A stretch of DNA of 64,000 bases, from positions 1-64,000 of the forward strand of contig JAIBCC010000016.1 in NCBI GenBank assembly GCA_019694395.1, given 5' to 3'. Position numbers and translations under genes: made by a program. The notes beneath the pieces are model-generated. The model did no database searches. It was given only the letters and a program-made list of their open reading frames with translations, and was not told where the DNA came from. Shown here piece by piece: positions 1-64,000 of the stretch (position 1 is the first letter of the stretch; every line of letters begins with the position of its first letter). Source of the DNA: Pyrinomonadaceae bacterium. Lineage in GTDB: Bacteria > Acidobacteriota > Blastocatellia > Pyrinomonadales > Pyrinomonadaceae.

Positions 1-225
1 GACTTAAATGTTGTTGCACTAAGATTCGATAACGATTTTGCAATCGTGGCTCAAGTTTTGGAACTTTTATTTCATACTTTACAATCTTATCAAAGAACTT
101 TTCTATTTGTGTAGAAACTAATGACTGGCGTTATGGGCTACAAAAATGTCGTCGGCTTCACCAACTTATCAAACTGTTTCTAATCCTAAACTGACGTTAA
201 TTTATTCTTTAGTCGCTTTAATTGG
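1..225. other. left-edge stretch with no recognised gene
   Basis: I see no convincing reading frame, RNA gene or hairpin terminator here. It lies downstream of the minus-strand small gene ending at 226 and may hold the end of a transcript from outside the window. Confidence 0.4.
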
Positions 226-654
226 CTAAGAGTCGAAAATGCGAAATATTTCGTCCAGGTCAAGAGTTGAATTCTTTGGAAGATTTACAGTTGCAATGCT
301 GCCAAGATCAACTTGCCAAAATCCGCCTTGTCTTATAATTTCATCTCCTAAAACGCGATACTCGGATTCAGTAAATTTCCGCGACAACAAAAAACTTTTT
401 GTTTTAAATTTCGACCTTTTGGTAATTTTTAGGATTTCATATTGTCCATCTTGATTAACTTTTGTTTCAAACTCAACTCCTAATTTAAGACGCGGAATAA
501 AAACCGCATTTTCGGCAACACGAAACTTTGTCTCCGTAAGTTTTTCAACTGTAACAGTTTCTGAACATTTCAGACGCGCATCATAAATTTCAAGTTGAGT
601 AAATTCTTCGCTCAACTCTTCTTTCCGTGTGTGTGTGACCGATACTTTCATCAT
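226..654 (-). CDS. small protein, possibly DUF4265-like
   Basis: A 142-residue cytoplasmic protein with no signal peptide or membrane segment. The frame is open upstream to 801, but the start at 654 is preferred: an AAGGA ribosome site lies just ahead of two consecutive ATG codons (654 and 651), and a start at 801 would overlap the divergent aminotransferase gene. The middle (SETVTVEKL...FRVAENAVFIPRLKLGVEFE) and the later GFWQVDLGSI have the feel of DUF4265 proteins, which carry an 'E-x-hydrophobic-V-x-x-L' opening followed by a 'G-hydrophobic-x-x-G-D' turn. That assignment is by eye and weak, and no function is known. The gene is divergent from the aminotransferase, with about 70 bp between the starts. 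Confidence 0.6.
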   Translation of the reverse strand: MMKVSVTHTRKEELSEEFTQLEIYDARLKCSETVTVEKLTETKFRVAENAVFIPRLKLGVEFETKVNQDGQYEILKITKRSKFKTKSFLLSRKFTESEYRVLGDEIIRQGGFWQVDLGSIATVNLPKNSTLDLDEIFRIFDS

Positions 655-726
655 TTGTTTCCTTGACCAACTTCTACTTATTAGCGAATAATTTTCTTTT
701 ATTCTACTGAAATTATCAAACCTATT

Positions 727-1872
727 ATGACCAAAGTTAAACCGGATATTCGTGCAATTACGCGGCTCGTTCCGCCGAGTGGAAACCTTGTGCAGGGACA
801 ATCGGAGCTTCCGATCAATCCTGATCTAGCCAAATACGCGGCTGAAATTATTGCCGCCAGCCAAAATCATTACGGCGGTTCGGAAGGCAATAAAGATTTG
901 CGGAAAGCCGTTGCCGAAAAGCTCAAAAAGTATAACGGAGTTGAGGTTGATGTGGAGGCTTCGCCTTTTCAGCTATTGATTACAAGCGGTGGTTCAGGCG
1001 CATTGGTCGGCATTGCCCAAGCCTATTTGACCGGAAAATCCGCCCTCGTTTTTGAGCCGTATTATCCTTATCATCGAATTATTTTGGAAGGATTTGGAGC
1101 AAAAACCGAGACTTTTTCTTTGGACAGTAATTTAACTTTTGAAAAAGATGCTTTGTTGGCTCGCTGCAAAGAATTAAAAGACCGCACCGAATTTCCGTTA
1201 AAAGCGATTATTGTTTGCACGCCCGCCAATCCGAGCGGAAAAGTGATGACGCAGACCGAGCTTGAAGCGATTGCCGATGTGGCAAAAGAACTTGATCTGC
1301 TCGTCATTTCCGACGAAGTTTACGAGCATTACGTTTACGGCGAAAATCCGCATATTCCAATCGTGACTTTGCCCGAAATGTGGGACAGAACGATTACGGT
1401 CAATTCTTTTTCAAAATCGTGGAACATTTCCGGCTGGCGTTTGGGCTACGCTTACGGCAAAGGGGAATTGATTGCGCCAGTCAATAAAGCCGTGAATTTT
1501 ATTTATGTTTGTCCCGCCACTCCTTTGCAAGCCGCTTTGTCACGCGTTTTGATGGCGGAAGACGATTATTACGACAAACTGCGCGATAAATTTGAAGGCA
1601 ACCGCCATTTTGTCGGAGAAGCCTTAACCGATTTAGGTTTCAAAATTTATGATTCCGGCTCGTCATTTTATTTGTGGGCGCGAATCCCCGAACAATTTGA
1701 TGATGCGTTGAAATTCAATGAAATGCTGATGGAAAAAGCCGGAGTCGGAGCCACGCCCGGAAGCGCATTTGCCGACACGGACGATTGGGATGCCTATATG
1801 CGGATCTGCATTGCGCGTGAAGATTCGCTTTTGGAAGGTGCGATGGCGAAAATTAAATCAGTTTTGGGCTGA
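727..1872 (+). CDS. PLP-dependent class I/II aminotransferase
   Basis: A 381-residue fold-type I aminotransferase of the aspartate/aromatic aminotransferase group, cytoplasmic, transferring an amino group between an amino acid and a 2-oxo acid. The family landmarks are in order: a YGGSEGNKDLRKAVAE substrate-side segment near residue 50, the TPANPSG loop near 165, SDEVYEHYVY (PLP-contacting Asp and Tyr) near 195, SFSKSWNISGWRLGY with the Schiff-base lysine at residue 230, and a C-terminal arginine in MRICIAR that would hold the substrate carboxylate. The length is normal. No strong ribosome site precedes the ATG. The substrate cannot be told from sequence. The gene faces the GNAT gene, with a strong hairpin between them. 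Confidence 0.93.
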   Translation: MTKVKPDIRAITRLVPPSGNLVQGQSELPINPDLAKYAAEIIAASQNHYGGSEGNKDLRKAVAEKLKKYNGVEVDVEASPFQLLITSGGSGALVGIAQAYLTGKSALVFEPYYPYHRIILEGFGAKTETFSLDSNLTFEKDALLARCKELKDRTEFPLKAIIVCTPANPSGKVMTQTELEAIADVAKELDLLVISDEVYEHYVYGENPHIPIVTLPEMWDRTITVNSFSKSWNISGWRLGYAYGKGELIAPVNKAVNFIYVCPATPLQAALSRVLMAEDDYYDKLRDKFEGNRHFVGEALTDLGFKIYDSGSSFYLWARIPEQFDDALKFNEMLMEKAGVGATPGSAFADTDDWDAYMRICIAREDSLLEGAMAKIKSVLG

Positions 1873-1876
1873 TTTG

Positions 1877-1932
1877 AGTTGAGGAAGTTGAGGAAGAAAG
1901 AAAAGATTTTTACTTCCTCAACTTCCTCAACT
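1877..1932. terminator. bidirectional hairpin made of tandem 9-mers
   Basis: Perfect inverted repeat with 20-bp arms (1877-1896 and 1913-1932) and a 16-nt loop. The left arm is two copies of a GAGGAAGTT-type unit, the right arm their complement. It sits between two convergent stop codons (1872 and 1953), which suits a two-way terminator. Related CTTCCCAAA units continue to about 1950. Confidence 0.75.
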
Positions 1933-1952
1933 TCCCAAACTTCCCAAACTTT

Positions 1953-2774
1953 CTAAAACATATAATTTTGCCGCAAATAAGCGTGTTTGAATCCGATTGA
2001 GGCAAAGTTTTGATACGGTTCGGTATTCATTTCGGGCGCAGGTTTTTCGATGTCCATCACGATTAACTTTGCGCCCATTTCCAAAGCATCTTCGACCATT
2101 GCCTGACACAAACGAAAATCCGTTTTATAGTCTGGAATCATAATTCCCGGAACCGGCGCGTCAATTCCAAACCACGCCAAACCGTCTTTGCCTAAAAACA
2201 TCGTTCGCGCCGCCGTGATTTTTCCGTCAATCGTTTCGATGTAATGATGCCAACCGTCGCTTTCATTCAAATTAGCTAACCACGGAGCTGTCGGCAAACC
2301 GTAAATATTGCTGACGAAGTTTGCCCATTCAAGTCTGTTTTCATTCGTTACTTTTTGAATATTTTCGCGGTTTGCTGAAATTTTCAAAGGCGAATTGTCA
2401 CGATAAATTCTTTCCCAACCGCTGCGGATCTGTAAACCTTTGGCAGACAGCATTTCGGGCAAATTTTCAGGCTGTAAAAACGGATTGTAGTGAACGTAGA
2501 TTTTCGGAGAATTTGCTTCGCGGTAAATCGCTAAAATTTTGTCCAGTTTTTCTTCTGTGACGGTTTCGCGTAAACCTAAATTAATGACGGCGTTAAAATG
2601 CGGAAAAGGAATTTTTCGGCAGAGAAAAACGACTACCTCATCAACTTTTTGAATTTCCAAGCCAAATCTTTCGGCATAATCGGCAGGCGCATTTTCAAAC
2701 ATATTTACCCAGGCGTTGAGGTCTGTGGTTTCAAGCGTCCGGGCAAATTCGGGGGTAATTTTTTCAGTAATCAT
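1953..2774 (-). CDS. GNAT-family N-acetyltransferase-like protein
   Basis: A 273-residue cytoplasmic protein that looks like a two-lobed GNAT acetyltransferase. The C-terminal half has the expected pattern: HYIETIDGKITAARTMFLGKDGLAWFGIDAPVPG (strands 4-5 with a cofactor-facing segment), a helix in FRLCQAMVEDALEMGAKLIVMDIE, and the closing strand FASIGFKHAYLRQNYMF. The N-terminal half is probably a degenerate GNAT lobe. ATG at 2774 is chosen over an in-frame TTG at 2843 because the TTG would overlap the upstream hydrolase gene and has no ribosome site. No canonical Q/RxxGxG/A loop is obvious, so activity is unproven and the substrate unknown. Confidence 0.7.
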   Translation of the reverse strand: MITEKITPEFARTLETTDLNAWVNMFENAPADYAERFGLEIQKVDEVVVFLCRKIPFPHFNAVINLGLRETVTEEKLDKILAIYREANSPKIYVHYNPFLQPENLPEMLSAKGLQIRSGWERIYRDNSPLKISANRENIQKVTNENRLEWANFVSNIYGLPTAPWLANLNESDGWHHYIETIDGKITAARTMFLGKDGLAWFGIDAPVPGIMIPDYKTDFRLCQAMVEDALEMGAKLIVMDIEKPAPEMNTEPYQNFASIGFKHAYLRQNYMF

Positions 2775-2817
2775 ACTTGCAAAGTTCGTTTTGATTTGAA
2801 ATTCGGATGCAAGAAAA

Positions 2818-3651
2818 TTACTGAGTTTTGAGCAATTCGTCAAACAGATCTAAAGCCGTTTTGATGTTTTGTTTATTGCGATGAAAACCGCCGTGATCGC
2901 CGTTTTTATCTTCCATCGCTAATTTAACCGTGCCGCCGTATTTTTTGATAAATTCGCCTGTCCGACGCATCGCGGGACATCCGTCACGGTCAGGATTCGG
3001 GTCGTTCATCCCGCAAAATGTGATCCAATTCGTTCCCGTAAAAGGTTTTTCGCCGAATTTTCCCGAAGTTAGTTCACGATACATCGGATAATTTTCTGAA
3101 GCACCACCGGAATTCGATAAGGTCACGAGAAAGTAATTATTTTTTGAATCGCGGTCAAAAAGCGTGATGTAATAGCTGTTAGCCGAGCCGCGACTGAATC
3201 CGTGAAAGAGAGATTTTTGTGGCTGCACACCTTCTTTTTTGAGAGCTTTGTCCAATTCCCGATAGGCTTCGTTCGGCATATAATAATCGTTAGGCGGCGG
3301 ATTTCCTTCAAAATACCACTGCAACGCCAAAATTCCGTGACCGTGCTTTTTCACCTCATCATACCACAGATAAAATTCATTAAAAACATTGCCGTTACTG
3401 CCGTGCATCGTAACAATCATCGTCTTATCTGCTTTGGAATTTGGCAGAGACCACAGCAAATAAAAGCTTTTCCCGTCAGCCGTCGGCAAAATCTTTGCGC
3501 CTTTATCAAAAGCAAAACGATAGCGTTCAGTGTCGTGCTGTTTTACTTTTTCAAGTTGATTTTGAATGTTTTCGGGAAGATTTTTTGTGTCTTGCGCGGG
3601 TGCGAAACCGATTGAAATTAGGACGATTAAAATAGTGGCAAACAATCTCAT
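2818..3651 (-). CDS. secreted alpha/beta hydrolase (esterase/depolymerase-like)
   Basis: A 277-residue exported hydrolase. Residues 1-19 form a signal peptide ending FAPAQ. The nucleophile elbow is G-F-S-R-G with the serine at residue 153 (HGFSRGSANSY), preceded by the oxyanion segment MHGSNGN near residue 82. A late histidine in NGDHGGFHRN is the likely catalytic base, and an aspartate in the NDPNPDRDGCPA segment may be the acid. The arrangement resembles the polyhydroxybutyrate depolymerase / feruloyl esterase group, but the substrate is unknown. It is followed on the same strand by the GNAT gene after a 43-bp gap. A weak AAGG lies before the ATG. Confidence 0.8.
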   Translation of the reverse strand: MRLFATILIVLISIGFAPAQDTKNLPENIQNQLEKVKQHDTERYRFAFDKGAKILPTADGKSFYLLWSLPNSKADKTMIVTMHGSNGNVFNEFYLWYDEVKKHGHGILALQWYFEGNPPPNDYYMPNEAYRELDKALKKEGVQPQKSLFHGFSRGSANSYYITLFDRDSKNNYFLVTLSNSGGASENYPMYRELTSGKFGEKPFTGTNWITFCGMNDPNPDRDGCPAMRRTGEFIKKYGGTVKLAMEDKNGDHGGFHRNKQNIKTALDLFDELLKTQ

Positions 3652-3690
3652 AGCCTTTTGACGTAGAAATAGATAATTTGGTCGAGAAAT

Positions 3691-3924
3691 TTATTGCCCG
3701 TCATCGCCGATTGCTTCAACCGGGCAAGCATCACGGGCTTCTTCGCAAAGTTCTAATTCTTCAGGGGTTTCAGGCTGATGATAGACAAAAGAATAACCGT
3801 TTTCATCATTGCGGGTGAAATTTTTCGGTGCGGTATCACGGCAAACATCGCAATCAATACATTCGCGGTCAACATAGAATTTGCCGCGAACATTGTCTTT
3901 TAATCTATCTTTTATTTCAGCCAT
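3691..3924 (-). CDS. single-cluster 4Fe-4S ferredoxin
   Basis: A 77-residue acidic ferredoxin that would carry one 4Fe-4S cluster as a soluble electron carrier. The ligands are C-x2-C-x2-C in ECIDCDVC near residue 22 and the distant CP in DACPVEAI near residue 67. An extra cysteine in ELCEE matches the disulfide cysteine of Thermotoga/Pyrococcus-type ferredoxins. Length and layout are typical. Its ATG follows the TAA of the upstream RidA-fusion gene with no gap (TAAATG), so translation is probably coupled, although one product is cytoplasmic and the other exported. Confidence 0.92.
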   Translation of the reverse strand: MAEIKDRLKDNVRGKFYVDRECIDCDVCRDTAPKNFTRNDENGYSFVYHQPETPEELELCEEARDACPVEAIGDDGQ

Positions 3925-4830
3925 TTATTTCACAGTCGCGATACATTCGATTTCCACTCGTGCGCCCAAGGCTAAACCGTTTGCGCCGAAAGAGCTGCGA
4001 GTTGGCAGGTTTTTAGTAAAATAAGTTACATAAACTTTATTCATCTCCGCCCATTCTTTCATATCCGCGATCATCACCGTGCATTTTATCACGTTATCCA
4101 TCGAAGAACCTTGTCTTTCGAGAGCGTGTTTGATGTTTTCCAGAGTCTGTTTAGTTTCCTGTGAAATTCCTCCCGCTACAAGTTTCCCAGTTGCATCAGT
4201 TCCGATCTGTCCAGAAAGATAAATTACATTGTCAATCCGCACCGATTCGGAAAACGGATAGCCTTTGAGGGTTTCCGACGAAAGATATTCGACTTGGCTT
4301 CGTTCGTATTTATTCGGAATTGGATTGTCGGGCGTTTCTGCTTGCCAAAAAATTGTCAGCACCCACCACCGAGTTCCGTCAAAGAGCAATTGAAAACTGT
4401 TGATTCCGCGCAGGAACGGCTTTTCATCGTCTTTGCTGTGTCGTGCTTCGTAGGTTGAAAAGGCTTGGACAATATTGCCGTAAGAATCAGTTTTGCGGGC
4501 AATTTCCTTTTCATAAAAACCCTGTTTGGCAAAAATCGGTTCGACTCGTTTGATGTAGCCTTCTGTATTCAAAGGATTTGCGCCGAAAATTTGAGTTTGG
4601 GCATCTTTGCTGGTCGGAATCATTCGGGCATCTTTGTAAAAAAGCGAGCGAAACCTGTCCCAATCGCGTGGTTGTCCCGCATCGCCCGAAATTACGTCAT
4701 AAACGGCTTTCATAATCGCATCAACCGAAGCAACATCAGCCGGATTTGCAGGTTTTACATCAGTTTGTTGTGCCATAATATTTGGTAGAAAAAATAAGCA
4801 AAGTGCAATTGCTAAAAGTTTAGTTTTCAT
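3925..4830 (-). CDS. exported NTF2-like + RidA fusion protein
   Basis: A 301-residue protein with a signal peptide (MKTKLLAIALCLFFLPNIMA). Residues ~30-165 look like a SnoaL/DUF4440-type NTF2-like domain (VDAIMKAVYDVISG, WDRFRSLFYKDARMIP, FLRGINSFQLLFDGTRWWVLTIFW). Residues ~180-301 are a complete RidA/YjgF/UK114 domain: YPFSESVRIDNVIYLSGQIG, the central helix QETKQTLENIKHALE, and ARVEIECIA, whose arginine holds the carboxylate of the imine/enamine substrate in RidA enzymes. Ordinary RidA proteins are stand-alone and cytoplasmic, so the fusion and the export signal are both unusual. Its role outside the cytoplasm is unknown. It is followed without a gap by the ferredoxin gene. Confidence 0.88.
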   Translation of the reverse strand: MKTKLLAIALCLFFLPNIMAQQTDVKPANPADVASVDAIMKAVYDVISGDAGQPRDWDRFRSLFYKDARMIPTSKDAQTQIFGANPLNTEGYIKRVEPIFAKQGFYEKEIARKTDSYGNIVQAFSTYEARHSKDDEKPFLRGINSFQLLFDGTRWWVLTIFWQAETPDNPIPNKYERSQVEYLSSETLKGYPFSESVRIDNVIYLSGQIGTDATGKLVAGGISQETKQTLENIKHALERQGSSMDNVIKCTVMIADMKEWAEMNKVYVTYFTKNLPTRSSFGANGLALGARVEIECIATVK

Positions 4831-4844
4831 AAATCTTTATTTAC

Positions 4845-4886
4845 TTTTTACTTTTTACTTTTTACTTTTTACTTTTTACTTTTTAC
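4845..4886. repeat. six tandem TTTTTAC heptamers
   Basis: Six exact head-to-tail copies of TTTTTAC, with a partial unit before and after. The array overlaps the stop codon and last codons of the DUF4350 gene (RSKK) and fills the gap before the RidA-fusion gene, so it lies in the ribosome-site region of the latter (AAAAAGT units on the minus strand). Similar AAAAGTAAAAGG runs occur at about 33911-33940. Confidence 0.85.
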
Positions 4887-6351
4887 TTCTAAAAGCCTGT
4901 TTGCGCGTTCGTTTGAGACCGAGTTTGTCTTCGATTTCGCGTAGTTTACCGCTTAATTCCAGAACTTCGCGTTTGTTTGTTGGTTTTCCCTGGATAATTT
5001 CCTCGCATTTTCGCATCAGATTATAAATTTCCAATTCATTTCGATTTAATCGTTCGGCAATTATTTTGGCTAATTCTTTGCGCGAACTTGCGTAATTATC
5101 AATTCCGAAAAATCTCGTTACGGAACGCCGAAATTGGGAAAAAATATTTTCGAGAGCTAAATCAAACGCTTTGGTTCTTTGCTGAAGCTCAGCCATTGCC
5201 GAAATATATTCCAGTTTTGAAAGACGGTTTGGTTCATCAGCAGGTAAAAAGCGGGCAAAACGGCGGCTTTGCGAAAATAAAACTACTCCGATTAACAATA
5301 AAATTTGACCGATGATTGCCAAAACGGGAGTTCCTGCAAAATACTTCAACAGTTGATTTGTATTTGCGCCGTAGCCTTGGTGATATTCGTCAAAAGCTAT
5401 CAAACCTTCACGCGAAGTGGCAATATTCATTGCTAATTGTGCGTTATCAACCAAACTGATTCCGGCATTTGAAACAATATATGGATCGGATAAAAAAACA
5501 ATTTGTCCCGCCCCGTATTCAAAATCCACCAGAATCGTTTTTTTATCGTTTGCCAGATGCACGAACGGGGCATTGACTTCAAAATTTTCGGATTCTATTG
5601 GCGGAGGTTTGACAGCCGACTCCGTTATTGTTTTTGGCGGCGGCAATTTATAGATCGGCGTAATCGAAGCTGCCGGAGAATTCGTCGGCTTGGCAACAGG
5701 CGGCGGCGCATCGTTTCTGGCTACTACAACAGGTTTCGGAGTTGGTCCTGAAGAAAGTCCAAAGGTGGTTTTTGCATCTTCGCCAAAGAATTTAAGATCA
5801 ATTGATGACGCAAAACGCGATGGTTGAACCGCATTCACATTGCGAGTAAATACGCTTGGCTGAGAAGGTTTAATTGCTGCGGTGCCGCCAGTCATTTGAA
5901 TTATTTCCGACGGATCAACTCCAAAAGTGGAATCTTCGTTCGGAACGCTGGTAATTGACCAATTAGCTGTGGTTGAGAGCAAATCTTTCGGCGGCTCGCG
6001 GTCAATAATTACAAGTCTTCCGCCGTTTGAAACCCAACTCAGAATTTGTTCGGTTTCGGTTTCATCAATTTCGAGCCGGGTTCTGCCGATAATTACTAAA
6101 GTATTTATCTTGTTTTTCTCATTGGAAAGTTCAAAAGGCGATTCTTGCCAGCGAGTAACTTTGCTTCCCGTTTCCGCCAATAAATCGTAAAAAGCGCGGG
6201 TTCCGGTTGCGCCCGTGTTAAAAGTTGAGCGATTGGCAGAACTTTCTTCATCAGCTTCGGTGTCTTTTTGGACATACGAGGCAGCATTTAATCCGATGAG
6301 CAAAGCCACCAGAAAAATCAATGCCAAAACGATGAGAAACTTTTGTTTCAT
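4876..6351 (-). CDS. DUF4350 membrane-anchored protein
   Basis: A 491-residue protein with an N-terminal membrane anchor (KFLIVLALIFLVALLIG), a DUF4350-type Rossmann-like domain (residues ~45-150: TGTRAFYDLLAETG, NTLVIIGRTRLEI, SWVSNGGRLVIIDRE), a proline-rich linker (~205-250), a return to the sensor-like fold (GAGQIVFLSDPYIVSN), a second membrane segment (VLAIIGQILLLIGVVLF) and a charged helical tail. ATG at 6351 is preferred to an in-frame TTG at 6429. DUF4350 proteins often sit in MoxR/DUF58/DUF4129 clusters, and here the gene follows DUF4129. The molecular function is unknown; a membrane-complex or envelope-stress role is inference from context. Confidence 0.82.
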   Translation of the reverse strand: MKQKFLIVLALIFLVALLIGLNAASYVQKDTEADEESSANRSTFNTGATGTRAFYDLLAETGSKVTRWQESPFELSNEKNKINTLVIIGRTRLEIDETETEQILSWVSNGGRLVIIDREPPKDLLSTTANWSITSVPNEDSTFGVDPSEIIQMTGGTAAIKPSQPSVFTRNVNAVQPSRFASSIDLKFFGEDAKTTFGLSSGPTPKPVVVARNDAPPPVAKPTNSPAASITPIYKLPPPKTITESAVKPPPIESENFEVNAPFVHLANDKKTILVDFEYGAGQIVFLSDPYIVSNAGISLVDNAQLAMNIATSREGLIAFDEYHQGYGANTNQLLKYFAGTPVLAIIGQILLLIGVVLFSQSRRFARFLPADEPNRLSKLEYISAMAELQQRTKAFDLALENIFSQFRRSVTRFFGIDNYASSRKELAKIIAERLNRNELEIYNLMRKCEEIIQGKPTNKREVLELSGKLREIEDKLGLKRTRKQAFRSKK

Positions 6352-6459
6352 AATTACTAAAGCTGCGATGTGAAAAGGCGCAAAAGTGGAAAAGTAAATT
6401 GATTCGCGGCAACAACCTTTATTTTTCAATTAATTAAAACTGTTCCCCTTTTCCTCTTT

Positions 6460-7533
6460 TTAAGCTTTTTCACTTTTTAAAACCGTCTGTTTGTAAGTTT
6501 GCTTAAATTCTTCCCAATCCTTTTCCTCAGTCGGATTTAGACCATACCAATTTTTTTCAAAACTAGTAGTTAATGTGTTCATTTCCGAAAAAATCTCTTT
6601 GCGCTTGCGAACGTCGCGCAGATAATCCCGATTGGTTTTATAACGGGCTAAGCCGATTATTTTTCTATCGCTTAATTCACATAAAAGAGCGATATATCCT
6701 TTCCGAATCGCACCGCGCAAATTTCCTTCCTGAGCGAGATTTTCCGCTTGAGCAAAAATATTGTGCGAAGTCTCTTCGGCAGCTATTGTTTCACCCAAAA
6801 TAACCCGAGTCGTTTTTTTTAGTTTATCTCTGGTTTTAATTTTGTTCAGGAAAAACGGGGCAAAACGATAAATTACGAATCCGATCAAACCTAAAACCAC
6901 TACATAAAGAACGATTTGCAAAAAGGACGAAATCGGTTGAACTCCTTCCGACACATCAGACGGTTTAACATCCGGGCTGGGAAACATTTGCCTGACCCAT
7001 TCCCAAAATTCGCGCCATTTCCGACGCAAAAAACTTTCTTCTTGCTCGGTTGGCTTTTGATACTCAGGTCGGCGGAGAATTTCGTCGAGTTTTTGTTTAT
7101 TTTCGTTTTTAGTTCGATTAGATATTTCCTGTTTTTCAAGTTCGGTCAGTTTAGTTTCCAAAGCCGAAAGCCGTTGAACTGTTTCATCTATAATCAAAGT
7201 TCGGTTCTTTGATTTGTAAGGCTCTTTGTCAAACTGGTTTAACTTGTCAAAAACCCAACTGTGATTGACTTCAAAACTTGCGCCTTGTAATTCTATTTTC
7301 TCGGTTTGCCCTAATTTTTTTTGAATTTCTTTAATAATTTCGCGTTCAAAGCGAATATTTGCCGTCTCGGATAATTCACTATCTGTAAAAGCTAAACCTC
7401 TGATGGTGTCTCTTACTTCAGTAATTTTCTGACGATATTTATTTAAATCAATGGCAAAAACGGAGAATGAACAGAGCGACCAGACAATAGCGCAAAAGAG
7501 AATCCGGTGAAATTGATGAGTGATTTTAGCCAT
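6460..7533 (-). CDS. DUF4129 domain membrane protein
   Basis: A 357-residue protein with a signal or anchor segment (ILFCAIVWSLCSFSVFA), a long charged, coiled-coil-like periplasmic region (residues ~30-185), a membrane segment near 205-222 (QIVLYVVVLGLIGFVIYRF) and a cytoplasmic C-terminal DUF4129 domain (GNLRGAIRKGYIALLCELSDRK, TNRDYLRDVR, YGLNPTEEKDWEEF). DUF4129 is the usual companion of MoxR ATPase clusters and is also seen fused to transglutaminase-type proteins. The gene overlaps the upstream membrane-protein gene by 8 bp, so the two are almost certainly co-transcribed and coupled. Confidence 0.85.
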   Translation of the reverse strand: MAKITHQFHRILFCAIVWSLCSFSVFAIDLNKYRQKITEVRDTIRGLAFTDSELSETANIRFEREIIKEIQKKLGQTEKIELQGASFEVNHSWVFDKLNQFDKEPYKSKNRTLIIDETVQRLSALETKLTELEKQEISNRTKNENKQKLDEILRRPEYQKPTEQEESFLRRKWREFWEWVRQMFPSPDVKPSDVSEGVQPISSFLQIVLYVVVLGLIGFVIYRFAPFFLNKIKTRDKLKKTTRVILGETIAAEETSHNIFAQAENLAQEGNLRGAIRKGYIALLCELSDRKIIGLARYKTNRDYLRDVRKRKEIFSEMNTLTTSFEKNWYGLNPTEEKDWEEFKQTYKQTVLKSEKA

Positions 7534-8638
7534 TTAATCCAAGCGTTGTAATCGAAGAATTTGAAGAAGATTGATTGTTATTCGGCGGATTGACAAAAGA
7601 CTGATTTGCCAAAGCCGGCTGCAGCGGATTGGAGTATTGGCGCGGAACTGCCGGAATCTCGCCTAGATTTCGTGCCGCCATCAATTCAATATCATAGCCT
7701 TCGTGCCGCACCCGTTCATCTACATAGAGCAAACATAAACCGATCATCCAAATCGGCATCATCAAAATTAAACTTGCCTGTGAAATTACCTGACGGGCAA
7801 TCATATACCAAGCCGGTAAAGCATCTGCATCAAATCGAAAGATCTCAATTCCATTCAAATAAGCATACCACCCAAGCGGAACATAAAAGAGTAATAATGC
7901 CGAATAAGTTGCCAAAATCGTAAAGCCGAAAAGTGCGTAAATTCTTTTAACGTTTCCGCTTGCCAGATTCATACTGCGACCCATTGCAGAACCGATACCT
8001 TGTCCTTCGACCAGCATAATCTGCGGAACATATGCAAAACGCGAAGCAATTAAAAAGAAAACCCAACCAACTCCAAATGCTCCGGCTACTCCGAAAATAA
8101 CCGAAATAATTGTAGCTACCAACGGTGAAAAGCTAAACGCAGCAACAATCAGCATTATTAATAAAACTACAAGTATTAAGCCGAAATAAATTATAAAAAA
8201 GCCAATCAAACCTAAAATGAAGACAATAAGAATCGAAGCAAAGAGAAGTCCAAAAAATCTGGAGCGGGCGTTTGCGTAAGTTTCTTTAAAGCTGATCTTT
8301 TCAGCAAATAAAATATGCCGCACAAAATTGCGCGAGGCTCCTCCCATTATGATTAAAACTGCGACGCTTTCCCAAAACCAGATAACGAGATTTCCAAATC
8401 CGGTAAATAACACTGCGAAAAATGCCTCATCACCCTTTGGCTTGGCACTGATTCCGAGAAACTCCCGCCCAAGCATCGTCCAGCCAATTGAAATAAGGGT
8501 TCCAACCAAAATCGGCGGCGCAGCTATCCAAACAAATGTCCAAAAATTATTGCGGTAAAAACGAACTGCACGATCAATCAAATCGCCTGCCCCAAATGGC
8601 GTGATAGAAAGCGAGGAATGTGTAGTATTGACAGGCAT
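7526..8638 (-). CDS. multi-pass membrane protein of the DUF4129/DUF4350 cluster
   Basis: A 370-residue integral membrane protein with about six to eight hydrophobic segments (among them FVWIAAPPILVGTLISIGW, LVIWFWESVAVLIIMGGA, a long glycine-poor stretch FASILIVFILGLIGFFIIYFG and VVLLIMLIVAAFSF). The N-terminus (GAGDLIDRAVRFYRNNF) is typical of integral membrane proteins near DUF4129 genes, where the first helix lies along the membrane. The C-terminal ~50 residues are a soluble Asn/Ser-rich tail. It is the first gene of a three-gene minus-strand unit with DUF4129 and DUF4350. I do not recognise a specific family, and transport or scaffold roles are both possible. Confidence 0.75.
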   Translation of the reverse strand: MPVNTTHSSLSITPFGAGDLIDRAVRFYRNNFWTFVWIAAPPILVGTLISIGWTMLGREFLGISAKPKGDEAFFAVLFTGFGNLVIWFWESVAVLIIMGGASRNFVRHILFAEKISFKETYANARSRFFGLLFASILIVFILGLIGFFIIYFGLILVVLLIMLIVAAFSFSPLVATIISVIFGVAGAFGVGWVFFLIASRFAYVPQIMLVEGQGIGSAMGRSMNLASGNVKRIYALFGFTILATYSALLLFYVPLGWYAYLNGIEIFRFDADALPAWYMIARQVISQASLILMMPIWMIGLCLLYVDERVRHEGYDIELMAARNLGEIPAVPRQYSNPLQPALANQSFVNPPNNNQSSSNSSITTLGLNG

Positions 8639-8682
8639 TTGAGGAATTCTAACATAAAGATTAGGTTGCTGAAAGCATTAAA

Positions 8683-8716
8683 GAAAAAAGGTGTTGCCTA
8701 AACAAAGACAACACCT
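8683..8716 (-). terminator. rho-independent terminator of TonB receptor 1
   Basis: Inverted repeat AGGTGTTG / CAACACCT (8689-8696 and 8709-8716), followed on the minus strand by a run of U (A at 8683-8688). It lies 34 bp after the stop of the receptor gene. The stem is nearly the same as that at 25763-25792 behind receptor 3. Confidence 0.85.
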
Positions 8717-8749
8717 GAAGGAATCGGATAAACCGAAATAATCAGCGAA

Positions 8750-11700
8750 TTAGAAGTTAAAACGAGCTGCAAATTGCATAACTCTTGGAGTGTTGGTGCC
8801 GGTAAGCTGTCCAAAAGTAGTGCTGGTAATGCTTGGGAATTGCGAAGCCGGAGTAAAGTATGGATGATTCAAAACGTTGAATGCTTCCGCTCTTAATTCC
8901 AGATTCGTTCTTTCAGTAATGCTAAAGGTTTTGAGCAATGACATATTTAATACAAAGGTGCTCGGACCATTGAATACTGAACGTGACATATTTCCGGTTT
9001 GTCCCGGGTTGACTGCAAAAAATGCCTCACCTGAGAACGAAGTCGGACCATTCACTGAATAACCTTCTGACGCGCGACCGGTGGTCGGATTGATAACAGA
9101 CGGATTGATGTAGTAAATGTTTCCATTTGCTTCAAAGTATCCGACTAAATCCTTGATCTGATCATTGGTCAGATTAGTGAACGGAGTCTGTCTGCCTGAA
9201 CGTCCGTTACGGTTCAGAGTTCCGCCTGTGTAAACAAAGGTGATAGGTGCACCTGATCCCATTTGGAGCAATCCGCCCATTCTCCAACCGCCGAGAATTT
9301 GATTAACGATGCCGCCTTGGTTAAGGAAATATCTTCCTTTACCGAACGGTAAATCATAGATCGCGTTCAGGTTGAAAGTATGAGTTTGATCGTAGTCGGC
9401 GCGTGAAACATCCCATTGTTTATTGAGATTATCAAGATAAGGCTCAATCAATGTTTGTGATGTTCCGATAGCATTGGTCAAGTTTTTAGAGAAGGTGTAG
9501 TTGGCTTGCAAATACAATCCTTTGTCAAAACGACGACGAACTTCCATTTGGACTGAATTGTAGTTATACCAACCATCATTACCAAACCAGTTAGCTACTG
9601 CCGTTCCCGGATTAGGTAACAATTTTAAATACGGAACGTTGTTCGGAGCCGCAGCTGTTGGATGATTGTTAAATCCTCCATTGATGAATGAAACAGCCAA
9701 ATCAGCGGGAGTTCCGCCGGCTAAAGCATTATTGAATGTGGTGGCACTAAGTCCGCCTGTTCCAATGGTCAAACGACCTGCTCCCGGGGTTGCGCCACCG
9801 ACTTGGTTGGCACCAGCGGCGGAACCGTTTTGGAAAATGGTCAAGGCTTGGCATCCAGCCACTGTTGCGGGATTACAGAAAGCAGTTGTTCCGGTCAAAG
9901 CCAGATTTGCTCTGGCACGTTCAAAATCTGTTAAGAATCCATTGCTGCGAATATCAACTTGGTTATAGTCAACACTTCTAGTCAAGTTGTTGCTGCGAGT
10001 TCCAACGTAACGAATTTCAATAGCCGTATTGCCCAAAACTTCACGTTGATAGCCGAAACTGTATTGTTCAACCATCGAGGTTTTGATGTTTGGATCAATA
10101 ATTGAAATAGTCGCAGGCGAACCGGTAGCATACGGTGCAATGTTATTGCTCAAATAAGATTTAGGTAAGGTCGGAATTGTCGGAGCAGTAATAACGGGAG
10201 CGGCACCCGATGATAATCTGAGGTTTAAGTTTGCGCTTGTTCCGGCGGTATTCAACGCACTGACCCCTGTTGAACCGAGACCGGAGTTGTTTGCATTAGC
10301 ATTTCTGATTGATGTAACGATCGAGTCATTGGCATAGATTTGGCTGTATCCGCCACGGAAAGTAGCTTTTCCTTCACCGCCAATAATCCATTTCCAGATA
10401 CCTGAGTCAAAGCCGGTATTGTATGCCAGACCAACTGACGGAGCAAAGTTATTCTTATCAGTTTTGTAATAAGCATAATTCTTTGATCCGGCATTTCCGC
10501 CAACTTGTTGGTAGTTTCCTGTTGGGGTCAAAATAGTAGCAACAGGATCATTACCTGTTAAAACCGGTTCCAGAGCAACCCCGTTGGCAATTCGTAACGC
10601 CGGATATAATTCGTAGCGAAGACCTGCTGTAACAGTCAAATTGCTGCGAAGTTGCCATCTATCCATTGCATAAGCTTGATGATTTTCATAACGGAAAGGT
10701 TGGAATAAGCGGGTTGCCGCAAATCCTGAATTAACATCAGCAATATTAAATGTTTGGCTGGCACCATTAACAATACCGCCTAACAATGACATTAATCCGT
10801 TTGCCGTTCCCAAATTAGTAGTTCCGATTCCACCATAGCTGGTAAAATTAGCAGTTGTAAATTGCGGGGTAGCCGAACCTGTTCCAATAGAGTAAGTAGG
10901 AACAATACCTGCATCATTATAGGAATCAACTTGGTAGTATTGCATTTCTCCGCCAAATCTTAACGAATGACTGCCTTTGACCCAGTCCAAGTTATCACTG
11001 AAAGTGCGGTTTCTGGTTTTTCTACCTTGTGAAAGGAAAGTATTTTCCGGGAATGTTACTAATGGAATTGACAACAAGTAGCTTGGAGATGCGTCCGTTT
11101 TGTCAAAAGGAACATCACTGTTGAAAAATCCGCCAACAAATTCATTGACAATATTCGGAGCAATTGTTCTGACATATCCGAAAGTAAATTGTTGATTAGT
11201 TGAATACTGAATTACATTAGGAATTTCTGAGAACGTAGTTGTATCCGCATCAGGGCGCAAGTTACTTTCTCTGTTCCAGCTATAGATTCCTTTAAAAGAA
11301 TCTCTTTCAGTAGCATTTACATCAACGCGGATAGCATACTGATTACGCTCTTGGTTAGATTTACGGTTAGTTAAACGATAACCTGCCGTATTCAATCCAT
11401 CGCCGCCGGTAAAGTTACTGGCTGTTGCTAATTTTGAAAGAACACGGTTTTGGATAATGGGATCAACTGTAGTCGGAATCCCAGCTAACCCAACTCCGTT
11501 AGCAAATTGCAGAATATTAGAGATGGTGCAGGTCGGAGCAGTTCCGCCGGTCCATTCAGGACAGGTTACGGATGCGCCGCCAACAGTAGTATTGATGGCT
11601 GCACCTTGTGCTCCACGGGTATATTTGAATGCACCGCCTAAAGCAGAAGGAGTCAAAATCGTTCTGGTAATGTTTGAGGCAGTTGATACCGGATCTTTAA

Positions 11701-12688
11701 TTCCTTCATAGCTGAAGAAGAAAAAGCCTTTATCTTTATCAAAAGTCGGACCGCCTTCTCCAAAATGCGGAATAAAAGGAATTGGTCCGCCGATTTTGCC
11801 GCCGAATTGATTTCTGTTTCGGAAAGTTCTCGGACTCTTTAAATTACCAACTTGCTGTCTTCCGGCTAAAACTTCCGTATCGGTTGCTGTATATCTTCCG
11901 GCACGATTGTTGAAAAAACTGTTAGCACCGAAATGTGAATTACGGTTGTAGGCAAACAAAGCTCCTGAAAAATCTTTTGTTCCACGCGGAGTAACCAGTT
12001 TGATCTGGGCACCACCATAACCTTGATCGGCTTCTGTATTTCCGGCAATCAAAGTAAATTCGCTGGTATCGTCAACCGAAGGTCTTCCCGGAGCAAAGTC
12101 TGTAGCATTAGTCCGAATGAATGCGTCCTGAATGTTGATACCATCACGAGTAATATTTGTCATGGTGGTTCTCATTCCGTTAATACTTGTATTTTGGGAA
12201 GGGTTGCTGGCTGTTCCGGCTTGTAATGTGACTAATCCTAACGGATCACGGGTCACAAGCGGTAACGATAAAATTTGCTTGGTGCTGACCGTATTACTGA
12301 TTTGTGTCGTGTTTGAACTGACAACATCTGTTCCTGCTGTAACTGTAACACTTTCTTGGACTTGTCCAACTTCAAGTGTGACCGGCAAAGTAGAGGTTCG
12401 GGCAACGTCCACCTTTACATCAGTAGCAACAAACGTTTTAAATCCTTGTGCAGAAATTGTTAAGGTGTATGTTCCAAAATCCAAAATCGGAAAAAGGAAT
12501 TCACCGTTCTCATTAGTTTTTACAGTTTGGCTTTTACCGGTGCTGGTGTCTTTAGCAATAACTGTTGCTCCCGGTAAGAGTCCGCCATCAGGACTTGAAA
12601 CAGTTCCTGATAAACGCCCTGAAGTTTGAGAAAAAACTAATCCGACACTTAACAAAATCGCAATTATAACGAAAGTTAATTTTTTCAT
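8750..12688 (-). CDS. Oar-like TonB-dependent receptor 1
   Basis: A 1312-residue outer-membrane uptake receptor. The signal peptide ends VFSQ at residue 21. Residues ~24-115 form a carboxypeptidase-regulatory-like (CnaB-type) beta domain (GRLSGTVSSPDGGLLPGATV, GTYTLTISAQGF). A plug domain follows (~120-240) with NITRDGINIQD. The rest is a 22-strand-type barrel with the FGEGG...FFFFSYEG signature near residue 315 and a C-terminal aromatic end (RVMQFAARFNF) expected of BAM substrates. Such proteins import large ligands using TonB energy, and the substrate cannot be read from sequence. AGGAG lies at 12701-12697, 8 nt before the ATG. A sigma-54-type promoter lies at 12817-12831 and activator-like sites further upstream. 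Confidence 0.95.
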   Translation of the reverse strand: MKKLTFVIIAILLSVGLVFSQTSGRLSGTVSSPDGGLLPGATVIAKDTSTGKSQTVKTNENGEFLFPILDFGTYTLTISAQGFKTFVATDVKVDVARTSTLPVTLEVGQVQESVTVTAGTDVVSSNTTQISNTVSTKQILSLPLVTRDPLGLVTLQAGTASNPSQNTSINGMRTTMTNITRDGINIQDAFIRTNATDFAPGRPSVDDTSEFTLIAGNTEADQGYGGAQIKLVTPRGTKDFSGALFAYNRNSHFGANSFFNNRAGRYTATDTEVLAGRQQVGNLKSPRTFRNRNQFGGKIGGPIPFIPHFGEGGPTFDKDKGFFFFSYEGIKDPVSTASNITRTILTPSALGGAFKYTRGAQGAAINTTVGGASVTCPEWTGGTAPTCTISNILQFANGVGLAGIPTTVDPIIQNRVLSKLATASNFTGGDGLNTAGYRLTNRKSNQERNQYAIRVDVNATERDSFKGIYSWNRESNLRPDADTTTFSEIPNVIQYSTNQQFTFGYVRTIAPNIVNEFVGGFFNSDVPFDKTDASPSYLLSIPLVTFPENTFLSQGRKTRNRTFSDNLDWVKGSHSLRFGGEMQYYQVDSYNDAGIVPTYSIGTGSATPQFTTANFTSYGGIGTTNLGTANGLMSLLGGIVNGASQTFNIADVNSGFAATRLFQPFRYENHQAYAMDRWQLRSNLTVTAGLRYELYPALRIANGVALEPVLTGNDPVATILTPTGNYQQVGGNAGSKNYAYYKTDKNNFAPSVGLAYNTGFDSGIWKWIIGGEGKATFRGGYSQIYANDSIVTSIRNANANNSGLGSTGVSALNTAGTSANLNLRLSSGAAPVITAPTIPTLPKSYLSNNIAPYATGSPATISIIDPNIKTSMVEQYSFGYQREVLGNTAIEIRYVGTRSNNLTRSVDYNQVDIRSNGFLTDFERARANLALTGTTAFCNPATVAGCQALTIFQNGSAAGANQVGGATPGAGRLTIGTGGLSATTFNNALAGGTPADLAVSFINGGFNNHPTAAAPNNVPYLKLLPNPGTAVANWFGNDGWYNYNSVQMEVRRRFDKGLYLQANYTFSKNLTNAIGTSQTLIEPYLDNLNKQWDVSRADYDQTHTFNLNAIYDLPFGKGRYFLNQGGIVNQILGGWRMGGLLQMGSGAPITFVYTGGTLNRNGRSGRQTPFTNLTNDQIKDLVGYFEANGNIYYINPSVINPTTGRASEGYSVNGPTSFSGEAFFAVNPGQTGNMSRSVFNGPSTFVLNMSLLKTFSITERTNLELRAEAFNVLNHPYFTPASQFPSITSTTFGQLTGTNTPRVMQFAARFNF

Positions 12689-12816
12689 TTAGTCTCCTGG
12701 TTTTATATTTTGATTCTCTTTTGTGATTAAATTTTCAGTAGTTTTTTTACTTAACTACCGCTTGGCTTTGACAACAAAAAATGCTGAAAAAGTTCAGTAA
12801 CTTGGATTACATTTGT

Positions 12817-12831
12817 GCAATAACTATGCCA
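12817..12831 (-). promoter_or_regulatory. sigma-54-type promoter, TonB receptor 1
   Basis: On the minus strand TGGCAT-AGTTA-TTGC, one base away from the sigma-54 consensus TGGCAC-N5-TTGC, with the invariant GG and GC correctly spaced. The predicted start of transcription is near 12805, leaving a leader of about 115 nt. Confidence 0.7.
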
Positions 12832-12966
12832 ATTTTAGAAAGGTTTAAGCGTAAAAATGGTAAAAAATAGGACAGAATCCAGATTTTTGAACAGTGTTTT
12901 CAATTATTTACAAGGAGCACAAAAAGAGAATAATTTTTTTTTAGGTCGGTAATTTCAAGAGTAAAT

Positions 12967-12982
12967 ATCCAATGGTTTGGAT
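12967..12982. promoter_or_regulatory. activator-like inverted repeat, TonB receptor 1
   Basis: Perfect ATCCAA-TGGT-TTGGAT, 136 bp upstream of the -24 element. A further ATCCAA half-site follows at 12986-12991 and a degenerate copy lies at 12877-12892 (ATCCAG-ATTT-TTGAAC). The same 6-4-6 repeat, perfect, is found upstream of receptor 3. Confidence 0.6.
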
Positions 12983-13139
12983 TGTATCCAACAGAGTGTT
13001 TTTGAGTAAATTTCGAAAAATGAATTTTCGGATTTTCTCCGAATTTCTAAACGAATTTTTTGTTTGTATTGAGGAATAATAACAATGACGAGGGACTTAT
13101 TTTTGGTCAGAAAACGGCAAATCTATTTAAAATTTGAGT

Positions 13140-13169
13140 AAAAAGAGAGAAGGCATTTAACCTTCTCTC
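13140..13169 (-). terminator. rho-independent terminator of TonB receptor 2
   Basis: Perfect 9-bp arms GAGAGAAGG / CCTTCTCTC (13145-13153 and 13161-13169) with a 7-nt loop and a U run on the minus strand (A at 13140-13144). It lies 23 bp past the stop codon. Confidence 0.88.
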
Positions 13170-13191
13170 AAATGACGATCAATGTCCAATT

Positions 13192-16100
13192 TTAGAAATC
13201 ATACCGCAAAGCGAACTGCATAACTCGCGGAGAACTTTGGGAGCCTGTAATACGTCCAAACGTGGTTGAGTTAAGAGTAAGATCAGGTGCACCAAAGAAG
13301 TTACTGTTCGTTAAGTTATAGGCTTCGGCACGAAATGTTATAAAGTGATTTTCTGCCCATGGCGCTTTGAATTTTTTTGATAAAACTGCATCAATATCAA
13401 AGAATCCTTGAGTGCGGAAAATATTTCTGTTCCCAACTTCGCCGTGTCTTGGATAACGTAAAGATGCCATAACGGCTGCTGCATCGGCAAAGTATTGAAT
13501 ACCGGTTCCTTGGTCACGAATATTAGTTGCAAAGTTAGTATTGCTGCCTGTCAAAACTGACGGAACTCCTGCATTTGCCCCTGTAAATTCCGTAACCGAC
13601 CAGGCTAAAGAATATGAAGTAACAGGTAAACCTGAACGTGCTGTGAGAATACCTGAAAGAGTCCATCCGCCAACCAGAGCATTAGCCCACTTGGGCATAT
13701 TTCCGCCAAAAGCTCTTCCCCGACCGATTGGAAGCTCCCAAATACCATTGGCATTAAAGAGATGACGAATATCAAAATCGGCGTTACCGCGACCGGCAGT
13801 AGTATTGAGCGCATCAAAAACCAAGCCTTCAGAGACAGCATTCGTTATGTTTGATTGATTATCAATTGAATGCGACCAGGTATAGTTGGCATCAAACTGA
13901 AATCCTTTTGAGAAACGTTTGCGTAAACTGACAAGCATTGCATTGTAGTTTGAATAGCCTTGATTCGTTACATAAGCATTTACCGCAAATTGTGAGCCTA
14001 ATCCGACATTTGGATTAAGTAATCCATTTTGGAATAAAACGGTAACCACATCAGCAGTTCCGCCTTGAGCAACTAAATCAGGAATAAAGTTAGCTAACAG
14101 CTGTGTGCAGTTTGCGCCTAATCCAAATTGATTACAGTTTGCTCCGTATGTGGCATTTGCTGCTGATTTTATTTGATTTTCCAACCAGGGCTGCGGAGTC
14201 AGCGAAGAAACAGCAACTCCGGCATTCAATTGAGCTTGAACCGCATTAAGCGCAGCTATCATAAATTGACCGGAAGCCGGATCTTTGAAATCCACTATCT
14301 GCGAAGCGTCTGATTGCGCAAAGAGTTTACGGGCTTTTCTTCCAACATATGAAGTCGTCAAAATCATATTACCCGGCACTTCGCGCTGGTAGGTCAAATT
14401 CCATTGATATGAATATGGAATTTGGAAATTCTGAGCGACTGCATAGTTGTAACTTCCGGTTGCCAATCCTTCAGCATCTGGCGTAAATGGTTTGGTAATG
14501 GTCGGCGCAACATTCTGAACAGGTAAGCTGTTAATGCCGGTAAATCTCGGATCTGTCAAAAGAGCCGTTACCGGATTCAGATTACCGAATGTTCTTGAAG
14601 CGTTATTATCAAACAAATATCCAAGTTGATTTTGAATAAAGGTAATAGCACCACCTACCCGGTCATAAACCATCGAAGCGCCGCCGCTGATAACGGTTTT
14701 TCGATTTCCGAATATCGTGCCCAAGAAACCGTTTTCAAATGCCGGATTATAAGAAAAACCGAATCGCGGTGCAAAATTATTTTTATCGGTAGCATACATC
14801 GGTCTTCCGTTATTAGCTTTACCGATCAAATTGTATGACAAAAGCGGAGTAGCATTTACACCACTGATTCCAGCCTGACCATTGGCAATTCTTTTGGCAA
14901 GCAGTGCCTCAAAGTCGACATCGTTTCCTGACTGGAGCCCATTTTTTTCATACGGAGCCGGATACAGATAGTAACGGAAACCTAAATTCAAGGTTAAATC
15001 ATTACGTATCCGCCAATTATCCTGAGCATAAAACTCATATTCGTTGTAAACGTAATCAGTTGTTCTTCCGCTTCCAAGAGGATTCACGGTTCCATCCGTC
15101 TGATATGTGTAGTTTGTGTTTAAGGAAGCCAATCTTCCCAAAAGGAAAGTAAAAGCCGAATCAAAATTCGACGTTGCAGTTGAGCTGCCCGGACGAAGTC
15201 TGTTCGGATCGTCATTTCCGGCAGCAGTTGAACCTAAAGTCGGACGCAGGGAAGCGTTAAGTGTGGTGGTTAAACCGCCAAGTCCTAAACTTGCAAAATT
15301 AAAGTCATTAATTAAAGTTGATCTTTGACGAATCGGTTTAAACTGTGCGCCGAACTGAATAGTGTGTGAACTAACTGTCCAGGTGACATCATCACGAAAT
15401 GTCGGGGTGGTAACATAACGATTTTGGAAACTGATGCTGGCAAACGGACTGCTGATCACCGGAAAGGTAAAACTGGTCGGAAATGCTGCAGAGGTCGGGA
15501 CAGGGAAGTCCCAGGCTTGTTTTGAAACTCCGGCAGTTATGATGTTGGTAAGTGAAGAATTAATAACCCAGGTATGTCCGGCAGCGATCTGATAACTTTT
15601 ATCGATCAGCTGAGCACTGTCGCCGTCACCCGGAAATAATTCAATTGAGTTGGTTTGAGCATTTCTTGTAATCGTCGCCCGTCCGAATAAGGTTTGATTT
15701 TTGGAAATATTCCAGTCAATTCGCGGAGTGTAAGTGTTATTACTCAGGGTTACAGGCGCATTGAATCTGTAAAGCCCCGTATTAATTCCATCTCCTCCGG
15801 TAAAATCATTCGCTAACGGATAACGATTATTGATAAATGTTAATAGAGCTTGATTAACACCAACCCCTCTGGGATCAAGCGCAGCAACCTGTGCTTGGGT
15901 CAAAAAAGTAATACATTGCGGATTGGTATCCAGACGAACCTGTCCAATCGGAATTGCCGAGCAGCCTGGAGCATCATTTAAGAAACCGATTCTGCCTTCA
16001 CGCAAATTCTGTAACGGAACAGTTCGGGTGACCGAGGTTTGCGATGCATCGCGCCGTCCTTCGTAATCAAAGAAAAAGAAAATTTTATCTTTTCCGCTTT

Positions 16101-17058
16101 TGAACATCGGTCCGCCTTCGCCGAAATTAGGAAGCGTCAACGGTCCGCCGATACTGGCTCCAAATTGATTTCTTAATAATTTTGGTCGGGCAACTCCATT
16201 TTTGTTGTTAAAGAAACTATTAGCCGAAGTTGCATTGGTTCGATAGTATTCGCGTAATGAACCGTGATATTGGTTATTACCGGATTTAGTGGACAATTGA
16301 ATTTGTCCGCCGCTGCTGCGTCCTTCCGACGCATTCGGATTCGTTGTTACGGCTCTAAATTCCTGAACCGAATCAATCGGTAAATTCCCGACTGTCACAA
16401 ATGCCTGTCCGGTTGCCTGATCATTGGCATCAATTCCATCAACTGTAATATTTCCCTGGTCAGCGCGTGCTCCGGTGACTGAACCGACCCGGTTGGTTGC
16501 ACCTGTGCCGACGTTATTACCGATAACGCCTGGTTGCAAACCGATCAAAGCTGCCGGATTATCACGAAGTTGAATTGGCAGTTCGCGTAATTGTCGGCTG
16601 CCGATAACATTTCCGATACTGGCATCGGAAGTGTTCAACGTCGCATCGCCGGAAGTTGTTGAAACTTCGACCGTTCCAGAAACTTGTCCGGTGGTCAATT
16701 GAACATTTTGAGTCTGAATTTGTCCGATACCGAGCTGAACGTCATTTAAAACATAGGTTTGAAAGCCCTGTGCAGTAAAAGTCAGTTTATAACCGACGCC
16801 CGGTTGGATATTATTAAAAGTATAAACACCTTGATCATTTGATTTGGTGGTTATTTCCCTTGAGGTTTTAGTGTCTGTTAATTTTACCTCGACTCCGGGA
16901 ACTAAACCTCCGTTTAAATCAGTTACAACTCCAGTCACCCCGGAAACAGCTTGTCCCCAAGCAATGAGAGGAGAAATTAATAAAAGCAGCGACATCATCA
17001 ATAATGATGATATTTTTTTTGTTTTTTCGATTATTGCGTCGCTAAAATTCAAAACCAT
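13192..17058 (-). CDS. Oar-like TonB-dependent receptor 2
   Basis: A 1288-residue outer-membrane receptor. The ATG at 17058 is chosen because AAGGAG lies 7 nt before it; the in-frame ATGs at 17079 and 17064 lack usable spacing. The N-terminus is an extended, basic signal sequence whose core is SSLLMMSLLLLISPLIAWGQ. A CnaB-type domain follows (GVTGVVTDLNGGLVPGVEV), then a plug with NITVDGIDAND and QEFRAVTTNPNASEGRSSGGQ, then the barrel with FGEGG...FFFFDYEGRRD and the C-terminal RVMQFALRYDF. It is clearly related to receptor 1, especially at the C-terminus. The substrate is unknown. The upstream region has a sigma-54-type promoter (17116-17130), degenerate activator-like repeats and a separate GATAATT palindrome. 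Confidence 0.95.
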   Translation of the reverse strand: MVLNFSDAIIEKTKKISSLLMMSLLLLISPLIAWGQAVSGVTGVVTDLNGGLVPGVEVKLTDTKTSREITTKSNDQGVYTFNNIQPGVGYKLTFTAQGFQTYVLNDVQLGIGQIQTQNVQLTTGQVSGTVEVSTTSGDATLNTSDASIGNVIGSRQLRELPIQLRDNPAALIGLQPGVIGNNVGTGATNRVGSVTGARADQGNITVDGIDANDQATGQAFVTVGNLPIDSVQEFRAVTTNPNASEGRSSGGQIQLSTKSGNNQYHGSLREYYRTNATSANSFFNNKNGVARPKLLRNQFGASIGGPLTLPNFGEGGPMFKSGKDKIFFFFDYEGRRDASQTSVTRTVPLQNLREGRIGFLNDAPGCSAIPIGQVRLDTNPQCITFLTQAQVAALDPRGVGVNQALLTFINNRYPLANDFTGGDGINTGLYRFNAPVTLSNNTYTPRIDWNISKNQTLFGRATITRNAQTNSIELFPGDGDSAQLIDKSYQIAAGHTWVINSSLTNIITAGVSKQAWDFPVPTSAAFPTSFTFPVISSPFASISFQNRYVTTPTFRDDVTWTVSSHTIQFGAQFKPIRQRSTLINDFNFASLGLGGLTTTLNASLRPTLGSTAAGNDDPNRLRPGSSTATSNFDSAFTFLLGRLASLNTNYTYQTDGTVNPLGSGRTTDYVYNEYEFYAQDNWRIRNDLTLNLGFRYYLYPAPYEKNGLQSGNDVDFEALLAKRIANGQAGISGVNATPLLSYNLIGKANNGRPMYATDKNNFAPRFGFSYNPAFENGFLGTIFGNRKTVISGGASMVYDRVGGAITFIQNQLGYLFDNNASRTFGNLNPVTALLTDPRFTGINSLPVQNVAPTITKPFTPDAEGLATGSYNYAVAQNFQIPYSYQWNLTYQREVPGNMILTTSYVGRKARKLFAQSDASQIVDFKDPASGQFMIAALNAVQAQLNAGVAVSSLTPQPWLENQIKSAANATYGANCNQFGLGANCTQLLANFIPDLVAQGGTADVVTVLFQNGLLNPNVGLGSQFAVNAYVTNQGYSNYNAMLVSLRKRFSKGFQFDANYTWSHSIDNQSNITNAVSEGLVFDALNTTAGRGNADFDIRHLFNANGIWELPIGRGRAFGGNMPKWANALVGGWTLSGILTARSGLPVTSYSLAWSVTEFTGANAGVPSVLTGSNTNFATNIRDQGTGIQYFADAAAVMASLRYPRHGEVGNRNIFRTQGFFDIDAVLSKKFKAPWAENHFITFRAEAYNLTNSNFFGAPDLTLNSTTFGRITGSQSSPRVMQFALRYDF

Positions 17059-17115
17059 ACCCATACTCCTTGATTTCATTTTTTGAATATTTACTAAATT
17101 AGCGAATTTTCTATG

Positions 17116-17130
17116 GCAATAATTGTTCCA
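17116..17130 (-). promoter_or_regulatory. sigma-54-type promoter, TonB receptor 2
   Basis: On the minus strand TGGAAC-AATTA-TTGC, one mismatch to TGGCAC-N5-TTGC, with GG and GC intact. The predicted start near 17104 gives a leader of about 46 nt to the ATG at 17058. Confidence 0.68.
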
Positions 17131-17170
17131 AACTCAGAATTCCTTAATTTATTGAGATTTAAAAAATGTT

Positions 17171-17189
17171 TGTAGGAGATATTCCTACA
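17171..17189. promoter_or_regulatory. inverted repeat TGTAGGA-N5-TCCTACA
   Basis: A perfect 7-5-7 palindrome about 40-60 bp upstream of the -24 element of the receptor 2 promoter. It could be an operator. I found no second copy in the regions I scanned. Confidence 0.4.
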
Positions 17190-17204
17190 AAAAAATGGGC
17201 ATAT

Positions 17205-17253
17205 ATTCAAAAAAGTGGAAAATGTGGGTCTTGAGACATCTCAAACATTGGAT
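17205..17253. promoter_or_regulatory. two degenerate activator-like repeats, TonB receptor 2
   Basis: ATCTCA-AACA-TTGGAT at 17238-17253 (two mismatches to ATCCAA-N4-TTGGAT) and ATTCAA-AAAA-GTGGAA at 17205-17220 (three mismatches). The centres are 33 bp apart, about three helical turns, and 75-125 bp upstream of the -24 element. On their own these would be weak; the position is what supports them. Confidence 0.4.
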
Positions 17254-17304
17254 TATATCTAATATAATGAATAAATAGAGCTACCTTTGGGTAATTTGTT
17301 TGAC

Positions 17305-17325
17305 GATAATTGAGAGGCAATTATC
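17305..17325. promoter_or_regulatory. GATAATTG-N5-CAATTATC palindrome
   Basis: Perfect 8-5-8 inverted repeat about 175 bp upstream of the receptor 2 promoter. An equivalent palindrome with the same outer bases (GATAATTA-N5-TAATTATC) lies at 32522-32542 upstream of receptor 4. Confidence 0.5.
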
Positions 17326-17393
17326 AGACATTATCTGACAAATAAATTTTGAAATTAATAGATCAGGTAAAAGCAGAATGGATGGTTGAATGT

Positions 17394-17444
17394 AAAAAAG
17401 ATAGTTTCAACATCCATTATTCGGGATGAAAAAACTATCTTTTT
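17394..17444 (-). terminator. terminator after the M1 peptidase gene
   Basis: Perfect 13-bp arms (17395-17407 and 17432-17444, core AAGATAGTTT / AAACTATCTT) with an inner CATCC/GGATG stem. Both ends carry A/T runs, so it could work in either direction. It lies 29 bp after the M1 stop codon and insulates the receptor 2 regulatory region. Confidence 0.85.
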
Positions 17445-17472
17445 GAATAGGGCAGTAGATATTTTCAGGAAC

Positions 17473-19986
17473 TTACTTTTTCACATTTTCAATTTTAGTT
17501 GCCAGAACATCGTTATAAGCGCAAATCGCAACTTTTTGAGGTGCTTGCGGTAATTTAAGCTCTCCTATATCCAGAGTGGAATTACCGGCTAAAGTTACAT
17601 TTCCTAAATAAATCCATCCTTTGCCAAAGTCTGCATAGAGCGGAACTAACATCACAAAATTATCGGAAACACCTGATTGGGTGAGCTTTCCGCTCAGAGT
17701 GTCTCCATTAAGAGAATATTCAAATTTATAAGCCGGAACATCTGTGCCGTAAACCCATTCATCAAAGAACCAATCAATCGTTTTATTTTGGTCAATGTCC
17801 ATCTTTGGAGTCATATGTTTTTGGACGATTGCTTTAAAATCTTCGGTTGAAACGTCTTTATTATAATGAGTTGCCGTAAAATCTTTCATCATCTTTATAA
17901 ATTCGACATCGCCGCCGGCTTTTCGGTCATACATCATCATCCGCAGCATATGCAGAATATAGGCTCCTTTCGGATAAATTAAATATCTCGCAACATTGCC
18001 GGTTCTGCCGCTGTTCAAACGATAGCCTTGAGTCACCGGACCAACCGTGTAAGGTTTTTTATCACGGGTGGCAGGACTGGCATCAACGATCAGTCGTCTT
18101 TGCTCCTCCCAAAAATCAATAAATTCTTTGGGGTCTTTTTTAACTGCCTGAATATACAGCGAGGCAGATAATTGAGCAAAACCTTCGCTCATCCATTGAT
18201 CGTGGTAACTTGACCAGCCAACCGTGTGTCCCCACCATTCGTGAGAGACTTCATGTGCCGCAACTTCTTTCCAAAAAGTGCTGGTTCCGCCTCTGATTCC
18301 ATATATTTGAGATCGTAAAGTCCCATCCAGATAGGCAGTAAAAGGCATAAAAATCAAAGTTGCCCAGGCTTGTCCGAAATTGTCCGCCGGCTGTTGCGAC
18401 ATGGCAATTCGTTTGTGCGGCAATTTACCAAAATAAAGATTGTAAATCTTGGAAGAATTTTGGGCTTCGGTCAAAACATTAGACATTCCCGAAATTGTGT
18501 TGGCAGCATCCAAGGTTGTAAAAGTAGTTCCGCCGCGGCTTTCAAAATCCCTGATCTGGTTCAGAAAATCCTTAAAGTATCCCGGCATTTCGCCATTGGC
18601 ATAAACTTCGAGTAAATATCCTGTATCGGGATCGGTTACTTCTTTTTTCTTAAAATCTCCGTAGTTGAATCCGGCAACTGCCATTTCAACACCTTTGGTT
18701 GACCATTTTTCAACTTTCAGATCGCCTTCTATCTGGGGCGGCTCTACTAATTCGCCGATTCCGATCATCGTAAATTTTTTGGGATAGTGAAATTTAATGT
18801 CGAAAGTAGCACGGTCGCCAAATTGAGTTCCGCCGTTGTTCGGATACCAGGTCGAACGCGGGATTAAAATAAAGTTTCCGCTGCCTATATCACGGAGTGC
18901 ATTAGTTCCCTCATATTCAAAAGTCAAATTAAATGGTTTTCCGACTTCTTTGGTTGCCGGCAGAATCACACTAAGTTGACTGTCACGATTTGGTTCTTCC
19001 TGAATAAAATCAAGTTCTTTGCTCTCTTCATCCAGAATTCGTTTAACCCGTAAGCTGGGAAACAGATCAAAAGGCAAAACTCTTTGTCCGGGCGAGAGAA
19101 GTTTCATCGTTACTTTATCGACAGAAATAAGTTTTTCGCCGCGAATTGCCAGATCAATATTGTGATCCGTCAAATCAAATAAACGGCGGTCAGTTGAACT
19201 TTTTGCCGTTCCTTTTTTGTATTCGTCAGCTAAATGAAACGCTGTCCAGATTCCTCCTTTTTCCCGGTCGTAATCAAGGAGCATAACCTGTTCAGGCGAG
19301 ACATTATCAATTCCCAACGGATCCATTTGATAAAGTAATTTGCTGTATTTTTTCCCGTCAATAAATGCCATAAAAAATCCGGGACGCGGCGGAGAATATG
19401 CGTCAAGCAGAATTCGTGCAGGCATATTGTAACGAAATTGGATTTTTAACAAATCTTCTTTATCTCTGAAAGAGTCTCTGGCTTGATTTGCCCGTGAGCC
19501 GTTTGAAGAAATTGTTCCGTTTGGTGAGCTTTTTACTTCGTCAAAAGTTTGATCGGTGAAAAAGATGACAAGTTCGCTAAAAGTTTCCTTAAAATCAGGC
19601 GAACCGCCGAAATAATTAAGCATGGTCTTTTCAGCCGGAGTCGGCGGAGTTATCGAAAATTCGCCGTCACCAAAAAAAACTGCGCCGGTGGTGCGGTCAT
19701 TTTCAGCTTTCAGAAAATAAATTTCGCCGCTTTTCAGAGTAAAGATCCCGGCATCACGTTTTAGAACAAGGTTATTAACAGTTGCAAAAGTTCCGCCGAA
19801 GGAGCCTTTGTCTTCTGACAGATTCCTGAATTTTTGGTAAAGCGGATCTTTGTTTGCTTTTGTGTCTTTAATGTTTACCTCTCCGACTACGTTCGGACTC
19901 GGAGTAGGAGTTGGCGTTTGTGAATAGATAAACGATGAAACGAAGAAAACTAATGTGATTAGCTTTAGAGATTCTTTGATTTTCAT
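17473..19986 (-). CDS. exported M1-family metallopeptidase
   Basis: An 837-residue protein with a signal peptide (LITLVFFVSSFIYSQ) and a short TPTPTPSP linker, so it acts in the periplasm or outside the cell. The zinc site fits M1 exactly: HEVSH at 578-582 and the third ligand E601, that is HExxH-x18-E. A long beta-rich N-terminal half precedes the catalytic part, as in leukotriene-A4-hydrolase/aminopeptidase-N relatives. The GxMEN exopeptidase motif expected about 30 residues before HExxH is not visible (that stretch reads WATLIFMPFTAYLDG), so N-terminal amino-acid release is not assured. It lies between two TonB receptors and the sigma-54 activator, which suggests peptide use as nutrient; this is inference. 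Confidence 0.9.
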   Translation of the reverse strand: MKIKESLKLITLVFFVSSFIYSQTPTPTPSPNVVGEVNIKDTKANKDPLYQKFRNLSEDKGSFGGTFATVNNLVLKRDAGIFTLKSGEIYFLKAENDRTTGAVFFGDGEFSITPPTPAEKTMLNYFGGSPDFKETFSELVIFFTDQTFDEVKSSPNGTISSNGSRANQARDSFRDKEDLLKIQFRYNMPARILLDAYSPPRPGFFMAFIDGKKYSKLLYQMDPLGIDNVSPEQVMLLDYDREKGGIWTAFHLADEYKKGTAKSSTDRRLFDLTDHNIDLAIRGEKLISVDKVTMKLLSPGQRVLPFDLFPSLRVKRILDEESKELDFIQEEPNRDSQLSVILPATKEVGKPFNLTFEYEGTNALRDIGSGNFILIPRSTWYPNNGGTQFGDRATFDIKFHYPKKFTMIGIGELVEPPQIEGDLKVEKWSTKGVEMAVAGFNYGDFKKKEVTDPDTGYLLEVYANGEMPGYFKDFLNQIRDFESRGGTTFTTLDAANTISGMSNVLTEAQNSSKIYNLYFGKLPHKRIAMSQQPADNFGQAWATLIFMPFTAYLDGTLRSQIYGIRGGTSTFWKEVAAHEVSHEWWGHTVGWSSYHDQWMSEGFAQLSASLYIQAVKKDPKEFIDFWEEQRRLIVDASPATRDKKPYTVGPVTQGYRLNSGRTGNVARYLIYPKGAYILHMLRMMMYDRKAGGDVEFIKMMKDFTATHYNKDVSTEDFKAIVQKHMTPKMDIDQNKTIDWFFDEWVYGTDVPAYKFEYSLNGDTLSGKLTQSGVSDNFVMLVPLYADFGKGWIYLGNVTLAGNSTLDIGELKLPQAPQKVAICAYNDVLATKIENVKK

Positions 19987-20118
19987 ATACTTCCTCGACT
20001 TACAAAATTTTGAATGTTGCCAAAGACAACTTTATATCAGGGGGCAAGAATGCCTATGATTATTTTGGCTTTGGCAAATAAAGTCAAGAATTTTGTGACA
20101 GGAAGTAAAAATGAATAT

Positions 20119-21528
20119 CTAAATCCGTAGATTAATGTTATAGCCTTTGATTTTTGAATTTAGAGTAGTTGCATTTAATCCTAAAAGTCTGGCAGCGCGG
20201 GACTGATGACCGCCGGTTTGTTCAAGGGCACGGCGAATAATATCCATTTCAAATTTGCGAACTTCATCATAAAAGTTCACCCCTCGGGAAAGGTCTATAT
20301 CCGCTGAAAACCCTTCGCTTTCACTTAACATTTCGCGTGCAAGTTCGGGATCCCGAACTTCTGCCCGTAAACATTCGACTGTAATTTCATCGGTCGGGGC
20401 AATGACAACTGCCCGTTCTATAATGTTTTCAAGCTCACGGACATTTCCCGGATAATAATAATTTTCTAACAAAGAAAGAACTTCAGGAGAAAAATGATCA
20501 GAAACGGTTCGTCCATTTTCTTCATTATATTTACGAATAAAATGTTGAGCTAACGGCAGAATGTCTTCGCGTCGTTCACGCAAGGGCGGAAGCTCAAGCG
20601 GAACAACCGACAGACGATAATATAAATCCTCACGGAAAGTTCCGTTTTTGACTGCTTCCTTCAAATCAACATTTGTTGCCGCAATAATCCGGACATCAAC
20701 CTTGGTCGGTTTGGTTTCGCCGATCGGAGTAAATTCGCGTTCCTGAATGACACGCAATAATCGGACTTGAATTTCGGGACGCAGATCACCTATCTCATCC
20801 AAAAAAATAGATCCGCCGTCCGCAACTTCAAACAGACCTTTTTTAACGGCAACTGCACCGGTAAACGCTCCTTTGGTATGTCCGAAAAGTTCGCTTTCAA
20901 GCAAATCCGACGGAATATTTGAACAATTGACCGGAACAAAAGTTTTGTCGGCGCGGGGAGACGATTCGTGAATTGCTTTTGCCACTAATTCTTTACCAGT
21001 TCCCGATTCGCCGGTAATTAAAACTGTCGAACGTGCCGGAGCAACCCGGTCAACTAACTTAAAGACATTTTCCATTAACTCGGAGCGTCCGATGATAGCA
21101 TCTCTTTTAACTAAACGGGTCATCGCCTGACGAAGAGAAACTCTTTCCTCTTCTTTGCGACGTTTTTTGATGCCGCGAGCCACCATTGCCAAGATCTGTT
21201 CATTTTGAAAAGGTTTACGGATACAGCCCATTGCGCCTTTTTCCCAGGCGGAGATGGCAGTTTCAAAGGTAGCAAAAGCCGTAATCATCAGGACTACCGC
21301 ATCTTCATCTATTTTAATAATTTCCTCGAGGGTAGAAAGTCCTCCAATTCCGGGCATTGAGACATCCATCAAAACAACATCATATTGTTTGCTGGTATAT
21401 GCTTCGATAGCTTCTTCGCCCGTCTTGGCTAAATCAGCCTTGTATCCTGCACCGGAAAGAATTATTTCCAGCACATCACGCATTATTTCTTCATCATCAA
21501 CAATGAGAACAGAACCTTTCTTCGCCAT
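20119..21528 (-). CDS. NtrC-family sigma-54 response regulator
   Basis: A 469-residue activator. Residues ~1-120 are a receiver domain (LIVDDEE, phospho-acceptor D55 in LMDVSMPG, ITAFAT, and K in IRKPF). Residues ~140-380 are the AAA+ domain with Walker A GESGTGKE, the sigma-54-contacting loop GAFTGA, Walker B SIFLDEIG and the R-finger region. The last ~45 residues are a Fis-type DNA-binding helix-turn-helix (GGHQSRAARLLGLNATTLNSKI). It would remodel sigma-54 RNA polymerase from upstream sites after phosphorylation. ATG at 21528 is preferred to GTG at 21534. No histidine kinase is encoded nearby, so it is an orphan here. It is divergent from TonB receptor 3, which has an excellent -24/-12 promoter. 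Confidence 0.95.
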   Translation of the reverse strand: MAKKGSVLIVDDEEIMRDVLEIILSGAGYKADLAKTGEEAIEAYTSKQYDVVLMDVSMPGIGGLSTLEEIIKIDEDAVVLMITAFATFETAISAWEKGAMGCIRKPFQNEQILAMVARGIKKRRKEEERVSLRQAMTRLVKRDAIIGRSELMENVFKLVDRVAPARSTVLITGESGTGKELVAKAIHESSPRADKTFVPVNCSNIPSDLLESELFGHTKGAFTGAVAVKKGLFEVADGGSIFLDEIGDLRPEIQVRLLRVIQEREFTPIGETKPTKVDVRIIAATNVDLKEAVKNGTFREDLYYRLSVVPLELPPLRERREDILPLAQHFIRKYNEENGRTVSDHFSPEVLSLLENYYYPGNVRELENIIERAVVIAPTDEITVECLRAEVRDPELAREMLSESEGFSADIDLSRGVNFYDEVRKFEMDIIRRALEQTGGHQSRAARLLGLNATTLNSKIKGYNINLRI

Positions 21529-21688
21529 AGTCACTTAAAATATACAGAATTATTCGTTGCAAAACAAAAAGAGGAGGTTGCTTGGCAGAGGTATATTTTT
21601 CTCAGGAAAAGTTTTTCAGGGAAAAATTACCGGATAGGACAGCAAATTGTTAGCTTGAGTAACCTGAACATTTGAGTTAACAGCAGAC

Positions 21689-21718
21689 GCATAATATCCA
21701 AAAAATTGGATATTATGC
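21689..21718. promoter_or_regulatory. perfect 13-bp-arm inverted repeat (activator-like site), TonB receptor 3
   Basis: Arms GCATAATATCCAA (21689-21701) and its exact complement (21706-21718) around AAAA. The core ATCCAA-AAAA-TTGGAT (21696-21711) has the same 6-4-6 form as the site upstream of receptor 1. It lies about 200 bp upstream of the -24 element, a usual distance for enhancer-binding proteins. Confidence 0.65.
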
Positions 21719-21917
21719 AATTCTTTATATAAAAGTCAATTTTAAGGATTTAATCTATTTTTTTAGAAATGCAGTTATAGCTATCAGTCATTATTAACTA
21801 TTACTGCTCTAAATAAGTGAAAAAACTAAGGTTAAAGTCGAAATCGCTATGCGTTGCCGATAGATAGATATTCTTTTCTATTTTTTTATTCTCTTTTTTT
21901 AAGTTGGTTTCTTAAAA

Positions 21918-21932
21918 TGGCACACTTCTTGC
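21918..21932 (+). promoter_or_regulatory. sigma-54 promoter, TonB receptor 3
   Basis: TGGCAC-ACTTC-TTGC, a full match to the sigma-54 consensus. The predicted start near 21944 leaves a leader of about 48 nt before the ATG at 21992, which has a strong GGAGG ribosome site. Confidence 0.85.
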
Positions 21933-21991
21933 GAATTCCATAGAGACGATTCAATTCTACTTTATCAATTAAAGAACAATTAGGAGGAAAA

Positions 21992-24900
21992 ATGAGCAGA
22001 TTTGTTAGACTATTAATAGTCAGTTGTGCACTATTTTTTGCAGCAACGGCTATCAATGCACAGACAACCGGATTACTTTCCGGGACAGTAACTGACCCTA
22101 ATGGGGCGGTTGTCTCAAGTGCAAGTGTTACAATAAAGAACAATCAAACAGGTGAATCGCGCACCATAACCGCAAATAGTGAAGGTAAATTTACTTTTGC
22201 ATCAATTTCGCCGGGAGTTTATACAGTTACAATTGAAGCCAAAGGTTTTACTAAAACTGTAGCTAATGATGTTACAATTTCGGTTGCTAACGAATCGCAA
22301 TTAGCTATTACTCTTCAAGTTGGCGGAGCTAATGAAACGGTTACGGTAACTGATACACAAGAAGTAATTAATTCCTCAAGCCCGACTTTGACAAATGTCA
22401 TCAACACCAAACAAGTTCAGGATTTACCGTTATCAGCCCGTAATCCATTGGATTTAGCCGCTTTGCAGGCAGGTATAGCTGTTACCGGAACCGGAACCCG
22501 GACTTCTTCGGTATCAGGTTTACGCGGTTCGGCAACGAACGTTACCCAAGATGGTATCAACGCCATGGATAACTTCGTTAAAACCGATTCGTTCTTTGCA
22601 CTTAGTGCACCATCGTTGAATTCAACTTCTGAATTTAGCATCACGACTGGAACAACCGGTTCAGATGCAGGTCGCGGTGTGGCTCAGGTTAACTTGGTTA
22701 CCAAAGGCGGATCGAACGAATTTCACGGTAATATCTTTTACCTGACCCGTAACAGTGCCTTTAACTCCAATAACTTTTACAACAACCAAAACGGAACTCC
22801 AAGACCGGATTTGCACCAACATTATTATGGTTTTTCAATTGGTGGTCCTGTTTATTTCCTTAAATTCGGCGAAGGCGGCAAAACAATTTGGGATGGACAT
22901 AACAAGGCTTTTTTCTTCTTTACTTATGAAGGATTCCGTGAAAAATTCCAAACAACTGTTAACCGCACGGTTTTAACTCCTGAAGCCCGCACCGGAACTT
23001 TCCGCTACACGGGAACAGATGGATTACTTAAAACCGTTAATTTGCTGACCGTTGGGACACAAACTCAAATCAATGCTTTAACCTCAGCAGTTCTTAACAA
23101 AATGCCAACACCGAACAATACATTAATTGGTGATGGATTCAATACTGCCGGAGCCAGATTCAATATTGTTGGAAGTGACCCGAGTGATAAGTATGTTGCC
23201 CGCTATGACCATCAGTTAGTTGAAAACAGCAGATTAGGTTCCCATAAATTTGAATTTGTTTATAACCGCGCAGAATTTTCGCTTTTCCCTGATACTTTTA
23301 ATGGTATTCAAGCTCCATTCCCGGGCGGAGTAGATGCGGGTCAGTCATCAATCAGATCATTGTTCACCGGCGCGCTTACTTCAGTTTTTGGTAACGCAAG
23401 TAATGTATTCAGATACGGCAGACAATGGGCTCCGGTCGGATTTATTCGTCAGTCCGCCCCAACGGCTCCTTTCGTAACCTTTAGCTCGGTAACGACTTAT
23501 GACAATACTTTTATGTCACAAGGTCGGAACACCAATGTCAACGAAATTTCGGACAATTTCAGTTTGCCGAAAGGTAAACATTTCTTCCGCTTTGGCGGCG
23601 ACTGGCAAAATGTTTATGCCTACACCTTTAATGATGCAGGTATTAACCCAACCATTGGTTTAGGAACAAACTCGGCAAACCCGGATGGTATCCTAGCTGC
23701 AAGTTTCCCAAATTCTACGACCACGATCGTCAACCGCGCCCGTGCAATTTATGCTGACCTGGTTGGAAATTTGGCATCAGCTTCGGCAACCTTTAATGTT
23801 TCCAGTCCATCTTCCGGTTTTGTTTTAGGTGCAACCAGAGAACGTATTTTCCAACAAAAAGATCTTGCTTTGTATTTCCAGGATCAATGGAGAGTATTTA
23901 ACAACTTAAATCTTACCGCAGGGGTTCGTTGGGAATATGAAGGCGTGCCGACCATTCCAAACGGATTAGCCATTCAAACAAGCGTTAATAGCGTTTACGG
24001 TATTTCAGGGGTTGGAAACTTGTTCAATCCGACTGCTCCGATTGGGCAGCCTGCTGGTATTGCAAGTCTTAACTTTGTTAGTGGAAGCACCGGTAAAAAA
24101 CTCTACAACGAAGATTTGAATAACTATGCTCCGTTTATCGGAATAGCTTACTCGCCAAGTTCAAAGAATATGATTCTTAAATACTTATTTGGTGAGGAAC
24201 AAGGCAGAAGCTCGATCAGAGCAGGATATTCCATCAGTTATTTACACGACGGGTTCACCGTTATCAGTAATGCGATGGGAACCGGAACAACCAATCCGGG
24301 CTTGATCCAGACTGCCGCTAACACAACTCCGACAGGTGTTTTAACAACTGCTGGTGTTCCTTTAACCACTCCAACCTTTACTATTCCGATTACTGACAGA
24401 CAAAACTTTGACATTAATCCCGGCAACGGTTTGTGGGCGATTGAACCAAATTTAAGAATTCCATACGTTCAACAATGGAATATCGGTTTTGAAAGAGAAA
24501 TTGCAAGAAATACCGCAATTGAATTTCGCTATGTTGGAAACCATGCTATCAAAGTTTGGCGTGCATACGACATCAACGAAGTCAACATCTTTGAAAACGG
24601 ATTTCTGCAAGAGTTCAAGAATGCTCAAACAAATCTGAATCTCCGCGGCGGAGCAAACTTTGCCCCGGGTTGTGTAGGTTGTTTAGCAACTCCTACTTTG
24701 GATAAACTCTTTACCGGACTTGCAGCCAGCAGCGGTTATAGCAGTTCAGGTTTTATTTCTAACTTGACTGGTAATAACGTTGGTTCGATGGCTTCGACGT
24801 TAGCTTTTTCAAACACTTATAAAACTAACCGAAACACTTTGTTACCGGCTAATTTCTTTGTTGCTAATCCGAATGCGGCATTTGCCAGAATCTTGGGTAA

Positions 24901-25726
24901 TGACTCAATGTCGAACTACCATGCTTTACAGTTAGAGTTCCGCCGCAGATTTTCACAAGGCTTACAGTTCCAATCGAGCTATACCTATAGTAAATCTTTG
25001 ACCGATGCGACGGATGCTGCCGGAAGCCAAAGCGATTTGGTTAGCTGGAGAACTCTCCGTAACAAACATCTTGACTATCGCCGTAGTAATCAAGACCAAA
25101 CACACCGTTTTGTTTCAAACGTGATCTACGATTTACCGTTCGGTAAAGGCAAATCATATTTGAGCAGTTCAAATGGCGTGATCAATAATTTGGTTGGTAA
25201 CTGGACAGTCAGCAGCATTGTTACCTGGCAAGGCAGACCGCCGTTTTACATTGCAGCCAGCAGAGCCACCTTTAACAGTTTTAATGCTGGTAACAACCCT
25301 GCTCAGTTATTAGGAATGACCTTTGACCAATTTAAGGCGAATGTTGGTTTATATCGCAGACCGGAAGGTATGTATTTTATCAATCCGGCGATCCTGGATA
25401 TTACAACCAATCCAACGACCGGTAAATTTGTCAGTTCAACTTTGAAAGCCGGTAACTTAGGATCACCTGCACCGGGAACTTTCGGTAATTTCCCGTTGAA
25501 CTCGATCAATGGTCCAACCTATTTCAACTGGGATATGGCTATAACCAAACGGTTTAAGGTTAAGGAACGCGTTGGATTAGAACTTAAGACAACCTTCATT
25601 AACGTCTTAAATCATGCTAACTTTGCTTTTGGTTCACAATCCTTTGACTCAGCAAGTTTTGGATTGATCACCGGAACCAGTGGTAACGATCGTATCATCC
25701 ACTTTACCGGAACCATGAGCTTCTAA
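21992..25726 (+). CDS. Oar-like TonB-dependent receptor 3
   Basis: A 1244-residue outer-membrane receptor. GGAGG precedes the ATG. The signal peptide ends TAINAQ. Then come a CnaB-type domain (GLLSGTVTDPNGAVVSSASV, PGVYTVTIEAKGF), a plug with NVTQDGINAMD, and the barrel with FGEGG...FFFFTYEGFRE and the C-terminal IIHFTGTMSF. This is the only receptor of the four on the plus strand and the one with a perfect sigma-54 promoter, opposite the activator gene. Substrate unknown. It is followed by a clear terminator at 25763-25798. Confidence 0.95.
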   Translation: MSRFVRLLIVSCALFFAATAINAQTTGLLSGTVTDPNGAVVSSASVTIKNNQTGESRTITANSEGKFTFASISPGVYTVTIEAKGFTKTVANDVTISVANESQLAITLQVGGANETVTVTDTQEVINSSSPTLTNVINTKQVQDLPLSARNPLDLAALQAGIAVTGTGTRTSSVSGLRGSATNVTQDGINAMDNFVKTDSFFALSAPSLNSTSEFSITTGTTGSDAGRGVAQVNLVTKGGSNEFHGNIFYLTRNSAFNSNNFYNNQNGTPRPDLHQHYYGFSIGGPVYFLKFGEGGKTIWDGHNKAFFFFTYEGFREKFQTTVNRTVLTPEARTGTFRYTGTDGLLKTVNLLTVGTQTQINALTSAVLNKMPTPNNTLIGDGFNTAGARFNIVGSDPSDKYVARYDHQLVENSRLGSHKFEFVYNRAEFSLFPDTFNGIQAPFPGGVDAGQSSIRSLFTGALTSVFGNASNVFRYGRQWAPVGFIRQSAPTAPFVTFSSVTTYDNTFMSQGRNTNVNEISDNFSLPKGKHFFRFGGDWQNVYAYTFNDAGINPTIGLGTNSANPDGILAASFPNSTTTIVNRARAIYADLVGNLASASATFNVSSPSSGFVLGATRERIFQQKDLALYFQDQWRVFNNLNLTAGVRWEYEGVPTIPNGLAIQTSVNSVYGISGVGNLFNPTAPIGQPAGIASLNFVSGSTGKKLYNEDLNNYAPFIGIAYSPSSKNMILKYLFGEEQGRSSIRAGYSISYLHDGFTVISNAMGTGTTNPGLIQTAANTTPTGVLTTAGVPLTTPTFTIPITDRQNFDINPGNGLWAIEPNLRIPYVQQWNIGFEREIARNTAIEFRYVGNHAIKVWRAYDINEVNIFENGFLQEFKNAQTNLNLRGGANFAPGCVGCLATPTLDKLFTGLAASSGYSSSGFISNLTGNNVGSMASTLAFSNTYKTNRNTLLPANFFVANPNAAFARILGNDSMSNYHALQLEFRRRFSQGLQFQSSYTYSKSLTDATDAAGSQSDLVSWRTLRNKHLDYRRSNQDQTHRFVSNVIYDLPFGKGKSYLSSSNGVINNLVGNWTVSSIVTWQGRPPFYIAASRATFNSFNAGNNPAQLLGMTFDQFKANVGLYRRPEGMYFINPAILDITTNPTTGKFVSSTLKAGNLGSPAPGTFGNFPLNSINGPTYFNWDMAITKRFKVKERVGLELKTTFINVLNHANFAFGSQSFDSASFGLITGTSGNDRIIHFTGTMSF

Positions 25727-25762
25727 TTTATTAGCTGAAATCTAAAGTTAAGTGATTTATTT

Positions 25763-25798
25763 GAGGTGTTGTCAACTTTCCGGCAACACCTCTTTTTT
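25763..25798 (+). terminator. rho-independent terminator of TonB receptor 3
   Basis: Arms GAGGTGTTG and CAACACCTC (25763-25771, 25784-25792) followed by TTTTTT. Textbook form. The region from here to 26007 contains no other recognisable element apart from a GGAGG ribosome site just before the next gene. Confidence 0.92.
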
Positions 25799-26007
25799 AG
25801 CTAAAAAGGCTTGATTTAAGAAACTGTTTGAATTGTTCCCAACGGGGACGAACATAGAGTGAAACCCTAAAAAATCAATGAAAAGTTCGTTGTTTTAAAA
25901 CAGCTGCTAAGGTTTAACTTTTATAATTACTGTCAAAAAGTTGGAAAAAATATAAAATAATTCATCAAAGTCTGAACCCGATTAGATAATTAAATGGAGG
26001 CAAAGCT

Positions 26008-27066
26008 ATGTTGCGGTTAAATTTTTACAAACTTACTGTCCTTTTTGTTTTGATGATGATTGCAGTCGGCATCTCATCGGCTCAGGCAACCAGAGCTATC
26101 CTGACAGATACGATGGATTCGGGGTTGGGAGGCGGTAATGCTATCGAGGGAATGGTTTTGCTTCCGTCAGGACAACGGTTAAGCCGCCGCGTCCGGGTTC
26201 GTTTGTCAACTATGACCAGAGGAGATATTACCTCGATGACTGATGATGCGGGAAGGTTTGCTTTTCGCGGGTTAGTTAACGGAGATTACACCGTTACCAT
26301 TGACGGCGAAAAAGAATTTGAAGCTGTTTCTCAAACGGTGACAGTTATGCAATTCAGAGGCTCTCCGGCACAGGTTTATAATGTTAGCATTCGTCTGACA
26401 TTAGCAAAAAATGAGGAGCAAAAGACCGGCGTAGTGAATGCGGAACTGGCTAACGTTCCACCTAAAGCCGTTGAACTTTACAATAAGGCACTTGAATTAT
26501 CTAAGGAAAGAGATCATCAGGGAGCAATCGGGCAATTGGAATTGGCAATTAAAGAATTTCCCGGTTTTATCCTTGGCTATAACGAAATAGGTTATCAATA
26601 TCTTTTACTGAACGAATACGAAAAATCTGCCCAAGCCTTTCAGGCAGCACTAAAGATCAAACCTGACGCAATTTTGCCGCTTACTAATTATGGAATAGTT
26701 TTAACCTGTCAGAACAAATTCAAAGAAGCCGAGGCTGAGCTTAGAAAGGTCATCAAGTTAGAGGAAAAATCGGCAGTTGCTCATTATTATTTGGCTTATT
26801 CGATTGCTAACCAGAGTAAATTTGATGAAGTTCAAAAGAAATTTCTCAATAATCGATTTGATGAAGCCGAAAAAGAGTTTCTCAATGCAGTGAAATACGG
26901 CGGCGATTCTATGAAAGAAGCGCATCGTTATTTAGCCGTCATTTATAGCTCCAAAGGAGACAAAAAACATCAGCTCGCCGAATTGGAAACCTACCTTCAG
27001 CTTGCGCCCAATGCCGCTGATGCGGAACAGCTTCGGAGTTTGGTTAAAAAACTGAAAGAACAATAG
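26008..27066 (+). CDS. secreted CnaB-TPR protein A
   Basis: A 352-residue exported protein with a GGAGG ribosome site. After the signal peptide (LTVLFVLMMIAVGISSAQA) there is a CnaB/carboxypeptidase-regulatory-like domain at ~45-130 (AIEGMVLLPSGQRL, TDDAGRFAFRGLVNGDYTVTIDG), then TPR repeats at ~145-350 (AVELYNKALELSKERDHQGAI and so on). TPR domains bind peptides or partner proteins; no catalytic residues are seen. It is a paralogue of the convergent gene at 27152-28201 with the same layout. Within the TPR part, bases 26821-26892 hold a 36-bp in-frame tandem duplication (FDEVQKKFLNNR / FDEAEKEFLNAV) that the paralogue lacks. Confidence 0.88.
   Translation: MLRLNFYKLTVLFVLMMIAVGISSAQATRAILTDTMDSGLGGGNAIEGMVLLPSGQRLSRRVRVRLSTMTRGDITSMTDDAGRFAFRGLVNGDYTVTIDGEKEFEAVSQTVTVMQFRGSPAQVYNVSIRLTLAKNEEQKTGVVNAELANVPPKAVELYNKALELSKERDHQGAIGQLELAIKEFPGFILGYNEIGYQYLLLNEYEKSAQAFQAALKIKPDAILPLTNYGIVLTCQNKFKEAEAELRKVIKLEEKSAVAHYYLAYSIANQSKFDEVQKKFLNNRFDEAEKEFLNAVKYGGDSMKEAHRYLAVIYSSKGDKKHQLAELETYLQLAPNAADAEQLRSLVKKLKEQ
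26821..26892 (+). repeat. 36-bp imperfect in-frame tandem duplication
   Basis: Two adjacent 36-bp units (26821-26856, 26857-26892), both opening TTTGATGAAG and both containing TTTCTCAAT. They encode FDEVQKKFLNNR and FDEAEKEFLNAV. The first unit is extra relative to the paralogue at 27152-28201 and would disturb the 34-residue TPR spacing. Confidence 0.8.
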
Positions 27067-27151
27067 TCAAGAGGTTCAATTCAAATAGTTGCTGATTGCC
27101 TTTATCCTAGGCAAAAAAGGTTTTGGTTCAAAAGTCAGTTTTTAGTTGGTT

Positions 27152-28201
27152 TTATTGCGACTTTGGGGGGGACAATAAGCTCTTAAGTTGAGAAATAACC
27201 TTTCGCAGATTTTCTGAATCCGGCGCATTTGGCACTAAATTGAGATATTTTTCCAATGACTTTATTGCGCGTTTATTATCATTTTTAGCAATATACAGAT
27301 TTGCCAACATTCTATGAACTTCGTTCATTGTTTCCTGGCTTTCTCTCCAGGCAAGATCAAGTTCCTTTTCGGCATCATCAAAACGTTCTAAACTTGTTAA
27401 TAATCTGCCTAAATAAAAATGAATGACAGCAGATTGTTTTTTTATTTTCAAGGCAGAGCGAAACGCAGTCTCCGCATCATCAAAACGCTTCAGGCGGAAT
27501 AATACAATACCGTAATTTACTAATGGTTCATAAGCCTCCGGTTTGATCTTAATTGCCGATTTCAATGATTCTTCAGCTTTTTCAAGTTCATTTAACTTCA
27601 TATATTGAACGCCCATTTCATTGAAAGCATCCATATAATTTGGATACTCAGCCACTGCTGATTTTAATTCTTCAATTGCTGCCTGGTGTTCATTTGAGCC
27701 GGCTAACTTGACAGCTTTTCTGTAGCTTTCCATCGCTTTTTTCGGCACTTTGGCATTTTCAACATTTATGACACCCGGTTTAGCTTCCCTTTTAACCTTG
27801 TATCTCAACCGGATTGTTAATGAAACTGTTTGAGGTCCTGAATTACGTTGTTGAAGAATTTCTGTCTCTTGAGTTGCAGTTTCAAATTCTTCATTTCCTT
27901 CGACTGTAAAAATATAAGTGCCGGGAGCCAACCGGCTGAAAACGAATTTTCCGCTATCATCAGTTGTTGCCAGAATTTCTCCCTTTGTCATTGATTGTAA
28001 CTTGATTGAAATTTTGGCATTGATCGGACTACCGTTTGGTAACACAACTGATCCTGTAATGAAATTATTTCCGCCCCAGTTTGAAGAAGTCGTTTCGCTT
28101 AACCCCCCTGCAATCTGAGCTTTTAGAGAGCAGATAGCACAGATTGTTATAACTATTACAAATAACATTCTTGGTAATCTAAAAGTAAATATTGAATTCA
28201 C
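27152..28201 (-). CDS. secreted CnaB-TPR protein B
   Basis: A 349-residue exported protein, paralogue of the gene at 26008-27066 and convergent with it. It starts at GTG (28201), supported by AAAAGGAG 8 nt upstream. The signal peptide core is MLFVIVITICAICSLKA. The CnaB-type domain spans ~45-130 (FITGSVVLPNGSPIN, TDDSGKFVFSRLAPGTYIFTVEG) and the TPR repeats ~150-335 (AMESYRKAVKLAGSNEHQAAIEEL). The last residues (LLSPPKSQ) are low complexity. The partner is unknown. Nearness to the TonB receptors, which carry the same type of N-terminal domain, hints at a shared envelope system, but the gene has no sigma-54 promoter that I can see. Confidence 0.88.
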   Translation of the reverse strand: MNSIFTFRLPRMLFVIVITICAICSLKAQIAGGLSETTSSNWGGNNFITGSVVLPNGSPINAKISIKLQSMTKGEILATTDDSGKFVFSRLAPGTYIFTVEGNEEFETATQETEILQQRNSGPQTVSLTIRLRYKVKREAKPGVINVENAKVPKKAMESYRKAVKLAGSNEHQAAIEELKSAVAEYPNYMDAFNEMGVQYMKLNELEKAEESLKSAIKIKPEAYEPLVNYGIVLFRLKRFDDAETAFRSALKIKKQSAVIHFYLGRLLTSLERFDDAEKELDLAWRESQETMNEVHRMLANLYIAKNDNKRAIKSLEKYLNLVPNAPDSENLRKVISQLKSLLSPPKSQ

Positions 28202-28288
28202 GATAGCTTCTCCTTTTATTGTTCTGAGTTACCGAATTAACATAAATCAATCTGCATAAATACGCAAAAAAATTAATGACTCCAAACT

Positions 28289-28322
28289 AAAAAGGGGCGT
28301 TGCAGATTATCGGCAACGCCCC
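28289..28322 (-). terminator. rho-independent terminator of TonB receptor 4
   Basis: Perfect 10-bp arms GGGGCGTTGC / GCAACGCCCC (28294-28303 and 28313-28322) with a U run on the minus strand (A at 28289-28293), 22 bp after the stop codon. Confidence 0.92.
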
Positions 28323-28344
28323 AAGGACAAATGAATTAAGTGGA

Positions 28345-31300
28345 TTACCAGTTAATTCTAATCATCAAGTCAATTACTCGACCGCCCGGATCGTTGGTTG
28401 TCGAAGTATCTTGATATGCTGAACCGTTTCCAAGTTGACCAAAGGTCGAACCGCAACATCCGAAGCCTACCGTGTCGGCTGAAAAACCGCCAACGCGGAA
28501 ATTTGGATGATTCAGAACATCTAAGGCAGTTGCTCTAAGTTCAACATTAAAGCGTTCACCTAATTTGACCTGTTTCGACAAACTTGCATCAAGTTTGAAG
28601 AAGCTTGGTCCATAAACGATCAGGTTAGAGAAACCGCACTGTCCTGTAAAGGTTGCGACACAGTTTCCGCTGGTAGCCGGTGCTAAATATCTGCCGCTTG
28701 GTCCACCGCTACCAAAAGTAGTTCCATATCCGCCATTAGCCGTATTGGTAACATCAACGTTGAATGCTTTTTGGCTGTTCAGGATAATATCATCCGGTAA
28801 GAAAAAGACCAGACTTGCTTCTTTTCTAACCTTAATGGCTTTTTGTAAGTCCTTGACAGTCATTCCTACGAGCTGCACGTTTCCGATCTGAATTGGCGAA
28901 CCGCTTTGCCATCTCAGGGCAGGTGCCAAAGTCCATCCGCCAATAAAGCCATTGACGATTCCATTTGCACCGGCAAAGAATTTACCGCCTTTACCAAATG
29001 GGAAGTCGTAGGTGGCATCAACTTTGAACTGATGACGAAGATCAGAGACTTGAACATTTCTCGCCAAGTCAAGTCCAATCGGTCGTCGGTTCGTTGGCGG
29101 TTGACCGCCGCCGCCGCCTGCATCCGCAGTAAAGGCATTTGCCATTGATTTTGAGAAAACGTAGTTTGCGTTAACCCGAAGTCCGGCTGATAAACGACGA
29201 CGAACTTCAAAAACACCTGAGTTATACCAAGTTTCGTTTGTGTTATCCACAGTCCACGAACCGCTTGTATTCGATGTCGGGTTGACATAGAAGAAATTGG
29301 ACGGAAGACCGTTGGCAATCGCATTTGCTCTTCTGGTTGCGTTGTTTTCAAAACTGGTGCCGCTGAAAGTGCTGATGCTCGGAGCAATCCGCGAAAGTGC
29401 AGCTACCAGAGTTGAATTGTTAAAATTCGCAGCTGTGTAATTCGCAGTTACTAATGACGCTGCTTGGGCTGCTGCTGCTGAACCATAATTAGCAAAGTAG
29501 GAAATCATGATTGGCAATGGCGAGGTTCCTGTTCCGGGTCCTCGATAAGCAAAACCGCTTGACGCAAAGCCATTTTTAATATTTTCATACAAATTATCCT
29601 GTGCAAGTTTGAATTCAGCCGCAAATCCATTTTCAATTGTGTTGAACTCATTAAGATTATACTGCCGCTGTAATCCCGTTCCTTTGTTTCCAACATAACG
29701 AACCTCAATAACAGTATTGCGGTCAAGTTCTCGTTGATAGCCAAAACTATATGAAGTCACTTGACCTGTTTTAATATTAGGATTGAAGGCATTAGTCGAA
29801 TTGGCAGAACCTAATGCGATTGGGAATGCCGGTCCTTTTCCAATAATTGTTCCTGGACCCAAAGGCTCAAAAGCCGTCAGGTTGGGGTTACCCGGGTCAC
29901 GTAAATTCGTTCCAACCGTAAAACTACCCGCGATTGTCAATCCGCGCGAAAGAACCTGACTGCCGCCCGGATTTGCACCATTGATACTTTCGAGTAAATT
30001 CGTTCCTTCACGAACAAAGGAAACCGAATATCCGCCACGGAAGACGCTCTTACCTGCTGCGCCAAACAAAGTGCGTAAAAACCCTTTATCTCCAAAGTTT
30101 GGACTCCATACTACTCCAAGCGTTGGTGCAAAGTTGTTTAAATCGTCCGGATAGACCTTTTCACCAACTTCAACTTTGACAACACGCGGAGCTGTTCCGG
30201 TTAAGGTTCCGGGTTTGAATATATTTCCAAGACCTGAAAGTCCATAAACCTGAGCATAATTCTCAAGTCGGGTGTAGTTACCATTAGTCAAGGCTGTGAA
30301 ACCGGTTTGTGGTTGCCAACGAACACCATAATTGACTGTCAAGTTCGATGAAATTCTCCAACTGTCTTGAACATATAATCCATAGCTCTTTTGCTCGGCT
30401 TTTCTAATCGAAGAACCGTTTTCTGCGTAAACGCCGGTGTCTGTATTCAAATAAGCAGTTGTGGTGTAACTGAGAACCCGTCCGACTAATGATGCATAAA
30501 GATTTCTGGCATCTGTTAGCTGACCTGAACTAGCTCCCGGCATTGTGCAAGTTGAAGGAGTCGGAACAGTGGTGCAATTGTTTGCCAAGAAAAGATTGAA
30601 TGCCGGATCGGTTGAATCAAGCCCAAAACCGACTGACGGAACATATCGGTTGTTGTTATTGGCATATGGTCTTAACAATTTGTAATTGCCGCCGAAGTTA
30701 ACCGAATGGTTTCCTTTGACCCAGGTAACTGAATCTGTTAGATCATAAACCGGGTTTTTCGATCTCGTTGTGCCGTTTACTAAAGTTGGACCGGTTACAG
30801 CAGTTCCTGTTAGCGTTGGAAATATACCAAGACTTCTACCACCCATAAAATTAAATACTGATGGGTCTGAATCGCCTGCGAAAATAGTCGGTCCGCCTTC
30901 CTGAATCGCCAGACGTGCTTCATTAACAATGTTTTGTCCAAAAGTGGATCTGACTGCGAATGAATAGGAATTACGATTTGATATTTGATTGAAAGAAGGA
31001 AATCCGGGGAATGTTTCTTCGCGGCTGTTCAAAAGATCTTTTTGTCCGCCAAACATTTGCCGATTTATAACAGCTTCTAGAGAGTGTTTCTTGGTAATGT
31101 TCGCGTCAAAACGCAGTGCAAGAAATGTTCGTTTCTCTTTATTGGTCGCCAAAGTATTCCAATCATAAACATTTGGATTACCGGTGATTGGAACCAAAGT
31201 TTGTCCTGAAATTGCTGTTCTGATTTTATCGTAAACAGCTTTAACCGTAGGATCAATTGTAGCCAGTTGTCCGGCATTACCGGCAATTGTAAAGACGTTA

Positions 31301-32409
31301 CGCGAACATAACATTTGATTAGCTGTAGAAGTGGTTACACAGCCTGTTGGTAAGCCACTGCTCGGAATAGTCGCAAAATATTGATATGTTCCGGTTTGAG
31401 CTTCGGGCGAAATGATCTTTCTTGTTCTGGAAAGTGATTGCGGCTGACGAAATTCTTCATAATTGATAAAGAAGAACCGTTTGTCTTTTCCCGAATCAAA
31501 AAATCCGCCACCTTCACCAAACTTCAGGAAAGGAATCGGACCGCTACCATTAAATCCAAATTGGTTCAATCTCATTTTTTGGCGAACCGATTTACCGTTC
31601 TTGTCAAGACCAGCGGGATTGCGGTTTAAATACCAATAATTGGCGTTTAAAGCATCGTTCCGGTGTTGCCAAAAACCTCCAACGTGGTAGTCATTCGCAC
31701 CACGCTTCGTAACCATTTTAATTTGGATCGCGCCGTCACCGCTGCTTTCGGCACCCGGATTAGCAGTTGAAACTGTTACTTCTTCGATTGCATCTACACG
31801 CGGACGGACGTATGTAAAATATCCGTCACTTGAACGGGAATCATTAGCTTGAACGTCCACACCGTCAATGGTAATACTAAGTGAACCCTTAGGCAGTCCA
31901 TTAATTGTTGATGTTCGGGGGCGACCTACCGTTGCTGTTCCCGGTAACGTGCCGACAATATCAAGTGCATCGCGGGATGCGATCGGAGTTCCGAGTATCT
32001 GACGGCTCTGAATGGTTGACCCGACAGTTGCTGTTTGCGTTTGCAAAACTTCACCGCCTGTTGTGACTTCAACAACTTGCTCAACACTGCCGACTTCTAA
32101 AACCGCATCAACAGTTGTCGGCACGCCTACGTCAACCTTCACATTATTAAACACGGATTTTTTGAATCCTTGCGATGTGACAGTAACTGAATATAAACCG
32201 GATGCAACAGCCGGAATTTTGAATGTGCCATTATCACTGGTGGTAGCGGTAAATTGCTGACCGCCTTCCCCTTTGACAGATACAGTGACATTTGGCATTA
32301 CTGCCCCATTGGAGTCTGTTACGGTTCCTGCAATTGACCCGGTAGTTTGTGCCGAAGCAAAAACTACGCCAGCCAATATCGTAATCATAACGATTAGTAG
32401 CTTTTTCAT
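28345..32409 (-). CDS. Oar-like TonB-dependent receptor 4
   Basis: A 1354-residue outer-membrane receptor, the longest of the four. The signal peptide ends VVFASAQ. Then come a CnaB-type domain (GSIAGTVTDSNGAVMPNVTV, SGLYSVTVTSQGF), a plug (~120-235) with SITIDGVDVQ, and a barrel with FGEGG...RFFFINYEEFRQ and the C-terminal DLMIRINW. The ribosome-site context is nearly the same as for receptor 1 (AAAAYCAGGAGACWAAATG), suggesting common descent of the leader. A sigma-54-type promoter lies at 32462-32476, and three activator-like repeats plus a GATAATT palindrome lie further upstream. The substrate is unknown. Confidence 0.95.
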   Translation of the reverse strand: MKKLLIVMITILAGVVFASAQTTGSIAGTVTDSNGAVMPNVTVSVKGEGGQQFTATTSDNGTFKIPAVASGLYSVTVTSQGFKKSVFNNVKVDVGVPTTVDAVLEVGSVEQVVEVTTGGEVLQTQTATVGSTIQSRQILGTPIASRDALDIVGTLPGTATVGRPRTSTINGLPKGSLSITIDGVDVQANDSRSSDGYFTYVRPRVDAIEEVTVSTANPGAESSGDGAIQIKMVTKRGANDYHVGGFWQHRNDALNANYWYLNRNPAGLDKNGKSVRQKMRLNQFGFNGSGPIPFLKFGEGGGFFDSGKDKRFFFINYEEFRQPQSLSRTRKIISPEAQTGTYQYFATIPSSGLPTGCVTTSTANQMLCSRNVFTIAGNAGQLATIDPTVKAVYDKIRTAISGQTLVPITGNPNVYDWNTLATNKEKRTFLALRFDANITKKHSLEAVINRQMFGGQKDLLNSREETFPGFPSFNQISNRNSYSFAVRSTFGQNIVNEARLAIQEGGPTIFAGDSDPSVFNFMGGRSLGIFPTLTGTAVTGPTLVNGTTRSKNPVYDLTDSVTWVKGNHSVNFGGNYKLLRPYANNNNRYVPSVGFGLDSTDPAFNLFLANNCTTVPTPSTCTMPGASSGQLTDARNLYASLVGRVLSYTTTAYLNTDTGVYAENGSSIRKAEQKSYGLYVQDSWRISSNLTVNYGVRWQPQTGFTALTNGNYTRLENYAQVYGLSGLGNIFKPGTLTGTAPRVVKVEVGEKVYPDDLNNFAPTLGVVWSPNFGDKGFLRTLFGAAGKSVFRGGYSVSFVREGTNLLESINGANPGGSQVLSRGLTIAGSFTVGTNLRDPGNPNLTAFEPLGPGTIIGKGPAFPIALGSANSTNAFNPNIKTGQVTSYSFGYQRELDRNTVIEVRYVGNKGTGLQRQYNLNEFNTIENGFAAEFKLAQDNLYENIKNGFASSGFAYRGPGTGTSPLPIMISYFANYGSAAAAQAASLVTANYTAANFNNSTLVAALSRIAPSISTFSGTSFENNATRRANAIANGLPSNFFYVNPTSNTSGSWTVDNTNETWYNSGVFEVRRRLSAGLRVNANYVFSKSMANAFTADAGGGGGQPPTNRRPIGLDLARNVQVSDLRHQFKVDATYDFPFGKGGKFFAGANGIVNGFIGGWTLAPALRWQSGSPIQIGNVQLVGMTVKDLQKAIKVRKEASLVFFLPDDIILNSQKAFNVDVTNTANGGYGTTFGSGGPSGRYLAPATSGNCVATFTGQCGFSNLIVYGPSFFKLDASLSKQVKLGERFNVELRATALDVLNHPNFRVGGFSADTVGFGCCGSTFGQLGNGSAYQDTSTTNDPGGRVIDLMIRINW

Positions 32410-32461
32410 TTTGTCTCCTGATTTTATGTTTTTAGTATAGCTATGGAACAGTTTTTTTTAT

Positions 32462-32476
32462 ACAACTTTCGTTCCA
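32462..32476 (-). promoter_or_regulatory. sigma-54-type promoter, TonB receptor 4
   Basis: On the minus strand TGGAAC-GAAAG-TTGT. Two mismatches to TGGCAC-N5-TTGC, one of them in the usually fixed -12 GC. The same TGGAAC -24 box is used by receptor 2, and the leader length (about 41 nt) is alike. Weakest of the four. Confidence 0.5.
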
Positions 32477-32515
32477 TATTTTGAGGCTTATCGGTATTAG
32501 AAGTTAAACGCTTTA

Positions 32516-32548
32516 TTAGTTGATAATTAACCGATAATTATCAACTAA
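32516..32548. promoter_or_regulatory. 14-bp-arm palindrome containing GATAATTA-N5-TAATTATC
   Basis: Perfect inverted repeat, arms TTAGTTGATAATTA (32516-32529) and its complement (32535-32548) around ACCGA. The inner 21 bp (32522-32542) match the palindrome at 17305-17325 in both outer hexamers and spacing. It is 40-70 bp upstream of the -24 box. Probably an operator; the regulator is unknown. Confidence 0.55.
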
Positions 32549-32570
32549 GGCGAATCCATTAATTGTTAGG

Positions 32571-32651
32571 AAAATCCAAAAAAATAGATATGCAAAATCC
32601 AAAAAAATAGATATATAGATAAATTATTAGAAACTATCTAAAAGATTGGAC
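32571..32651. promoter_or_regulatory. three activator-like repeats, two in an exact 21-bp direct repeat
   Basis: Identical 21-bp units at 32571-32591 and 32594-32614, 23 bp apart (about two helical turns). Each contains ATCCAA-AAAA-ATAGAT. A third site ATCTAA-AAGA-TTGGAC lies at 32636-32651. All have the 6-4-6 form of the sites at receptors 1 and 3 with two mismatches, and lie about 100-175 bp upstream of the -24 box. Confidence 0.5.
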
Positions 32652-32800
32652 AAATTTAATTGTGTTAAACTGCATTTTTTTGAGATCAATTAAATTAATT
32701 CATTGCAAATTTTGTGCAGCGTAACCTTGCTAAAACGATTTCAAGGTGTAATGATTTTGTTGTAGTTTAAACTAAAGATTTATAAGGGAATTTTGAAGTA

Positions 32801-33910
32801 ATGTCAGCCGTTTCAGAAGCAATCAGACCAATCGAAGATTATTTGGTAATGTCCGATGAGGAAATTGCCGAAAGAATCCAAACTGCAAAGCGAGAGCTTG
32901 GAAAAAGAGTTGTTCTTCTCGGACATCATTATCAGCGTGATGATGTCATTGCCCATTGCGATTTGTTTGGCGATTCGTATCAGTTATCTGTGATGGCGAG
33001 CAAAACCGATGCCGAATTTATCGTTTTTTGCGGCGTGCATTTTATGGCGGAATCGGCGGATATTGTCGGCAAAGATTCACAACACGTTATTTTGCCGGAT
33101 ATGGGCGCGGGCTGCTCAATGGCGGATATGGCTTCGATTGACCAAGTTGAGGATTGTTGGGAACAATTGCGCGAAATCGGTGTTTTGGACAGCAAAGTTG
33201 CTCCGATCACTTATATGAACTCAACTGCTGCAATTAAAGCATTTTGCGGGCGAAATGAAGGTGTGGTTTGCACCTCTTCCAATGCAGTTCCTCTTTTTGA
33301 ACATTATTTGAAAGAATACGACAAAATGCTCTTCTTTCCCGATCAGCATTTAGGCAGAAACACAGGCGCAAAATTTGGAATTCCGCTTGATAAAATGGTT
33401 TTGTGGAATCCTTTTGAGGAATTAGGCGGTAATACCGAAGAAGATTTGCAAAACGCTAAACTGATTTTATGGAAAGGTCACTGCTCGGTTCACGGCAGAT
33501 TTAAAGCGTGGCACGTTGATAAAGTGCGACAGGATGTTCTGGGAATTAAAGTTATCGTCCATCCCGAATGTCCGATCGAAGTCGTTCAAAAGTCGGATTT
33601 GAATGGTTCAACTTCTTATATCATTGATGTCATCGGCAAAGCTGAAAGCGGAACCAAATGGGCGGTCGGAACCGAAATAAATCTGGTCAACCGGCTGGCT
33701 AAAAAATTCCCTGATAAACATATCCGGCTGCTTGCTCCTGACCTTTGTATGTGTGCAACAATGTATCGGATCTCTCCGCAAAGCCTCGCGTGGACAATGG
33801 AAAACTTAGTTGACGGCACCATCGTTAATGAAATAATTGTGGACGATGAAACCAAACATTTTGCTAACGTCGCTCTGCAAAGAATGATTGATCTTACTGA
33901 AAAGAAATAA
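32801..33910 (+). CDS. nadA: quinolinate synthase
   Basis: A 369-residue cytoplasmic 4Fe-4S enzyme that condenses iminoaspartate with dihydroxyacetone phosphate to quinolinate in de novo NAD synthesis. Family motifs are clear: LLGHHYQRDDV near residue 40, FCGVHFMAESADI (first cluster cysteine), GAGCSMADM, TSSNA, FPDQHLGRNT, the second cluster cysteine in VHPECPIEV, and the third in the LCMCATMYR stretch, followed by SLAWTMENL. The length is that of the A-type long NadA. No nadB or nadC is adjacent. The RNase Z gene follows after 69 bp on the same strand. Confidence 0.96.
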   Translation: MSAVSEAIRPIEDYLVMSDEEIAERIQTAKRELGKRVVLLGHHYQRDDVIAHCDLFGDSYQLSVMASKTDAEFIVFCGVHFMAESADIVGKDSQHVILPDMGAGCSMADMASIDQVEDCWEQLREIGVLDSKVAPITYMNSTAAIKAFCGRNEGVVCTSSNAVPLFEHYLKEYDKMLFFPDQHLGRNTGAKFGIPLDKMVLWNPFEELGGNTEEDLQNAKLILWKGHCSVHGRFKAWHVDKVRQDVLGIKVIVHPECPIEVVQKSDLNGSTSYIIDVIGKAESGTKWAVGTEINLVNRLAKKFPDKHIRLLAPDLCMCATMYRISPQSLAWTMENLVDGTIVNEIIVDDETKHFANVALQRMIDLTEKK

Positions 33911-33979
33911 GGAAAAAGTAAAAGGTAAAAGGGAAAGCTGTATATTCTTCAAAAACCAATCTAAAATCGGAAATCCAAA

Positions 33980-34891
33980 ATGTCTGCCAGACTTTTCATC
34001 GCTCTTGGAACTGCCAGTCAGGTTCCAACCCGACACCGCAATCACAACGGTTATTATATCCGTTGGGATGACGAAGGATTTTTGCTTGATCCCGGCGAAG
34101 GGACTCAGCGGCAAATGATCTTTGCAGGGGTTTCCGCTTCACAGATCACTAAAATTTTTATCACCCATTTCCACGGAGATCATTGTTTGGGATTAGCCGG
34201 TGTGTTGCAGAGACTTTCACTTGACCGCGTAGAACACAAGGTCGAAATCTATTATCCCGAATACGGTCAAAAATATGTTGATAATTTGAGAAACAGTTCG
34301 GTTTATCACAATGTTGCTAAAATCGTTGAAAAGCCATTTGCTAAAGAGGGCTTTATTTTTGAAAACAAAACACTAACTATTGAAACACGCAAACTAGACC
34401 ATACAGTTGAATCTTTCGGCTATCGTTTTCAGGAAAAAAATGATGTGACAATGTTGCCCGAAAAGTTAAAAGAATTTGGCGTGCTCGGCAAAAACATCAG
34501 TAAATTGAAAAACGACGGAAAGATCGAAATTGATGGTAAAATAATTGAATTATCGGAGGTTAGTGTTTTCAAAAAAGGTGTTGGCGTAGCTTTTATAATG
34601 GATACACGGGTTTGTCGAAATGCGTTTGAATTGTCAAAAGATGCAGATTATTTGATCTGTGAATCAACTTATCTTTCGGCTGAAACGGCGGATGCGACCA
34701 AAAATGGTCATTTAACTTCAAAACAAGCCGCCGAGATTGCCCAAAAATCGAATGCCGAAAATCTGATTTTAACCCACTTTTCCCAACGCTATTTTTCGAC
34801 CGCAGAATTTGTTGCCGAAGCTAAAGAAATTTTTGAAAATACAATTGCCGTAAAAGATGGAGATCAGGTTGAGATTTTGAGAAAAAAATAA
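33980..34891 (+). CDS. rnz: ribonuclease Z
   Basis: A 303-residue zinc endonuclease of the metallo-beta-lactamase fold that trims tRNA 3' ends. The N-terminal strand FIALGTASQVPTRHRNHNG is typical of RNase Z, as are the core motif THFHGDHCLGLAGVLQ (HxHxDH), the exosite-like insertion around 145-190, the MDTRVC segment and the closing LILTHFSQRY. The length is normal for the short form. A GGAAATCC stretch precedes the ATG and no clear ribosome site is seen. It lies between nadA and the TauE/SafE permease, all on the plus strand. Confidence 0.94.
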   Translation: MSARLFIALGTASQVPTRHRNHNGYYIRWDDEGFLLDPGEGTQRQMIFAGVSASQITKIFITHFHGDHCLGLAGVLQRLSLDRVEHKVEIYYPEYGQKYVDNLRNSSVYHNVAKIVEKPFAKEGFIFENKTLTIETRKLDHTVESFGYRFQEKNDVTMLPEKLKEFGVLGKNISKLKNDGKIEIDGKIIELSEVSVFKKGVGVAFIMDTRVCRNAFELSKDADYLICESTYLSAETADATKNGHLTSKQAAEIAQKSNAENLILTHFSQRYFSTAEFVAEAKEIFENTIAVKDGDQVEILRKK

Positions 34892-34955
34892 ATTAACTAA
34901 GTATAATTCCTCAAAAGGACTACATTTATTCTTTTACAATTTCAATAAAAATTTA

Positions 34956-35714
34956 ATGAATCTTTCAATTTCAGCCCTAATAATTTTAATAATTTTGTTC
35001 TTTTTAATGAGCATAATCGGAGTGGTTACCGGAAGTAATTCATTAGTCACTGTTCCGGTAATGTTCCAGTTTGGGGTTGAGCCGAAAGTCGCCATCGCAA
35101 CCAATATGTTCGGGCTGACTTTTATGAGTATTGGGGCTTCGATTCCGTTTTTCAAACAGGGTTTTTTTGACAGTAAAACACTCTCGCCATTACTGATCTT
35201 AACTGTTATCGGCTCAATTCTGGGCGCACTTTTGGTCGGAATAATCACTAATCAAAATTTGAAACTCATTGTTTCAATTTCGATGATCGGCGTGACACTT
35301 TTCACCATTTTCCGGCGGAATGTCGGATTAGAGAAAAAAGAAAATATTTCGACCAAAGCTACAACTCTGGTTTTTGTTCTGACATTTTTATTGGGAATTT
35401 ACGGCGGTTTGTTCAGCGGCGGTTATGTGACGATGCTGACAGCAGTTTATGTGGCATTTTTCGGAATGACATTTACCGAAGCGGTTGCCTCGACCAAACT
35501 TATCAATGTCTTTTCATCGCTGGTGGCAAGTGCGGTTTTTGCGTGGCAGGGTTTGATAGATTACAAACTTGGGTTAATCTTAGCAGTGACAATGTTTATC
35601 GGCGCTTACATTGGCGCAAAAACCGTAACTAAACTAAATGATTTGTGGCTCAAGCGAATTTTCTTAACTACAGTCTTAATTTTAGCAATCAAAACTATTT
35701 ACGACTTTTTATAA
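34956..35714 (+). CDS. TauE/SafE-family permease
   Basis: A 252-residue integral membrane protein with about eight hydrophobic segments in the usual two-repeat layout: each half opens with a helix and a conserved G-rich turn ([20 protein letters not shown] and [21 protein letters not shown]). TauE/SafE proteins carry sulfite, sulfoacetate or other small anions; the ligand here is unknown. The stop codon is one base from the start of the MoxR gene, so the two are probably translated together. A TATAAT box (34902-34907) with a poorly spaced TTGAGA lies just upstream and may be a promoter. Confidence 0.88.
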
Positions 35715-35715
35715 A

Positions 35716-36726
35716 ATGCAAGACGAAACGAATATTATCCCGAATCCGCCCTCCGAAATCGAACCACGGAAGGCTTTGAATTACACTCCGCAAACCATTG
35801 CTCATATTTTGAACGAACTGCGTAAGGTCGTAGTTGGTCAGGATGAGGTTATCGAACAAATTTTGGTGGCTATTTTAGCCGAAGGACACGCGCTGATCGA
35901 AGGCGTGCCGGGAACAGCTAAAACTTTAACGGTTAAAACTTTAGCCAGGATCATCGGCGCAAAATTTACACGAATTCAATTTACGCCCGATCTTATGCCG
36001 TCAGATATTACGGGAACTAATGTTTTTAATATGCAAACCTCGCAATTTGCATTGCGTCACGGTCCGATTTTTACCGATATTTTGTTGGCGGACGAAATCA
36101 ACCGCACTCCGCCGAAAACTCAAGCCGCCCTTTTGGAATCAATGGAGGAACGTCAAACCACGATTGATGGCGACCGTTATCCGCTTTCACCTTTGTTCAC
36201 GGTTTTGGCGACCGAAAATCCGATTGAATACGAAGGAACTTATCCGCTGCCCGAAGCCCAGCTCGACCGTTTTCTGCTCAAAATTTTAATTGATTATCCG
36301 TCTGCCGATGCCGAAAGAGAAATTGTAGCGCGATGGGATGCCGGATTTAATTCGCGTCATTTGGAACAAATAGATGTCAATCAGCTTGAGGATGTAACCG
36401 CAATTCAGCGTTGCCGGGCGGAGGTCAAAGCGATGAAAACCGAAGCCGGAGTGCAGAAATACATCGTCGAAATTGTTCACAAAACCCGCAATCATCCTTC
36501 GATCTTATACGGCGCAAGTCCGCGTGCTTCGGTTGCCTTGTTGCTTTGTTCAAAAGCACTTGCAGCAATTAGAGGACGCAATTTTTCCACTCCTGATGAT
36601 GTGCGCGACGTTGCGCTTCCGGTTTTGCGTCACCGTCTCGCATTACGCGCCGAAGCCGAATTGGATGGGGCAACAACCGATGCAGTAATTTCCGACATTA
36701 TCAAAACAGTTGAAGTTCCGCGCTAG
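35716..36726 (+). CDS. MoxR-family AAA+ ATPase
   Basis: A 336-residue cytoplasmic ATPase. Walker A is EGVPGTAKT near residue 75 and Walker B is [23 protein letters not shown] near 125; sensor 1 is [26 protein letters not shown]. The C-terminal lid is ARASVALL...[19 protein letters not shown]. MoxR proteins act as chaperone-like remodelling ATPases, normally with DUF58/VWA partners. No DUF58 or VWA gene is in the window; the likely partner types (DUF4129, DUF4350) lie about 27 kb away. It overlaps neither neighbour but starts one base after the permease stop. Confidence 0.93.
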
Positions 36727-36730
36727 ATTG

Positions 36731-36840
36731 CAAGTCTCAGGTCGCAAGTCTCAAAAGTCTCAAGTCTTTGAATTGTATTTTTGAGCTTAAAATCGAAAAA
36801 TAACTGACTTGAGACCTTAGACTTTTGAGACTTGCGACTT
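36731..36840. terminator. AAGTCTC-heptad hairpin between convergent genes
   Basis: Long inverted repeat built from AAGTCTC-like units. A 20-bp stretch of the left arm (from about 36742) pairs exactly with the right arm (ending 36839), and the arms differ by one extra unit. It sits between the MoxR stop (36726) and the WalJ-like stop (36839), so probably a two-way terminator. Relative of the element at 53384-53493. Confidence 0.65.
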
Positions 36841-37651
36841 AAAATTGAATCCATTCCGTCGGAACTTTGTGATGCGTCAGTGAAATTTTCGTTTGACATT
36901 TATTTTGACGAAGCTTGAGCGCGGTTTCTGCGGTTAAACGTGCCAGATGCGGCTCGTTTGTTTGTTGCGAAAGATGCGCCAGAACAATGTGTTCAGCTGA
37001 ACCGTCATAATCATTGGTTAGCCAATCGGCTAAATCTTCATTGGATAGATGCCCCATTTTAGAAAGGATTCGTTGTTTTAGATCCCAACTATAAAGCGGA
37101 CAAGTTCTGAGCATATCCTTATTGTGATTTGATTCAATTACAATTCCATCACAATTGCGTAATTTTTCTTTGATAAGAGTTGTTACGTGACCAAAATCCC
37201 ACAAAGTCGCAACTTTCACGCCTTTGCTTTCTGCCACAAACCCGAAATTATCAGCCGCATCATGAGGCAAAGTGAACGGATGAAAATCAATGTCGCCAAT
37301 TTGAAAATCCTGACTGGATTCGATAGAAACGGTTTTATCTTTCAAAGCATCGCGGCGTTTTTGTGCTTCGTCATTGCCTTTTCTGGTGGAAAAATAAGCG
37401 TGTTTGGTTTCGCCTGAAATGAAAACCGGACAATTCAGATTTTTCATCAGCACCCGCAATCCGCCTGCGTGGTCGCCGTGTTCGTGCGTGATCAAAACGC
37501 CATCAAGTTTTTCGTGCGTTTCGCCAACTTCGGTAATGCGGCGCAGTATTTCTTTTGCGCTTAGACCCGCATCAACCAGAACTTTCGTTTTTTCTGTTGT
37601 TATTAAAACGGCATTGCCCGTGGAGCCGCTGCCGAGAACTGTGAATTTCAT
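36839..37651 (-). CDS. WalJ/YycJ-like metallo-beta-lactamase-fold hydrolase
   Basis: A 270-residue cytoplasmic protein. ATG at 37651 is chosen because the family N-terminus MKFTVLGSGSTGNA begins there; the frame is open for another 34 codons that look non-coding. The metal motif is THEHGDHAGGL, and later ligands are in FTLPHDAADNFGF, IESNHNKDML and VLAHLSQQTNEP. WalJ/YycJ proteins are thought to be DNA-acting nucleases tied to cell division or repair in other bacteria; the role here is family inference. No ribosome site is obvious. Confidence 0.88.
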   Translation of the reverse strand: MKFTVLGSGSTGNAVLITTEKTKVLVDAGLSAKEILRRITEVGETHEKLDGVLITHEHGDHAGGLRVLMKNLNCPVFISGETKHAYFSTRKGNDEAQKRRDALKDKTVSIESSQDFQIGDIDFHPFTLPHDAADNFGFVAESKGVKVATLWDFGHVTTLIKEKLRNCDGIVIESNHNKDMLRTCPLYSWDLKQRILSKMGHLSNEDLADWLTNDYDGSAEHIVLAHLSQQTNEPHLARLTAETALKLRQNKCQTKISLTHHKVPTEWIQF

Positions 37652-37869
37652 TATTAAACGACAGCCAAGATTAACATAATTTTTTCCCAAATAATAAACC
37701 TGATTTAATAAGTTGGCGGAATGACTTTTTGACAATAAACTTTTATACTTCAAAAATCAGATTAAGTTGAGTTAAAATGGACAATTATTATAACAACTAA
37801 TTTTAAGTTTTTGACATCTTAGGCAATCGGTTCTGATTTTGTCGAAACACAGTTTTTTGGAGGATACCA

Positions 37870-39201
37870 ATGTTACGAAAATATTCTAAATTTTTATTGA
37901 CTATTGCAATTGTCTTAACGGGAAGTGTTGCAATATTTGCCCAAAGTGCCCCTCTCAGAGGTAAGATCGAATTAAAAAATGCGGATGGCACTACCAAACC
38001 TGCGGAGAATGTCTTAGTTGAGGTTTATCGGATAGACATCAAAGCTAAATTGCCATCAGCAAAAACTGATAAAAAAGGTCAATTCGTTTTTGCCGGATTA
38101 CCGCTTGGAGCAAATATGACTTTGGCACTTAGCGGAGCGGGAATCAAACCCGATCTTCTTCCCAATGTTAAAGCAGGGGGCGAAGATTTAACGATTACTG
38201 TTTATCCGGGGGACGGAAGTGTTTTGACGGAAGATCAGGTTAGAAATGCAGCGACCACCACGCCGAAGCAAAATAGCGGACAAGCAACCGCCCAGCAAAC
38301 CGAAGAGCAAAAGAAAGCTAAAGAGGAATATGATAAGAAAGTAGCTGAAGTCAGTGAAAAGAATAAAAAGATCGAAGACGCAAACAATATTATTAAAGCA
38401 GCTTTAGAAGAAGGTTCAAAGGCTTTTCAAGCCAAGAATTATGATTTGGCAGTCGCCAAATTTGACGAAGGGATCAATGCCGATCCTGATTTTCCCGGAA
38501 GTGCTACGGTTTTGAACAACAATAAGGCTTTGGCTTTGAGAATGCGCGGTTTTGAAAATTACAGACAGGGAACCACCGACAAAGCGAATTTAGCTTCCTG
38601 GTTAGAAAAAGCTAAAAGTGATTTTCAGGGTTCTATTGGTGCATCACAAAGAACTTTGGCTTTAATCGGCGGTATTTCTGATCCTGCCGAAGCAGGAAAA
38701 TTTAATCAAGCCAAATTTAGTGCTTTTTCAAATATGGTTGAAGTTCGCCGCTTGTTAATTGCCACGAAAGCCGATGAATCGGAACCGGACGAAGCAATTA
38801 AAGCACTTGATGCTTATTTAGCGGTTGAAACCGACCCGGCTGCAAAAGTTAAAAACCAAATCGGAATCGCAGACGCATTACGTTTGTCAGGCAATACTGC
38901 CAAAGCAATTGCAATCTATCGGGCTGTTCTGGAAGCAGATCCAAATCAAACCGATGCTATGGGAAGTCTGGGATTGTGTTTGTTTGCCGAAGGTGCAGGC
39001 AGCAGCAACAAAGAACAAATGCAGGAAGGTTTGAACTATATGCAGCGTTTTTCCGAAGCTCCTGACAGACCAACTGACAAAACTTATATGGAATTAAAAC
39101 AAAGCGTAGCAGAAGCGGTAAAATACTTGAAAGAACAAGAAAAACTTACTCCGCAAAAAGGTAAAACCCCTACTACTCCGGCTAAAGGTAAAAAACCTTA
39201 G
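37870..39201 (+). CDS. secreted CnaB-type + TPR protein
   Basis: A 443-residue protein with a GGAGG ribosome site and a signal peptide ending AIFAQ. Residues ~25-105 form a CnaB-type beta domain (PAENVLVEVYRIDIKAKLPSAKTDKKGQ is split by a loop, then FVFAGLPLGANMTLAL). A Gln/Lys/Glu-rich coiled coil follows (~130-170: EEQKKAKEEYDKKVAEV), then TPR-like helices (AFQAKNYDLAVAKFDEGINADP, AIAIYRAVLEADPNQTDAMGSLGLCLF) and a Lys/Pro/Thr-rich tail. This is a third protein of the CnaB-TPR kind in the window. No enzyme motif is seen; the role in the envelope is unknown. Confidence 0.87.
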   Translation: MLRKYSKFLLTIAIVLTGSVAIFAQSAPLRGKIELKNADGTTKPAENVLVEVYRIDIKAKLPSAKTDKKGQFVFAGLPLGANMTLALSGAGIKPDLLPNVKAGGEDLTITVYPGDGSVLTEDQVRNAATTTPKQNSGQATAQQTEEQKKAKEEYDKKVAEVSEKNKKIEDANNIIKAALEEGSKAFQAKNYDLAVAKFDEGINADPDFPGSATVLNNNKALALRMRGFENYRQGTTDKANLASWLEKAKSDFQGSIGASQRTLALIGGISDPAEAGKFNQAKFSAFSNMVEVRRLLIATKADESEPDEAIKALDAYLAVETDPAAKVKNQIGIADALRLSGNTAKAIAIYRAVLEADPNQTDAMGSLGLCLFAEGAGSSNKEQMQEGLNYMQRFSEAPDRPTDKTYMELKQSVAEAVKYLKEQEKLTPQKGKTPTTPAKGKKP

Positions 39202-39222
39202 TTAGTTTGAATAGATAAAAAT

Positions 39223-39262
39223 AAAAGCTGCGACCAGATTAATCTGAATCGCAGCTTTTTTT
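39223..39262. terminator. bidirectional terminator
   Basis: Perfect 11-bp arms AAAAGCTGCGA / TCGCAGCTTTT (39223-39233 and 39249-39259) with an inner AGATT/AATCT pair, A run on one side and T run on the other. It serves the plus-strand gene ending 39201 and the minus-strand gene ending 39278. Confidence 0.9.
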
Positions 39263-39277
39263 AAGTTTAAACCTGAA

Positions 39278-41233
39278 CTATTTCTTTATCAAAACTACGG
39301 GAGCCTGTTCAGCTGCCAGAATTTTTGAGTAAAAGTCTTTGACAGTGTTGTATTTTTCAACCGGAATAGTAGTTCGGTTAGTGACTAAATTCCTTGAGAA
39401 ATAAAGCTTTCCATCTTTGGCTTCGTATTTAGTGTTATATTTTCCAAAGGGAGTTTCGATATTAACCGGATCAGGCATTTCGTCAATTGAAAAGCCATTC
39501 GGTAAGTTAAAAACAACTGTTTCTTTGACCGAGGCTGAATCAAGCAAAATGGGATGGCTTCTTTTTGCCTCCGTTAAAAAAACACCTTCACGTCTACCAA
39601 CAATGACAGGCTTAAAAACTAACAAACGACCTTGCATCAATTGACCATATCCAAGCGCGGAAAACTCTACATCCAAATCAAATCCGGCTTCGGATTGACG
39701 GTCATTGGATTTAAAGTTAAGCAGTTTTGCTCCGGTTGCGCCTCTGGTCAGCCAACTTTCAATTACTTTACGATAATCGGCATTTGAAAGCTCCCGAATT
39801 TCACGGCGAAAAATAGTAGAAGTTTGACCGTTGGCGCGTTCGTTGATAACTCCTTTAATTTCACCGGTTTCGGTTAGGTTAGCTTCGATCTTTCGGTCTA
39901 ACAGATCAGTTTCCGGCGGAGTGATCGGCATTTTAGCTAAACCGCCGTTGTCACCTGCCATTATCAGAGCGTTACTTCCTTGCAAATAATCCGGCAAATC
40001 TCCAACGGGCGTATATGGATCGGTCGCGTCAAAAATCAAAAGTCTGCCCAATGCCGGATGATTAATTATGGTCGGAGCCTTAGTTTCATCACTGACTTTG
40101 ATAGCAATAATGCAATGATTAAATTGATCTGGCGAAGCCCATTCTTCGCGGGTAAAGGTCGGATCGCCGGAAAAAATTGCAATCGGATATGCTTCGATTT
40201 TCAAAACCTTAAGCAATGCCCGCATCAAATTTGCTTTGTCTTTGCAATCACCGTAACCACGGCTTAAAACAGTGGTCGAAGGACGCGGACGATAACCATT
40301 ACCGTGTCCGACTCCAATGTCTATCGAAATATATTGCAGATTTTGCACAAATGCGCCGATTGCCCGAATTTTTTCAAGTTCAGTTTGGGCAGTAGCGGTT
40401 AATTCTTTTGCCTTAGCTGCAATATTGTCGTCAATAACAACCTGCGGATTATGCAATTCTGTTCCCCATCTTGAAACATCTGCCCAATCGGTAAAAACCT
40501 TTCCTACGGATTGCGTTTTGTTATCGGGAAAATAGTTGATAGCGATGCGCGGAGCAATATTTCTGACGCTTGGGCTTAGAGGCTCAGGCGGAATCGGGGC
40601 TAAATTGTGAAGCTCCCAAGTATAAGTATTTCCACTAATCTGTGGTGCGACATCAGCCGTATTAAAGGTTTTGTTGCTGGCTTTCCACCCTGTTGGCAAA
40701 GTCAGAGCATAACGTGAAACGATGGTCGGTAGTCGGTCTTGGAAATTCCACGTATCGTGATAAAAAAGCGGCGTTTCTTCGGAAACAACCGAGTAGCCGA
40801 AAACAAACCCGGCATCAGCTTCGTCCGAAGCATCAATGACCTTCATTCGATATTCATTATAAATATCGTCAGGATCGGAGATTATATCCACAATGTTTTT
40901 CTTATCAAAATTGCGGACAGAGCCGTTTGGTCGCAAAAGCCAACCGTCAATCTCCTTAATTTTTCCCGAACTGACCAAATATAAAGCTCTTGCCATCGCA
41001 ACACTTCTGCCCTCGCGCAAGAGAATTTTGACCGCATAATTGGTTGTCGTGACAAGTTTTCCGTCATTGTTCAGCGTTACCAATTGTTCGTCGTGCAAAA
41101 CAACAGCGGGAACATCTTTTTCGTAAGTCGGGGTTCTGACCGATGCGGCTTGGCGAAACCAAGCCGGAGCATCATCGGCAAAAATCGAATAGGGAATTAA
41201 GAGCAGAAAAAAGAGCAGTGAAAATCGTTTCAT
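39278..41233 (-). CDS. DUF3857 + transglutaminase-like protein with intact triad
   Basis: A 651-residue exported protein. ATG at 41233 has GGAGG 4 nt upstream and opens a clear signal peptide (FSLLFFLLLIPYSIFA); the frame's earlier start is discounted. Residues ~35-210 are DUF3857 and ~250-420 a transglutaminase-like domain with the cysteine at 330 (GYGDCKDKANLMRALL), a histidine in FNHCIIAIKV and an aspartate in LIFDATDPYTPVG, so the papain-like C-H-D triad is complete. The C-terminal third is a beta-rich DUF2569-like or unclassified region. It may act as a periplasmic cross-linking enzyme or protease. It is the last of three DUF3857 genes in a row. Confidence 0.9.
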   Translation of the reverse strand: MKRFSLLFFLLLIPYSIFADDAPAWFRQAASVRTPTYEKDVPAVVLHDEQLVTLNNDGKLVTTTNYAVKILLREGRSVAMARALYLVSSGKIKEIDGWLLRPNGSVRNFDKKNIVDIISDPDDIYNEYRMKVIDASDEADAGFVFGYSVVSEETPLFYHDTWNFQDRLPTIVSRYALTLPTGWKASNKTFNTADVAPQISGNTYTWELHNLAPIPPEPLSPSVRNIAPRIAINYFPDNKTQSVGKVFTDWADVSRWGTELHNPQVVIDDNIAAKAKELTATAQTELEKIRAIGAFVQNLQYISIDIGVGHGNGYRPRPSTTVLSRGYGDCKDKANLMRALLKVLKIEAYPIAIFSGDPTFTREEWASPDQFNHCIIAIKVSDETKAPTIINHPALGRLLIFDATDPYTPVGDLPDYLQGSNALIMAGDNGGLAKMPITPPETDLLDRKIEANLTETGEIKGVINERANGQTSTIFRREIRELSNADYRKVIESWLTRGATGAKLLNFKSNDRQSEAGFDLDVEFSALGYGQLMQGRLLVFKPVIVGRREGVFLTEAKRSHPILLDSASVKETVVFNLPNGFSIDEMPDPVNIETPFGKYNTKYEAKDGKLYFSRNLVTNRTTIPVEKYNTVKDFYSKILAAEQAPVVLIKK

Positions 41234-41290
41234 AAAACCTCCGAAAGGCTTGAGCCTCAATGGATTTTCAAAGAGGCTCAATCTAAAAAA

Positions 41291-43309
41291 CTATTTTTGT
41301 TTCAAAGAAATTGTATGAGAATCAGTTTTGTTAAAAATATCGAAAATGTTCTTAACCGAACTATAAGAATTTTTCGGGAACAGCACAATTCCTCTGCCAA
41401 AAAAGAACTGACGTTTATAAATCATCGTTGCTTGATCTTTGGTAACACCGATGTTTATATCCAATTTGGTAATGTTTTGTGGTTCGGAAAATCCTTGCGG
41501 CGCATCTGCATTATCCAACGCATAATTGGCAGGCAGAGAGAATTCTATTTCGTCGTTTTCTGACCACGGATACCTGAAATAAACGTCATTCGTGCGAGTT
41601 GCCGAAGTAAACAACGGTTTTTCGCCATACTCAAAATAGCCGGGTTGGAAGAAAAGCCGTTTGCCGGTTTTGGTAGCATAATTGGGGACACGAATTTTGT
41701 AGCTATAAACCAAAGGTTTGCTAATATCATTCAGATTTTCGATTTTGATGTCAGAAACTTCAGCCGTCGTCATATTGGCTTTTATTTCTTCTTTGACACT
41801 TTCCTCTTGCTTGGCGGGTGACTCGTCATACATATCCAAGCGACTGACTAAAGCGGTTTGTCCCGTAAATTCAAGTCTGGCTTCACCTTCTAAAGTCCCA
41901 TCTTCGGATAATTTAAATTTTCCGGTGCGTTTTGAATTGGAATATTCGGGAGCAGGTAATGGAGTTTGATACCAAACAAAATCTTTTTCGCCAATGATAA
42001 TAGACCAAGCATTTTCTTCATACCAAACTAATTTTCCAAAGGGGAGAAAAGGCACACCGGGGTTAAAAAATTTCCAATTTTCGCCGTTTTTGATAGCAAT
42101 TGCAGAATGATGAATGAATGCTTCGTTCGTCATTTTGGGATTAAAAATTATTTTGCTTCGATCACCTGAATAAGAGATTCGAGTGTCAAATCCAAGTGAT
42201 GATGCCATTGCGCCAAATAGCAAATCAATAAACCGACTGCTGGCAACTTTGTTCTTTAAAATGTCTCCGGGGCTTCTGTTTTGCGGCAATTTTTCTCTTT
42301 GTTCATCGGTCAGAGTGGTGTCAAAAGAGGTGTTTCTGATTTGAGTTTGGCAGAAATCGTAAAGTTTTCTCAATTTTTCATCATCATTGGCTGCGCCTGT
42401 GGTCAATTCGGCGGCTTTTTGCTTGATTTCTTTATTCGACTTTGTCATCCATTTTGTAATGCCGTTTCTTTCGCCTGCAACCCCTCCCCAATATAATTCG
42501 GGAATACCTGGTATTTTGACAGTGTAGGTAATTCCAAAAGCTGTTGCGTCAACCGCATTAACACTAACGCCTTGAATCAAAATCCAAGGGCGAACCGTAT
42601 CTTCGGGCGGCATTTGCGGCTCTTCCTTATATGCCGGAACATCAAATCTCTCGGCTAAATAAAAGCCTTTATCAGCTTTTTCGCCTTTTTCAAATTCGGT
42701 ATCTTTGAAATTATAGGCTTGATACATCGGTTCTCTGTTATTGTAGGGTTTGTAATAATAGGCGATTCGCTGCAAGGGAATATCTTTTTGAAATTCCAGA
42801 GATAAACCACGCGCACTGGCATCTTCAAAAATTTCCTTGTAGCGATATTCAACAATTACGCCTGCTTCAATTCCGGGAACGGCAAACGATTTGGCTTTTA
42901 TTTTAACCTTGTCGGCTTTGACAATTTCGCGTTCAAAAATATCGTTTTTGCTAATTTCAACGATTGAACCATCAGGTTTGATGACGCGAGCCATAATGTC
43001 TTTTATTTTCAGACCTTTATAAAACGGAATATCAAATTTGCTGTATTTTTCACGTCCGCGTTCGGTAAAAATTTTGACTCGGACATAGTGTTGTTTGGTT
43101 AAATTGGCTTCACTACTATCATCAATCCGAACTTCCCAAAAAATTGCTTCAGCATCCGCATCGGGTTCGACTTGCGGTTTTTTCATTTCCAATTCTTTGG
43201 GCGTGATTGGTTTCCAATCCTTGTCATCTGCCAAGGTTGGAATAACGAAAAGCAAAAAAGTAAAAAGAAAATAAACTAAACAAAGGGGGGAAATTTTTAG
43301 GCGAAACAT
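41291..43309 (-). CDS. DUF3857 protein with degenerate transglutaminase domain (1)
   Basis: A 672-residue exported protein. ATG at 43309 (GAGG 9 nt upstream) is preferred to TTG at 43324. The signal peptide is LCLVYFLFTFLLFVIPTLA. DUF3857 lies at ~40-200 (FWEVRIDDSSEANLTKQHYVRVKIFTERG is interrupted here only for length: key parts are RVKIFTERGREKYSKFDIPF and IKPDGSIVE). In the transglutaminase-like domain the place of the cysteine reads ASSRFIDLLFGAM instead of GDCKDKANLMRAL, and the aspartate position reads FFNPG; only the histidine (IHHSAIAI) remains. It is therefore probably not an active transglutaminase. Close tandem paralogue of the next gene. Confidence 0.9.
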   Translation of the reverse strand: MFRLKISPLCLVYFLFTFLLFVIPTLADDKDWKPITPKELEMKKPQVEPDADAEAIFWEVRIDDSSEANLTKQHYVRVKIFTERGREKYSKFDIPFYKGLKIKDIMARVIKPDGSIVEISKNDIFEREIVKADKVKIKAKSFAVPGIEAGVIVEYRYKEIFEDASARGLSLEFQKDIPLQRIAYYYKPYNNREPMYQAYNFKDTEFEKGEKADKGFYLAERFDVPAYKEEPQMPPEDTVRPWILIQGVSVNAVDATAFGITYTVKIPGIPELYWGGVAGERNGITKWMTKSNKEIKQKAAELTTGAANDDEKLRKLYDFCQTQIRNTSFDTTLTDEQREKLPQNRSPGDILKNKVASSRFIDLLFGAMASSLGFDTRISYSGDRSKIIFNPKMTNEAFIHHSAIAIKNGENWKFFNPGVPFLPFGKLVWYEENAWSIIIGEKDFVWYQTPLPAPEYSNSKRTGKFKLSEDGTLEGEARLEFTGQTALVSRLDMYDESPAKQEESVKEEIKANMTTAEVSDIKIENLNDISKPLVYSYKIRVPNYATKTGKRLFFQPGYFEYGEKPLFTSATRTNDVYFRYPWSENDEIEFSLPANYALDNADAPQGFSEPQNITKLDINIGVTKDQATMIYKRQFFFGRGIVLFPKNSYSSVKNIFDIFNKTDSHTISLKQK

Positions 43310-43423
43310 AATTGAATACCTCAATGAGAATGTAGCCGCAAATTGCTTGCGGGAAAGGGGTTACGGGAAACATTGGAGAACTGGGGGGAACTCCAACTGC
43401 AAATTGAAGCACTATTCGAGTGA

Positions 43424-43452
43424 ATCTTATACCAAGACTTTGACGTAAGCAA
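43424..43452 (-). promoter_or_regulatory. probable sigma-70 promoter (DUF3857 gene 2)
   Basis: TTGCTT-N17-TAAGAT on the minus strand, about 115 bp upstream of the ATG at 43309. The same boxes, the same 17-bp spacer length and neighbouring bases (GATTCACTCGAA) recur upstream of the paralogue at 45540-45568. Confidence 0.6.
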
Positions 43453-43486
43453 GAAAAAAACATTTATTCGGAAAAAATCCATACAA

Positions 43487-45430
43487 TTATTTTTGCCGCA
43501 AGGTAATTGTATGCGAATCAGCTTTATGAAAAGAATCAAAAAGTGCCTTTATCGGTTGATAGAATTTTGGCATAAAAAGAACATTTCCATTGTCCCCAAA
43601 ATGAAAATTCCGGTCATATTTTAATAAAGTTTTATCATCATTAACGGTAATTTTGATGGTTTGTCCGGTGACTCTTTTAGCTGCATCCCTAACGGGCGCA
43701 GGCGCGTCAGAGGCTTCTAAAAGATAATTGGACGGTAAAGAAATTTCTATCTCATCCTGATCAGACCAGCCATATTCAAAATACATCGGATGAATGCGGT
43801 CATTGGCAGTAAATAAAGGTTTCTCGCCATATTCAAAAAAACCGGGTTGCAGAAATATTCTTTTACCTGTTTTTTGAGCATAATTTGGAATCCGAACTTT
43901 ATAACTGTAAACCAGAGGTTTTGAATTATCGTCGAAGTTTTCAACCGAAATGTTCGTTACTTCGGCTAAACTAAGGCGTTTTTTAACATCGTCTTTGATC
44001 TCATCTTCACGTTTGGTCGGCGAATCCTGATAATGTTCCTGACGGCGCGAAATCGCTCTCTGTCCGTAATATTCGGTTCTCACATCGCCTTCTAAAGTCC
44101 CGTCATCGAGTAAATTAAATTTGCCCGTTCTTTTGGCTAAAGAAACTTCGGGCGGAGTCAGCGGAATTATTCTCCAGGTAGTATTGCCTGTTTCAGAAAC
44201 AAACATAGCGGCGGTTTCTTCATACCAGATTATGTTCCCAAAAGGCAGATAAGGCGTTCCGGGATTAAAATATTTATAAGTATTGCCATCTGCCACAACC
44301 GCAATGCAGCAAGGATGAACAAAAGAATAGATCGGATATTTTTCTTGAGTAAAGAAATGTTGACTACGATCGGCAGAGAGAACCAAATACGGATTAAATC
44401 CGGCGGCTTTTGCCAATGAAGCAAACAAGAGATCAATGTATTGTGAATTTCCAACTTTGTTTTTGAGTGCATCAGTCGGATTTTTTAGCTTAAAATTTTC
44501 GCGTTGTTCATCCGTGAAAGAGCGGTCAAAACTGATATTCCGAATCTGTTTTTGGGTAAATTCATAGATGCGTTTGAGTTTTTCTTCATTAGAAGAAATT
44601 CCATTGGTCAATTCATTAGCTTTTTGCTGAATTTCTTTAGAAGGTTTGATCGCTTCAGTAAAATATTGGCTGGCTCCCAAACCAAAAAAAGACCAGCTAA
44701 AATCTGAATAGGATGATCTGTATTTGAGCAGCACCCAGGGGCGCGCTTCATCCTCCGGCGGCATTTGGTCTTCTTCTTTGAAAGCTGGAACATTGGTGAC
44801 CGTTCCGCGATAAAAATTATCCGTATCAGGGGTAAAAGTAAATTCCTGAGTATTGTAGAACTTAAAACCGACCGGCAGGTTTTGATAGGGGCGAACATAA
44901 TAAGTCAGTCTTTGCACCGGAATATCGCGCTGCAGGGGAAGTCTTTCGTCATTCAAGGAATCGCCCTTAAAAGTTTCTTTGTATTGATATTCGACAATGA
45001 CTCCGACTTCGATCGAAGGAATAGCAAATGATTTGGCTTGAATCTTAAACTTCTTTGATTTAAAAATTTCACGCTCGAAAATGTCATTTGGATTTAATTC
45101 AATGATTGAGCCGTCAGGTTTGATAACGCGGGCTGCAATATCTTCGATCTTTTTTCCTTTAGTGAAAGGAATATCGAATTTACTGTATTTTTCACGTCCG
45201 CGTTCGGTAAAGATTTTCACCCGAATATAGTGATTATAAGAAAGGTTTCCGCCTTTTTTGTCATCCAGACGAACTTCCCAAAAGATTGCTTCGACATCTG
45301 AATCGGGTTCAACCTGAGGCGTTTTCATGGCTAATTCAACAGGTGTCACAGGTTTCCATTCGGGATTATCAGCCAAAACATTGATGAAAAAAAGAAGGGC
45401 GAATGTGATTAAAAATAAACCACGTAGCAT
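43487..45430 (-). CDS. DUF3857 protein with degenerate transglutaminase domain (2)
   Basis: A 647-residue exported protein. AAGGA precedes the ATG and the signal peptide is LFLITFALLFFINVLA. It is closely related to the 41291-43309 product over its whole length, with identical runs such as RVKIFTERGREKYSKFDIPF and VIKPDGSI. The transglutaminase cysteine is again missing (VGNSQYIDLLFAS), the histidine is kept (FVHPCCIAVV) and the aspartate is replaced (FNPGTPYLPFG). Likely a binding or structural protein rather than an enzyme. It has its own promoter-like region, a copy of the one in front of its paralogue. Confidence 0.9.
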   Translation of the reverse strand: MLRGLFLITFALLFFINVLADNPEWKPVTPVELAMKTPQVEPDSDVEAIFWEVRLDDKKGGNLSYNHYIRVKIFTERGREKYSKFDIPFTKGKKIEDIAARVIKPDGSIIELNPNDIFEREIFKSKKFKIQAKSFAIPSIEVGVIVEYQYKETFKGDSLNDERLPLQRDIPVQRLTYYVRPYQNLPVGFKFYNTQEFTFTPDTDNFYRGTVTNVPAFKEEDQMPPEDEARPWVLLKYRSSYSDFSWSFFGLGASQYFTEAIKPSKEIQQKANELTNGISSNEEKLKRIYEFTQKQIRNISFDRSFTDEQRENFKLKNPTDALKNKVGNSQYIDLLFASLAKAAGFNPYLVLSADRSQHFFTQEKYPIYSFVHPCCIAVVADGNTYKYFNPGTPYLPFGNIIWYEETAAMFVSETGNTTWRIIPLTPPEVSLAKRTGKFNLLDDGTLEGDVRTEYYGQRAISRRQEHYQDSPTKREDEIKDDVKKRLSLAEVTNISVENFDDNSKPLVYSYKVRIPNYAQKTGKRIFLQPGFFEYGEKPLFTANDRIHPMYFEYGWSDQDEIEISLPSNYLLEASDAPAPVRDAAKRVTGQTIKITVNDDKTLLKYDRNFHFGDNGNVLFMPKFYQPIKALFDSFHKADSHTITLRQK

Positions 45431-45539
45431 AAAAATCCTTGATTATGAGAAGCCGCGAACTGACTGCGGGAAAAGAGTTAAAAGATAAGGTTTACATTGG
45501 GGCAAATGTAACCGTTAGTTGAAGCAAAATTTCGAGTGA

Positions 45540-45568
45540 ATCTTACAATAAGACTTCAGATGAAGCAA
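45540..45568 (-). promoter_or_regulatory. probable sigma-70 promoter (DUF3857 gene 3)
   Basis: TTGCTT-N17-TAAGAT on the minus strand, about 110 bp upstream of the ATG at 45430. It matches the promoter at 43424-43452 in both boxes and spacer length and is embedded in a larger duplicated leader. Confidence 0.6.
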
Positions 45569-45582
45569 GAAAAAACGTGTTA

Positions 45583-45591
45583 TGTTATAAT
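45583..45591 (+). promoter_or_regulatory. extended -10 promoter of the aldolase gene
   Basis: TGTTATAAT, an extended -10 box (TGn-TATAAT), about 57 bp before the ATG. No good -35 box is seen at the usual distance, which fits an extended -10 promoter. Confidence 0.45.
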
Positions 45592-45647
45592 TCCCGAATA
45601 AAAAGCAGTATTAAAGTCATAATAATTATTTTTCAGGAGACAGATCA

Positions 45648-46724
45648 ATGGCTGTTGATTACAGTAAAATTCAAGAACTTTTAGGCTCGGATGCCGAATC
45701 TCTTTTGGGTTTTTCAACCCCGAAAATTTCTAAAGAAAATCTTTCTCTCCCCAGCGGAGATTTTGTTGATAAGGTTTGGATTAGCTCAGACCGTAATCCG
45801 AATGTTTTGCGTTCACTGCAAACGCTTTTTGATAACGGACGTTTGAAAGGCACGGGTTATCTTTCGATTCTTCCGGTTGATCAGGGGATCGAACACTCGG
45901 CAGGTGCATCATTTGCGCCGAATCCGGCATATTTTGACCCAGAAAATATTGTTAAATTAGCAATTGAAGGTGGATGTAATGCGGTTGCTTCAACATATGG
46001 CGTGCTTGGTGCAGTTGCCCGTAAATATGCTCATAAAATTCCGTTCATCGTCAAAATCAACCACAACGAGCTTTTAACCTATCCGAATCAATTTGACCAG
46101 GTAATGTTCGGCACGATTGATCAAGCCCGAGATATGGGGGCAGTTGCCGTTGGTGCGACAATTTATTTCGGGTCTGACCAATCAACCCGACAAATCCAGG
46201 AAGTTTCGCAAGCCTTTGCTTATGCACACGAGCTTGGAATGGCAACAATTCTGTGGTGCTATTTGCGGAATCCGAAATTCAAAGGCAAAGACGGCGACAT
46301 GCACACCGCTGCCGATTTGACCGGACAAGCCAATCATTTAGGCGTAACCATTCAAGCCGACATCATCAAACAAAAATTGCCCGAACGCAACGGCGGTTAC
46401 AATATGCTCAATGTTGAAAGCAGTTACGGCAAAACCAATCCGAAAATTTATACCGATTTAAGTTCGGATAATCCGATTGATTTGGTGCGTTACCAGGTAG
46501 CAAATTGTTATATGGGACGTTGCGGACTGATCAATTCCGGTGGTGAATCAAAAGGTGCAGGCGATATGGCGGATGCCGTTCGCACCGCAGTTATCAATAA
46601 ACGCGGCGGCGGAATGGGCTTGATCTCAGGTCGTAAGGCATTCCAGCGTCCAATGTCGGAAGGCGCAGAACTTCTTAACGCAATTCAAGATGTTTATTTA
46701 GCTGAAGAAGTTACCATCGCATAA
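45648..46724 (+). CDS. fbaB: class I fructose-bisphosphate aldolase
   Basis: A 358-residue cytoplasmic TIM-barrel aldolase of the archaeal/DhnA type, cleaving fructose 1,6-bisphosphate in glycolysis or joining triose phosphates in gluconeogenesis. AGGAGA precedes the ATG. The landmarks are [17 protein letters not shown] near residue 80 (phosphate and active-site aspartate), [22 protein letters not shown], the TILWCYLRN strand, the Schiff-base region [12 protein letters not shown] near residue 240, and the phosphate loop [12 protein letters not shown]. Length and order are typical for FbaB. It is a single-gene unit with its own terminator. Confidence 0.95.
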
Positions 46725-46737
46725 ATTCAACCAAACT

Positions 46738-46796
46738 AAAAGGCTGTTTTTAGCAAATTCTTTCTAAAGATTTTGTTTGATCTCAGCCTTTTTTCT
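46738..46796 (+). terminator. terminator of the aldolase gene
   Basis: AAAAGGCTG (46738-46746) pairs with CAGCCTTTT (46784-46792), followed by a T run. The loop is long (37 nt) and contains a small CTTT/AAAG stem. The ribosome site of the next gene follows at once, so some read-through is possible. Confidence 0.72.
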
Positions 46797-46814
46797 AAGA
46801 ACAGGAGAAATCGA

Positions 46815-47594
46815 ATGGCAGATAATTTTATTCAATTTAAGCCAAAGCAAATGGCAAAAACGACTTGGGATTATTTGATAAAATTTACCTCTTTTCATGA
46901 AGGAACTGTCACCCACATGTATCACAATTTTCCGTTGGGTTCTAAATATCCAGATGTCTCGTGCGGAATCGGCTTTTTGTTGCCGGGAGAAAATAAAAGC
47001 CCTTCTGCTTCAACCATCAAAGATTGGTTTAAACATTTTTCCAATGCTGACGGCAGTCCTGCCACTGAAGACCAATTTAAGGCAGATTGGGAAGAGGCTT
47101 TTAAAGTTTCAAGAAAAACTCAGCCGAACGGCGGAATCATTACGGAATTTAAGGCGGTCTGTAAACTGACGCTAAATGCTAGCATCATTAAACCCAAAAT
47201 GGTGCAACTTTTAGCCAGTAAATTAAATACGGAAGTGGGTCGTCCGCCACTCAAAGACGTTGATTTTTGGAAGTTGCCTGCCGTTGCCCAAGTTGCCGTT
47301 GCCAGCGTTTGTTATGGGTATTCTCCTACCAAAATGCCGAATTTCTGCGCCGCCTTAAAAGCTAGAGATTTTGATACAGCCGCTACCGAAATAAAACTAT
47401 CCAATATGTCTGCGATTAAAAATACTGACCATTCTTTATTAATGAAAGATGCAGCATATCTTTATCAATATCATCAGGACGATCAGGGAGCGATGGAGTA
47501 TCTTCCATCTTCTATTTCCAATTGGATGCCTATTTCCATTCAGCAAGGAACATTGGGATGGGGAGGCTTTTCTGAGCAAATTATGTCGGAATGA
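46815..47594 (+). CDS. protein with a possible lysozyme-like (GH24-type) fold
   Basis: A 259-residue protein. ATG at 46815 has AGGAG 6 nt upstream; the longer open frame from 46773 lacks this. The first part (YLIKFTSFHEGTVTHMYHNFPLGS then YPDVSCGIGFLL) has the shape of phage-type lysozymes: a helix ending in H-E-G with a possible catalytic Glu, then a short beta hairpin with a G-hydrophobic-G turn. Later parts (VAQVAVASVCYGYS and FCAALKARDFDTAATEIKL) match the helical part of the GH24 fold, where 'L-x-x-x-D-F-x-x-A' is common. There is no signal peptide and no holin gene. The assignment is by eye and needs a profile search. It could be a toxin, a degraded phage gene or something else. Confidence 0.6.
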   Translation: MADNFIQFKPKQMAKTTWDYLIKFTSFHEGTVTHMYHNFPLGSKYPDVSCGIGFLLPGENKSPSASTIKDWFKHFSNADGSPATEDQFKADWEEAFKVSRKTQPNGGIITEFKAVCKLTLNASIIKPKMVQLLASKLNTEVGRPPLKDVDFWKLPAVAQVAVASVCYGYSPTKMPNFCAALKARDFDTAATEIKLSNMSAIKNTDHSLLMKDAAYLYQYHQDDQGAMEYLPSSISNWMPISIQQGTLGWGGFSEQIMSE

Positions 47595-47724
47595 CCCGAC
47601 TGGACATAAAAATTTAACTTGCATAAATTCTCTTTTTGCATTATTTATTTAGAACACAAAAAAAATGCCCCTAAAAAGTGTCCCCAAAGCTGTTCTATAT
47701 TAAATTTTAGAAGGAGTCTAAATT

Positions 47725-47988
47725 ATGAATGCACAAGTAATGGGTTGGATAATTTATTTGGCGATTGGTTTAATTGCCGGGTTTTTAGCCAGCATAGTTG
47801 TTAAAGGTCGCGGATTAGGTTTAATTGGCGACATCGTGGTCGGAATCATTGGCGCGGTCATCGGCGGATGGCTGTTCGGAGCGTTCTTGAGCACCGCAGT
47901 TGGTGGCGGAATGATCGGTTCAATCTTGACCGCATTTGCCGGAGCAGTGATTTTGCTGGCTATTATTAAAGCAGTTCGATCAACTTAG
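47725..47988 (+). CDS. GlsB/YeaQ/YmgE-family small membrane protein
   Basis: An 87-residue protein with AAGGAG before the ATG. Three hydrophobic, glycine-rich segments (IIYLAIGLIAGFLASIVV, DIVVGIIGAVIGGWLFGAF, IGSILTAFAGAVILLAII) match the 'transglycosylase-associated' GlsB/YeaQ/YmgE family of stress-induced inner-membrane proteins, whose exact function is not known. It is a single gene ended by the terminator at 48011-48047. Confidence 0.93.
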   Translation: MNAQVMGWIIYLAIGLIAGFLASIVVKGRGLGLIGDIVVGIIGAVIGGWLFGAFLSTAVGGGMIGSILTAFAGAVILLAIIKAVRST

Positions 47989-48010
47989 GCTATTTCAAGA
48001 TTTATTTGCT

Positions 48011-48047
48011 AAAAACAGTCAGGCAAAATTGTTTGGCTGTTTTTTTT
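48011..48047 (+). terminator. terminator of the GlsB-type gene
   Basis: AACAGTCA pairs with TGGCTGTT (one G-U pair), with an inner hairpin loop and a run of eight T. It lies 23 bp after the stop codon. Confidence 0.82.
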
Positions 48048-48070
48048 GTGGCTAAGAAATTTTTATAGAT

Positions 48071-48700
48071 TTACTCTAAAAGCCTTGCAAGTGCTTGAAA
48101 ATCAGAAGCCTCAAATTCTTTAGCAACTATATTGAAAAGTTTGGCAATTTGTTTTGAATCTTCTTCTTCGGCAGCTTCATTCGGCACTTGAGAATAGGTA
48201 AAATCATAATCATTGTTAATATTGGTTTCTATTGCATAAAGAGTTGCATCTGGATAAATTTCACCGTCTTGATTATGAGTTAGATTTGCAATGTTTTCAT
48301 CGTTTAGTTTTTGATAAAGATTTTCCAAATCTGATTGTTGGAAATTTGGTCTCTCACTAATTCGTCTTACTTTTTTCTCATCTATATCACGGATTATTTC
48401 TACCGACCAGTTTGAATCAATTCTCCGCAAAATCAAAACACTTTTTCGGACAATTAAATCATTATAAGCAGGCATTATATAACCGCTTCCGAAACGGTAA
48501 TAACGAATCTCCAAATCATTTTCAGGGAGAGAAATATTTTCCAAAGGATATAATCCAAAGTCTATTGAAGCAGTTTTGATTTGCCGTTTACGGTCTTGAT
48601 TAAGTTTTTCTACCTCAATAGATTTTTTAATTTGCGAAATATTACTTTGGCAGGACAACAAAAAGAAAATTGGAAATAAAGTTATCAAAAACTTTAACAT
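48071..48700 (-). CDS. putative lipoprotein of unknown function
   Basis: A 209-residue protein with a lipoprotein signal: LITLFPIFFLLSC, with the lipobox cysteine near residue 17, so probably attached to the inner or outer membrane. The body has alternating strands and charged turns (LEIRYYRFGSGYIMPAYND, SVLILRRIDSNWSVEIIRDID) and an acidic stretch (EAAEEEDSK). I do not recognise the family. Its ATG is two bases after the GH57 stop codon, so it is likely translated from the same message. Confidence 0.7.
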   Translation of the reverse strand: MLKFLITLFPIFFLLSCQSNISQIKKSIEVEKLNQDRKRQIKTASIDFGLYPLENISLPENDLEIRYYRFGSGYIMPAYNDLIVRKSVLILRRIDSNWSVEIIRDIDEKKVRRISERPNFQQSDLENLYQKLNDENIANLTHNQDGEIYPDATLYAIETNINNDYDFTYSQVPNEAAEEEDSKQIAKLFNIVAKEFEASDFQALARLLE

Positions 48701-48702
48701 CT

Positions 48703-50289
48703 TTAACTCCGATAAATCCGATAATCAATCTCTTGAAAAATCGTGTCGCGCGATTCGATTTCGGCTAACATTTCAAAATCATAATTTCCTGTCGTCACCA
48801 TTTCGTAGAGCAAATTAAAACGATGAATATGCGATTGAAAACGGCGGGTGGCGTATTGAACGGTTGTGCCTTGGTAAATTTGAAATGCCCAATCGCTGGA
48901 TTGCGCCAAAAGAAGCTCACGCGCCATTTGATTCAAAATTCGCCATTCGGTTTCAGTCGGATGATGATAACGGTTAGCTAATTCGGTCATTTTTTCTTCG
49001 GCATCGTGTGCGTAGGGATACATCCAATCCGTATTTTCATTGAGCCAGACTTTGTAGTAACCTCTTTCGCCCCAACTTGATGCGGACGGTTGCTGAACCT
49101 GAATCGGAATTCCCGAATCCAGAAAATCTCCCGGTGTGACGGCTTGAACTTCTGATTGGTCATAGTGCATTTTGCGGAACAAAAAGTCTAAAAACTGCGG
49201 ACCTTCATACCACCAATGTCCATAAAGCTCGGCATCATACGGCGAAACGACCAAAGGCGGATGATCGCCGAAAGTTTCGCGCAATTTGTAGGCTTGGTTG
49301 ATTCGCTTTTGGATAAAATCCGTTGCATCACGGGCGGCTGTTTCCCTCGCCCATAAGGGAACATACGCTTCTTTCTTATCTGTTTTTCCGGTAATCCGAT
49401 AATATTTCAAACCCAAATGCCGACGCATTCCGTCTTTGTGCAGATGAGGTTTCAGATATTCAAATTCCAAATCCCAACCGACATCACGATAAAACTCGCG
49501 GTAATACGGATTACCCGGATAACCAACTTCCGCACTCCAAACCTGTTGCGAAGTTTCGACATCACGGGCAAAAACTGCGACTCCGTTATGACATTTGACG
49601 GGAGCGTGAACGCCATATTTCGGACGTGGATCGCCATACAAGATCGCATGAGAATCACCGATAAAATATTCGATTCCTGCATCCTTCAAAAGATTTTCAA
49701 CGCCTGGTTCATAGGCACATTCAGCCAGCCAAATTCCACGCGGATTTCGTCCGAAATGTTTATTGTAGTTTTGAACCGCCAGTTGAATCTGAGCGCGGCG
49801 GGATTCGTGCGTGGAAATCAAGGGCAAAAAGCCGTGCGTCGCACAACAAGTAATGATTTCCAGAACGCCTGCGTCCTGTAATTCACGCAAAGCACTGATC
49901 AAATTTCGCCCGTAGCGATTGTTCCATAAATCCAGAGCCGCTTTGAGGTTATCTTCATACATTTTGGCTACGGCATAAAAATTCGGATCTTCTTTTTCCG
50001 TCCGCAAAACTTCTTTTTCTGCCAATGCAATCAGATTTTCCAAATGATGAGTGTAGCGCGTTTGCAAAAGAGGGTCAGCCAGCATTTCACACAACGGCGG
50101 CGAAACGTTCATAGCGAGGCGTGACCTTATTCCTTCTTTTTGGTGGTTCTGAAAAGCAACGATCAATGGCAAATAAACTTCGGTAATAGCTTCGTAAAAC
50201 CAATCTTCCTCTAAAAATTCGGGATATTCGGGATGACGCACAAAAGGAAGATGCGCGTGTAAAATCAGGCTGAAATAACCAATTGGCAT
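48703..50289 (-). CDS. GH57 1,4-alpha-glucan branching enzyme (DUF1957 type)
   Basis: A 528-residue cytoplasmic glycoside hydrolase family 57 enzyme that forms alpha-1,6 branches in glycogen-like glucan. The N-terminal HAHLPFVRHPEYPEFLEEDWFYEAI is split here only by reading: HAHLPFV near residue 11 is the GH57 opening. The catalytic pair is visible: nucleophile E190 in GIWLAECAYEP and acid/base D352 in SPYDAELYGHWWYEGP. Length and motifs match the bacterial/archaeal branching enzymes of this family. The next gene upstream on the same strand is a DUF4912 protein, a frequent neighbour of GH57 enzymes. Confidence 0.93.
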   Translation of the reverse strand: MPIGYFSLILHAHLPFVRHPEYPEFLEEDWFYEAITEVYLPLIVAFQNHQKEGIRSRLAMNVSPPLCEMLADPLLQTRYTHHLENLIALAEKEVLRTEKEDPNFYAVAKMYEDNLKAALDLWNNRYGRNLISALRELQDAGVLEIITCCATHGFLPLISTHESRRAQIQLAVQNYNKHFGRNPRGIWLAECAYEPGVENLLKDAGIEYFIGDSHAILYGDPRPKYGVHAPVKCHNGVAVFARDVETSQQVWSAEVGYPGNPYYREFYRDVGWDLEFEYLKPHLHKDGMRRHLGLKYYRITGKTDKKEAYVPLWARETAARDATDFIQKRINQAYKLRETFGDHPPLVVSPYDAELYGHWWYEGPQFLDFLFRKMHYDQSEVQAVTPGDFLDSGIPIQVQQPSASSWGERGYYKVWLNENTDWMYPYAHDAEEKMTELANRYHHPTETEWRILNQMARELLLAQSSDWAFQIYQGTTVQYATRRFQSHIHRFNLLYEMVTTGNYDFEMLAEIESRDTIFQEIDYRIYRS

Positions 50290-50488
50290 AGTGGATTTTT
50301 GATTTCCGGTTTTGATTTTTAAACTTCTAACAAGTTCATTCTAAACTAAAACGTCAGAAATATCATAAAAAGTTTTGCCCGCGAATTACTTGAATTAGCA
50401 CGAGAATTTTTAGCATTCAGACTAAAAATTGATTTATTCGTGTTCATTCGCGTCCATTCGCGGGCAAACATTCTTAAATTAAACAAAA
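50290..50488. repeat. long nested hairpin (REP-like intergenic element)
   Basis: Perfect 13-bp arms TTTGCCCGCGAAT (50374-50386) and its complement (50456-50468) enclose a second pair, AATTTTTAG / CTAAAAATT, and CACGA / TCGTG. The right half carries CGTGTTCATTCGCGTCCATT, a phrase I associate with dispersed REP-type repeats in several phyla. It separates DUF4912 from GH57 and would form a stem of about 95 nt. Confidence 0.6.
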
Positions 50489-51859
50489 TTATTTCAATGA
50501 AAATGAACTTAACGGATTAAGTTTTCCTTTCGGATTAAAAGATGATTTTTTCTTTCGCAGTTGTTTCGGAAAATTGATCAAGCTGGCACCGAAAACTTTC
50601 GGCTCCTCAATTTCTTCCCCGATTTCTTCGTCAAACGGCGAAACTCCGAAAAATTCTTCTAAAGCTAAAATCACTTTTTCTTCGGTCAAAGCATTTGGAT
50701 TTTCATCAACTAAGCCTGCTAAAAATTCAAATAAATCACCTGAAACCTGTTCGCGCAGAGCAAACAGCGAAACACCCGAAGCCAACGCGAAAAGAACGTA
50801 GCGCAGCTCGTTAATATTGATATTTGAAAAATCAACCTGACCTTTTCCGGCTAATTGAACAAAGGCTTTTTGGGTTGCTTCATCGGCAAATTGCGGCTCA
50901 TCTCCGGCTAAATAAACCTCAAAAGCGTCTTGTGAGTATCCGGCTAAATCCAGAACTTCGGCAAACTGATCGGCAGTGACCGCAAAATAAGGCTGAAACG
51001 CAGTATTTTCCGAAGGTTTTAAGCGCGGAGTTTCTAAAGTATTTGAAAAAACGATACGAACGAACGGACGGCTTTTTGCGTAGAAACCGACTTCGGCGCG
51101 GTATTTGGAATCGGATTCGATGTTGTTGAACCACCACGAACCTTTGTTGCCGACCTGATGAATTTCGTCCTTTTTAGTATCCAAATTGGTCAATCTGATA
51201 GCTAAAAAATAATCATCCGCGCGATTGCCCAAAGCTTTTCGCAAAGTATTGTATGAATCCGATTTGAGCGACCAGTAAAAGAAAACACGGGTTGGCGACT
51301 GCATTTGCAAAAAGGCTCGGTTTTCTTCGCGTAAAACCGGAAGTTTCGGCTCGGCAAGCTCTTTGAAAACAGGTGAAAGTTCTTCTAATTCGGTTGCAGT
51401 TTCAGCCAAATCAAAGTTTTCCTGAGTTTGAATTTTAGCGGCAAGCGGCAATTTTTCAGTGTCAGCTTCAACTTCGGCAACAGCTTTTTTCGCCTTTGGT
51501 TCGGCTTTAGTTTTGACTACTTCTTTAGTTTTAGCGGTTACTTTTTTGGCTTTGGGCGCGGCTTTGGCTTCAACGGCTTCTTCGGTTTTTGCGATTATTT
51601 TAGTGCTAATCTTTTTAACTTTCGGCTTGGCTTCAGCAACTTCAACCTTTTCAACTTTGGTCTTAGTTCTTACCTTTGGCTCGGCTTTAGCTTCAACTTT
51701 TACAACTTTTTCTGCATTGGCAACAGTTTTTTTAGCCGTCTTTTTCTCAGTTTTAGGCTCAGTTGTTTTTGCTTCAACTTTAATTTCATCAGCTACTTCC
51801 GCTTTTTTGCCTGATTTTTTTGCTTTCACTTTTGAACTTTTTTTATCGCTTCCATTCAT
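50489..51859 (-). CDS. DUF4912 protein with long Lys/Ala/Glu-rich N-terminus
   Basis: A 456-residue cytoplasmic protein. Residues 1-150 are a low-complexity basic/acidic tail built from K-A-K-K, E-A-K and P-K-A-K type repeats, similar to nucleic-acid-binding or histone-H1-like tails. Residues ~175-290 match DUF4912 (MQSPTRVFFYWSLKSDSYN, FLAIRLTNL, KGSWWFNNIESDSKYRAEVGFY, FVRIVFSNTLETPRL). The rest is helical and acidic. DUF4912 is often next to GH57 branching enzymes, as here, so a part in glucan handling is likely by association only. The mirror frames show long open stretches that are shadows of the repeat. Confidence 0.87.
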   Translation of the reverse strand: MNGSDKKSSKVKAKKSGKKAEVADEIKVEAKTTEPKTEKKTAKKTVANAEKVVKVEAKAEPKVRTKTKVEKVEVAEAKPKVKKISTKIIAKTEEAVEAKAAPKAKKVTAKTKEVVKTKAEPKAKKAVAEVEADTEKLPLAAKIQTQENFDLAETATELEELSPVFKELAEPKLPVLREENRAFLQMQSPTRVFFYWSLKSDSYNTLRKALGNRADDYFLAIRLTNLDTKKDEIHQVGNKGSWWFNNIESDSKYRAEVGFYAKSRPFVRIVFSNTLETPRLKPSENTAFQPYFAVTADQFAEVLDLAGYSQDAFEVYLAGDEPQFADEATQKAFVQLAGKGQVDFSNININELRYVLFALASGVSLFALREQVSGDLFEFLAGLVDENPNALTEEKVILALEEFFGVSPFDEEIGEEIEEPKVFGASLINFPKQLRKKKSSFNPKGKLNPLSSFSLK

Positions 51860-52024
51860 AGTTTTAATGATAACCCCGCATTAAATTCAAAATAATTATG
51901 CCTGATTTTTTCGTTTGTGACAAGTTTCACGAGAAAAAGCCTTGAATTTTCTGCCCGAAATAAAGAAACGACTGCGGATTTTAGTCTCGGCAGTCGCTCG
52001 TAAAATATTCATTTGATACAACTT

Positions 52025-52816
52025 TTATCTTTTTATTTCATATTTTTTAAGTTTGACATCAACTTTGCCGATGCTGGTATTAAGATTGGCACGCACGGGC
52101 AAACGGCGGTTATCATCGGTAATCCAGATGATCATACTGCCGTCGCTTTCGATCATTCGACCTTTTCCGAAAACTTGCGGCTCAATACGGAAACACATTA
52201 CCTTACCAAAAATCGTGTTTTGCATTTCTTTTTTGGTAATATTGACAGGAACTTTATAGACCAAACCCGAATCGCTGATGTTTAAGGCAAAAGAATTTCC
52301 GACAGCTAAAGGCATACTTCGCAAAATATAAATCCCTGAAATTAAATCGTGAGTTTCGTCTTCAATTGCAGAAGCGATCCGGCGCGGCGGACGGGCGGAA
52401 TCTTTCGGATCAGTTTCAACATAGGTTACTTTCTTTTCCGTATAATCAAAATTTGCCTCGCTGTCGCGCACACGGTCGCCCTGCTCATCGCGTTTAACTG
52501 TTTTAAGAGCTACAAACCTTTCGCTATCTATTGTAGATGTAACACGATAGAGAAAACTGAACCGGAAAAGTTTAAGTAATGTTCCTTTGGAAATAGCTTC
52601 GGCTTTTACTAAATAATCCTTGCCGTTTTCGGCTTTTGAGGTAGTGAAGGTTAAATTTGCAACACTGATTCCGCGAAATACCAATTTATTGAGATTTCCT
52701 TCGTAATTCATTACCTCGCCGTCAATGTAAGGATTTAGTTTGGAAGTTGTCTGCGAATGTGCAAAAGAAACCCCGAAAACCAGTAAGAATAACAAAATTA
52801 CTAACTTCTTTTTCAT
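52025..52816 (-). CDS. DUF3108 exported protein
   Basis: A 263-residue protein. ATG at 52816 opens the signal peptide (LVILLFLLVFGVSFAHSQ); the frame extends upstream to 52894 inside the neighbouring gene and is discounted. Beta-rich body typical of DUF3108: GEVMNYEGNLNKLVFRGISVANLTF, DYLVKAEAISKG, HDLISGIYILRSMPLAVGNSF, and WITDDNRRLPVRANLNTSIGKVDVKLKKY is cut at VRANL for length. DUF3108 proteins are periplasmic or outer-membrane-linked with unknown role, often close to LPS-related genes; a GT9 glycosyltransferase is two genes upstream. It starts 4 bp after the methyltransferase stop. Confidence 0.85.
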   Translation of the reverse strand: MKKKLVILLFLLVFGVSFAHSQTTSKLNPYIDGEVMNYEGNLNKLVFRGISVANLTFTTSKAENGKDYLVKAEAISKGTLLKLFRFSFLYRVTSTIDSERFVALKTVKRDEQGDRVRDSEANFDYTEKKVTYVETDPKDSARPPRRIASAIEDETHDLISGIYILRSMPLAVGNSFALNISDSGLVYKVPVNITKKEMQNTIFGKVMCFRIEPQVFGKGRMIESDGSMIIWITDDNRRLPVRANLNTSIGKVDVKLKKYEIKR

Positions 52817-52820
52817 AATC

Positions 52821-53375
52821 TTAACTAAAAAAATAGGCTTTAACTGCCAGAACACACAAAGCAAATCCGACTCCGATTGCCGCCCGATACTCACGATATT
52901 TTAAGTATAATTCCTTTTCAAATTTATTCGGCACTGAATTTACATCTCTGTAAGCCGTCAGCCGCGGAACAAACAGCGGAACTGCTTCAGCATAATTTTC
53001 AAACTCTGCGCCGAAAATGGCAATTAATTCCTTTGCTTCGACTCTCATTACCGGCAAATAGATGCCTAAAAATAAAATTGCAAAGAGAATTGCCAGCCAC
53101 CAAACACCCGACGCAACTGTAAAACCGATTCCCATTATAAAGCTTCCAAGATACAGAGGATTTCGCGTATAGGCGTAAGGTCCTGAAATTGCCAATGTTT
53201 GATTTTTGCGAATATGCCCTGATGCCCAGGCTCGGATCAATAAACCAATGATTGAGATAACTGCACCAATAGCTAAAGACAAAAGCGTTGGATGAGCAAA
53301 AAACAAAAAAGCCGCCGCAAAGATAAATCCCAGCGGAACGCGAAATCTCTGAACTATTGTGCCGTGTTTTGCCAT
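52821..53375 (-). CDS. isoprenylcysteine-methyltransferase-like membrane protein
   Basis: A 184-residue integral membrane protein with four to five hydrophobic segments. The C-terminal half holds the ICMT/PEMT-family signature: SGPYAYTRNPLYLGSF (SAM-binding region) and the later E-x-x-L...FGAEFENYAEAVPLFVP. Such enzymes methylate small lipid-like or isoprenoid substrates; the bacterial substrate is unknown. It is followed by DUF3108 with 4 bp between. The heptad hairpin 53384-53493 lies directly upstream. Confidence 0.87.
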   Translation of the reverse strand: MAKHGTIVQRFRVPLGFIFAAAFLFFAHPTLLSLAIGAVISIIGLLIRAWASGHIRKNQTLAISGPYAYTRNPLYLGSFIMGIGFTVASGVWWLAILFAILFLGIYLPVMRVEAKELIAIFGAEFENYAEAVPLFVPRLTAYRDVNSVPNKFEKELYLKYREYRAAIGVGFALCVLAVKAYFFS

Positions 53376-53383
53376 TTTTTCTT

Positions 53384-53493
53384 AGAGTCTCAAGTCTCAA
53401 AAGTCTCAGGTCTCAAGTTAATCAATACTAAGTGCAATGTCTTAATTTTCAAGCAAAAGACTTGAGACTTTTGAGACTTGAGACTTGAGACCC
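53384..53493. repeat. AAGTCTC-heptad hairpin reaching into the GT9 gene
   Basis: Left arm (53384-53418) and right arm (53459-53493) are built of AAGTCTC units; a 22-bp core pairs exactly. The right arm is inside the reading frame of the GT9 gene, and supplies its tail (SQVSKVSSLL). Relative of the element at 36731-36840. Confidence 0.7.
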
Positions 53494-54515
53494 AAACGCC
53501 TCAGCGTTTCCCGAAAAACCGTTTCAACCTCGATGTCCATACAAATCCAATTTGAACAAGTCCGCCGATGACAGTTTATCCGGCAACCGATGTCAGTGCG
53601 TTCAACTCCAATGTCGTCTTGATTCGGACTGCCGTTGCGCCACCATTCTGTCGGTCCGAAGATACCGACAATCGGAGTTTTTGCGGCTACTGCCAAAAAC
53701 ATCGGTCCCGTATCCCCGCCAACATAAACTTCGGCGTGTTTTGCTAATTCGTAAAAACCTTTCAACGAAGGAGTGGACAAAATAATTTTACCCGATTTGC
53801 TTGATTTCAGCACTTTCTCAGCCAGACTTTTTTCATTTGGAGCGGTAGTGACAATTGAAACTAAGCCTTTTTCTTCCCATAACTTATCGGCTAATTGCCC
53901 GTATTTTTCAGCTTGCCAAAGTTTTGTCACCCAGCTCGTAGCCGGATTTAAAATGACAAAATTACTGTTAGCTTTTTGCACAATTTCAGCTGCTTCGCTT
54001 TTATGATTTTCACCTGTCCAAATCGGAAATTCAAAGTCTTTATCCGGCACAGTAATTTGCAAAGCCTGTTCCAGTAAAGCTAAATTTTTAACTACTATAT
54101 TTGTTTTCGGTTCAATCGGAAAAGTCTTGTGCAGTAAAAAACGGCTTGCAGGCTCGCGCAAGGCTTCTTTGGCAAATCCGAATCGTTTTTTTGCTTTGGC
54201 GAGCTTGGCAATGGCAGCAGATTTTAGAAGCCCTTGAAAATCAAGTGCTACGTCAAATTTTGTTTCGCGCAATTCGCGGATCTGCTGAGTCGCCGATGAA
54301 AAGTTTTTACCGAATGAATCTTTCTTTCGCAGAGATTTTGTGTCAACCTCGATAAGTCTGGAAATCAGCGGATTATTTCGCAAAATCTCGGCAGATTTTT
54401 TTTCTACAACCCAAGTTATTTCAGCATTTGGCACGTTAGAGTGGATTACCGGAAGCACAGGTAAAGTATGAATAATGTCGCCGATACTGCTTAATTTGAC
54501 GATAAGAATTTTCAT
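53442..54515 (-). CDS. GT9-family (heptosyltransferase-like) glycosyltransferase
   Basis: A 357-residue cytoplasmic enzyme of the lipopolysaccharide heptosyltransferase family. ATG at 54515 (MKILIVKLSSIGDIIHTLPVL) is the family N-terminus; an in-frame TTG at 54524 is less likely. Further marks are LDFQGLLKSA, LNPATSWVTKLWQAEKYGQLADKL is quoted in part: NPATSWVTKLW (nucleotide-sugar side), VYVGGDTGPMFLAVA and VGIFGPTEWWRNGSP. It should add a heptose or similar sugar to the LPS core. The last ~12 residues come from the heptad repeat and look foreign to the family. Confidence 0.92.
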   Translation of the reverse strand: MKILIVKLSSIGDIIHTLPVLPVIHSNVPNAEITWVVEKKSAEILRNNPLISRLIEVDTKSLRKKDSFGKNFSSATQQIRELRETKFDVALDFQGLLKSAAIAKLAKAKKRFGFAKEALREPASRFLLHKTFPIEPKTNIVVKNLALLEQALQITVPDKDFEFPIWTGENHKSEAAEIVQKANSNFVILNPATSWVTKLWQAEKYGQLADKLWEEKGLVSIVTTAPNEKSLAEKVLKSSKSGKIILSTPSLKGFYELAKHAEVYVGGDTGPMFLAVAAKTPIVGIFGPTEWWRNGSPNQDDIGVERTDIGCRINCHRRTCSNWICMDIEVETVFRETLRRLGLKSQVSKVSSLLLEN

Positions 54516-54666
54516 TACAATCAAATAGTGAATGTAGAAATTCGCTGTCCAAAAGTCAATTTAGCAATCCATTATTTGAGAAAAAAGTGCTAGACGAACA
54601 ACTTTTGAATGAGTTATTCTATAAATTAGGCAATTTGCCATAACCCCCGACCTCCCAAATGTTTGT

Positions 54667-55602
54667 ATGTCTAAACCAACACGCCCGAAACGTGATTTAC
54701 GCCCTGCATTGGTTTTTTTAGGAGGGGATTTACTCGCCGTCTCAATACCGCTTGAGCGCGAAATGGTGATCCTTGGACGCGCACTGGAAGCTGACGTCCG
54801 GATCAATGATACTAAGGCTTCGCGTCAACATGCCCAGATTGAAACCGTTTATGATGAAAAAACAAAAGAAACGACTTATGTTTTGACTGATCTGGAATCA
54901 AAAAACGGCACACTTTTGAACGGGCATAAAATTGCACAGGAAACTTTGCAGAACGGCGATAAAATTTCAATCGGTGAGCATATTCTGCGGTTTGAACTTT
55001 TGGACGAGATTGACCGCGAATATCAACATCAAATCCGCCGTTTATTGTCGCACGATGACTTGACCGGATTACTTTCGAGCCGCTCCTTCTTTTCGGAATT
55101 ACGCCGTGAAGCCGCCCGCGCCAAAGTTGAAAACCGCCCGTTTTGCGTTTTGATGATGGACGTTGATCATTTCAAAAAAGTTAATGACACTTACGGGCAT
55201 TTGACCGGCAGCAAAACATTGGAAGAATTAGGCTTTTGTATTATGCAATGCTTGCGGAGCGGGGATGTAGCAGCCCGTTTTGGTGGAGAAGAATTTGCTG
55301 CGTTTTTACTTGATGCCGATTTGAGTCAAGCCATGGTTGCAGCCGAAAGAATCCGCGAACTTATCGAAGAAAATGATTTCAGTATCTTAAAGCAAGGACG
55401 GCATTCCAAAACACACCGTATTACGATCAGTATTGGAATTGCCTCTTTTCCTAATGACTCGCACGATCCGATTGAGTTAGTTGAAATGGCGGATTCTGCA
55501 CTTTACCGAGCCAAACGCGAGGGCAGAAATCGGGTTTGTGTTTATCAGGATGCACCGTCCGAAGAATCAAAAAGAACTCATCCAGTTCGCAGATCAGCTT
55601 AA
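54667..55602 (+). CDS. FHA-GGDEF diguanylate cyclase
   Basis: A 311-residue cytoplasmic signalling protein. Residues ~25-115 form an FHA phosphothreonine-binding domain (ILGRALEADVRINDTKASRQHAQIE is cut at ASRQH: key residues are GR, SRQH and the SKNGTLLNG turn). Residues ~130-295 are a GGDEF domain with DDLTGLLSSRSF, DVDHFKKVNDTYGHLTG, the active-site GGEEF and, five residues before it, RSGD, an intact product-inhibition (RxxD) site. It should make c-di-GMP from two GTP, controlled by a phosphorylated partner. Its stop overlaps the stop of the convergent DsbD-like gene. Confidence 0.95.
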   Translation: MSKPTRPKRDLRPALVFLGGDLLAVSIPLEREMVILGRALEADVRINDTKASRQHAQIETVYDEKTKETTYVLTDLESKNGTLLNGHKIAQETLQNGDKISIGEHILRFELLDEIDREYQHQIRRLLSHDDLTGLLSSRSFFSELRREAARAKVENRPFCVLMMDVDHFKKVNDTYGHLTGSKTLEELGFCIMQCLRSGDVAARFGGEEFAAFLLDADLSQAMVAAERIRELIEENDFSILKQGRHSKTHRITISIGIASFPNDSHDPIELVEMADSALYRAKREGRNRVCVYQDAPSEESKRTHPVRRSA

Positions 55603-57686
55603 TTTTTGGCTAAATATTTTTCGCTTCCGGTTTGTAAAAATTTAACAAACTGACTCTCATCACGGGTTAAACCGGGAAAAGTTGCCAAAATATTTCCGTC
55701 CGGCGTAATAATTGCATAAAGCGGAAGCGCGACCGTCCCAAATTTTTCCGACTGCATTTTTTGGTAATCTTCATAAGGCTGACCTTCGCCGTCGGTGTAA
55801 AGTCTGGCACGAACAAATTTTGCCATTTCTTCCCGGACTTTAGGCTGCGGAAACATATTGGCTTCCATCCAGCGGCAATTCGTGCAGGTATAGCCCGTAA
55901 AATCAATGAAAATCGCTTTGTTTTCTTTTTTCGCCTGTTCAATTGCTTTTTCGTAATTATTCGTAATCCACTCACTTTCGCCGTTTGAAGAACCTGAATT
56001 TCCGCCATTTGTGCTAACCGTCGAGTTTTCGGTTTTGGGCGGTAAAAAGGCTTCGACACCGACCAACGTTTTACCGAAAAGTCCCGTCACTAAATAGAAT
56101 CCAAATGATAAAAAGATCAGCGCGATCATCACCCGCACTGCGCCGAGCCGTTCAGGTTTGGTATCGTGCGAAAGTTGGAAAAAGCCCAGCAAATAAAGGG
56201 TTATGAATAAACAAACGGCAATCCACGAAGCAATTACAACTTCACGGGTGAAAATTCCCCAACCCCAAACCAGATCAACATTGGAGATAAATTTCATTGC
56301 TGCCGCAATTTCCAAAAAGCCCATCACGACTTTGACCGAATTAAGCCAGCCTCCTGATTTTGGCAGCTGAGCCAATAATTGCGGAGCAATCGCCAATAGG
56401 AAAAACGGAAACGCAAAAACTGCGGAAAAGACCAGCATTCCCAAAATCGGATAAATCCAACTTCCTTGGGTTGCCAACACCAAAATTCCGCCGACAAAAG
56501 GCGTGGTGCAGGTAAATGAAGTCAATGAGAAGATCAATCCCATCAACAATAAGCCGAGATATTGACTTGATTCCTTACCGCGTGCATATGAATCAAGTTT
56601 GGTCATCACCGAGCTTGGAATCCCTAATTCATATGCTCCGAAAAGACTCAGCGCAAAGACAATAAATAATCCGCCGATAAAAATATTGACATACGGATTA
56701 GCCGCAAATAGCTGAATTCCGGTTGCGCCGAACAAAACTGCTAACAGAAAACCTAAAACCGTAAAAGTAAAGATAATTCCGAGCGTGAAAACAAAAGCGT
56801 TACCAATTGCTTTGGCGCGGCTTCCTTCGGCATGCTTGGTAAAATACGAAACCGTGATCGGAATCATCGGAAAAACACACGGCGTAAGGAGTGAAACCAA
56901 TCCCGCGACCAGTGCCGCCCAGAGAAAACTACCTAACGGCGTATCCTGACCAACATTACCGTTATCAAAATTGGTTGGCGACGAACTATTGGGTTTGGTA
57001 ACGCTGGCAGACGAAACCGAATTTATATTTGAATTTGTTTCCGTATTTGCTGCAGTGTTTATGTTTACATTGGCATTGGAATTTACGTTAAGATTCGCAT
57101 TGACGTTAGCATTTGCCGGAGTTGGCGTAACTGACGGCGAAGGCGTTGGGGTCGGCGTTGTTGACGGCGAAACACTTGGCGATGGAGAAGGCGATGCGTT
57201 AGCTTTTGGCGCGGTGATCGTTAAAGGTGCAGAAACCTTAACCGTTTTGGGCGGCAAACAAGTCGAATCGTTACAAACCTGAAAACGGACATTAACATTT
57301 AGGGGTTGTGAACCTTCCGGGGCATCTGCGGCAACCGTGAACGGAATATTGAAAGCGGCACTTCCTTCATAAGTTTCAGTATTAATTCCAAAGTTCGGAT
57401 CCATTTGAACCCGCGGACGAGTTCCGCTGACGCCGCCCATTTTGAAAGGTCCGCCGTCAATCGAAATCGTGGTGCGAATAGGACCGCCTGCACCTTGAGT
57501 AATGGAATACATATGCCAACCGCCGCCGATACTGGCTGTTACTTTGGCTGTTCCTTTTCCTCCCGCAGGAATACTGCTCGGCGAAACGCTCATCGAAAGC
57601 GAGACGGGATTCTGAGCATTAACAAATAATGCGGTTAGAAAAAATAAACTTAAAAATAAACTGAAACGGACGAGACTTCTTCGCAA
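55599..57686 (-). CDS. DsbD-like thiol:disulfide interchange protein
   Basis: A 695-residue membrane protein. TTG at 57686 is chosen as the start because AAGGAG stands 7 nt before it and the signal peptide follows at once (FSLFLSLFFLTALFVNAQ). Residues ~30-155 are a DsbD-alpha-like beta domain with the cysteine pair QVCNDSTCLPP. A linker of Pro/Ser/Thr then Asn/Ala/Val repeats follows (~160-250). Then come eight membrane helices of the CcdA/DsbD type (TPCVFPMIPITVSYFTKHAEG, CTTPFVGG) and a C-terminal thioredoxin-like domain with FTGYTCTNCRWME. It carries electrons from cytoplasmic thioredoxin to periplasmic proteins. All three redox pairs are present. Confidence 0.92.
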   Translation of the reverse strand: MRRSLVRFSLFLSLFFLTALFVNAQNPVSLSMSVSPSSIPAGGKGTAKVTASIGGGWHMYSITQGAGGPIRTTISIDGGPFKMGGVSGTRPRVQMDPNFGINTETYEGSAAFNIPFTVAADAPEGSQPLNVNVRFQVCNDSTCLPPKTVKVSAPLTITAPKANASPSPSPSVSPSTTPTPTPSPSVTPTPANANVNANLNVNSNANVNINTAANTETNSNINSVSSASVTKPNSSSPTNFDNGNVGQDTPLGSFLWAALVAGLVSLLTPCVFPMIPITVSYFTKHAEGSRAKAIGNAFVFTLGIIFTFTVLGFLLAVLFGATGIQLFAANPYVNIFIGGLFIVFALSLFGAYELGIPSSVMTKLDSYARGKESSQYLGLLLMGLIFSLTSFTCTTPFVGGILVLATQGSWIYPILGMLVFSAVFAFPFFLLAIAPQLLAQLPKSGGWLNSVKVVMGFLEIAAAMKFISNVDLVWGWGIFTREVVIASWIAVCLFITLYLLGFFQLSHDTKPERLGAVRVMIALIFLSFGFYLVTGLFGKTLVGVEAFLPPKTENSTVSTNGGNSGSSNGESEWITNNYEKAIEQAKKENKAIFIDFTGYTCTNCRWMEANMFPQPKVREEMAKFVRARLYTDGEGQPYEDYQKMQSEKFGTVALPLYAIITPDGNILATFPGLTRDESQFVKFLQTGSEKYLAKN

Positions 57687-57837
57687 AACTTTACTCCTTA
57701 CGCCACAGATTGCCGAAAACTTGCGTTTTCTCTTTACTAGAGATGCTTTTAACCTCAAATCTTATTCCAACTATTGTTCTATTTTACAGAAAAAAAGAAA
57801 AGTTGGGACGGATTATTTTGCAGGTGTTGAAAGATTC

Positions 57838-58272
57838 TCAGCTTTCCCGCAGAAAAAAAATGAAGTCGGTCGAGAGAAGTTTGATCTTTCCTTTCAAAGC
57901 ATTTGTGATTTGTCCGCGATGATAAGTTGAATGATTTACAACGTGCGTCAAAATATTCGGAAGCTTGTCGGAAAAAGCTCCTCCCTCTAAACTTTGGTAG
58001 CTGATAATTGTTTCAAAATCGGCGGTTTCCAAAAAATCCATCCAATCCGTCTGATTTTTTTGATGAGATTCGACACATTTTGCCAAACTTTTACCTTCGA
58101 AAATAAACGGATGATTTTGATTAGTAACCCGGTTAAACCAAACCTGACGAGCCAGCAAAATATGTTGGAAAATTTTTAGAGCGTCCTCATCCTGACTTTC
58201 TTTGAGCAATGAAATTATTCTCTGATTTGCCCAATTTTCATAGGTAAATAGTTGTAAATAATGTTCTTTCAT
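57838..58272 (-). CDS. DinB-family metal-binding protein
   Basis: A 144-residue four-helix-bundle protein of the DinB/YfiT family. The metal ligands fit: a histidine in QHILLARQVWFNRV near residue 45 and two in HVVNHSTYHRGQI near 118-122 (HxxxH spacing at the start of helix 4). The N-terminal YENWANQRII is typical. Family members act as thiol-dependent transferases or have no known role; substrate unknown. A single gene between DsbD and the next secreted protein. Confidence 0.9.
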   Translation of the reverse strand: MKEHYLQLFTYENWANQRIISLLKESQDEDALKIFQHILLARQVWFNRVTNQNHPFIFEGKSLAKCVESHQKNQTDWMDFLETADFETIISYQSLEGGAFSDKLPNILTHVVNHSTYHRGQITNALKGKIKLLSTDFIFFLRES

Positions 58273-58320
58273 TTATTTTTAAGAAAAGTAAATTTGCAAT
58301 TTCTGCTCACTGCCAACTGC

Positions 58321-59832
58321 CTAAGGTTTCTTTATCTCATCAACTTTGCCATCTTTGACCTCGGTATCAAACCGTTTGTAATCGCTGTATTTAATCAAAT
58401 TATTGATATTAAATCCGGCAAATAGAATTTTGATGGAAAGATTTACGTCGGCTTGCTGCGGCAGCCAAATTTCATTATTGACCAATTCATTTTCAAGACT
58501 GAACGAAGCACCTTGTTTGGCTTTGCCGATAAAATTTCCAAAACTTTTGGTCAAAACCGAATCCAATCGAACAACTTGTTTGGTTTTTTCATCCACCCAA
58601 ACTGCGCCGGTGCAAAAGGCAAAAAGTTTTTCCATTCGGGTTTGCGGTTTAAATTCGGGATTCGGTTCAAAGTCAAAAACGATAACCTCCCGTTCCTTAA
58701 ACCTTTCCCGTCGCGGATTTATCAAAACTGAGCCTTTCAAAGCATCTGCAATTGTAATTCGCTGACCTTCTTCTTTTGGTTGCCCGCCTGCACCCGAAGG
58801 ATTATCACGCTGCGTAATCTGCTTACGTTCTTTTTCAGAAATACGTTTTTCAATTTCCTCGACTTTTTTGGCAGCATCACGGTCTTCTTTTTCCTGATCT
58901 GATTGCGAAAGCGGTTTACCGTTTTTTTCGATCAAGCGGCTGATCCGATACCCTTTATAAAAAGTTAAGAGTTGTTTCTCTGAACTTTTTTCAATCAAAT
59001 TTCCGTTCTTGTCCAAATCACGGTCAATTCTTAATTCGGTGTAGCTGTAATTTTCCAAAATCTGGTCAATTTTGTCGGCATTTGCCCGAATTTCCTGCAA
59101 AAGTGTTGGAATATCCGGCAAAGGTTCATTTGAAATTTTGGGAAAATCGAAGTTTGATTTGGCAATCGGCTGATTATATTGGGCTGAATCAAGCTTGATC
59201 TCATAAGTTTCATCACCAACTTTTGACCTAATTGAAAAAGCTGTCTGAATTCCGTTTACGGCGCGATAATCACTGTAATAAAAGGTTTTAGTAAGTTCGC
59301 CTTGCGGAATTTCTTCGTAAACAGGCAAGCCTGAAACGGAATCAAAACAGCTTTTTATCTGCACTCCTTTGGCATTTGTGATAAGAACACAGTTTGCCGT
59401 CTTTCCATCAACATTGGTCGTTCCACCCGCTGAAATCTTTGCTTTTTCATTTTTTGTATTGAGCCAACGGGTATTGCGATAAACGGCTTCGGCTTGAAAA
59501 TCTTTGCTGGCATCGCCCGTAATAGTGCGTAAGCCGTTGCGTGAATCCCGAGTCCAGCCCGATTTGCCGTTGTAACCGGTGGCGATTTCAAACCCGTTCA
59601 AATCAAACATTTCTCCGTAGAGACTGCCGCCGGAAGCCATTTCCGAATATTTTCCGCTCGTGCTGTCAGAAAGCCGTTTCACCGTTCCGCTTAGTTGCCG
59701 CGAAGTTATTGATTTCAAAACTTTTTCTCCGCCTAAAGCCTTGTTTGCCTGACTCAAAATTTTGCCCGGGGATTGTGCCAAAAGATTTACAGATAATGCC
59801 AAAGTTAAAACTATTAAAAACTTAATTTTCAT
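58321..59832 (-). CDS. exported LolA-like/outer-membrane-lipoprotein-sorting-like protein
   Basis: A 503-residue protein. ATG at 59832 opens a signal peptide (KFLIVLTLALSVNLLAQ). The first half has the look of a LolA/LolB-type beta-sheet with helical lid (GKILSQANKALGGEKVLKSI, GKSGWTRDSRNG, VYRNTRWLNTK, NCVLITNAKG, SGLPVYEEIPQGELTKTFYYSDYRAVNG quoted in part). A charged Lys/Glu coiled coil (~300-340) links to a second beta-rich part (REVIVFDFEPNPEF, CTGAVWVDEKTKQVVRLDSVL). Fold assignment is by eye. A lipid- or lipoprotein-handling role is possible but unproven. Confidence 0.75.
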   Translation of the reverse strand: MKIKFLIVLTLALSVNLLAQSPGKILSQANKALGGEKVLKSITSRQLSGTVKRLSDSTSGKYSEMASGGSLYGEMFDLNGFEIATGYNGKSGWTRDSRNGLRTITGDASKDFQAEAVYRNTRWLNTKNEKAKISAGGTTNVDGKTANCVLITNAKGVQIKSCFDSVSGLPVYEEIPQGELTKTFYYSDYRAVNGIQTAFSIRSKVGDETYEIKLDSAQYNQPIAKSNFDFPKISNEPLPDIPTLLQEIRANADKIDQILENYSYTELRIDRDLDKNGNLIEKSSEKQLLTFYKGYRISRLIEKNGKPLSQSDQEKEDRDAAKKVEEIEKRISEKERKQITQRDNPSGAGGQPKEEGQRITIADALKGSVLINPRRERFKEREVIVFDFEPNPEFKPQTRMEKLFAFCTGAVWVDEKTKQVVRLDSVLTKSFGNFIGKAKQGASFSLENELVNNEIWLPQQADVNLSIKILFAGFNINNLIKYSDYKRFDTEVKDGKVDEIKKP

Positions 59833-60033
59833 ATTTGATTTTTTTAGAATTGAAATTATTTGATGCAATTTTTACCTGAATATCAAGGAAGATACCACGC
59901 AAATTATTAATTTCAAATGCCTTTGATGCTAAAGAGTTTATAAACTGTTGCACTAAGCGATTTTAAGATTTGTCTAAAATCAATAAGGCAAAGCGATATT
60001 CGATTATGATATTCTTTTTATAATAAGGTTTTT

Positions 60034-60534
60034 ATGTTTGAGCGAGAATTCATCACCAATCCGACAAAACTTGAAGCAGTTGACCTTTTTAATCAGGCTT
60101 ATGCCGAGCAATTGGATAAAAATTATGATGAGGCAATCCGCCTTTATAAAAGATCCATCGAAATCTTTCCGACTGCTGAAGCTTATACTTTTCTAGGCTG
60201 GGCATATAGTTTTCTGGGTGAATATGACCGTGCAATTGCCGAATGTTTAGCCGCAATTGCAGTGGATTCTTCATTTGGAAACCCTTACAATGACATCGGC
60301 AGTTATTTGATCGCAAAAGGAAATTTTTATGATTGTGTGCGGTGGTTCAAATTGGCAATGAAAGCCATTCGTTACGAAGCGCGAGCCTATCCGCACTTTA
60401 ATCTCGCGTATGTTTATGAAAAACGCGGGAAATTTCTCGAAGCCGCCAAATATTATGGTTTAGCCATCAAAGAACAGCCGAATTATTCCAATGCTTACAA
60501 TGCTTTGCGGAAATTACAGGAAAAATTGAATTAG
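60034..60534 (+). CDS. TPR-repeat protein
   Basis: A 166-residue cytoplasmic protein made of about four tetratricopeptide repeats (LFNQAYAEQLDKNYDEAIRLYKRSIEIFPTAEAY is one; then YTFLGWAYSFLGEYDRAIAECLAAI; PYNDIGSYLIAKGNFYDCVRWFKLAM; FNLAYVYEKRGKFLEAAKYYGLAI). No signal peptide. It probably acts as a protein-binding scaffold; partner unknown. Its stop codon overlaps that of the convergent arsC by three bases, so the two messages overlap at their 3' ends. Confidence 0.88.
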   Translation: MFEREFITNPTKLEAVDLFNQAYAEQLDKNYDEAIRLYKRSIEIFPTAEAYTFLGWAYSFLGEYDRAIAECLAAIAVDSSFGNPYNDIGSYLIAKGNFYDCVRWFKLAMKAIRYEARAYPHFNLAYVYEKRGKFLEAAKYYGLAIKEQPNYSNAYNALRKLQEKLN

Positions 60535-60962
60535 TCAAAAACTTTATCTTTTATTGCCTGTCTAAAATATTTTTCAATCTCATCCCGCACCCGCCGAAAG
60601 ATTTCAATTGTAGTTTCTTCGTCTGCTTCGCCAACAGCAGGCGGGTCGTCAAATGAATGATGAATTACTCTGGTTTTGGCTGGAAAATACGGGCAGGTTT
60701 CTTTGGCGTTGTCGCAAACGGTCAAAACATAATCTATTTCTTCGTTCACAAACTCATCCACTGATTTGGAACGATTTTGGGAAATATCAATCCCGATTTC
60801 TGCTAAAACTTTGATTGCCTCGGGACGGACGATTGAAGGCTTTGTTCCGGCACTGTAAACGTCATATCTGTTTTGCGTAATATGTTTTAATAAACCTTCC
60901 GCCATCTGCGAACGGGCAGAATTTCCGGTGCAAAGAATTAAGATTTTCTTCCTTTCAGACAT
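60531..60962 (-). CDS. arsC: thioredoxin-coupled arsenate reductase
   Basis: A 143-residue LMW-phosphatase-fold enzyme that reduces arsenate to arsenite. The P-loop is CTGNSARS (C11-R17). The resolving cysteines C83 and C90 lie in VCDNAKETC, and a catalytic aspartate is in HSFDDPP near residue 108. These are the marks of the thioredoxin-linked class (as in Staphylococcus pI258/Bacillus), not of the glutaredoxin class. It is the last gene of the ars unit: its ATG comes one base after the acr3 stop. Confidence 0.95.
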   Translation of the reverse strand: MSERKKILILCTGNSARSQMAEGLLKHITQNRYDVYSAGTKPSIVRPEAIKVLAEIGIDISQNRSKSVDEFVNEEIDYVLTVCDNAKETCPYFPAKTRVIHHSFDDPPAVGEADEETTIEIFRRVRDEIEKYFRQAIKDKVFD

Positions 60963-60963
60963 A

Positions 60964-62022
60964 TTAATTCAAATTAAAATATTTTCGCTGGAACCAGAGC
61001 GCGACGCTGACTAAACCGATTAAAGCCGGAACTTCAACTAAAGGACCGATGACCGCTGCAAAGGCTGCTCCCGAATTGATGCCGAATACCGCAACAGCAA
61101 CAGCGATTGCCAATTCAAAATTGTTGCTGGCGGCTGTGAACGAAAGAGTTGCCGTTTTTGAATAATCCGCGCCGACCATTTTCCCCATAAAAAAGCTAAC
61201 CAAAAACATCACGACAAAATAGATCAAAAGCGGAATGGCAATTCGGATCACGTCGAAAGGAAGCTGAATTATTAAATTACCTTTCAGACTAAACATAACG
61301 ACAATCGTAAAGAGCAGAGCAATCAGTGTTAGTGGAGAAATGCGCGGAATAAATTCGTTATGATACCAATCTTTTCCTTTGGCTTTAACCAATAAAAACC
61401 GCGTCAACATTCCTGCCAGAAACGGAATTCCAAGATAAATAAAAACGCTTTCGGCAATTTGTCCCATACTGATTTGGACAAAATTGCTTTGCAGACCGAA
61501 AAACGGCGGCAAAATGGCGAGAAAAATCCAGGCATAAACACTATAAAAAAGAACCTGAAAAATTGAATTAAAAGCCACTAAACCCGCAGCATATTCCGTG
61601 TCTCCTTTAGCTAATTCATTCCAAACAATGACCATAGCGATGCATCGCGCCAAGCCGATCATTATTAAACCGACCATATACTCGGGATAATCCCGCAGAA
61701 AGATTATCGCTAGAATAAACATCAGAATCGGTCCGATTATCCAATTTTGCACAAGAGAGAGACTTAGGATTTTTGTATTGCGAAAAACTTCTCCAAGCTC
61801 CTCATAACGAACCTTGGCTAAAGGCGGATACATCATTAAGATCAAACCTATCGCAATCGGAATATTAGTTGTCCCGATCTGGAACCGATTGATGAAACTT
61901 TCCGAACTTGGAAAGAAATAACCGATCCCCACTCCCAAAGCCATCGCTAAAAAAATCCAGAGAGTTAAGAATCGGTCTAAAAAAGAAAGTCTGGTTGTTG
62001 GACTACAATTTAAGCTGCTCAT
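60964..62022 (-). CDS. acr3: ACR3-family arsenite efflux pump
   Basis: A 352-residue inner-membrane carrier with ten predicted helices. Family motifs are [15 protein letters not shown], a conserved cysteine in [21 protein letters not shown] (arsenite-binding Cys of ACR3 proteins), and [18 protein letters not shown] near the end. It exports arsenite produced by ArsC. There is no arsA ATPase gene, as expected for an ACR3 system. It is the middle gene of the minus-strand ars unit. Confidence 0.95.
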
Positions 62023-62141
62023 ATTTGTTAAGACAGATATAATGTATCACTATTTTGAAATTATATTGTAATCGGCATCACAAAGATTTAACATTTTATT
62101 AATGCACAGCTTAAATTATTTGATTAGTAGCTGAAATCAAT

Positions 62142-62591
62142 CTAGCAGCAACCTGATTTTGAACGAGTGATGCCAATCGTTTCAGCTGTTGGTGCACAAC
62201 AGGCAGAAGCGGCAATATCTTTTTCGTTTGTGTTACCTAAAACAACAAAGACTTCCCAACGGTTGCCGTCAGGATCGCTGACCCAGGTTTTATCCTGCAA
62301 TGCGTAGCAGCAATCCGTTTTCATTTCTTCCAGAGTTATCAACCCCGCTTCTTGCCAACGCTTGCCCATTTCCAAAACCTCTTCAGTTGATTCGACTTGT
62401 AACCCGAGATGAGATAGCGAACCACCTTTGGCAAAAGGTAATTGATTCATCGTAAAATTTAACGGCGGATTAGCTACATCAAATTTTGCATAATCTTCTT
62501 TGACCTTGAACGGCACAACGCCAAACATTTTTGTATAGAACTCAATGCTCTTTTTAACATCACTGACATTTATCGAAATATGTGTTTTCAT
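62142..62591 (-). CDS. arsI: ArsI/CadI-type VOC-fold dioxygenase
   Basis: A 149-residue VOC (glyoxalase-fold) protein. The N-terminal HISINVSDVKKSIEFYTKMFG, central LSHLGLQVES, the vicinal cysteine pair in TDCCYALQDKTWVSDPDGNRWEVF and the C-terminal CC motifs (SACCAPT and SGCC) agree with ArsI C-As lyases and their CadI relatives. The H/H/E iron ligands are present (H4, H62 in LSHLGL, E in RWEVF). ArsI breaks C-As bonds of organoarsenicals; CadI-type binding is the alternative. AGGAG 8 nt before the ATG. First gene of the ars unit, opposite arsR. Confidence 0.9.
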   Translation of the reverse strand: MKTHISINVSDVKKSIEFYTKMFGVVPFKVKEDYAKFDVANPPLNFTMNQLPFAKGGSLSHLGLQVESTEEVLEMGKRWQEAGLITLEEMKTDCCYALQDKTWVSDPDGNRWEVFVVLGNTNEKDIAASACCAPTAETIGITRSKSGCC

Positions 62592-62614
62592 AATTATTGC
62601 TCCTGATTTAATTT

Positions 62615-62636
62615 CATATATGCTAAAACATATATG
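62615..62636. promoter_or_regulatory. probable ArsR operator
   Basis: Two copies of the self-complementary CATATATG, separated by CTAAAA (62615-62622 and 62629-62636), in the gap between the divergent arsI and arsR genes. Related ATATATT runs follow. Position and symmetry suit a dimeric ArsR repressor controlling both sides. Confidence 0.6.
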
Positions 62637-62706
62637 TTGAAACGAATATATTTCAGTAAATTAAAATTGTCAAGACATTTATTTCATTTTTTGCTAAAAT
62701 TTTTTT

Positions 62707-63150
62707 ATGAGTAGTGAAATTTATTTACAGGAACTGGAAACTTTCTTTTTAGCATTGGCTGATAAAACACGATTAAGGTTATTAAATCTAATGCGTGATG
62801 GAGAAGTTTGTGTTTGCTTTTTTACCGAAGTTTTAGGTGAAAGTCAGCCAAAGATTTCCCGGCATCTGGCTTATTTGCGGAACGCGGGATTGGTCGAAGC
62901 CAGACGCGACGGAAAATGGATGCACTATAGAATTGTTGAACCTGAAAACGAAGTTGCGAAAAGAGTTTTGCGTGAAACACTTGATGGTTTAAAAGAAAGA
63001 GAAGAAATGCAAAAGGACTATGAAAATCTTTCGATTGCCTGCTGTGGAATTTCGGTTCCCGTCACAATCTCGCGTGCGCCTAAACCTGATACATTCGCAC
63101 AGGCGAATATGAGCTATGAGCGTGAAGAATTGGATACATTTTTGCTTTGA
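62707..63150 (+). CDS. arsR: ArsR-family arsenic repressor
   Basis: A 147-residue winged-helix repressor. The arsenite-binding pair is C35 and C37 in EVCVCFF at the start of the DNA-binding helix region; QPKISRHLAYLRNAGLVEARRDGKWMHYRI is quoted in part: KISRHLAYLRNAGL is the recognition helix and GKWMHYRI the wing. A further CC lies near residue 115 (IACCGIS). Arsenite binding would release it from the operator. No ribosome site is visible, and AT-rich sequence runs up to the ATG, so the message may be leaderless or have a very short leader. Divergent from the ars unit. Confidence 0.93.
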   Translation: MSSEIYLQELETFFLALADKTRLRLLNLMRDGEVCVCFFTEVLGESQPKISRHLAYLRNAGLVEARRDGKWMHYRIVEPENEVAKRVLRETLDGLKEREEMQKDYENLSIACCGISVPVTISRAPKPDTFAQANMSYEREELDTFLL

Positions 63151-63299
63151 TCCTCATATGGACAATGACGGCAGCTATTTCCGCAACAATATCCGCGTTT
63201 GAGTAAAAAATGTGCAGTTAAGACCATCAAGCCGTTTTCAAAATAATAATCAACGTCTTCGACAAATTTATCTTGTTTCTCCTGTTTAGGTTCTTCCAT
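63114..63299 (-). CDS. DUF5522 cysteine-rich small protein
   Basis: A 61-residue protein with the compact motif YYFENGLMVLTAHFLLKRGYCCGNSCRHCPY quoted in part as LKRGYCCGNSC and RHCPY, typical of DUF5522. Four cysteines (CC-x3-C-x2-C) suggest a metal site. Function unknown. Both ends overlap neighbours: its start lies inside the end of tlyA (14 bp) and its end overlaps the convergent arsR end by 37 bp. It is likely co-translated with tlyA. Confidence 0.85.
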   Translation of the reverse strand: MEEPKQEKQDKFVEDVDYYFENGLMVLTAHFLLKRGYCCGNSCRHCPYEDQSKNVSNSSRS

Positions 63300-64000
63300 A
63301 CAAAGCCAAAAATTCTTTGTTTCCGTCTGCGCCTAAAATTGGTGAATCAATCAAGCCCAAATTTTTCAAATCAATACTGTCGGCAAAACTATTAATTTTT
63401 TCAATAACTTCCTGATGCTTTGCTTCATCTTTAACGATTCCGCCTTTTCCGACTTCACCTTTGCCAACTTCAAATTGCGGTTTGATTAAAACAATAATTC
63501 TTCCGTTTTCAGTCAATAAATTTTTGAGTGCCGGAAGGATTTTAGTAACGGAAATAAACGAAACGTCCATCACAATCAAATTAAATTTTTCGTTAAAATC
63601 TTCGGGTCTCAAATAACGGGCGTTGGTATTTTCACGCACTTCGACACGTTCATCATTTCGCAGCTTCCAAACCAGCTGATTTGTGCCGACATCAACCGTA
63701 ATCATTTTTTTTGCCCCGTTTTGCAAAAGACAATCGGTAAATCCTCCGGTTGATGCGCCGACATCCAAACAAACATATTCGCTTGGACATATTTGAAATT
63801 CATTCAACGCCTTTTCAATCTTCAATCCGCCGCGCCCGACGTATTTTGTTTCCTCAGATTTTCCTTTCAAACGGATATTTTCAGTCGGTAAAAATTCCTG
63901 CGAAGGCTTCAAAATTTTTTGCTCATTGACAAGAACTACTCCTGCCATCACGAGAGCTTGCGCCTTCGTGCGAGATTCGGCTAATCCGATTTCAACCAAT
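63286..64000 (-). CDS. tlyA: TlyA-family rRNA 2'-O-methyltransferase (partial)
   Basis: The gene runs off the right edge; about 237 residues are seen and probably a dozen or so N-terminal ones are missing. It opens within the S4 RNA-binding domain (GLAESRTKAQALVMAGVVLVN), followed by YVGRGGLKIEKAL and the SAM-dependent methyltransferase domain (CLDVGASTGGFTDCLLQNGA, VDVGTNQLVWKLR, VMDVSFISVTKILP, VLIKPQFEVGKGEVGKGGIV quoted in part). TlyA methylates 16S/23S rRNA cytidines at the ribose. No haemolysin role is implied. The TTG at 63999 is not a start; it is an internal codon. Confidence 0.93.
   Translation of the reverse strand, partial: LVEIGLAESRTKAQALVMAGVVLVNEQKILKPSQEFLPTENIRLKGKSEETKYVGRGGLKIEKALNEFQICPSEYVCLDVGASTGGFTDCLLQNGAKKMITVDVGTNQLVWKLRNDERVEVRENTNARYLRPEDFNEKFNLIVMDVSFISVTKILPALKNLLTENGRIIVLIKPQFEVGKGEVGKGGIVKDEAKHQEVIEKINSFADSIDLKNLGLIDSPILGADGNKEFLALYGRT

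Follow-up and report, generated by a model that had tools for sequence, protein, structure and literature searches.

Neighbouring DUF3857 genes of Acidobacteriota may encode a two-component enzyme with a catalytic subunit and transglutaminase-like pseudoenzyme subunits

Why should one transglutaminase-like gene with a complete catalytic site lie next to two homologues that have lost theirs? This question is raised by the window (the whole 64,000-nucleotide stretch of Pyrinomonadaceae DNA that was analysed), whose minus strand carries three consecutive DUF3857 genes, transcribed in the order 43487, 41291, 39278:

43487..45430, minus strand: first gene of the trio, encoding an inactive (I-type) DUF3857 and transglutaminase-like protein of 647 aa with a signal-peptide-like N-terminus
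41291..43309, minus strand: second gene, encoding an I-type protein of 672 aa counted from the ATG at 43309, 177 nt past the first gene
39278..41233, minus strand: third gene, encoding the active (A-type) DUF3857 and transglutaminase-like protein, with its ATG at 41233, 57 nt past the second gene
41237..41242, minus strand: GGAGGT, the likely ribosome-binding site of the 39278 gene, preceding the ATG at 41233

TTG starts for the 39278 and 41291 genes, which came from mechanical calling of open reading frames, were set aside in favour of the ATG codons at 41233 and 43309. The trio appears to form an operon-like unit whose genes are presumably co-transcribed, and the signal-peptide-like starts suggest that its proteins are exported. 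The source genome (88.8% complete) holds three PF12969 matches, all of them members of the trio, and DUF3857 matches occur in 46 of 79 related genomes as well as in 126 of 247 genomes sampled across the phylum. Our literature search found no function for DUF3857, a term met as a gene label, and nothing direct on bacterial transglutaminase-like pseudoenzymes.

All three proteins score above the curated cut-off of 24.6 bits for DUF3857 (PF12969; 45.8 bits for the 39278 protein, 44.7 for the 41291 protein and 62.8 for the 43487 protein). For Transglut_core (PF01841, cut-off 23 bits) the 39278 and 43487 proteins lie above the threshold (29.2 and 24.9 bits) and the 41291 protein below it (17.1 bits), and no BTLCP (LapG-HvyA family) profile was among the profile matches of the trio at E values up to 1. 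Structures were predicted for the 39278 protein (pLDDT 92.2, pTM 0.87) and the 43487 protein (pLDDT 94.1, pTM 0.88, a confident fold), the 41291 protein being represented by its 51% identity to the latter. The models match solved transglutaminase-fold structures, namely PNGase 2f4o_A (Z 10.2, rmsd 3.6, 163 aligned residues) and TG3 8oxx_A (Z 9.9, rmsd 3.9, 156 aligned) for the 43487 protein and TG3 1l9m_B (Z 10.7, rmsd 4.7, 163 aligned) for the 39278 protein, which supports this fold for both. Matches to the oligosaccharyltransferase subunit Ost1/ribophorin I had rmsd values of 15-20. The best structural match of either model was PDB 3kd4 (BDI_1141 of Parabacteroides distasonis), with Z 25.9, rmsd 3.5 and 488 aligned residues for the 39278 model and Z 18.9, rmsd 6.5 and 478 aligned residues for the 43487 model. 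DUF3858 (PF12970, cut-off 27 bits) reached 20.9 bits, below its cut-off, in the 39278 protein and gave no match at E values up to 1 in the other two; both models nonetheless align with 3kd4 through to its end.

The three proteins differ at the aligned columns of the catalytic triad:

40244..40246, minus strand: catalytic Cys of the 39278 protein (C330 counted from the ATG, 331 in an alternative numbering), in GDCKDKA
40115..40117, minus strand: catalytic His of the 39278 protein at the aligned column, in FNHCIIAI
40028..40030, minus strand: catalytic Asp of the 39278 protein at the aligned column, in LIFDATDP
42236..42238, minus strand: Ser358 of the 41291 protein in the Cys column, by alignment
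42107..42109, minus strand: His401 of the 41291 protein in the His column, by alignment
42062..42064, minus strand: Asn416 of the 41291 protein in the Asp column, by alignment
44444..44446, minus strand: Ser329 of the 43487 protein in the Cys column, by alignment; first residue of helix 329-342
44312..44314, minus strand: Pro373 of the 43487 protein in the His column, with His372 one residue earlier
44264..44266, minus strand: Asn389 of the 43487 protein in the Asp column, by alignment

Thus the 39278 protein has a Cys-His-Asp/Asn triad and the 41291 and 43487 proteins do not. The residues of the 39278 triad are invariant across a 54-row A-type alignment, and in the models its Cys opens helix 331-344, the same helix that Ser329 begins in the 43487 protein. 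The original prediction had read the full triad in the 39278 gene and, in its two neighbours, SSR and NSQ for GDC and Asn for Asp, and the alignment largely bears this out, with Ser in the Cys column of both neighbours; its statement that these keep only the His holds for the 41291 protein alone, since Pro occupies that column in the 43487 protein. An alternative Cys at the site, named at the outset as the finding that would speak against loss of the nucleophile, is absent: in 101 inactive relatives no Cys lies six columns or fewer from the catalytic Cys column, and the only two Cys of the 43487 protein, residues 374 and 375 right behind the His column, are unconserved across 80 sequences.

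The same division extends to relatives. Of the 71 A-type pieces from loci L113-L190, 70 have the Cys, 68 the His and 68 the Asp, with gaps in all other cases, and in an earlier, overlapping set Cys was present in 47 of 48 A-grouped rows and in none of 64 I-type rows. In the 101 I-type relatives from L113-L190 the Cys column never holds Cys, and the Asp column holds Asp in 45, Asn in 29 and Ser in 18. Since HvyA D241N is still functional (in the part of PMC4241560 consulted), exchange of Asp for Asn need not inactivate by itself; the losses that matter are those of the Cys and, in most relatives, of the His. From these sequences, the I-type proteins are probably without catalysis. One might argue instead that they catalyse by a displaced nucleophile, because Ser358, His401 and Asn416 of the 41291 protein occupy all three triad columns and the third triad position can change in vasohibins (according to the portion of PMC4866520 available). 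Among the I-type relatives, however, Ser stands in the Cys column in 31 of 101, alongside Gly, Ala, Trp, Pro and more, and His in the His column in 1 of 101; L034 and L063, relatives that share 59-60% identity with the 41291 protein, have Pro in the latter. The Cys and His columns of the relatives therefore rule out a serine triad as a conserved feature, and HvyA becomes non-functional when its Cys is exchanged (C192S/A; same portion of PMC4241560), so that we regard a different catalysis as improbable.

If the triad is gone, are the Cys-less copies simply decaying? In the A type the transglutaminase domain is the best conserved part (0.763 versus 0.57-0.63 for other mature segments), whereas in the I type, at 0.546, it does not exceed the other domains (0.55-0.64; linker 0.471); the I type has lost the additional constraint that marks the catalytic domain. 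A few visibly broken copies, namely L079 (genome G056), which is in two pieces, and the first copy in L038, which is shortened to 522 aa, are what functionless duplicates would look like. On the other hand, 95 full-length I-type reading frames were obtained from L113-L190, and 80 of these, aligned with the two from the window, have 16 invariant columns in common (the start Met included), the conserved motifs lying mostly outside the old active site. Decay without function is thus very hard to reconcile with the family as a whole.

The original prediction had also described the proteins as strongly alike and proposed a local duplication of the active gene followed by change. The likeness holds between the two inactive copies (51% identity) but not between either of them and the 39278 protein (21% and 22%). 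Adjoining genes of one family with the same architecture would indeed fit a local duplication, but at such low identity neither Cys-less copy is a recent duplicate of the active gene in the trio. Moreover, A and I types form separate clades in the tree, each spanning several families and classes of Acidobacteriota and running through many genera, so the split between them long predates the source genome; tree and identities contradict this origin, and we give it almost no credence. Later duplication accounts only for the second inactive copy. In a 72-row tree three changes between active and inactive are needed, of which starred branches force two, and these sequences suggest that the triad may have been lost more than once; because a constraint tree holding 37 inactive rows together was not rejected (p-AU 0.152), several origins are suggested and no more.

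We then asked how regularly the two types accompany each other. By a tally from hand-transcribed match lists, the A type occurs in 45 and the I type in 46 of 79 genomes (source genome included), and both in 44, a co-occurrence that is inflated by common descent, the Fisher test applied to it treating genomes as independent. With 44 of 45 A-type genomes also carrying the I type, the proposed check of whether active and inactive copies go together came out in favour. The sole A-only genome (G036) has a 137-residue fragment as its A match; of the two genomes with the I type alone, G056, whose listed completeness is 100%, is the one with the I copy in two broken pieces, and in G065 a contig end truncates the I copy. 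The I type directly precedes the A type on the same strand in 70 of 78 loci, with no more than 184 nt between the reading frames (at least one I copy in 54 of these loci, two in 10 and three in 6); the remaining eight comprise five that stop at a contig end, two with a lone I gene and one with a single reading frame. An apparent I-A fusion (L174, QHZQ01000198.1) was discarded as a probable run-through: its I part is without the usual C-terminus, the frame crosses the intergenic stretch and the A part retains an ATG and a signal-peptide-like start of its own. The gene met most often next to these genes (40 of 78 loci) is divergently oriented and by eye resembles the window's DeoC/LacD-type aldolase, the profile scan having covered the window copy; as a clue to function it was rejected, being best read as local synteny that points to no process. 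With the distances of the neighbouring aldolase removed, I and A distances still covary (partial r 0.55, 36 loci), compared with 0.27 for aldolase with A and 0.16 for aldolase with I in the same test, where the control is one slowly evolving gene.

In a wider genome sample, a triad-less homologue lies no more than 1.2 kb from 72 of 81 compact Cys-and-His proteins, although much of this count comes from 40 hand-picked loci, 19 of them chosen for two adjoining matches. Nine have no such neighbour; four of these lack a flank at a contig end, and the other five (L087, L090, L195, L198 and L199) have flanks of 900 nt or more to either side. Lone I-type copies occur in several genomes (L055, L061, L075, L082, L086 and L091, and three at L048), and at L110 both neighbouring proteins are without the triad. 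Because such unpaired A proteins and lone I copies exist, the partners need not adjoin or match one to one.

Active/inactive neighbours also occur in two of three Bacteroidota records examined (P. distasonis and Persicobacter), and no such pair was seen in the Aureibacter and Caballeronia records. 3kd4 itself is Cys-less, with GTP in place of GDC, and its gene comes after that of a triad-bearing DUF3857 protein. It shares 13-15% identity with the window proteins and belongs to another inactive branch of the tree; the A-type profile recovers it and the I-type profile does not, and the active gene comes first in P. distasonis, whereas the inactive gene comes first in the window and its relatives.

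Neighbouring homologous genes, one of them without the catalytic motif, are thus conserved together, as in an enzyme-pseudoenzyme pair, and the recurrence of live-plus-dead neighbours in many Acidobacteriota and two Bacteroidota records suggests that the live enzyme has a working partner in the dead copy. Conservation, co-occurrence and this wider recurrence likewise support the earlier idea of a non-enzymatic role tied to the active copy. We hypothesize, with a probability of roughly 55%, that the trio encodes an exported two-component enzyme. As the catalytic subunit, the 39278 product would be a cysteine hydrolase or acyltransferase of the transglutaminase fold, preceded by a DUF3857 beta-sandwich and followed by a 3kd4-like domain; the 41291 and 43487 products would be pseudoenzyme subunits of the same architecture that have given up the catalytic residues and conserved the rest. 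Such a subunit may bind the catalytic one and complete, position or gate the substrate site. Alternatively, the Cys-less proteins could bind the substrate or product of the enzyme (a peptide or an envelope polymer) independently, in the same process and outside any complex; the shared exported architecture, the adjoining genes, the lone I-type copies and the high variability of the I family at the former active site would all suit such binders. The fixed order, the near one-to-one presence and the covariation beyond that of a neighbouring gene fit a closer link, and independent binding is to us a serious alternative of rather low probability. Returning to the two-component enzyme, a broader version, in which compact DUF3857 proteins are two-subunit enzymes in at least Acidobacteriota and Bacteroidota, with 3kd4 as a pseudoenzyme subunit and the pair arising once in the distant past or, by the best tree, repeatedly, is tentative, its chances a little short of even. 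Should this pairing rule hold, assays run on the active protein in the absence of its partner may fail, calling 3kd4 a "putative protease" would be misleading, and the DUF3857 family would be a natural set for studying how pseudoenzymes originate and are retained beside enzymes.

How does such an arrangement compare with known systems? The 39278 model also matches erythrocyte protein 4.2 (7uzs; Z 9.5, rmsd 4.0, 154 aligned residues), a Cys-less transglutaminase homologue without catalysis; it is a eukaryotic membrane-skeleton protein and is not known to be a paired subunit of a transglutaminase. LapG and HvyA are exported, periplasmic transglutaminase-like cysteine proteases with a Cys-His-Asp triad as in the 39278 protein, whose model matches LapG 4fgp_A with Z 10.1 and rmsd 3.8 over 137 aligned residues. 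HvyA is depicted with a signal sequence and one BTLCP domain, and the part of its account available here mentions neither a DUF3857 domain nor a Cys-less sister subunit. A parallel in arrangement comes from M16B peptidase pairs (TTHA1264/TTHA1265, SPH2681/SPH2682 and the mitochondrial processing peptidase), in which, as far as the excerpted source goes, the subunits are homologous and the active site typically lies on one of them. On its own, TTHA1264 is an inactive monomer; together with TTHA1265, which the neighbouring gene encodes, it makes up the active heterodimer (excerpt of PMC12731061). M16B proteins have a zinc metallopeptidase fold unrelated to the DUF3857 proteins, for which we infer a comparable complex, with the Cys-less subunit acting like the inactive half of an M16B pair.

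The three adjoining DUF3857 genes of the window are two genes of an inactive type (I) followed by one of an active type (A), and we name their proteins by the lower gene coordinate:

43487-45430, minus strand: I gene, first of the trio
41291-43309, minus strand: I gene, second of the trio, 177 nt after the first gene
39278-41233, minus strand: A gene, third of the trio, 57 nt after the second gene

Inspection by eye revealed a hydrophobic, signal-peptide-like stretch at the N-terminus of all three proteins, followed in a profile scan by DUF3857 and a transglutaminase-like region, with the Transglut_core score of the 41291 protein falling below the cut-off. The trio accounts for all PF12969 matches found in the window's genome (n=3; genome completeness 88.8%). 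Looser family searches (79 genomes; 247 phylum genomes) recovered only two of the three genes, and the counts from these searches are therefore lower bounds. Upstream of the trio lies a divergent DeoC/LacD-type aldolase gene (45648-46724), and 40 of the 78 related loci have a gene resembling it at the same position.

In the alignment, Cys, His and Asp occupy the three catalytic columns of the 39278 protein, bearing out the complete triad of the original prediction, which was also right that Cys and Asp are replaced in the 41291 and 43487 proteins (Ser at the Cys column and Asn at the Asp column in both). Its claim that both retain only the His holds for the 41291 protein, which has His at the column, and fails for the 43487 protein, which has none there. 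Structure prediction gave confident models for the 43487 (pLDDT 94.1, pTM 0.88) and 39278 proteins (pLDDT 92.2, pTM 0.87), in which the same site is found at the start of a helix: the catalytic Cys opens helix 331-344 in the 39278 protein, and Ser329 opens helix 329-342 in the 43487 protein. No conserved Cys that could serve as an alternative catalytic residue was found in the 43487 protein; judged from the models, its Cys loss is not an alignment artefact. Structure searches matched both models across nearly their full length to 3kd4 (BDI_1141 of Parabacteroides distasonis, filed as a 'putative protease') and their cores to transglutaminase-fold proteins. The Foldseek hits ranked after 3kd4 for both models were to Ost1/ribophorin I, a subunit of the eukaryotic oligosaccharyltransferase, aligned from residue ~42 to the end (about 300 residues, rmsd 15-20); by these superpositions, ribophorin I may have the DUF3857-like first and last domains in common, without the transglutaminase core.

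Conservation was compared between the types. The transglutaminase domain is the best-conserved part of A (0.763), with the strongest peak at YGDCKDKANLM; in I it scores 0.546, near the C-terminal parts (0.552, 0.576), and falls short of both DUF3857 (0.599) and the segment that precedes DUF3857 (0.644). Only one of the nine listed I peaks lies inside the domain (LFAALATAAGF), those outside including YVRVKIFTERG, EPDADAEAIFW and YAQRTGKRLFL. By these scores and peak positions, the added constraint that a working active site imposes is gone from I, but the constraint of a folded, interacting protein remains. With the distances of the neighbouring aldolase removed, the pairwise I distances still correlated with the A distances (partial r 0.55, 36 loci; 0 of 1000 permutations as high), which, with a single control gene, is only suggestive of a link.

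In searches of the window's genome and 78 related ones (79 in all) with the active and inactive proteins, A was found in 45, I in 46 and both in 44. Genome G036 has A as no more than a fragment, and the I copy of G065 runs off its contig. G056, listed as 100% complete, has I as two broken pieces (L079:2536-3805) and no A was found in it, which fits joint loss of both. Among aligned reading frames from 60 fetched stretches, Cys stands at the catalytic column in 47 of 48 A-grouped rows and in none of the 64 I rows. Two of the A-grouped rows, L035 (gap at the Cys column) and L092 (other subfamily), were placed with A by score alone. A genome scan with the I alignment, of which the best 80 of 181 relatives were used (78 loci; all Acidobacteriota by title, e.g. 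Pyrinomonadaceae, Blastocatellia, Bryobacterales and Terriglobia), revealed an A gene directly after I, in the same orientation, in 70 of the 78 loci; since these were found through I, they measure how often A lies behind I, not the reverse. The other eight are five at a contig end, two lone I genes (L156, L168) and one single frame. At L174:4581-8639, I and A share one open frame of 1352 residues, judged a probable run-through instead of a fusion. Genomes G068 and G075 carry, besides a normal pair, diverged lone A-like (L087, L090) and I-like genes (L086, L091) on separate contigs, possibly a second pair since split.

Across the phylum, 40 places were hand-picked among the matches listed from 247 Acidobacteriota genomes, 20 seemingly tandem (19 genomes; two matches side by side at 19 places, a single match at L103) and 20 seemingly solitary (19 genomes). 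A triad-bearing and a triad-less protein occur together in 18 of the 20 tandem-looking places; of the remaining two, L103 is cut by the contig and L110 has two triad-less proteins. The latter, neighbours at L110:2430-6496, form a pair without an apparent enzyme. The second protein of L107 keeps Cys, with Ser in place of both His and Asp, and L112 has an additional Cys-His-Asp piece on the other strand. Thirteen of the 20 solitary-looking places (L201-L213; 10 from family f15, 3 from f23) proved to have a triad-less neighbour after all, on the opposite strand in L203, L204 and L207. The partners in these three have Asn at the Cys column and retain His and Asp, which we read as a probable earlier or different kind of inactivation. 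The other seven are triad-bearing and solitary within the fetched DNA (L200 and L214 with short flanks), three being compact (L195, L198, L199) and four long forms (L196, L197, L200, L214). In a single tally of sampled relatives and phylum loci, 72 of 81 compact Cys-and-His proteins have a triad-less homologue at most 1.2 kb away; of the other nine, four sit at a contig end with flanking sequence missing, and five are clear exceptions (L087, L090, L195, L198, L199). The pairing rule is thus limited to the compact type, with exceptions, and gene order differs among lineages.

Three Bacteroidota records, from a plasmid collection, and one Pseudomonadota record were also examined. In Parabacteroides distasonis an active gene is followed by a Cys-less gene, and the Cys-less protein matches 3kd4 across 505 residues at 1126.9 bits. 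The first Persicobacter protein has Cys, His and, at the third column, Glu, and the product of the next gene has Ser at the Cys and Asn at the His column. Aureibacter has one annotated DUF3857 gene beside a hypothetical neighbour (by annotation), and the single Caballeronia record a single active gene.

In an unrooted tree with several long branches, the window's active protein falls within 17 active rows (99) and its two inactive proteins within 27 inactive rows (96), these 44 rows grouping together (94). Both L108 proteins fall in the 44-row group, as does the Persicobacter inactive protein, on a long branch. A second inactive group includes 3kd4 and the inactive partners of other Acidobacteriota families, and a third inactive case, L110_N_2430, is nested in an active group. 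Three changes between active and inactive are needed on this tree, two of them forced by starred branches; a topology test of a single inactive clade gave no rejection (p-AU 0.152).

On the best reading, A would be the catalytic subunit of a putative exported enzyme and I a pseudoenzyme subunit of the same enzyme. That I instead binds a substrate on its own is a less likely but plausible rival. In the literature searched, with most subscription journals outside its scope, we found no description of DUF3857 proteins as enzyme-pseudoenzyme pairs; such pairs in general are already known. One recognised group of pseudoenzymes forms heterodimers with its relatives and so activates them (PMC10211241). 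For A as catalytic and I as pseudoenzyme subunit, the bacterial M16B pair TTHA1264/TTHA1265 offers a parallel: on its own TTHA1264 is an inactive monomer, and with TTHA1265, the product of the neighbouring gene, it makes up the active heterodimer (PMC12731061). For HvyA, an exported transglutaminase-like protein, C192S/A variants fail and D241N works (PMC4241560), which shows that this protein needs its Cys.
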